A DNA stretch of 23,709 nucleotides. Source: a virus. How positions within the stretch are numbered: the stretch's first letter is position 1; the number at the start of each line of letters is the position of its first letter. The stretch covers positions 1-23,709 of the IMG/VR virus record IMGVR_UViG_3300010354_000667. One strand, written 5' to 3'. Positions 1-23,709 of this stretch are shown piece by piece. Both the position numbers and the translations under genes were made by a program. The notes beneath the pieces were generated by a model. It had not been told where the DNA came from. It worked only from the letters and a program-made list of their open reading frames with translations, and did not search any database.

Positions 1-29
1 CATTTTTCTCATCATAAAATTTAAAAAAG

Positions 30-383
30 TTATGAAGATCTAGAGTCATTTTTCTCTCCGAATAAACTAATGAAATACTCTGCGTCTACCACTGCTAGTG
101 GTTTCTTTCCATTCTTTTTAATAACAACGAGAGGTTCATAGTCACCAGAGTTAGCAGACGCCTGTTCATAGGCATCCCATATATTTAGCTTCTCCACATT
201 TTTACACTCAATGCTATGTGGAAACTTTAACCTAGCAGCACGAGCCATGATAAGGTCTTCGCCGCCTGCTCCCATAGAGCGTGATTCAATATCTTCTGGG
301 TGAACTTCGAGCATCTCAATAAGTTTATCTCTTACCCACTGCTGAAGACGACGACCCTTTGCTTTTGCTGATTGTACACGCAT
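30..383 (-). CDS. PD-(D/E)XK endonuclease, Holliday-junction-resolvase-like
   Basis: A 117-aa protein with the layout of a small Hjc/RecB-type nuclease. A basic N-terminal helix (KGRRLQQWVRDK, residues 9-20) is followed by a Gly-rich segment with G41-E42-D43, then a strand ending in E59-C60-K61 and a helix with W69, Y72 and Q74. D43, E59 and K61 fit the D...(E)xK metal-binding triad. Family knowledge predicts cutting of branched or flapped DNA; the exact substrate is inferred. The ATG at 383 lies nine bases after a perfect GGAGG, which forms the 3' arm of a hairpin, and a late-promoter motif lies just upstream, so late-specific translation is likely. The gene follows nrdB and a 40-aa ORF. It could instead be a general Holliday-resolvase-like recombination nuclease of unknown target; the nuclease fold is fairly sure, the role is not. 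Confidence 0.72.
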   Translation of the reverse strand: MRVQSAKAKGRRLQQWVRDKLIEMLEVHPEDIESRSMGAGGEDLIMARAARLKFPHSIECKNVEKLNIWDAYEQASANSGDYEPLVVIKKNGKKPLAVVDAEYFISLFGEKNDSRSS

Positions 384-391
384 AATAAAAA

Positions 392-407
392 ACCTCCATA
401 TGGAGGT
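392..407 (-). terminator. Terminator-like hairpin whose 3' arm is the SD of the nuclease gene
   Basis: On the minus strand ACCTCC-ATAT-GGAGGT forms a 6-bp stem with a 4-base loop, followed by TTTTTT. The stem is short for a terminator but has the right form. Its 3' arm, GGAGG, is the only Shine-Dalgarno sequence for the ATG nine bases on. Confidence 0.6.
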
Positions 408-413
408 ATTTAT
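407..413 (-). promoter_or_regulatory. T4-type late promoter (ATAAATA)
   Basis: Minus-strand GATAAATA matches seven of eight bases of the T4 late -10 element TATAAATA. It lies between the stop codon of the 40-aa ORF and the hairpin before the nuclease gene. Transcripts starting about 5-8 bases downstream would begin inside the left arm of the hairpin. Confidence 0.5.
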
Positions 414-536
414 CTATTCAGTTGTACCATGGATCTGGAATTTTCGTTTGAGTGCTGCTATTATCCACGCTTGAGATAGATTCTTCGGACCCTCCTTTAG
501 AAGTTTTTCTAGTTTTTCTATCTCTCTTTTTCTCAC
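414..536 (-). CDS. Small 40-aa basic helical protein, GTG start
   Basis: This short ORF starts with GTG overlapping the nrdB stop (GTGA) and ends in TAG. The peptide begins MRKREIEKLEKLLKEGPKNL and continues with an Ala/Ile segment (AWIIAALKRKF). It looks like two charged amphipathic helices. No Shine-Dalgarno is evident, so translation would depend on coupling to nrdB. It fills an otherwise empty stretch of about 120 bases in a genome with almost no gaps, which supports it. A different frame here is also open but has no start of its own. Function unknown. Confidence 0.45.
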   Translation of the reverse strand: MRKREIEKLEKLLKEGPKNLSQAWIIAALKRKFQIHGTTE

Positions 537-1717
537 AGTTGAAAACCAGCGAAAGTATCTTTCTTAACATCTTGTTTAATACCACCAATAACATAACTCT
601 CAACCTCTGTTTCTTGTGGGGCAACTTGTAGACCCTTAGAAGACAACCAGTGCTCTGTCCATGGAAGAGGATTGCTATTAGCAGGTACATCAAAAATGGG
701 TTTTAAACCAATTGCTTTCATTCTACGATTAGCAATCCATTCAACATATTTTTGTAATAGTTTTGAATTAAGTCCAATCATAGATCCATCTTTAAATAAA
801 TATTCTGCCCAAATCTTTTCTTCATCAACACAACGCTTAAACATATCAATTACATTTTGCTCTTCTTCCTTAGCAATTTGTAGCATGTCAGAATCATCAC
901 CTTCTCTCCACTTGTTAATAATATTTTGAGTAATAACTAAGTGTTGAGATTCATCTCTAGCAATCAGTCCTATTATTTTTGCGTTTCCTTCCATGAGTTT
1001 GAGTTCACCGAAAGCGAAAGAACAAGCGAACGAGACATAAAAGCGTATACCTTCCAAAATATTAACGTTAATAATGGCACGGTAGAGTTTTCTTTTGAGT
1101 TCATATAAAGTCTCCTTAGCAGCTGGAACACCTTCTAGCTGATGTTGCCATTGATTACCAGAAGAATATTCTTGAGCAGCACGAATGAATTCATCATATG
1201 CTTCAGTTACACTAGATGCTCTTTGAATAATATTTTGATCATCAAGAATAGTATCTAGAACTTCAGATGGATCGGCATACACATTTTTAATAATATATGT
1301 GTATGAGCGACTATGAATCATTTCCATAAATTCCCATGCTGTCATACATGATTCAAGTTCAGGTAAAGAACAATATGGAATAAATGCCATGCCAGGACCA
1401 CGACCCTGAACAGAATCTAGAAGGATTTGATACTTCAAATTAGAAGTAAAAATATGTTTCTGCTCAGGACGAAGTTGCTGATAATCAGCACGGTCTTTTT
1501 GAAGGGAGACCTCTTCAGGTCTCCAGAAGTATCCAAGCTGCTGTTGAGTTAATTTGTCAAAGACAGGATATTTAAAATGATCGTATCTTTGTACTCCAAG
1601 AGGAGCACCAAAAAACATTGGTTGTTTTAAAGTATTGATTTTTTCAGTATTGAATACAGTCATACCTTCAATATTTGTTTCATAATCATTACTAACTCTA
1701 AATCTTGCAACTGTCAC
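533..1717 (-). CDS. nrdB: Class I ribonucleotide reductase, small (radical) subunit
   Basis: NrdB holds the diiron-tyrosyl radical cofactor used by NrdA to reduce ribonucleotides to deoxyribonucleotides, supplying phage DNA synthesis. Visible cofactor residues are D101, the helix E132-x-x-H135-SRSY139 (Y139 is the expected radical tyrosine), the LEGIRFY segment carrying a third glutamate, and RDESQH carrying the last Glu/His pair. Length (394 aa) is normal for the family. The start is GTG at 1717, not ATG: an excellent AAGGAGG lies nine bases upstream, inside the nrdA C-terminal codons, and nrdA overlaps by 20 bases. A later in-frame ATG at 1663 has a poorly spaced ribosome site. The last residues (FAGFQL) resemble the C-terminal tail by which small subunits dock on NrdA. 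Confidence 0.96.
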   Translation of the reverse strand: MTVARFRVSNDYETNIEGMTVFNTEKINTLKQPMFFGAPLGVQRYDHFKYPVFDKLTQQQLGYFWRPEEVSLQKDRADYQQLRPEQKHIFTSNLKYQILLDSVQGRGPGMAFIPYCSLPELESCMTAWEFMEMIHSRSYTYIIKNVYADPSEVLDTILDDQNIIQRASSVTEAYDEFIRAAQEYSSGNQWQHQLEGVPAAKETLYELKRKLYRAIINVNILEGIRFYVSFACSFAFGELKLMEGNAKIIGLIARDESQHLVITQNIINKWREGDDSDMLQIAKEEEQNVIDMFKRCVDEEKIWAEYLFKDGSMIGLNSKLLQKYVEWIANRRMKAIGLKPIFDVPANSNPLPWTEHWLSSKGLQVAPQETEVESYVIGGIKQDVKKDTFAGFQL

Positions 1718-4010
1718 AATCTTCTTCCTCCTTACCGTTTAATAGTTCTTGTAGCATTTCTTCAATGCTTTGTTTCTTTTCTTCGTCTTCGCTATCCTTC
1801 TTGAGATCATTAGTGTTTTGATAATAAGATGTTTTCCACCCATACTTATATGTGGTAAGAAAATCATTGGCAATCACCGACACAGGAACTTCATTATCTG
1901 GATAATTCTCTGGGTTGTACGACCAGTTTCCAGAAATCGCTTGATCGAAGAATTTTTGCATAACAGCGACAATAGCAAGATACCCACTATTGTCAGGCAT
2001 ATCCCAAAGAAGCGTATAATTGTTCTTAAGAGTTTGATACTGAGGAACAACTTGCTTAAGTGGTCCTTTCTTCGACTTTTTAATGGACAAGTAATCTCTA
2101 GGTGGTTCGATTCCGTTTGTGGCATTTGACACAACGGAACTGCTCTCCGAAGGCATTTGTGCGGACAGTGTTGAGTTCCTGAGACCGTGTTCGACGATAG
2201 ATGTCCTGAGAGATTCCCAATCATAATTGTAAGTAGGGGGGACTAACTGATCTACGTCCTGTTTATATGTATCAATCGGAAGAATTCCATCAGCATACTT
2301 AGTACGATTAAAGTAACCACACGCTCCCTTTTCAATAGCAAGTTGATTAGAAGACTTGAGCAAATAGTACTGGAATGCTTCTGTTAATTTATGTACTTCT
2401 ATCCATCCAAGAGGATCACTATATTTAAATCCATGGCGAGCAAGATAATGTGCTAAACCAATATATCCAATACCAAGAGAGCGTCGATTAAGAGTAGAAA
2501 TTTCAGCAGCTTTAACTGGATAATTTTGATACTCGATCAATTCATCAAGACCACGTACAGAAAGATCACACAGTTCTTCCAACTCATCTAAATTTTTCAA
2601 TCTACCAATATTAATAGCAGAAAGAATACAAAGAGCAATCTCACCTTCACCATCAATATGCTCGATAGGATCTGTGGGAAGAGTAATCTCCTGACAAAGA
2701 TTAGACATGTTCACTTTGTCTTTAAAAGAAGAGTGAGAATTACAATGATCGATATTCATGATGTAGATACGACCAGTCTCTGCTCTTTCTTTTAAAAGAT
2801 TAAAGATTAATTCTTGAGCGGCGATTCGCTTTTTAGGGATTGAGTCATCTGATTCGTAAGTGGTATACAGATCATCAAAGCCAGGAGTCCCGAAACTATC
2901 ATAGAGCCCAGGTACATCATGGGGAGAAAATAGGGTGATGTCACCATTCTGAATGAATCGTTCGTAGAATAGTTTACTGATTTGAATTGAGTAGTCAAGT
3001 TTTCGTACACGGTTATCCTCCGTACCTTTGTTGTTTTTAAGAACAATAATGTCTTCTATTTCTTGGTGCCAAATGGGGAAGTGAACCGTAGCTGATCCAC
3101 CTCTAATGCCATTTTGAGTACAGCATCGGACAGTCGCTTCAAACTTCTTGAGGAATGGAATAACCCCTGTGTGAGCAACTTCTCCCCCTCGGATTTTGCT
3201 GTTGACGCCACGGATTCTGCCAGCGTTGATGCCGATGCCCGCCCTTTGTGCAACGTATCTGCCAATAGCCATATCGCTACTAAAGATACTATTGAGGGTG
3301 TCATCGCTGTCAATAAGCACACAGCTAGCAAATTGTCGAAGTGGAGTTCTAACCCCTGCCATGATAGGTGTGGGAATGTTGATTTTGTGTTTGGAGATTG
3401 CATTGTAATAACGGCGAACGTAATCTAACCTAGTACTAAGTGGATACTCAGCAAATAAAGTAAGAGCAATCATCATGTACATATACTGTGGCGTCTCAAA
3501 GATTTCGCCACTGCTTCTATCTTGCACGAGGTACTTATCAACGACTTGACGTAAACCAGCATAAGAAAATAGATAGTCACGATCATGATCGATCCAACTA
3601 TTAATCTTTGACCAATCTTCATCAGTATACTTATCGACAATTTCTTCGTCATATACTTTTAGAACAGTGGAATTATAAAGAACAACATCATAAATGCTGG
3701 GCATTCCTTCTTTCCAAATATTCTTGTGGAATACTTCTTTTCTCAAAGAGAACAAGAGAAGTCTTGCCGCTACATATTGGTAGTTAGGATTATCCAAAGA
3801 GATGAGATCACTAGCAGATCTAACAAGAATTTCTTGAATCTCTTCAGTTGTAATTCCATCATAAAATTGAATACCAGAATTCATTTCTACTTGAGAAGCA
3901 GAAACACCAGCCAATCCATCACATGCTTCATCAACCATACGATGAATTTTATCTAGATTAAGAGGTTCGATTGAACCATCACGCTTAGTAACTTTGATCC
4001 CGTTGCTCAT
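1698..4010 (-). CDS. nrdA: Class I ribonucleotide reductase, large (catalytic) subunit
   Basis: NrdA reduces ribonucleoside diphosphates in the cytoplasm using the NrdB radical. The 770-aa protein starts with an ATP-cone domain (IKVTKRDGSIEP, about residues 5-90). The active site is clear: MSNLCQEI gives N437, C439 and E441, the same numbers as in E. coli NrdA. FASCVLI (C230) and LCILSAINIG (C461) supply the redox cysteine pair, and SYY near the C-terminus matches the radical-transfer tyrosines. The C-terminal CDSC is the swinging-arm thiol pair. I place the start at 4010 rather than an upstream ATG at 4022 because GGAAG lies at good spacing and the ATG overlaps the gp61 stop as ATGA. It forms a coupled unit with primase upstream and nrdB downstream. 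Confidence 0.96.
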   Translation of the reverse strand: MSNGIKVTKRDGSIEPLNLDKIHRMVDEACDGLAGVSASQVEMNSGIQFYDGITTEEIQEILVRSASDLISLDNPNYQYVAARLLLFSLRKEVFHKNIWKEGMPSIYDVVLYNSTVLKVYDEEIVDKYTDEDWSKINSWIDHDRDYLFSYAGLRQVVDKYLVQDRSSGEIFETPQYMYMMIALTLFAEYPLSTRLDYVRRYYNAISKHKINIPTPIMAGVRTPLRQFASCVLIDSDDTLNSIFSSDMAIGRYVAQRAGIGINAGRIRGVNSKIRGGEVAHTGVIPFLKKFEATVRCCTQNGIRGGSATVHFPIWHQEIEDIIVLKNNKGTEDNRVRKLDYSIQISKLFYERFIQNGDITLFSPHDVPGLYDSFGTPGFDDLYTTYESDDSIPKKRIAAQELIFNLLKERAETGRIYIMNIDHCNSHSSFKDKVNMSNLCQEITLPTDPIEHIDGEGEIALCILSAINIGRLKNLDELEELCDLSVRGLDELIEYQNYPVKAAEISTLNRRSLGIGYIGLAHYLARHGFKYSDPLGWIEVHKLTEAFQYYLLKSSNQLAIEKGACGYFNRTKYADGILPIDTYKQDVDQLVPPTYNYDWESLRTSIVEHGLRNSTLSAQMPSESSSVVSNATNGIEPPRDYLSIKKSKKGPLKQVVPQYQTLKNNYTLLWDMPDNSGYLAIVAVMQKFFDQAISGNWSYNPENYPDNEVPVSVIANDFLTTYKYGWKTSYYQNTNDLKKDSEDEEKKQSIEEMLQELLNGKEEEDCDSCKI

Positions 4011-5005
4011 ACTTTCTTCCATTCGTTAAGTTTTAGTTTTGCTTCTAAACCATGATAGGTATTACATTCTACCATACGTTGTACATCTCGTCCAGCTAAT
4101 ACCATATCATTGATATCTTTTTCTTTAATGTTTGTTGGCCAGATAACTACTTTATCTCCGTGCTGTATGGTTTTAGCAACACGTTCGACGATTTGTTTGT
4201 TACGTGGTTCGTTGTCATAAACAAATGTACAATCAGGAAACTGTATCCTATCAAGTACAACGTCACTGCCACACATTGCAATGCTGTTATCAATGAACAA
4301 TGAATCAAACGGACCTTCGGTAACATAAACATTTTTAGTAGTATCTACACGATCTAAACCAAATATTTTTGGTTTAGATTCATCCAACATAATTGTAATA
4401 TATCTAATCTTTGCCTGTGGTGCCAAGGATCTTCCCTGATACCCAAACATTTTACCCTCTGTATCCTTAAGCGGTATAATTATTCTTGGACTGTCTTGCT
4501 TCAGATTAGGAAATATCTTGATCTGTGAATTAGTCCACTCTTTAAATTTGGGGCAATAGTAAAAGTAATCTAGGTTATTAATTTTTCTAGTTTCTAAATA
4601 CTCCCTCGCTGGGTGTGTAATATTTAGTTCCGAGATATTTTTCAAGTTTATCGAATTTTCATTTTCTTTGAAAAATTGTGGTTCCTGAAAATTAAAGGTG
4701 GGATTTGGAGTGTTAGATCCCTTACCCGTCAGTCCTTCTTTATATCTTTCTAGAACATATTGATCGTAGAGAATTTGATTTTGATCCTTTAAAAAATTTG
4801 TAAACGTTCTACCTACACCACAGTTATGACACTTAAAAACCAAGTCATTCTTGACTTTAAAAATATATCCTCTTGCCTTATCTTTTCGTTTCCTACTATC
4901 TCCACAATAAGGACAACGAAAATTATAAAGAGATTCTTTTTTCTTTGTAAATTTTTGTAGTTGAGGAGAGACTAGAGAAACATATTTTACATCAATAAAA
5001 CTCAT
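4007..5005 (-). CDS. gp61: DNA primase gp61
   Basis: A T4-type primase that makes RNA primers for lagging-strand synthesis with helicase gp41. The 332-aa protein has an N-terminal zinc ribbon (CPYCGDS, C31/C34, and CHNCG, C59/C62), then a catalytic region with a TOPRIM signature: VTEGPFDSLFIDN (the Glu after a strand) and FVYDNEP (an acidic metal-binding pair in D-N-E). The reading frame stays open 42 codons upstream, but those encode a Cys-rich shadow of the preceding gene. The ATG at 5005 overlaps the upstream stop as ATGA, so I use it. Its partner gp41 lies about 7 kb away in this window; here primase is grouped with nucleotide-metabolism genes. Confidence 0.9.
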   Translation of the reverse strand: MSFIDVKYVSLVSPQLQKFTKKKESLYNFRCPYCGDSRKRKDKARGYIFKVKNDLVFKCHNCGVGRTFTNFLKDQNQILYDQYVLERYKEGLTGKGSNTPNPTFNFQEPQFFKENENSINLKNISELNITHPAREYLETRKINNLDYFYYCPKFKEWTNSQIKIFPNLKQDSPRIIIPLKDTEGKMFGYQGRSLAPQAKIRYITIMLDESKPKIFGLDRVDTTKNVYVTEGPFDSLFIDNSIAMCGSDVVLDRIQFPDCTFVYDNEPRNKQIVERVAKTIQHGDKVVIWPTNIKEKDINDMVLAGRDVQRMVECNTYHGLEAKLKLNEWKKV

Positions 5006-5397
5006 TTTATAAGGTGGGTATTCGCTCCTCCTATGGTAGCACGTCCAGCGCCCACTGTCAATAGATTTCCAAAAAATGCTGCGGATCCAATAACCAGTGT
5101 GGCAGCAGCAACAACACCCATAGTATACCAACGAAACTTAGAAAGTTCTTCTATCTTTTTTTCAACTACAGATATTTTCTCATTCACTCCTCTAATTAAT
5201 TCTAAAATAGCAGCATCTGCTTTATCAACTTGTTCTAATCTATTTTCATGTCGTTCTAAAATGAGGGCAACTGATTGATTACCCTCACTTATTTTATCAA
5301 CGGCACGTTCAAGTTTGTCAAGCATCTCCTTGGAGAGATCTTCATATATTTGAAACTTCGCTTCTAATACTGAAAGGTCTTTCCCAAAGTTAAACAT
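5002..5397 (-). CDS. Coiled-coil protein with one C-terminal membrane helix
   Basis: A 131-aa protein that I cannot name. Residues 1-85 are a long charged helical region with heptad-like hydrophobics (LEAKFQIYEDLSKEMLDKL, then VEKKIEELSKF). A single hydrophobic segment follows (YTMGVVAAATLVIGSAAFF, about residues 91-109), then a short Gly/Ala-rich tail. There is no signal peptide. A coiled coil followed by one C-terminal membrane helix is the layout of XhlA-type holin-associated lysis proteins, so a lysis or membrane-anchor role is possible but inferred. The start has a good ribosome site (AAGGA, six bases before ATG). It lies between a Lys-rich protein and primase and overlaps primase by ATGA. 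Confidence 0.75.
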   Translation of the reverse strand: MFNFGKDLSVLEAKFQIYEDLSKEMLDKLERAVDKISEGNQSVALILERHENRLEQVDKADAAILELIRGVNEKISVVEKKIEELSKFRWYTMGVVAAATLVIGSAAFFGNLLTVGAGRATIGGANTHLIK

Positions 5398-5408
5398 GTC
5401 TATCCTTA

Positions 5409-6101
5409 TCAGACGTTTCTTACAGCAAACTCAAGAGCACTTTGGAATGTTACAGCATCTTTGTTTAACATATAACGATACTTATCTTTGTTCTCGTCAT
5501 CTAGTTGAGCATAAGCGGCAGCAATACGTTTAGCGGAAAAGTTATCTAGATTTTGTACACTTCCATCGCCAAATGTAATCTTGGCGAATTCAGTTTCTCC
5601 TCTTGGATTTAATTCCGATGTAGCAACTTGAATAGCAACTTCAAGGGCGTCCATTGTGTTTGTAGATTCAGTCATCATTTCACCTGTAGGTTCGTAAGAA
5701 TTTTTTTGTTGTACACGCTTCTGTTGATCAGAAGCTTTCTTTTTAAAATCAGCAAGACGGGCTTTCATAAGAACGTCCATCTCTCTGGTTTTATTCATCA
5801 TCTTCTTCTTAGCTTCATCACGCTTTTTCTGAAGATCTTTTTGGCGATTGAGCTTTTTCATTTGCCCAATCTGCTTTTGTGCTCTCTCGGTTTCCGAGGG
5901 AACCGCCTCCATAATAGTTTGTTCTAATTCTTCTTTCATTTTTTTACGTTTGGAAATACGAGAGATTAATTTACCCGACTTCTTTTTTTTATAAGCTCTA
6001 TTGGATCTTGTATTAACAAATACGAATGCTGGTGGCATAGACAAAGCAGCGCCGTTGCCTGCCATCATTTCATTTATATTAGGTTCAGTGCTTTTAGACA
6101 T
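5409..6101 (-). CDS. Hypothetical Lys-rich helical protein, 230 aa
   Basis: Not recognised. The N-terminal 30 residues are non-polar/Asn-rich, followed by very basic helix-forming sequence (residues 35-135, many K/R/Q/M; for example KKLNRQKDLQKKRDEAKKK). A distinct compact C-terminal domain follows (about 145-230: TMDALEVAIQVATSELNPRG, then FGDGSVQNLDNFSAKRIAAAYAQL). The basic middle could bind nucleic acid or act as an assembly linker. The start at 6101 overlaps the upstream gene by 28 bases and has only a weak ribosome site (AAGA); ATGs at 6068 or 6065 are alternatives. The neighbours suggest a late or virion-associated protein. Confidence 0.75.
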   Translation of the reverse strand: MSKSTEPNINEMMAGNGAALSMPPAFVFVNTRSNRAYKKKKSGKLISRISKRKKMKEELEQTIMEAVPSETERAQKQIGQMKKLNRQKDLQKKRDEAKKKMMNKTREMDVLMKARLADFKKKASDQQKRVQQKNSYEPTGEMMTESTNTMDALEVAIQVATSELNPRGETEFAKITFGDGSVQNLDNFSAKRIAAAYAQLDDENKDKYRYMLNKDAVTFQSALEFAVRNV

Positions 6102-6430
6102 TCTTGATCAACTTCTTTATTGAGTATCTCTGGTAATCTATTTAGAAACAATAGAAATGCTTTCAAAAAGGGCCAGTATGTTGCTTCTATTTTGAAAAAG
6201 AGTAATGGTGTAGCAGCATCATCAAAAACATTATACAATAAAATAATATGATTTAGAATTAAATGGGTTTTCAATTCACCCGTAGATTCATACCTACGAA
6301 ATAATCTTTTAATATATTTAAATCGATTCAGATCTTCTTCAAAATCTTGATATGTAACTGATGTAGGATTGTCATAATTTTTTATGGCAAACATCATCCA
6401 ATTATCTTTCGTCAATTCACTAAAGTTCAT
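6074..6430 (-). CDS. Conserved phage hypothetical, 118 aa (DUF7207-like)
   Basis: A small helical protein beginning MNFSELTKDNWMMFAIKNYD and continuing FEEDLNRFKYIKRLFRRYE, LILNHIILLYNVF and FFKIEATYWPFLKAFLLFLNRLPE. From memory this pattern recurs in many T4-like marine phages as a short protein of unknown function next to structural genes, and the DUF7207 label is my recollection rather than a search result. The hydrophobic runs look like buried helices rather than clear membrane segments. Its ATG lies close behind the Ig-domain gene stop without an evident Shine-Dalgarno, so it is probably translated by coupling. Confidence 0.75.
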   Translation of the reverse strand: MNFSELTKDNWMMFAIKNYDNPTSVTYQDFEEDLNRFKYIKRLFRRYESTGELKTHLILNHIILLYNVFDDAATPLLFFKIEATYWPFLKAFLLFLNRLPEILNKEVDQECLKALNLI

Positions 6431-6435
6431 TTAAA

Positions 6436-7035
6436 TCATGGAGCTTCGGTTACATATAAAACAGCAGTGTCAGAAATAACTTCTGGAGCACCATTGCTAG
6501 AAGTGACTTTTACTCGATATTGATATGAATCCCATGCCAACTCAAGATTTTCAATTTCTAACGTATCTGCTGTAGCACCAGAAATATTTGTCCAGCGACC
6601 AGAAGCAGTAGTTCTACGCTGCCACTGATAAGCAAGTGTAGGTGATCCAGATCCAGTTACAGAAGCTTCAACAATAAACATTGCTGTAGTTCCTTCTTCT
6701 TCTGTTTGATCTTCTGGTTGTGTATCAATTGTAATTACAAATGAGGCATCAGCAGCAACAGTATCATCTGCTTGTGATTCAGCAGCATTTGATTCTGGAT
6801 CAGCAATAGTAACTAGAAGTTCTGCCTTGTGACGAGTGACTCCTTCACAATCAGTGAAAGTAAAGTATCTCCACCATCCAGGAGCATTGACACCTCTCGC
6901 TTTATTTTCTACAAGAGCAGCTTCTGTATTATCGACAAAGATAACATCTGCTTGTGGAAGTACATTTGTTAAAGCACTAGCATAAACAACTTTATCTAAA
7001 TTCTCATTTGAATCGGTCTTACCGTATAGAGACAT
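6436..7035 (-). CDS. Ig-like domain virion protein
   Basis: A 199-aa two-part protein. The N-terminal part (about residues 1-78: MSLYGKTDSNENLDKVV, GWWRYFTFTDCEGVTRHKAE) is a compact domain of a type I associate with cyanophage structural proteins. An acidic Ala/Glu/Asp linker (80-105) leads to an immunoglobulin-like beta-sandwich (about 106-199) with the usual core pattern: IDTQPEDQTEEEGTTAMFIV, YQWQR (core Trp), WTNISGATADTLEIENL and YQYRVKVTSSNGA (the tyrosine-corner strand). The usual disulfide cysteines are absent, as in many phage Ig domains. Such domains are displayed on capsids or tails and bind weakly to surfaces; that role is inferred. It has GGAG before its ATG and a perfect late promoter upstream. 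Hoc-like decoration is an alternative. Confidence 0.8.
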   Translation of the reverse strand: MSLYGKTDSNENLDKVVYASALTNVLPQADVIFVDNTEAALVENKARGVNAPGWWRYFTFTDCEGVTRHKAELLVTIADPESNAAESQADDTVAADASFVITIDTQPEDQTEEEGTTAMFIVEASVTGSGSPTLAYQWQRRTTASGRWTNISGATADTLEIENLELAWDSYQYRVKVTSSNGAPEVISDTAVLYVTEAP

Positions 7036-7069
7036 TTAATTTCTCCGACTAAACTTTATACCTAATACA

Positions 7070-7077
7070 TATTTATA
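7070..7077 (-). promoter_or_regulatory. Perfect T4 late promoter TATAAATA
   Basis: The minus strand reads TTTTTTTATAAATATG, containing all eight bases of the T4 late consensus, 35 bases upstream of the Ig-domain gene ATG. Its first bases are also the end of the U-tract of the terminator just upstream. Confidence 0.7.
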
Positions 7078-7082
7078 AAAAA

Positions 7083-7107
7083 AGGAGACCTTACTTTAAG
7101 GTCTCCT
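7083..7107 (-). terminator. Rho-independent terminator after the 57-aa gene
   Basis: A perfect 11-bp stem with a 3-base loop (AGGAGACCTTA / TAAGGTCTCCT, minus strand) is followed by seven T residues. It ends the transcript of the 57-aa gene. Confidence 0.92.
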
Positions 7108-7117
7108 GGTAAAATAA

Positions 7118-7291
7118 TTATGCTTCAGGTTTAAACAGTTTGTCTTTGACGACTTCAAGAATGACATCATCAATACTGTTATCAGTTGATTTCACATACT
7201 TCGATAGAAGTTCAATGACAAGATTTTTGACTGCTGGATGTGTAGCAATCGAGAAGAGTAGTGGTTTAACTACTACAACTAATAATCCCAT
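7118..7291 (-). CDS. Small 57-aa hydrophobic N-terminus protein
   Basis: This peptide starts MGLLVVVVKPLLFSIATHPA and continues VKNLVIELLSKYVKSTDNSI to end in a Lys-rich helix. The frame is open from 7315, but the ATG at 7291 has GGAG at proper spacing and gives the natural start. A short hydrophobic stretch (GLLVVVV) precedes an amphipathic helical region, which hints at membrane or virion-surface association, but it is too short for a firm topology. I believe similar small proteins recur in cyanomyoviruses; function unknown. It is immediately followed by a strong terminator and preceded by a CTAAATA late-like motif. Confidence 0.75.
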   Translation of the reverse strand: MGLLVVVVKPLLFSIATHPAVKNLVIELLSKYVKSTDNSIDDVILEVVKDKLFKPEA

Positions 7292-7317
7292 AATGATCTC
7301 CAAATCGGACAACAATT

Positions 7318-7455
7318 TTATTTAGTTGTATGCTGATCTTTTGATTGACTCTTAATTGCCTTCTTAAGATATTTGGTATTCTTTTTAGTATTCACATCAT
7401 CCAAAGGTTTGTCAGGAATTTCAGGCATCACCTCTACGGTAGATGCCTCATTTAC
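7318..7455 (-). CDS. -1 frame extension of the EF-hand protein (frameshift product) or short separate ORF
   Basis: Forty-five sense codons and a TAA lie in the -1 frame directly after the slippery A AAA AAG at the end of the 270-aa gene. The extension reads VNEASTVEVMPEIPDKPLDD and then a Lys-rich helical part (NTKKNTKYLKKAIKSQSK). It fills most of a 160-base space that is otherwise empty in a genome where genes nearly always abut. An internal ATG at 7428 would give a 36-aa peptide, but its only SD-like bases sit too close and within a hairpin stem. A past indel splitting one gene is the other explanation. Confidence 0.45.
   Translation of the reverse strand, partial: VNEASTVEVMPEIPDKPLDDVNTKKNTKYLKKAIKSQSKDQHTTK
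7423..7448 (-). promoter_or_regulatory. Hairpin six bases downstream of the slippery heptamer
   Basis: On the minus strand AGGCATC pairs with GATGCCT (7 bp), and an inner ACC/GGT extends the stem past a one-base bulge, leaving a 5-base loop. No U-tract follows, so it is not a standard terminator. Its spacing from the heptamer suits a frameshift stimulator. Confidence 0.5.
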
Positions 7456-8264
7456 TTTTTTGTTTTTGATTTATTAATAATGGAAGTTACTTTTTTACGA
7501 CGAGCAGCAAGATACTTATCTGACTTATCATGATCACCATCATTATCAATATCTTTATCTTCTTTGCCAACAGGATCTAAAGCTTCTTTAACTGCTTTGT
7601 TCTTTGCTTTCCAAGCAGTAGCATAAGCGATACCCTTTTCTTTCTTGGTTACTCCACCTTCAGAATATCCTTTCTTGATGTGCTTCACCATACGCTCATA
7701 CTTAGCGCCTGGAGGTGCTTTCTCGTCAAGCATTAATTCACCGATTGGTTCATAACCTGCCTTGACACACTTATCTTTGCCACCTTCTGTACCAGCATAC
7801 TTGTAACCTTTCCAGCAAGCTTTGCCATCAGCACCTTGTTCTTTACCCTCGGCATTCTTTTTCTCAAAGACATAGTGAACACCTTCAACCATAACGTTGA
7901 AAGATTCTTTCATTTTTTCTTTCTTCTCTTCTGCCTTTCCTTCCTTGTGCTTCTTCTCTCCCTTCTCTTCTTTCTCTGGCTTCTCCCAAGCTTCTTTAGC
8001 AACTACGTTAGTGTACTTAATAGTAGCGCCATGTGATTGCTTGATTCCAGATCCAGTACGAAGATCTACAGCAGGATCAGCAGCATGAGCATTTGCTTTA
8101 GGATCTCTCTTAGCAGTAGTTTCCTTTTCTTTCTTTTCTAAAGTAGGAATACCTTCTTCCTTAACTACTTTTTTTCCAGAAATGTAAGCAGCAGTTGATT
8201 CAATCAATGCCTTTGAAAAATCATCATGATGACGAAGTTGAGTCGTTGGTTTTTGTCTTTCCAT
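7452..8264 (-). CDS. Charged modular virion-type protein with EF-hand calcium loop, 270 aa
   Basis: Not assigned to a named family, but its modules are visible. Residues 1-90 are polar. Residues 93-120 are a Lys/Glu low-complexity stretch (EKPEKEEKGEKKHKEGKAEE). A Gly/Lys-rich segment with two cysteines follows (ACWKGYKYAG ... DKC), then a helical module (YERMVKHIKKGYSEGG, EKGIAYATAWKAKNK) that I recall from several cyanophage proteins. Residues 238-249 (DIDNDGDHDKSD) form a complete EF-hand/dockerin loop with Asp at positions 1, 3, 5, 7, 9 and 12, predicting calcium binding. The start at 8264 lies inside the upstream gene with a distant ribosome site; an in-frame TAA lies just before it. It ends in the slippery sequence described separately. 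Confidence 0.75.
   Translation of the reverse strand: MERQKPTTQLRHHDDFSKALIESTAAYISGKKVVKEEGIPTLEKKEKETTAKRDPKANAHAADPAVDLRTGSGIKQSHGATIKYTNVVAKEAWEKPEKEEKGEKKHKEGKAEEKKEKMKESFNVMVEGVHYVFEKKNAEGKEQGADGKACWKGYKYAGTEGGKDKCVKAGYEPIGELMLDEKAPPGAKYERMVKHIKKGYSEGGVTKKEKGIAYATAWKAKNKAVKEALDPVGKEDKDIDNDGDHDKSDKYLAARRKKVTSIINKSKTKK
7455..7461 (-). promoter_or_regulatory. A AAA AAG slippery heptamer (candidate -1 frameshift site)
   Basis: The last codons of the 270-aa gene are ACA AAA AAG TAA, so the heptamer is in the correct phase for tandem -1 slippage, as at E. coli dnaX. The zero-frame stop codon follows at once. Confidence 0.5.
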
Positions 8265-8514
8265 TAGTAAAAAATATGCTTTCCTTTTCTTTATTTATGT
8301 TTTCTGTGATATTAACTTCTCTAATATCTTTTATCCAAGCACGGAACATCTTATCATCTTCCGTAATAGCAATCACATAATTAGTACCTGAACGATGAAT
8401 TCTACCTTTCTCTCCAGTAACAGATGACATAATATAATCTCCCTCAACAAATACATCTTTAGCACGATACTGCTGACGTATTGCTTGTTCTCTTAAAGTT
8501 CTAAAGTCTTTCAT
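8224..8514 (-). CDS. Small beta-rich conserved phage protein, 96 aa
   Basis: The N-terminal 20 residues are a charged helix (MKDFRTLREQAIRQQY). The core, about residues 21-70, is a strand-rich module: FVEGDYIMSSVTGEKGRIHR, then GTNYVIAITEDDKMFRAWIK. The G-D/S-V-T-G-E-K-G pattern resembles small SH3/KOW-like barrels, which is inference; I recall the module from cyanophage proteins of unknown role. The polar Ser/Thr/Lys tail from about residue 76 covers the start of the next gene and is probably unstructured. Its ATG overlaps the NMNAT-like gene stop as ATGA, so it is coupled to that gene. Confidence 0.75.
   Translation of the reverse strand: MKDFRTLREQAIRQQYRAKDVFVEGDYIMSSVTGEKGRIHRSGTNYVIAITEDDKMFRAWIKDIREVNITENINKEKESIFFTNGKTKTNDSTSSS
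8292..8298 (-). promoter_or_regulatory. Possible late promoter (CATAAATA) before the EF-hand gene
   Basis: Minus-strand CATAAATA lies 28 bases upstream of the ATG at 8264, inside the 3' end of the preceding gene. The motif is common by chance in AT-rich DNA; position is the only support. Confidence 0.3.
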
Positions 8515-9074
8515 TTAAAATTACTTGGTAATCTATCTTTAATTTCATTCATCAAATTCATACATTCTTTATCATTCAAGGCTTTAGGAATACCAGAACG
8601 AAATGTTTTGAAGTCTCCAGCAAATGCCGCTCTTCTCATTTTTGTTCCTGAGATGGCGAATGTATCACCGTCAGCATCTCTACTTCCAGAAGATTTGATC
8701 TCAATGTTTCTGAAAGAATATTCTGTTCCATTATATTTATGGAGGAACTGCATGGCGCTGACTCGATCAGACCCCACAAGAAATACCACTTCATCATAAC
8801 CAGCTAGCATAAGATCTTGTAAAATTTGTACTGGTTGTTTAGGACCAGAATATATTTTACCTTTATGTTCTGGAAACATCTTGTTCATGTAACTAAGCTT
8901 CACATCTGGAGGTAAAGGATTAGTACCTTTGGCGTCTACCGTCTGTGAGATATAGATACGATAATCATTAGCACCAGCTTCTTGCTTCACTCCATCAAAA
9001 TTTTCTTTGTGTCCAGTGGTAGGTGGTTGAAATCTACCAAACGTGAAGTAACAGGTTTTTCCTTTTAACGCCAT
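8511..9074 (-). CDS. NMNAT-like nucleotidylyltransferase (HxGH superfamily)
   Basis: A 187-aa Rossmann-type adenylyl/cytidylyltransferase. The N-terminal motif FGRFQPPTTGHKE carries the TxGH version of the HxGH nucleotide-binding signature, and ISGTKMRRA near residue 145 matches the ISSTxxR phosphate-binding motif. YDEVVFLVGSDR is the central strand and loop. Known relatives transfer AMP to nicotinamide mononucleotide, making NAD; others act on FMN or glycerol-phosphate. Phage versions are often annotated NadM/NadR-like, but the substrate here is uncertain. The gene overlaps the upstream ligase-like gene by ten bases, so the two proteins may act together. No strong Shine-Dalgarno is seen. Confidence 0.8.
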   Translation of the reverse strand: MALKGKTCYFTFGRFQPPTTGHKENFDGVKQEAGANDYRIYISQTVDAKGTNPLPPDVKLSYMNKMFPEHKGKIYSGPKQPVQILQDLMLAGYDEVVFLVGSDRVSAMQFLHKYNGTEYSFRNIEIKSSGSRDADGDTFAISGTKMRRAAFAGDFKTFRSGIPKALNDKECMNLMNEIKDRLPSNFK

Positions 9075-10270
9075 TGCTTTTGTAATGTGAAATTGTTGTA
9101 AGCAAACTCCAATCTATTAACAAATTTAATCATACTACCATCTTTATGTAGGACATATCCTTCTGGAGTGGTGACCTTATATCCTTTATCAGTTTGAACA
9201 AAAGTTTTAAACTCTTCAAGATGATCTAGTTTATCTATAACCATTTGCTTAATTGATTGTAGTTCTTTATATAAAGCAATCATCGTCTTAAACTTATAAA
9301 CATTATCCAGCAAATAGTTTTCACTTTGATAAACCAAATTACGCTTCTTCACTAAGTTAGCAGGCGTCTTTATCTTAGCAAGTTCTTTGCTCATCTTATC
9401 ATGATAAAAATTTACCAACTCATTAATCGTTTCGTCAATGTTATTAACACTACGAGCATTCTTGATCTCACTATTAAAGAACTGCTTCAGGAAAGAGGAG
9501 ATATGAAACTTAGCATCACCAGTAGTTCCAAAATTGCTAACAAGATCATCTAAAAAAGGACCACAGATTTGACACATACGTTCTATCTTAGCAATACACC
9601 TATCAAATTCTGCCATTTCTGCTTTAGAAAAACCCACCCTATTCATAGGAGTGTCATTATTAATGACAGCAACTTCTTTAATTTTATTGAAAGTATTAAT
9701 AGGAGCTCCTGCTTTTGCCTGCATTTCAGCAAGTGATTCTCCTGTATAGTGAGTGTGAAAGACCACTCCAATTTTAGCTTGACCTATTTGTTTACCAATT
9801 TCATGATCAGTAGGTATACCATAAGTAATAGTATTTGGTCTAAATGTGTAGAGTTGTTCTCCGTTTATAGTTTCAGTATGTCTAGTAGAATCAGTGAACA
9901 ATAAGTCTCCTTGAATAACACCTTTAATACCCAACTTACTAAAGTAACGTAGCGAGTACTTTAGTTTCTCTGCTAGATCACCTTCATAATACGAATCAAC
10001 TGCTTTTTCCGTAGCACACATTTTAGGTTCAGTTTTATTAAACACAGACTTCGTGCCAACAAAAAATACACCAGACAAGGGATCAACACCACATACAACA
10101 GAAGGTGCTCCATCCCACTTGGTCTGCATAAAACCACTGCTCTCTTGCTGTCCCAGCATCTTCCTAAGTTCTTTTAAGAAAGACACAGCCGCTTCACACC
10201 CCTCAACTCCATAGTTGAGCATCTCATCTTCTAGGTGTTCTAGGTGCTTAAGTTGTTTGATGTTTGCCAT
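9065..10270 (-). CDS. Ligase-like nucleotidyltransferase domain protein (DUF6267-like), 401 aa
   Basis: Known from cyanophages mainly as an uncharacterised family; the DUF6267 label is from memory. The sequence shows the motif order of ATP-dependent nucleic acid ligases: TKWDGAP (K51, W52, D53, G54) as motif I with K51 the likely AMP-binding lysine; GVIQGDLLFT (117-126) like motif III; EGYVL (from E370) like motif IV; and MIKFVNR (K382, R386) like motif V. A large helical insert of about 180 residues separates the middle from the last motifs. The predicted role is covalent nucleotidyl transfer, perhaps to RNA or DNA ends; this is inference. The gene lies just before the NMNAT-like gene. Its ribosome site is weak. 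Confidence 0.7.
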   Translation of the reverse strand: MANIKQLKHLEHLEDEMLNYGVEGCEAAVSFLKELRKMLGQQESSGFMQTKWDGAPSVVCGVDPLSGVFFVGTKSVFNKTEPKMCATEKAVDSYYEGDLAEKLKYSLRYFSKLGIKGVIQGDLLFTDSTRHTETINGEQLYTFRPNTITYGIPTDHEIGKQIGQAKIGVVFHTHYTGESLAEMQAKAGAPINTFNKIKEVAVINNDTPMNRVGFSKAEMAEFDRCIAKIERMCQICGPFLDDLVSNFGTTGDAKFHISSFLKQFFNSEIKNARSVNNIDETINELVNFYHDKMSKELAKIKTPANLVKKRNLVYQSENYLLDNVYKFKTMIALYKELQSIKQMVIDKLDHLEEFKTFVQTDKGYKVTTPEGYVLHKDGSMIKFVNRLEFAYNNFTLQKQWR

Positions 10271-10312
10271 CTATCTATGATACACGATTTTGATTGGTTG
10301 GTGAACGGTATG

Positions 10313-10332
10313 GGACAGTTTATGAACTGTCC
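10313..10332 (-). repeat. Perfect 8-bp hairpin in an intergenic gap, no U-tract
   Basis: GGACAGTT-CATA-AACTGTCC on the minus strand, one base after the stop codon of the 499-aa gene. The next bases are CATACCG, so it is not a typical intrinsic terminator; it may stabilise or process the mRNA end. Confidence 0.55.
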
Positions 10333-10333
10333 A

Positions 10334-11833
10334 TTAATCCATCAATTTCACATGAACTGATGACTTATCAGTTTGAGATCCAGCATAACAATATAGTGCT
10401 TTCATAATCTCATCTGCTTTCCCAGAAGTAACAATACAATCAAGCAAGCGAAGTCCCATCAACTTACTATACCTATATGATTGTGATTGATTTCCTAATT
10501 CCAATCTAGCTTGTTCTTCTCCTGGATATCCAGCATCTTTATTTGATCCACAATATTTTTCAAGCAGTGTTATTAGTTCTGTAGTAATAACATGTTTTTT
10601 AGATTTATTTGTTGGTTTACAATCACTCCAGAATGTTTTATTATTCCATCCAGATGTAATCCCATTATAAGAAACACCTAAAGATTTTAAAATTTCAACT
10701 ATACTACCACCACCACAACGACCTTGTGCTGCTGATACTCCTTTCATTTCTATTTGCCAAGATGGAGATGATGCTCCACCAAAATTTCTTGATTGAAACC
10801 TTTGAGCTATCGTTCCATTTTTTACCCAATAAAGATAAACGTCCATTGGATAAGCATCTTCACCACCCATAAATCTAGTATCTTTATACTTTACCCAGTA
10901 CTGCCCAAAAATAACATCATCCAATTCTTTCATCTTATCATTTGGATCATAGTTCAAAATTTTTAACTTTGCTTGATTTTTCATTTTTTTAAGAGAAACA
11001 CCAATCAATTCTCTCTCTTCATATTTTTCTTTGATGAATTCATTTATAGTATCGACTGTTTTATATTGATTCAAATCACTAGCATTAAATGTAGATGAAA
11101 CCATCCAGATATCTGCTGGATTCCATTTGTCTTCCGAAGAAAATACAACCCTAACATTAGGGTCTTTTAACATACTTTTCCTAGCCCTTTGGTATGCCTT
11201 TTTAATTTCTTTGTCATCTGGTCCACCACCTCTACAAAAAATATAATTTTTAGCAGAATTGTGAAACGTTTGCCACAGTTTATTTGCTCCTCTAATAGAA
11301 GATACCTGCCATTCTCTTGATAATTCATCTGGAAGCAATTGCTCAAAAGGTACATCAACATCAATTGTTCTTGATGCTTTCTCAAAATCGCTCAAAGAAA
11401 TAGGAAGATCTTCGTCTATTTCTTTATTGTATACATTAAAAGCAAGAGCAGCATAAAGACACTGTGCTGCTTCATTTCTGGCAGTTTCAGCAGCTCCTCC
11501 GCCAGATCCACCTCCTTGAGGTTTAATATCAATTCTTAAAATTTTACCACTAACATTAATATCTAATTGATTGCCTGTTCCTTTAGTGTCAGTAGCAGTA
11601 TATCCTTTACTAGCAACATTTTGTGCTATCATAGATGCTGCTTTTGTTCTCATTGCTCTAGGAACAATTACTTTAAGAGCAAAGAAAATTTTAGATCTAC
11701 TAGTTGGATCGGCAATTTTTGTTACGTCAAATTGATAGAATGAAAAATTTTCATTACCAAGAGAATCCATGACATCATTGATTGCCTTCTTATATTCAGA
11801 ACCAATACCAGATAAATTTACTTGTAATGCCAT
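10334..11833 (-). CDS. Large unknown protein with PD-(D/E)XK-like motifs, 499 aa
   Basis: No family name is certain. Two segments look like restriction-endonuclease-fold cores. One is D91 followed by RIDIK (D102-I-K104), a Gly-rich loop (PQGGGSGGGAAET) and a helix (ARNEAAQCLYAAL). The other is WNPADIWMV (D241) followed by LIGVSLKK (K282). Either could be the metal site; the first has the fuller D...DxK pattern. The rest is mixed alpha/beta with few charged repeats. It is an accessory gene beside a tRNA-Ser, with a late promoter and a Shine-Dalgarno sequence (GGAGAGGA) that lies in the 3' arm of a terminator hairpin. A structural role is possible; nuclease activity is inference. Confidence 0.75.
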   Translation of the reverse strand: MALQVNLSGIGSEYKKAINDVMDSLGNENFSFYQFDVTKIADPTSRSKIFFALKVIVPRAMRTKAASMIAQNVASKGYTATDTKGTGNQLDINVSGKILRIDIKPQGGGSGGGAAETARNEAAQCLYAALAFNVYNKEIDEDLPISLSDFEKASRTIDVDVPFEQLLPDELSREWQVSSIRGANKLWQTFHNSAKNYIFCRGGGPDDKEIKKAYQRARKSMLKDPNVRVVFSSEDKWNPADIWMVSSTFNASDLNQYKTVDTINEFIKEKYEERELIGVSLKKMKNQAKLKILNYDPNDKMKELDDVIFGQYWVKYKDTRFMGGEDAYPMDVYLYWVKNGTIAQRFQSRNFGGASSPSWQIEMKGVSAAQGRCGGGSIVEILKSLGVSYNGITSGWNNKTFWSDCKPTNKSKKHVITTELITLLEKYCGSNKDAGYPGEEQARLELGNQSQSYRYSKLMGLRLLDCIVTSGKADEIMKALYCYAGSQTDKSSVHVKLMD

Positions 11834-11840
11834 ATAAAAA

Positions 11841-11870
11841 AATCCTCTCCAGAATATTTATGGAGAGGTT
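11841..11870 (-). terminator. Terminator after tRNA-Ser, overlapping the SD of the next gene
   Basis: CCTCTCC / GGAGAGG forms a 7-bp stem on the minus strand, followed by A and seven T residues. The GGAGAGG arm doubles as the Shine-Dalgarno of the 499-aa gene, nine bases before its ATG. Confidence 0.85.
11855..11861 (-). promoter_or_regulatory. T4-type late promoter in the terminator loop
   Basis: Minus-strand CATAAATA matches seven of eight late-promoter bases and occupies the hairpin loop region. A start 5-8 bases downstream would give an mRNA with the Shine-Dalgarno but without the pairing arm. Confidence 0.55.
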
Positions 11871-11873
11871 AAA

Positions 11874-11958
11874 CGGAAGGGGTGGGATTCGAACCCACGG
11901 AAGCTTTCACTTCGCTGGTTTTCAAGACCAGAGCCATCAACCACTCGACCACCCTTCC
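11874..11958 (-). tRNA. tRNA-Ser (anticodon UGA)
   Basis: A full cloverleaf is visible on the minus strand. The acceptor arms GGAAGGG and CCCTTCC pair over 7 bp and are followed by discriminator G, as expected for serine. The anticodon arm is CTGGT-CTTGAAA-ACCAG, giving TGA. A long variable arm (GAAG/CTTC) identifies a class II tRNA, and the T arm is GTGGG-TTCGAAT-CCCAC. CCA is not encoded. The tRNA lies between mazG and the 499-aa gene and is followed at once by a terminator. Phage tRNAs are thought to supplement decoding of UCA/UCG codons when host and phage codon use differ. Confidence 0.97.
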
Positions 11959-11971
11959 AATATTTGATGGA

Positions 11972-12010
11972 GTAAGTGTGATATATCTCAAGGATATAAC
12001 AGTGACTTAC
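11972..12010 (-). repeat. Imperfect inverted repeat between mazG and tRNA-Ser
   Basis: GTAAGT and ACTTAC bracket a further partly paired ATATA-rich section. It could fold as a long weak hairpin just 5' of the tRNA, perhaps affecting 5' processing. The rest of the 68-base gap holds no gene. Confidence 0.35.
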
Positions 12011-12026
12011 CCTCTATCTTTTTTAT

Positions 12027-12434
12027 TTATCGGTCATCGTCAGCACGATTTTCCGAATAGTAAATGTCAAACGTACCACCAGGATAACGCTTTTCCAGTT
12101 TCTTGACATTGGTTTCAATCACTTCTTCAAATGATACTCCCAGTGCCATAGTAGCTTGTGCTACGTACCACATAAGATCGCCCAACTCAATAATAAGATG
12201 TTCTCGATTATCATCATTCCAAGGTTTACCTTGAAAAACCATCTTCTTAATGATCTCAAGAAACTCACCACCCTCAGCATTGATACCGACACCAGCAGTA
12301 AGCAGTCGTTCAATATTGGCACCCTTACGATCCAACTCAACAAGACGATCAGAAAGGGCAACAAAGTCAGTAGAAGCGTCTGAAGTGACAGCATCAACAA
12401 ACTCTTGATACCGTTGAAAGTTAATCTGTGTCAT
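12027..12434 (-). CDS. mazG: MazG-type nucleotide pyrophosphohydrolase
   Basis: An all-helical NTP pyrophosphatase that cleaves nucleoside triphosphates (or modified dNTPs) to monophosphates and pyrophosphate. The metal-binding motifs are E54-GG-E57 (ExxE) and E83-LG-D86 (ExxD), spaced as in MazG, followed by the typical tail helix FEEVIETNVKKLEKRYPGG. At 135 aa it has a single MazG domain. Cyanophage MazG was proposed to alter host ppGpp signalling, but biochemical work on such enzymes favours dGTP/dCTP-type substrates, so the role is open. It lies three bases after gp41 without a clear ribosome site. Its stop overlaps a GATAAATA sequence (12024-12031) that could serve as a late promoter for the tRNA region. 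Confidence 0.93.
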   Translation of the reverse strand: MTQINFQRYQEFVDAVTSDASTDFVALSDRLVELDRKGANIERLLTAGVGINAEGGEFLEIIKKMVFQGKPWNDDNREHLIIELGDLMWYVAQATMALGVSFEEVIETNVKKLEKRYPGGTFDIYYSENRADDDR

Positions 12435-12437
12435 AAA

Positions 12438-13829
12438 TTAAATTACAAATTTAGAAAATTTATCTATCCTTGATTGCTTAGATGAAACATCCTCAAGGTA
12501 TTCATATGTCTCATCTTCTTGATCAGTGATCAATTCTGAACCGTCTGAATCATCAACATTATACAGCTTCATTTTTGCCCTGTCAACCCCAATAGTAAAT
12601 CTCTTGTGGAATGTGGGATCATTATATCTGTTCTTAAGTTGTTTGACCATGATCCTACCAGATGATTCAAGTTCCTCAGTAGAGATAAGAGCAAACATAA
12701 AATCAGCTGTAGCGGGAAGACCAAAAGACTCGGAAGTATCGGTAAGATCAATGTCGCTATTGCCAAACCCACTCCTAGTAGTTTGAGTAGCAGATACAAC
12801 TGGAACGTTATGTTCAACAGCAAGACCTCTAAGTTCTTCAGCAATAGCTTTGACATATGTATAACTGTTGACAATGTGACCTTTGTATCTAGCAGATGCA
12901 CATATATTAAGGTAGTCAACGAAAATTATGTCTGGTTTGAAATATTTCTTCAAACTCAATTCATTGAGCAATGACTTAAAATGACCAGTATGAGCAGAAG
13001 CAGTTGGATATTCTTTAATGATAAGACGACCCTGTGTTCTCCTACCAATCTCGCTAACCCTAGAAGTAAAGATAGATTCTGGAATTGAAGTAATATCCTT
13101 AATGTTTACGTTGAGGAGATTAGCGTCAATCCTTTCAGCAATCTTTTCCTCTGCCATTTCCAGAGTGATGTAAAGAACATTCTTCCCCTGGGAAAGGCAA
13201 GAAGCGGCACAGTGACACATAAACAAAGATTTACCAACACCAGTTCCAGCCAAAGCAATGTTAAGAGTTTTGTTTGGTAGACCACCCTTTGTAATTGTGT
13301 TGAACTTTTCAAGGTCGAACGGCATTTTATCTTCTTGTACATGATAGAAATCATAACGTTCTTGAACATTCCCAACATAATCGTGACCTACATGTTCGTC
13401 GAACGAAACTGCCAGGGCCTCTTGTAAGATGCTTGGGATCGCATCCTTTGATACCTTTTGATCGCCTCCGTCTGCAATTTTGATCGACTCAAGCAAGGCG
13501 AGATAGATTGCTCTGTCTTTACACCACTTCTCTGTGGTATCAAGGAGCCATTTTGGTTCGACTTCATTTGTATTAAACTCTTGAATCGACTTAACAGCAT
13601 TCGTATACGTTTCCTCATCTAAATCTTTTCTTCCCTGTAAATTAATAATTAAAACTTCTGCCGTGGGCATCATGTTATATTTACTAGCGAAGTCCCATAC
13701 CTCTTCGTAAATAACTCTTTCATGTTGATCAGTAAAATAATCTGGTTTGATGAAAGGAACTACCTTACGATAGAACTCTTCATTACAAACCAGATTTCTG
13801 AGAATAGTAAATTCAATCTTCTCCGTCAT
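12438..13829 (-). CDS. gp41: Replicative DNA helicase gp41 (DnaB-like)
   Basis: The hexameric 5'-3' helicase of the T4-type replisome, unwinding the fork and activating primase gp61. The 463-aa protein has an N-terminal helical domain (1-150), then a RecA-type motor: Walker A AGTGVGKS (194-201, K200), the [17 protein letters not shown] segment typical of DnaB, Walker [10 protein letters not shown], and [12 protein letters not shown] as the sensor/DNA-binding loop region with [16 protein letters not shown] after it. It overlaps uvsX by 17 bases. Its ATG sits within the uvsX C-terminal codons, with GGGG in TATGGGGTAAGCG as the ribosome site. The C-terminal acidic tail ([12 protein letters not shown]) may bind partners. 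Confidence 0.95.
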
Positions 13830-14844
13830 CGCTTACCCCATAAAGAAATTCTTTTTGTGCTGTTTCATCTAGTGCTTGCATTACCTCAGGGGTAAAATAC
13901 TTTTCTGGATTTTTAAGAATCTCTTTACCATATACTTTCTTTCCATCAATTTCATATCTACCAGCAACGTTCTTCCAAATGCCAGCAATCTCTCCTAATT
14001 CTAGCAGACCATAATACTTCTCAAGACCTCTTTCATCAAAGAACAATCTTGTTTCAATTTTAGATCCTTCCCTCGTTAGACGGGACTTCTTCGCCTCACA
14101 CTTAATAATGTTTCCGATGAGATCGGTTCCGTCCTTTTCCTTTTTCTTTGAAAGAAAAATGATCGTACTAGCAGAGTACTTAAGACCAGCACCACCACCC
14201 ATTTCTTTTGTAGGAACGTAAGACCCAATAACATCGTAAGTATGATTTGTTACTAACATTGGAATGTTTGCTTTACCAAGTTTCAGTGTAAGAACACGGA
14301 ACACTGACTTGGTTATTTGTGCCTTTGTCATGTCACGAACATTTTTATCGTTAGAGGCATCCTCTACTTCTTTATTCGTAGCAAGCATTCCTAGAGAATC
14401 AAGCACAAACATAAGGGGCTTTCGCTCCTCTTTTGGTTGCTCCATGTATTTATCAATGATACGTACAGCCTGTGTACGAAACTCTTCGATTGTATCTACT
14501 GGAAAAATAATCATTCGCTGAGAATCAATTCCACGACTCTCAATCATCTGCTTACTAATAGCAGACTCAGTTTCAAAATAAATGACTCCAGCATCAGGAT
14601 CACTATTAAGGAAACTACGAACAACACTAAGGCAAAAGAAAGTCTTTCCCGTGCCTGACTCTCCAGCAAGAGCAGTAATTTTGTTGGATGGAATTCCGCC
14701 AAATAACGATCCAGAAACCAGGGCATTAAATACGTAACTCCCAGTATCAATAAAAGATTCAACGTCGCCAGCAGCAACCCCATCAGAAACAAAGGAAGCA
14801 AATTCATTTTTACTATCCTTGATTACTTGTGATAAAAAACTCAT
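13813..14844 (-). CDS. uvsX: UvsX RecA-like recombinase
   Basis: UvsX forms filaments on single-stranded DNA and drives strand exchange, which in T4-type phages starts recombination-dependent replication and repair. The 343-aa protein has Walker A GESGTGKT (61-68, K67), a catalytic ETESAISK strand-helix (from E91), Walker [11 protein letters not shown] (D149) and the DNA-binding loop region around [18 protein letters not shown]. The C-terminus is acidic (SDDGED), as in T4 UvsX. Its ATG has a good Shine-Dalgarno (AGGAG, nine bases upstream) after a short 12-base gap from gp43, one of the few non-overlapping junctions in this cluster. Confidence 0.96.
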
Positions 14845-14856
14845 AATTATTTACTC

Positions 14857-17349
14857 CTAAAAGAAACTAAGCAGAGAGACTTTACGCTCACTATCCCATC
14901 CAATACATTCTAGCACACTTTTGAGCGGTTCGTAAAAAGACTTTTCAAACTGTGTTTTATAGTCTACATATTTTTCCAGATTCAATTCTGGAGGAAGGTT
15001 TTGAAAGAAAGAGATTACGTTTTGTTGGATGGGATTTGGCGTTCGTAAGTAGAGGAACTTAATCTTCTCTCCTTCTTGGATAACAGGATACTTATGAGTA
15101 AGTTGATGCTTGCGGATATAGTGATTATAAAGTAATGCGCCTCGGACCTGAATGGGACATCCCTTTCCAAATATGTCCGCCACGCTTTTATATTTTTCCA
15201 GTCCATTTACACCTCTCGGGAAAGCAATATCTAAGTAGTTTTGTTTTTTTGTATCTTCTTTAATATTATCAATATAATCTAAGATGTCATCATTTGTTTT
15301 TGTAATAAGAATTGTGTATGCTTCGAGCAATTTATCTCGGAAGTAAGCAGGAGTGGAAGAACGTGCTGTTTCCATGCCACAGACTTTCATCTTTGGTTTA
15401 GTATATCGAACTCCTTCGCTATCCCACACGTTGAGAACATATCGCTTCTTAGCAGTCCAGAAACCACGTTCAGCAATATTCTCACGCTTCATCTTCATCT
15501 TCTGGTCATAAGCATTTACATACTCTGCCAATTCTTGATAAGAACTTTCAATATAAGGCTCAAGTTCCATTTGACAGATCTTATCAAGGAACCCCACAAT
15601 CTTTTCAGGAGTTTTCTCTCTTCCCTGGTATACACGTTCAACCAGATCGCCCAAATTAAGATACATTGAATCAGTATCACAAGCAATAACATAATCAACA
15701 TTCTCCGTTTTCAAAATTTTATTTAAGTATTGATTCATCTTTCTTTCAATCCAACGAATAGAAAGTTGTCCAGAAAGAGTGATTGCCTCAGCGATTTCGA
15801 GTTTGTAGTAACGGAAGTGCTCGTTACCGATAGCACCATAGGCAGAGTTGAGTTGAATCTTTCGTGCCATCTGAATGTTATTACAGCGGGCAATCTCTTT
15901 CTTCAATTCTACAGAAGGATTCTTTTCGTACTCCTGTTTAGCAGCAAGCATTTTCTTTTTGTAGATAGTACGTTCCTGATAAATCTTGTCCATTAATTTA
16001 GGAAGAAACCCCTGATATGTTGTATCATAAAAAGTTCCATTGGCACAAACAGTTTGTCCATTCATATCAGAAAGATCAATCTCCTTATTTAACATCCTAT
16101 CTACGTTAGCATTAGGATGCTTGTATGACAGCAAAGTTTCTGGGGAGAGATTATATTGCATAATTAGGTGAGGATACAGACTGTTTAAGTCAAAACTAAC
16201 AACCCAATCGTACATACCAGGAATAGGTTCTTTTACAAAGGCACCAGCATATTTGTTATCCTTAGAAGATTCTTTCTTCGGAGGAATAGCAATCTTTTGT
16301 TTAGCGAGGTAAACATAAATGATGTTATCCCACATACGAACTTGAGAATAAACATCCTCGAAATTTACTTTGGCATCATATGCCATTGTAATAGCAAGTT
16401 CAAGTAATTTCATCTTGTCATCTAGTTGATCAACCAAACGAACGTCATGAATGTTATACTCAACAAACTTCTGCCAGTTCTTTGTATAGAATTCTTTGAA
16501 GGTATCAAACTCACTATGATCTAGTTTCTTGACACCAAGTTCTACACTACAAATATGATCAAGACGATAAGACTCTTGATTAGTATAAGTAAATTTCTTA
16601 TACAATTCAAGATAATCTAAAGTAGCGATTCCACTAATATCATAAGCAATCTGTTTACGACCTTTGATATACAATTCCCTACGAAGAATATTCCCCCACG
16701 GAGAAATCAAACGAGCTTCTTTTTCGCCCAGAAGTCTTTCTATCCGTTTGAGAATATAAGGAATATCAAATAGTTGAACGTTCCATCCAGTAATAATATC
16801 AGGATAGTTAGAAGACCACCAATGTAGAAACGCCTTAAGAAGTCCCGTTTCTGTATCGAAGTGCATGTAATCCACGTTCGACATTTCATTTTTAAATGGT
16901 TTAGCACCAAAAACGGTAATACGATTAGTATTGCTATCTTTAATACTAATAGCCAGAATATCTTGGTCAGCATCTTCAACGTTCGGGAAACCATTCTCTG
17001 CTCCTGTTTCGATGTCGATTGTGAATACACGAATCATACTCACATCATATTTAATCTCATCGTCAGGATATTCTTCCAGAATGTATTGATTTAGAAATCT
17101 AGTTTGCCCACAGATTTCAAAGTCTTCAATATCTTTATGCTCTTCTATAAATTGTTTTGCATCACGAATGTTGCCCTGTTTGACAGGGCGAACACTCTTA
17201 CCACTTAAAGTTTTCCATTCTCCTTTAGTTGAAGATGGAAGAAACAAGGTTGGATTGAATTGTACTTTATCTTGAAATTGTCTACCATTTTCATAACCAC
17301 GAACTAGAATGTTGTTTCCAGATTGTTCAACACTGGTATAAAATTTCAT
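14857..17349 (-). CDS. gp43: Family B replicative DNA polymerase gp43
   Basis: The leading and lagging strand polymerase with 3'-5' proofreading. Exonuclease motifs are TIDIETG (D112, E114), NVQLFDIPY (D195) and YNIHDVRLVD (D302). Polymerase motifs are SFDLNSLYPHL (A, D387), KIQLNSAYG (B, K497 to G505) and ACDTDSMYL (C, D558/D560). All catalytic residues are present. At 830 aa it is slightly shorter than T4 gp43 (898). The C-terminal SLLSFF resembles the hydrophobic tail that binds the sliding clamp gp45. It starts at ATGA overlapping the third Sm-like paralogue and appears to share that operon's promoter. No intein or split is seen, although split polymerases occur in some relatives. Confidence 0.98.
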   Translation of the reverse strand: MKFYTSVEQSGNNILVRGYENGRQFQDKVQFNPTLFLPSSTKGEWKTLSGKSVRPVKQGNIRDAKQFIEEHKDIEDFEICGQTRFLNQYILEEYPDDEIKYDVSMIRVFTIDIETGAENGFPNVEDADQDILAISIKDSNTNRITVFGAKPFKNEMSNVDYMHFDTETGLLKAFLHWWSSNYPDIITGWNVQLFDIPYILKRIERLLGEKEARLISPWGNILRRELYIKGRKQIAYDISGIATLDYLELYKKFTYTNQESYRLDHICSVELGVKKLDHSEFDTFKEFYTKNWQKFVEYNIHDVRLVDQLDDKMKLLELAITMAYDAKVNFEDVYSQVRMWDNIIYVYLAKQKIAIPPKKESSKDNKYAGAFVKEPIPGMYDWVVSFDLNSLYPHLIMQYNLSPETLLSYKHPNANVDRMLNKEIDLSDMNGQTVCANGTFYDTTYQGFLPKLMDKIYQERTIYKKKMLAAKQEYEKNPSVELKKEIARCNNIQMARKIQLNSAYGAIGNEHFRYYKLEIAEAITLSGQLSIRWIERKMNQYLNKILKTENVDYVIACDTDSMYLNLGDLVERVYQGREKTPEKIVGFLDKICQMELEPYIESSYQELAEYVNAYDQKMKMKRENIAERGFWTAKKRYVLNVWDSEGVRYTKPKMKVCGMETARSSTPAYFRDKLLEAYTILITKTNDDILDYIDNIKEDTKKQNYLDIAFPRGVNGLEKYKSVADIFGKGCPIQVRGALLYNHYIRKHQLTHKYPVIQEGEKIKFLYLRTPNPIQQNVISFFQNLPPELNLEKYVDYKTQFEKSFYEPLKSVLECIGWDSERKVSLLSFF

Positions 17350-17600
17350 GCTGTTTCTTCTTCAATAACGTGTTTATAAGAGGACAGGATAAAAGTATTT
17401 GGTTCGGCAACCACAATAATATCCGATGAACGAATGACAATTTCTCGTTCATCGGAATAGGGTGGCCAAGGTGCCAAGCATTTGCCCTCTACCTGATACG
17501 GATATTTTAGCACACAATCGGGGTCTCCGAACGTGGTCTCCTCAATTTCTTCAATATCAGCCACAATCCAGTCACCATCAAATTTAATTAATTTAATCAT
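17346..17600 (-). CDS. Sm-like small protein, third of three tandem paralogues
   Basis: An 84-aa protein, the shortest and most diverged of the three neighbours. It keeps the shared pattern: a first strand pair IKLIKFDGDWIVADIEEIE, then DCVLKYPYQVEG, then PWPPYSD, and a last strand pair IVIRSSDIIVVAEP. The last segment resembles the Sm2 motif of LSm RNA-binding rings. A metagenomic cyanophage-type protein of this kind was solved as a pentameric Sm-like fold (from memory, PDB 3BY7). Function unknown; nucleic acid binding is inferred. It overlaps both neighbours by ATGA and directly precedes DNA polymerase, so tight co-expression is expected. Confidence 0.78.
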   Translation of the reverse strand: MIKLIKFDGDWIVADIEEIEETTFGDPDCVLKYPYQVEGKCLAPWPPYSDEREIVIRSSDIIVVAEPNTFILSSYKHVIEEETA

Positions 17601-17992
17601 TTTTCTGGTGGATTCAATTTAATTTCTGACATAACCGATTCAATTGCTTGTTGCTGTAACTGAAAATTAGTTCCTTCACTAATTTGTTCTTTTTCGACTC
17701 TAGCAATTTTTGCTTCAAATGCTTCGGCAAGTGTAGGATCTGGTTGACCAATTGAAATTACAGAATCATATGGAATTTTAAATTCTGTATCAATAGCATA
17801 AGGACACCACTTAGAAAACTCAACTTTCAAATCTAAATCAGACTCATCTTCAGCAGGAGCTAAAGAAAGTTCATATGGATGTCGCATGATTAAACAAATA
17901 CCTTGTTTATTTTCATCGTCTCCATTAAAAGCTTCTTGTAAATCTGTGATGATTTTTTCTCCAGTTTTTAATACTACAATAGATGTACTCAT
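17597..17992 (-). CDS. Sm-like small protein, second of three tandem paralogues
   Basis: A 131-aa protein. The core (about residues 3-87) aligns by eye with its upstream neighbour: SIVVLKTGEKIITDLQEAF, GICLIMRHPYELSL, EFSKWCPYAIDTEFKIPYDS and VISIGQP. It adds a charged helical tail (residues 88-131, LAEAFEAKIARVEKEQIS and LQQQAIESVMSEIK) that could form a coiled coil between subunits. The core suggests a small beta-barrel of Sm type; the tail is not part of that fold. Neighbours and ATGA overlaps are the same as for the third copy. The precise function is unknown. Confidence 0.8.
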   Translation of the reverse strand: MSTSIVVLKTGEKIITDLQEAFNGDDENKQGICLIMRHPYELSLAPAEDESDLDLKVEFSKWCPYAIDTEFKIPYDSVISIGQPDPTLAEAFEAKIARVEKEQISEGTNFQLQQQAIESVMSEIKLNPPEK

Positions 17993-18324
17993 TGTTCTTC
18001 TTGTTCCTCTTCGTTTAATGTTTGTAAGCGTTCAAATAATGGTCCAGCAATTTCAAGATATTTTTCTAGGATGTCATCTTTAGGTTCTCCTATGCTAACC
18101 ACATAGTCAAAAGGAACTCTAAATTCTACACTCTTTGAAAAAGGTGACCATAAAGTGAAAGATAATTCTAATTCAGAATCATCCGTTGTCTTGTATGTGA
18201 TTACTAAAGGAGCTGTTAGAAGAAAACATATTGGTTCTTGATTTCCTTCTGTAGCATATAGCTCATTTATTTTTGAAATAATATGATGTCCGTTTCGGCA
18301 CATCACAATTTTAACGTCTTCCAT
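17989..18324 (-). CDS. Sm-like small protein, first of three tandem paralogues
   Basis: A 111-aa protein and the first gene of the gp43 operon. Core: VKIVMCRNGHHIISKINELY, PICFLLTAPLVITY, ELSFTLWSPFSKSVEFRVPF and YVVSIGEP. A short acidic tail ends in EEEQEEQ. The W-S-P-F and IGEP positions match W-C-P-Y and IGQP in the second copy and W-P-P-Y and VAEP in the third, which is the clearest evidence for duplication. A strong sigma70-like promoter lies just upstream. The ribosome site is weak (GGGA). A role in RNA handling or as a polymerase-operon partner is inference. Confidence 0.8.
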   Translation of the reverse strand: MEDVKIVMCRNGHHIISKINELYATEGNQEPICFLLTAPLVITYKTTDDSELELSFTLWSPFSKSVEFRVPFDYVVSIGEPKDDILEKYLEIAGPLFERLQTLNEEEQEEQ

Positions 18325-18345
18325 TTACATTCCCACACTACTAGA

Positions 18346-18374
18346 ATTATATCACAAAATAAAAAAGGGGGCAA
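18346..18374 (-). promoter_or_regulatory. Sigma70-like promoter for the Sm-like/gp43 operon
   Basis: Minus strand: -35 TTGCCC, a 17-base spacer, and a perfect -10 TATAAT preceded by TGA, so it is also an extended -10. The -35 lies in the 3' arm of the hsp20 terminator. The expected start is about 15 bases before the first ATG. Confidence 0.72.
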
Positions 18375-18399
18375 GTGCTGATTCTGACCAGCTTGCCCC
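18361..18399 (-). terminator. Rho-independent terminator of hsp20
   Basis: Minus-strand GGGGCAAG pairs with CTTGCCCC (8 bp), with an inner CTG/CAG extension, followed by C and TTTTTT, then ATTTT. Confidence 0.92.
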
Positions 18400-18421
18400 A
18401 AGCGCCGACGATACGATTTAT

Positions 18422-18859
18422 TTATTCGGTAAGAAGTTGCTGCTTACCAGATCCAATATTGTAAGTTGTTTTCTTTTTTTCCTCTGGAATAATCTTCTCT
18501 AATGAGATCGTCAATAAACCATCCACATATTCTACAGAGGATACTCGTACATCGTCAGCGAGTTGCCATGAGTGATTAAAGGAACGTTTCGATAATCCTT
18601 TATGTACATACACTCGTTCAGAATCTCGTTTTTCAACTTTGGAGGCAACTCGGAGAATGTTTTGTTCAGTAGAGACTTCAATCTCTTCTGCTTTAAATCC
18701 TGCCAGAGCGACTTCGATTTCGTAATTAGATGCATCGTGTTTGATTAGATTGTAGGGTGGATAACTGGTGTTATGTCCAGACATTGCCTCTAGACGGTTA
18801 AATACATCGTCTAAACCTACTGAAAATGGGGAATAGATATCCCAGGTGTATTTAGTCAT
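18422..18859 (-). CDS. hsp20: Small heat shock protein Hsp20 (alpha-crystallin family)
   Basis: An ATP-independent chaperone that holds unfolding proteins; in cyanophages its client is unknown, with capsid assembly or thylakoid/photosystem protection proposed. The 145-aa protein has a variable N-terminus, then the alpha-crystallin domain: NYEIEVALAGFKAEEIEVST, LRVASKVEKRDSERVYVHKG, SFNHSWQLADDVRV and YVDGLLTISLEKIIPEE, the usual strand set with the G-L-L-T-I signature. The tail lacks a clear IxI motif. It forms a single-gene unit between two terminators and has a strong AAGGAG six bases before ATG. That site can pair with an upstream CTCGCTT, so translation may be heat-responsive. Confidence 0.94.
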   Translation of the reverse strand: MTKYTWDIYSPFSVGLDDVFNRLEAMSGHNTSYPPYNLIKHDASNYEIEVALAGFKAEEIEVSTEQNILRVASKVEKRDSERVYVHKGLSKRSFNHSWQLADDVRVSSVEYVDGLLTISLEKIIPEEKKKTTYNIGSGKQQLLTE

Positions 18860-18865
18860 GTGTGT

Positions 18866-18882
18866 CTCCTTGAATAAGCGAG
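18866..18882 (-). promoter_or_regulatory. Hairpin over the hsp20 ribosome binding site (candidate RNA thermometer)
   Basis: In the hsp20 leader, CTC-g-CTT-attc-AAGGAG folds into six base pairs with one bulged G and a 4-base loop, and it buries the whole Shine-Dalgarno. This resembles small bulged hairpins that control some bacterial hsp20 mRNAs. Confidence 0.4.
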
Positions 18883-18891
18883 GTTAAATTA

Positions 18892-18910
18892 GGATCTCAT
18901 ATGAGCATCC
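18892..18910 (-). repeat. Near-palindrome in the hsp20 leader
   Basis: CTCATATGAG with flanking GGAT/ATCC forms a 19-base imperfect palindrome. A second small hairpin (GGTG-GAAA-CACC) lies further upstream. Either may be an operator or an mRNA structure. Confidence 0.45.
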
Positions 18911-18950
18911 GTAGCGTATGGGGGGTGTTTCCACCTCTCTCCCATCACTT

Positions 18951-18956
18951 ATTATA
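18951..18956 (-). promoter_or_regulatory. Possible -10 element for hsp20
   Basis: A perfect TATAAT on the minus strand, just past the upstream terminator. I see no matching -35, and the surroundings are AT-rich. The leader from here to the ATG would be about 85 bases. Confidence 0.35.
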
Positions 18957-18972
18957 TATTTGAAAACACAAA

Positions 18973-19000
18973 AATAGCGAGGTGTGGAAACCTCGCTATT
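18973..19000 (-). terminator. Rho-independent terminator of the clamp/RegA cluster
   Basis: AATAGCGAGG and CCTCGCTATT form a perfect 10-bp stem with an 8-base loop, followed on the minus strand by TTTGTGTTTT. It lies one base after the stop of the 41-aa ORF. Confidence 0.9.
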
Positions 19001-19001
19001 A

Positions 19002-19127
19002 TTATACGGTCATCAGTATCTCGTAACCTCGTTTCCGATACCAATCAAGATGCTTTTTACCCCAAGGTATTGTTAACCACACAACTTGTTTGTTAGGTGT
19101 CAATACCATTATGGTAAGCATTCTCAT
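19002..19127 (-). CDS. Small 41-aa protein after regA
   Basis: Starts with ATGA overlapping the regA stop and ends right at the terminator, so it exactly fills the end of the operon. The peptide starts MRMLTIMVLTPNKQVVWLTI and continues with PWGKKHLDWYRKRGYEILMT. Two strands followed by a Trp/Tyr-rich basic helix are likely. Position and sensible composition support it. Function unknown. Confidence 0.6.
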   Translation of the reverse strand: MRMLTIMVLTPNKQVVWLTIPWGKKHLDWYRKRGYEILMTV

Positions 19128-19546
19128 ACTTCAGTTTTCTTTCTACCAATATTATACTTACTTTCTAGAGTCCAATCATCTTTATCTTTAAATGCTAGGA
19201 CTTTAATTTGATTGAGAGGAGCAACATCTTCAATTTTTTCTGGCGCAATTACATCAATCAATCCCCAGTCAGAAAGAAGTTGAATGATACGATTACGACG
19301 CTGAAGATCATTCAAAGAAAGATTTGTTTTCTTCCCATCAAGGGCAAACAGCTCCTTGAAATGAACGATATAATACTTGCCTTGTTTATGTAGGATATGG
19401 CAAGATTGGTAAATTTTCCTTTCCTTTCTAGAAGCAACACCTATTCTAGTAAGAGTCTCACGGACTTTCAGAAAATCGTCCGGTTGTCCTAAAGCAACCT
19501 CTACCATATCAGATTGTTGCCATTGTATTTCAATATCAGTTGTCAT
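19124..19546 (-). CDS. regA: RegA translational repressor
   Basis: RegA binds the ribosome-start regions of many early phage mRNAs and blocks translation, including its own in T4. Residues 16 onward match T4 RegA closely by memory: QPDDFLKVRETLTRIGVAS, YQSCHILHKQGKYYIVHFKE, then LLSDWGLIDV and a C-terminal WTLESKYNIGR. At 140 aa it is longer than T4 RegA (122); 13 residues precede the usual first Met (M14, at 19507). I keep the upstream ATG because it overlaps gp62 as ATGA and has GGTGGA in front. The gene sits in the clamp-loader operon, as in T4. Confidence 0.95.
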   Translation of the reverse strand: MTTDIEIQWQQSDMVEVALGQPDDFLKVRETLTRIGVASRKERKIYQSCHILHKQGKYYIVHFKELFALDGKKTNLSLNDLQRRNRIIQLLSDWGLIDVIAPEKIEDVAPLNQIKVLAFKDKDDWTLESKYNIGRKKTEV

Positions 19547-19929
19547 TTAGTTCCACCTTTATCTAACAATTTTTTTATATGATCTAGTTGTTCTGTCGTG
19601 AGAATCCTTAATGCTTCTAGAGATTTATTATGACTATAACCATAATACTCCTTCACCAATTCAAGATGCTCAAGAGTTTGTTTTTTAATCCAGGGAGAAA
19701 AACGTTTCCTTGGCTTCAAACTATTTATAAAAAAATCGTATTGTAGTTTTTTATCGAGATGACAATTTTTATTCATCTCATTAGCATACAAGATGCTATC
19801 CACAAAAGAAGACAAACATCTATTGACGATAAATGGCGGATAGGCAGATTCCGCTTCTTTATCATTATCTAAAATATTTTGTTTTGATTGATTAATGCTA
19901 TAAAGATAATCTTTTAATTCTGGTTTCAT
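19543..19929 (-). CDS. gp62: Clamp loader small subunit gp62
   Basis: gp62 joins four gp44 subunits to make the clamp loader that opens the gp45 ring onto DNA. Recognition rests on pattern and position: YPPFIVNRCLSSFVDSILYA, then FINSLKPRKRFSPWIKK, then a helical C-terminus (ALRILTTEQLDHIKKLLDKG), between gp44 and regA. It is 128 aa, shorter than T4 gp62 (187), which I believe is usual for cyanophages. It overlaps the 47-aa ORF and regA by ATGA at both ends. A TATAAATA late-like sequence at about 19722-19729 falls inside the coding region and is probably chance. Confidence 0.88.
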   Translation of the reverse strand: MKPELKDYLYSINQSKQNILDNDKEAESAYPPFIVNRCLSSFVDSILYANEMNKNCHLDKKLQYDFFINSLKPRKRFSPWIKKQTLEHLELVKEYYGYSHNKSLEALRILTTEQLDHIKKLLDKGGTK

Positions 19930-20069
19930 TTAAATACGGCAGTCACTGAAATAACTTTTGCTTTTGGATTACGTGCCAAAGCAGTTTCCTTGGCATCCTG
20001 ATAGTTAACTGCTTCAACAATTTCATCAAAGACTTTACCACCAACATAAAGTTGAACTTTACACTTCAT
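19926..20069 (-). CDS. Small 47-aa protein between dam and gp62
   Basis: An ATG at 20069 inside the 3' end of dam opens a frame ending in TGA that overlaps the gp62 ATG. The peptide starts MKCKVQLYVGGKVFDEIVEA and continues with VNYQDAKETALARNPKAKVI. The pattern strand-strand-helix-strand (AKETALARNP then VISVTAVF) looks like a small ribosome-like alpha/beta fold. ATGA coupling at the gp62 junction and typical codon use support it. I recall similar small proteins in cyanophages; function unknown. Confidence 0.7.
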   Translation of the reverse strand: MKCKVQLYVGGKVFDEIVEAVNYQDAKETALARNPKAKVISVTAVFK

Positions 20070-20916
20070 AATTAAAAAGCACCAGTTCGTGCCGACTCGC
20101 TTGATCTGTATTATAGGACCCCACGCTCCTCATGGTGTAAGTGTGTGCAAATTCTCCAACTGTCCACCCCCGAAACCGATCCTTCACTAAGTTTGAATTG
20201 TTGTATGAAACCAGTTGAGCACAAACAAACCGATCACAATCAGCAGCAAACTTATCGTGATCAAATCCTTTGTGCATTGATCCTTTACGCCCATAGAGGT
20301 TGTCCTTAATATCGTAAGGAGGATCAAGATAAACAAATACATTTTTGTCATCTGTCAGCAACTCTTCGTATGAGAGGTTAGTAATCTTCCAATCTTTAAT
20401 TAGTTTACTATACCCAGGAATCTTTTCAATACCATTCATAGAGAAATTACTTTCACTTGCTTGTGCTGAGAAAGAAGAGCTTTCAGTCAGACCAGAGAAA
20501 GAGCACTTGTTGATAATGTAGAAAGCAACTGCTCGATAAAAATCTTCTGTGTTTTCATCGTTGAGTTGATACTTCATCAGATTAAACAACCCACGAGCAA
20601 GATCTGGTGTGCTGTAATCTTCCTTGTATCCCTTTAGAACTTCATACAATTCCTGTGGTTCATCTCGAAGGATAGACCAGAAATTATATAGGGGATTGTA
20701 TAAATCATTTACCCAAATATCTAAGTTAGGATAACGTTTAGTTACTTCTAGTGCCACAGAACCACCACCAAGAAATGGTTCATTATAATTGGTAAAGTTT
20801 TTTAGGTCGGGAATATATTGAAACAGTTTGCTAACTGCTCTACTTTTCCCCCCAGGATACCTCAGGGGAGTTTTCAGGGATTTTAAAGTCTGGGGCATGG
20901 TACTTAAGGTATTCAT
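20059..20916 (-). CDS. dam: DNA adenine methylase (Dam family)
   Basis: A class alpha N6-adenine methyltransferase. The AdoMet motif is TPLRYPGGKSRAV near residues 16-28 (the FxGG-type loop of Dam), and the catalytic motif is VYLDPPYDIK (DPPY). NEPFLGGGSVALE and FWSILRDEPQELY complete the core. By family knowledge it methylates adenine, usually in GATC, which could protect phage DNA from host restriction; the target here is not shown by the sequence. The start is uncertain: ATGs at 20916 or 20898 both lie inside the preceding 67-aa gene, and neither has a good Shine-Dalgarno. Insertion of dam into the clamp-loader operon differs from T4. Confidence 0.92.
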   Translation of the reverse strand: MNTLSTMPQTLKSLKTPLRYPGGKSRAVSKLFQYIPDLKNFTNYNEPFLGGGSVALEVTKRYPNLDIWVNDLYNPLYNFWSILRDEPQELYEVLKGYKEDYSTPDLARGLFNLMKYQLNDENTEDFYRAVAFYIINKCSFSGLTESSSFSAQASESNFSMNGIEKIPGYSKLIKDWKITNLSYEELLTDDKNVFVYLDPPYDIKDNLYGRKGSMHKGFDHDKFAADCDRFVCAQLVSYNNSNLVKDRFRGWTVGEFAHTYTMRSVGSYNTDQASRHELVLFNYEV

Positions 20917-21043
20917 AAAAAATGTGTTTCATTTCACGGTTAGTCATACCACAATGAGCGGCGGCCGCTGGTAGATTCATTGTAGCACGAAATAGTGCTA
21001 TGTTTGCTTCTTTAACATTTTGTGGTGTGGTTTTTATTTTCAT
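20840..21043 (-). CDS. Small 67-aa protein after gp44, possible DNA-binding helix-turn-helix
   Basis: Overlaps the gp44 stop by ATGA and runs 77 bases into the dam frame. The peptide begins MKIKTTPQNVKEANIALFRA and has helix-turn-helix-like spacing in NLPAAAAHCGMTNREMKHIF, where A-A-H-C-G-M-T resembles the turn and recognition helix of small regulators (inferred). The tail YHAPDFKIPENSPEVSWGEK lies in the overlap with dam. I recall related short proteins beside clamp genes in cyanophages but not a function. Confidence 0.7.
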   Translation of the reverse strand: MKIKTTPQNVKEANIALFRATMNLPAAAAHCGMTNREMKHIFYEYLKYHAPDFKIPENSPEVSWGEK

Positions 21044-21981
21044 TTAAATTCACAACTCATCATAATTTCAGTAAGACAAGCAAGAAGATTAATCTCTTGA
21101 TCTGGAACAATTGTAATGTCCTTCATGTATTTGGCAATAATAAGAACTGCTTCTGGAATAGAAGATCCTTTCAAAGTATCATAGAGAGAATCATAAATCT
21201 TTCTCATCACAATAGCAGGATCGTTATTAATATTCTCAACAACCCATTTTTTAACAACAGTGAACTCTTTGTTCTTTAAAGATCTAATAAGATCATCAAT
21301 GTTAACATCAGAAATATCAACTAGAATAGAACTAGTGATGGCACCTGCCATACTATGACGTTGTGTTTCATTAAGAAGACGACGCCAATCTGGATAATAC
21401 CGCCTAATTAATTTGATTAGGATTTTATCCTCATACTCCACATTGTTTTCGTCTAGAATATTTTTGAGTCGAACAAAAAACTTTGCTTGTAGTTTATCTT
21501 CTTCTTCTTTATTGATCTTAAAATCCAGAACCGTACAGCGAGAATGAAGTGGTTCAATGATTTTATTTGGGAAGTTACAAGTGAAAATAAAACGGCAGTT
21601 GCTGTGAAACTCCTCTACAGCGGTCCTGAGCGAGAGTTGAACGTCGCTAGTGGTGTTGTCTGCCTCATCGATGATGACGACCTTGTGGGACGCCCCAGAG
21701 GTCAGCGAGACCGTTGTGGCGAACTGGCGTACACGGTTGCGAACTGTATCCAAGAACCTTCCCTCATCCGAACCGTTAATGATGATGTAGGAAGCGCCGA
21801 TCTCATCACATAACGCTTTGGCAACTGTGGTCTTTCCGATACCAGCACTGCCAGTAAGTAGAAGGTTAGGGATCTCTTTCTGTACAATAAAACCTTTGAA
21901 AGCGTTTTTAATACTAACAGGAAGAATACAATCCTCAATAGTATGAGGACGATATTCTTCTACCCACAAAAAGTTTTTCAT
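21040..21981 (-). CDS. gp44: Clamp loader large subunit gp44 (AAA+ ATPase)
   Basis: The ATPase that loads the gp45 clamp. The 313-aa protein has the N-terminal WVEEYRPHTIEDCILP signature, Walker A GSAGIGKT (44-51, K50), Walker B VVIIDEADN (D105/E106), sensor 1 FIFTCNF, and the SRC box with its arginine finger (147-149). A RR-W-R-L helix region (YYPDWRRLLNETQ) marks domain III contacts. The frame is open one codon earlier (TTG), but the ATG at 21981, overlapping the gp45 stop as TGATG, is the natural start. The neighbours gp45 and gp62 confirm identity. Confidence 0.97.
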   Translation of the reverse strand: MKNFLWVEEYRPHTIEDCILPVSIKNAFKGFIVQKEIPNLLLTGSAGIGKTTVAKALCDEIGASYIIINGSDEGRFLDTVRNRVRQFATTVSLTSGASHKVVIIDEADNTTSDVQLSLRTAVEEFHSNCRFIFTCNFPNKIIEPLHSRCTVLDFKINKEEEDKLQAKFFVRLKNILDENNVEYEDKILIKLIRRYYPDWRRLLNETQRHSMAGAITSSILVDISDVNIDDLIRSLKNKEFTVVKKWVVENINNDPAIVMRKIYDSLYDTLKGSSIPEAVLIIAKYMKDITIVPDQEINLLACLTEIMMSCEFK

Positions 21982-22646
21982 CAAGGTTCAAGAGCAATAT
22001 AATAAGTTAGATCCAATGTAGAATGTTTCCACTCGGTAATCAGATGTTTAGAGATTTTAACATTGTAATTGCCAGGAAGCAAACGAATGTTTTCCATCTT
22101 CATAAAAACTTCATACTCACCCGTATTATCTCCAGGAAGTTCGAGAGAAAATACGTTACTGGTTTGATTTTCTTTATCCACAAGACTTAGGACTACAGAA
22201 CCACCAATAGAATGAAATTTCAAATCAGGAATTTCATAAACATTCCATGCTTTCTGTAGAGCAGAAATATCTTCCTGAGTAATCTGAAATTCCATATCTG
22301 CTCCAGGAAATTTAATATCTTTATCTGGAGCAGCTTTCAAAGTAATCTCTGGATTGGAAAAATAATACCTGGCGCTCCTTCCTTTATCACGGATGGTAAC
22401 GTAATCAGAATTATCAAAATCTAGTGTAGGGTTATCAAAGAGAGAAAGTCCAGAAAGAAATCGATTCAATTCATAGATACCGAAAGTCTGTGGAAAAGTT
22501 TCATCACAGCGATACTGAGCAATAGAATTTTCACCGACACTAATTGTCTTGAGTGTACTACCTTCTCTAATCAAGATAGATCCATTAATAGTGGCAAAGT
22601 TTTTCAACACTGCCATGGTCTTTTGTGAAATAGTTACTTGACTCAT
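21981..22646 (-). CDS. gp45: Sliding clamp gp45
   Basis: gp45 is a trimeric ring that holds polymerase on DNA; in T4 it also activates late transcription by contacting gp33 and gp55, linking replication to late promoters such as those seen in this window. The 221-aa protein begins MSQVTISQKTMAVLKNFATI, and its pattern of alternating strands, including ETFPQTFGIYELNRFLSGLS and a C-terminal HSTLDLTYYIALEP, matches the clamp family and T4 gp45 length (228). It has an excellent Shine-Dalgarno (AGGAG, five bases before ATG) and overlaps the DUF3310-like stop by ATGA. Confidence 0.96.
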   Translation of the reverse strand: MSQVTISQKTMAVLKNFATINGSILIREGSTLKTISVGENSIAQYRCDETFPQTFGIYELNRFLSGLSLFDNPTLDFDNSDYVTIRDKGRSARYYFSNPEITLKAAPDKDIKFPGADMEFQITQEDISALQKAWNVYEIPDLKFHSIGGSVVLSLVDKENQTSNVFSLELPGDNTGEYEVFMKMENIRLLPGNYNVKISKHLITEWKHSTLDLTYYIALEP

Positions 22647-22951
22647 TTGAACTCCTGAAGACCATTGTTAGTACGAGAATAGTGACGATCGAAGTGAAGC
22701 AGAAGCATAGCGTAATGAATCACTTTAAGAAGATCACGTTTGTTGTGTCCATCTTTATCACCGTAACGACTTCCATACTTCAGAATATTTGCTTGACAGA
22801 AATCTGGTGCTAAACCTTTTGCTGCCATGAGATCAATGGTTTGAATCTCAGAATACTCATCATCATGCCCACAGTAATGACTACCATAAGTACTCACCAC
22901 ATATTCTTCAACGTCTTTGAGGATCTTATCCTCATTGTATTTCCACTGCAT
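22643..22951 (-). CDS. DUF3310-like (SaV-type) phage protein, 102 aa
   Basis: The frame is open from 23011, but the ATG at 22951 follows GGAGG at good spacing and sits just after the previous stop, so it is the likely start. The key pattern is TIDLMAAKGLAPDFCQANIL, then KYGSRYGDKDGHNKRDLLKV, ending in IHYAMLLL. This N-I-x-K-Y-x-x-R-x-x-x-K-x-G...D-L-K-A signature is that of DUF3310 proteins found in many phages, sometimes called nucleotide kinase without proof. A negatively charged N-terminal helix precedes it. It is probably an early protein, coupled to the clamp gene. Confidence 0.8.
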   Translation of the reverse strand: MQWKYNEDKILKDVEEYVVSTYGSHYCGHDDEYSEIQTIDLMAAKGLAPDFCQANILKYGSRYGDKDGHNKRDLLKVIHYAMLLLHFDRHYSRTNNGLQEFK

Positions 22952-22952
22952 T

Positions 22953-23129
22953 TCATTCCTCCATAATATATTTGATATCATCATGATAGCACTCTTGAAT
23001 AGTTCCGTCAAGATGTTTTACGAATAATTTTAATTTGTGTCCTCCCAAGATTTTGACAGTCTTGCCATTTTTAAGCATGGCAAAACTGTCAATGTATCCA
23101 TGGAATTCAGAACGGTGCTTGTTGTTCAT
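22953..23129 (-). CDS. Small 58-aa hypothetical protein
   Basis: Peptide MNNKHRSEFHGYIDSFAMLK, then NGKTVKILGGHKLKLFVKHL and a short acidic end. A strand-rich small domain seems likely. The frame continues upstream within the CobS-like gene, but that part is hydrophobic shadow sequence, so I use the ATG at 23129, which overlaps the CobS-like gene by 23 bases. No clear ribosome site is seen. Not recognised. Confidence 0.6.
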   Translation of the reverse strand: MNNKHRSEFHGYIDSFAMLKNGKTVKILGGHKLKLFVKHLDGTIQECYHDDIKYIMEE

Positions 23130-23709
23130 CGTTAGCATTAGCGTCAATCTTATCGTAAAGTTCCATAAAAACAGTTTTAGTTTCTTCGTCAAAGCGATTA
23201 ACACAAACTTCAATTGCTTTCATTCGTTTGCCGAAGATATTAAAAGCACGAATGATGTGAGTCAACCGACGAGTAGAAATTACTTCATCAATACCACCAT
23301 CATTAAAAGTTTTACGAATGATGTCTGCCCAAAGAGCAAGTTTCTCACAGAATTCAAAATCGTTATCACCAAAAGATGCCATCAATTTTTCAAGAATCTT
23401 TTGTTCAGTTTTTTGAGTGGGATATTCCTGCTCAAAGGTAAGAGCAAATCGCTCAAGGAATGCTTCATTCAAAACATTAGTGCCGATGAAGCGACCATCA
23501 TCACTACCCTTGCCTTTGGTGTTAGCAGTAGCAATGATAGTGAATCCAGCAGCGGGTTGAACATAACGACCAGTCTTCTTAAGGAAGACACCTTTACCTT
23601 CAAGGATAGATTGAAGACACAGAATCTTATTAGATGCCAAATCAATCTCATCTAGAAGAAGAACAGCGCCACGTTCAAGTGCTTCAATCACAGGACCATT
23701 ATGCCACAC
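23107..23709 (-). CDS. cobS: CobS-like MoxR-type AAA+ ATPase (partial, N-terminus outside window)
   Basis: The 3' part of an ATPase usually called CobS in T4-like cyanophages, where it resembles the cobaltochelatase subunit of B12 synthesis; whether it acts in B12 or in another remodelling step is unknown. Present are Walker B VLLLDEIDLAS, sensor 1 TIIATANTKGKG, the arginine-finger segment FLERFALTFEQEYP and the helical lid STRRLTHIIRAFNIFG. Walker A must lie beyond the window edge. The frame is open to the last base, and the first codon here (GTG) is internal, not a start. Confidence 0.88.
   Translation of the reverse strand: MWHNGPVIEALERGAVLLLDEIDLASNKILCLQSILEGKGVFLKKTGRYVQPAAGFTIIATANTKGKGSDDGRFIGTNVLNEAFLERFALTFEQEYPTQKTEQKILEKLMASFGDNDFEFCEKLALWADIIRKTFNDGGIDEVISTRRLTHIIRAFNIFGKRMKAIEVCVNRFDEETKTVFMELYDKIDANANDEQQAPF

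Follow-up and report, generated by a model that had tools for sequence, protein, structure and literature searches.

A gene of T4-like cyanophages that encodes an EF-hand-like protein very probably ends in a programmed -1 ribosomal frameshift site of the dnaX type, as judged from comparison of its sequence across phages and metagenomic contigs. It is apparently an unreported and strongly conserved recoding event in many T4-like cyanophage genomes, including that of S-PM2. These phages belong to the most abundant marine viruses, and S-PM2 is among the longest-studied isolates. No frameshift in this gene family or in any T4-like cyanophage gene was found described in the open-access literature, subscription journals being outside the scope of the search; the mechanism, dnaX-type frameshifting, is known, whereas no description of the gene family or of its exchangeable tail modules seems to exist in the open literature covered. 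Existing records split the locus into two genes (S-PM2p142/143, Syn1_163/164) or, in MED4-213, do not annotate the tail, and the tail and the main gene are placed in different PHROG families. The signal apparently went unnoticed because the tail is either listed in databases as a small gene of its own or missing from them.

The window analysed here is a 23.7-kb virus contig with T4-like cyanophage genes, and the features of the locus are collected in Table 1. A Pfam search with the 270-aa main protein gave nothing above the cut-off, a sequence search of the PDB gave no match, and the fold of its AlphaFold model (pLDDT 49, pTM 0.17) is too poor to inform function. The 96-aa gene upstream served as an independent anchor for the locus in other phages. 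Many records and PHROG 4808 label this neighbor 'ribonucleotide reductase alpha subunit', 'NrdB' or 'cytidyltransferase'; these labels are probably a propagated annotation error because a protein of 96 residues falls far short of either enzyme, and the window has its large ribonucleotide-reductase-like genes at other positions. Downstream of the locus is an Ig-like gene, and the neighborhood also holds T4-GC 537, annotated as a virion structural protein, and T4-GC 190, which was detected in S-SM1 virions (PMC3037559).

Table 1. Features at and around the predicted frameshift site in the window
Feature	Position	Strand	Description and basis
Zero-frame gene	8264..7452	minus	ORF of 270 aa; phrog_4359, E 2.5e-56
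EF-hand-like DxDNDG loop			near the C-terminus of the zero-frame gene, which is of the T4-GC 842/1080 kind; 27 homologues aligned
Slippery heptamer A AAA AAG	7461..7455	minus	in slip phase, abuts the zero-frame stop; sequence
Zero-frame stop TAA	7454..7452	minus	sequence; the -1 codon spanning the stop is GTA, not a start codon
Spacer, heptamer to hairpin	7454..7449	minus	6 nt
3' hairpin, putative stimulator	7448..7423	minus	10 bp with one bulged T; folding and family-wide position peak
Outer stem of the hairpin	7448..7442 with 7429..7423	minus	AGGCATC paired with GATGCCT, extended inward by ACC / GGT
-1 frame extension	7455..7318	minus	45 codons open from 7455 to 7321, stop TAA at 7320..7318; VEVMP-type tail, phrog_11250, E 2.9e-10
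Upstream neighbor gene	8224..8514	minus	96 aa; T4-GC 534 kind
tRNA-Ser, anticodon TGA	11873-11959	minus	

The last codons of the 270-aa gene are ACA AAA AAG TAA. An earlier note on this DNA had pointed out a dnaX-type heptamer in phase just before the stop, a 7-bp hairpin with a 3-bp inner extension six bases beyond it, and a -1 frame open for 45 codons that would give a 315-aa product next to the 270-aa form. The coordinates of the heptamer and of both reading frames hold, and the hairpin was confirmed by folding, with a minimum free energy of -16.6 kcal/mol and a z-score of -3.35. The sequence of the -1 extension is VNEASTVEVMPEIPDKPLDDVNTKKNTKYLKKAIKSQSKDQHTTK, and ATG, GTG and TTG are all absent from it ahead of VEVMP. 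The A run at the site is A6, and a Shine-Dalgarno-like element is absent in the window and its clade. The same note had called the gap filled by the -1 frame unusually large, which did not stand: the intergenic distance is ~160 nt, yet other gaps of the window measure 193 and 264 nt. By itself the window sequence is modest evidence and suggestive only, because such a gap is unexceptional and in-phase A AAA AAG occurs within three other genes of the window (5002-5397, 5409-6101 and 18422-18859, minus strand). The arrangement is, however, conserved in homologues and is therefore far more than chance.

Homologues of the zero-frame gene from protein searches and hits of a DNA pattern scan, the latter biased towards the heptamer, made up 97 distinct site contexts. 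Past the zero-frame stop, 95 of them encode a VEVMP-type tail in the -1 frame (89 with the in-phase heptamer and six with ATGA), and the remaining two are unrelated ORFs. Adding isolates and loci found through the neighbor gene, the latter free of that bias, brought the set to 130 contexts, or 75 non-redundant sites at less than 85% identity. In-phase A AAA AAG is present at or one codon before the stop at 69 of these 75, abutting the stop at 59 and one codon earlier at ten; the other six have an ATGA stop-start and no heptamer. For comparison, A AAA AAG encodes just 5 of the remaining 782 Lys-Lys pairs of these ORFs. Among the 61 loci found by the neighbor gene alone with enough downstream sequence, some of which are near-identical contigs, 60 carry the heptamer in phase at the gene end.

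The -1 frame itself evolves as a coding sequence. From the stop through VEVMP, changes in 51 independent pairs are distributed 39/21/97 over the three -1-frame codon positions, with a dN/dS of ~0.13 by a simple count rather than a likelihood model. This pattern indicates that the -1 frame is under purifying selection, including the codons upstream of the internal Met of VEVMP. No ATG, GTG or TTG is found in the -1 frame ahead of VEVMP at 32 of the 69 heptamer sites, the window among them. At 20 of the 69 a stop codon immediately 5' of the heptamer closes the -1 frame, which can then be entered only at the heptamer. The tails belong to different families: that of S-PM2 matches phrog_30268 and DUF3008 (PF11450, E 6.7e-6), with a predicted fusion across the site of EETEKK-VKKPVIEVMPEIDDG, and the tail of the Prochlorococcus phage type matches phrog_32143.

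Sliding-window folding of 74 sites gave a single peak at +5/6 from the heptamer with a mean z-score of -1.9, against about -0.2 in the flanks, and this peak is absent in the ATGA class. The commonest spacing places the first stem base 6-7 nt past the heptamer (40 of 69 sites), and a distance of 5-8 nt is described for 3' structures of such signals (PMC4066793). Unrelated stems occupy the same position in L065 and L077, in L296 and in the relocated L321 type, and the hairpin thus varies with the coding sequence while its place is kept. In a 20-sequence hairpin subfamily, compensatory changes occur at four pairs, and the covariation score was exceeded by none of 500 shuffles; the 11-sequence subfamily of the window shows weak covariation, with too few changes to inform. 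Upstream of the heptamer, GGAG or better is found at 60 of 69 sites, most often at 11 nt, compared with a background of 4.4%; in prokaryotic signals a 5' Shine-Dalgarno-like stimulator is only sometimes present (PMC4066793). The earlier note had proposed a test for joint conservation of heptamer, hairpin and -1 frame with few non-synonymous changes, and the heptamer counts, the folding peak and the dN/dS all show such conservation. Synechococcus WH7803, the host given in the S-CAM1 and S-PM2 records though possibly not that of the window phage, has 43 tRNAs with a single tRNA-Lys, anticodon UUU. A single tRNA-Lys(UUU), as in E. coli, is a condition discussed for slippage on A AAA AAG (PMC5009743).

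We considered whether the tail could be a separate small protein made by termination-reinitiation, either from a GTG or ATG overlapping the stop (GTGA or ATGA) or from the internal GTG or ATG of VEVM. A GTGA overlap, present at 31 of the 69 heptamer sites, could permit reinitiation too; at the six non-redundant ATGA sites the tail ORF starts with MKSFKQF, and five isolates are arranged likewise; and the tail is annotated as its own gene in S-PM2, Syn1 and S-CAM1. However, at the sites where a start codon is missing ahead of VEVMP, the codons upstream of the internal Met are nevertheless selected, and reinitiation as the sole mechanism is ruled out there. The Shine-Dalgarno-like element that is 11 nt from the heptamer is ~17 nt from the GTG and therefore too far for initiation, and reinitiation leaves the invariant heptamer and the hairpin unexplained. 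We therefore regard it as very improbable. Transcriptional slippage, in which the A run would give rise to mRNAs lacking one base or carrying two extra, is extremely improbable. The site is indeed an A run of 6-8 nt, but such a run is short for slippage and does not grow (A7 at 62, A6 at six and A8 at one of 69 sites), and the final G, the phase, the position of the 3' hairpin and the 5' Shine-Dalgarno-like element are all constrained although slippage needs none of them.

The window comes from a metagenome collection, so we also weighed a sequencing error, an indel or a decayed gene, with the two frames really being one or the tail being non-functional. The earlier note had likewise advised excluding a homopolymer error. 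The frame break recurs in 13 of 21 isolate genomes and in all but one of the neighbor-anchored contigs, and the -1 frame is conserved as protein; error and pseudogene are thereby rejected, and we give them negligible probability. Zero-frame readthrough was rejected as well, since the VEVMP motif is in frame or in the +1 frame in none of the 97 contexts. Homologues without the heptamer, which the earlier note had counted against frameshifting, do exist, but in these the tail has an ATGA stop-start or is a gene by itself, which supports it as a real coding unit.

Under -1 frameshifting, ribosomes translating the EF-hand-like gene would reach ACA AAA AAG while the hairpin lies 6 nt further on; in most relatives, GGAG ~11 nt upstream would add a Shine-Dalgarno-like stimulation. 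In the paused ribosome, the two tRNA-Lys(UUU) would slip back by one base to pair with AAA AAA, after which translation would proceed in the -1 frame as GTA AAT GAG. Two forms of the protein are thus predicted: ribosomes that stop at TAA would release the 270-aa form, and a fixed fraction would go on to make the 315-aa form, whose C-terminus is the VEVMP tail. DUF3008, a DUF6321-like domain or a Cys/His motif may be found in the frameshift-only part of related phages, and the signal would therefore be a dosage switch by which some of the copies receive an additional module.

The 13 heptamer-bearing isolates are S-PM2, Syn1, S-RIM44, S-RIM32, S-CAM1, S-CAM3, S-H9-2, Sf-CH11, Sf-FP1, Sf-FR1, P-HM1, P-HM2 and MED4-213. 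ATGA is found in S-RSM4, S-WAM2, S-CAM4, ACG-2014e and S-H9-1, where the tail protein starts with MKTF(K/R)Q(L/F)RE(E/D). At the level of individual loci, ATGA with no heptamer and a tail N-terminus of the MK(S/T/P)F type was seen in L033, L034, L074, L075, L080, L118, L256, L464-L466 and L469. Tail starts of the MKTFKQF or MK(S/T/P)F type presumably resemble the capsid-targeting N-termini of T4 internal proteins. A standalone second gene in one frame, starting with ML(S/T)FK.L(A/S)EKK, occurs in L264, L265 and L470 (S-CAM8, S-RIM12 and Syn9). The Prochlorococcus-type fusion reads FRSISEKK-V...CNHTTEGVECPVHG across the join, and the protein of S-CAM8, with SFKALAEKK...CIHTKKGLDCPVHG in a single frame, aligns over that frameshift join (E 4e-8, a single pair). 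The EKK codons of S-CAM8, GAA AAG AAA, are not slippery.

Across these genomes, the same modules are found on either side of the site. The DUF6321-like module is in the zero frame in the window and frameshift-only in L019, L037, S-H9-2 and Sf-CH11; DUF3008 is frameshift-only in S-PM2 and in the zero frame in L028 and L040; and the CWKGY domain is frameshift-only in L321 and in the zero frame in other phages. Within the gene, the site is relocated in L321, L324, L325, L332, L334 and L335, where it reads GCA/GGA AAA AAG TAG; these contigs have another hairpin, which lies 6 nt downstream, and a -1 tail of 94-167 aa that includes the CWKGY domain. In L326 the cassette is kept and the EF-hand part is gone. 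A tentative reading, to which we give not quite even weight, is that the recoding cassette persists while protein modules (DUF6321-like, DUF3008, the CWKGY domain and the Cys/His motif) switch between the always-made and the frameshift-only parts, that the site was relocated at least once, that the phage would thereby set how many copies of exchangeable domains are present on a virion-associated protein, and that some lineages swapped to a stop-start overlap or a standalone gene. This modular exchange of tails is the unusual part of the system.

As to the product, our best guess, possible but rather doubtful, associates it with the virion or head, the C-terminally extended version being a minor form; it is proposed because of the nearby T4-GC 190, Ig-like gene and T4-GC 537 and the presumed likeness of the MKTFKQF starts to capsid-targeting N-termini. 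A protein made in two forms, with exchangeable tails and encoded next to virion genes, would allow a direct test of the role of each form. The locus also offers a natural experiment in which frameshifting, a stop-start overlap and a separate gene can be compared at one place, and a dnaX-like signal set for studies of frameshifting on cyanobacterial ribosomes.

The cyanophage signal shares with E. coli dnaX the heptamer A AAA AAG, a 3' stem-loop at 5-8 nt and a single tRNA-Lys(UUU), the last checked in one host (WH7803); most relatives also share the Shine-Dalgarno-like sequence ~10 nt upstream, which the clade of the window lacks. In dnaX, the -1 frame ends quickly and gives the shorter gamma subunit, whereas here the shift would add a tail and give the longer product, the zero-frame stop abuts the heptamer, and the gene is unrelated. 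In T7 gene 10A/10B, a minor capsid form, the longer of two, is produced by a -1 frameshift near the gene end. The cyanophage gene would likewise give a shorter and a longer version of its protein, the latter through a -1 shift close to the gene end, but with another heptamer, another protein, exchangeable tail modules and a virion location that is conjectural. Like the tail assembly chaperones (lambda gpG/gpGT, HK97 and others), the locus has a conserved frameshift joining an ORF to an overlapping downstream ORF; in contrast to the lambda type, no tail tape-measure gene is adjacent, the proteins are unrelated, and the heptamer differs from that of lambda. Transposase frameshifts of IS elements also use A AAA AAG with stimulators of the stem-loop type (PMC4066793), whereas the cyanophage site is not a mobile element.
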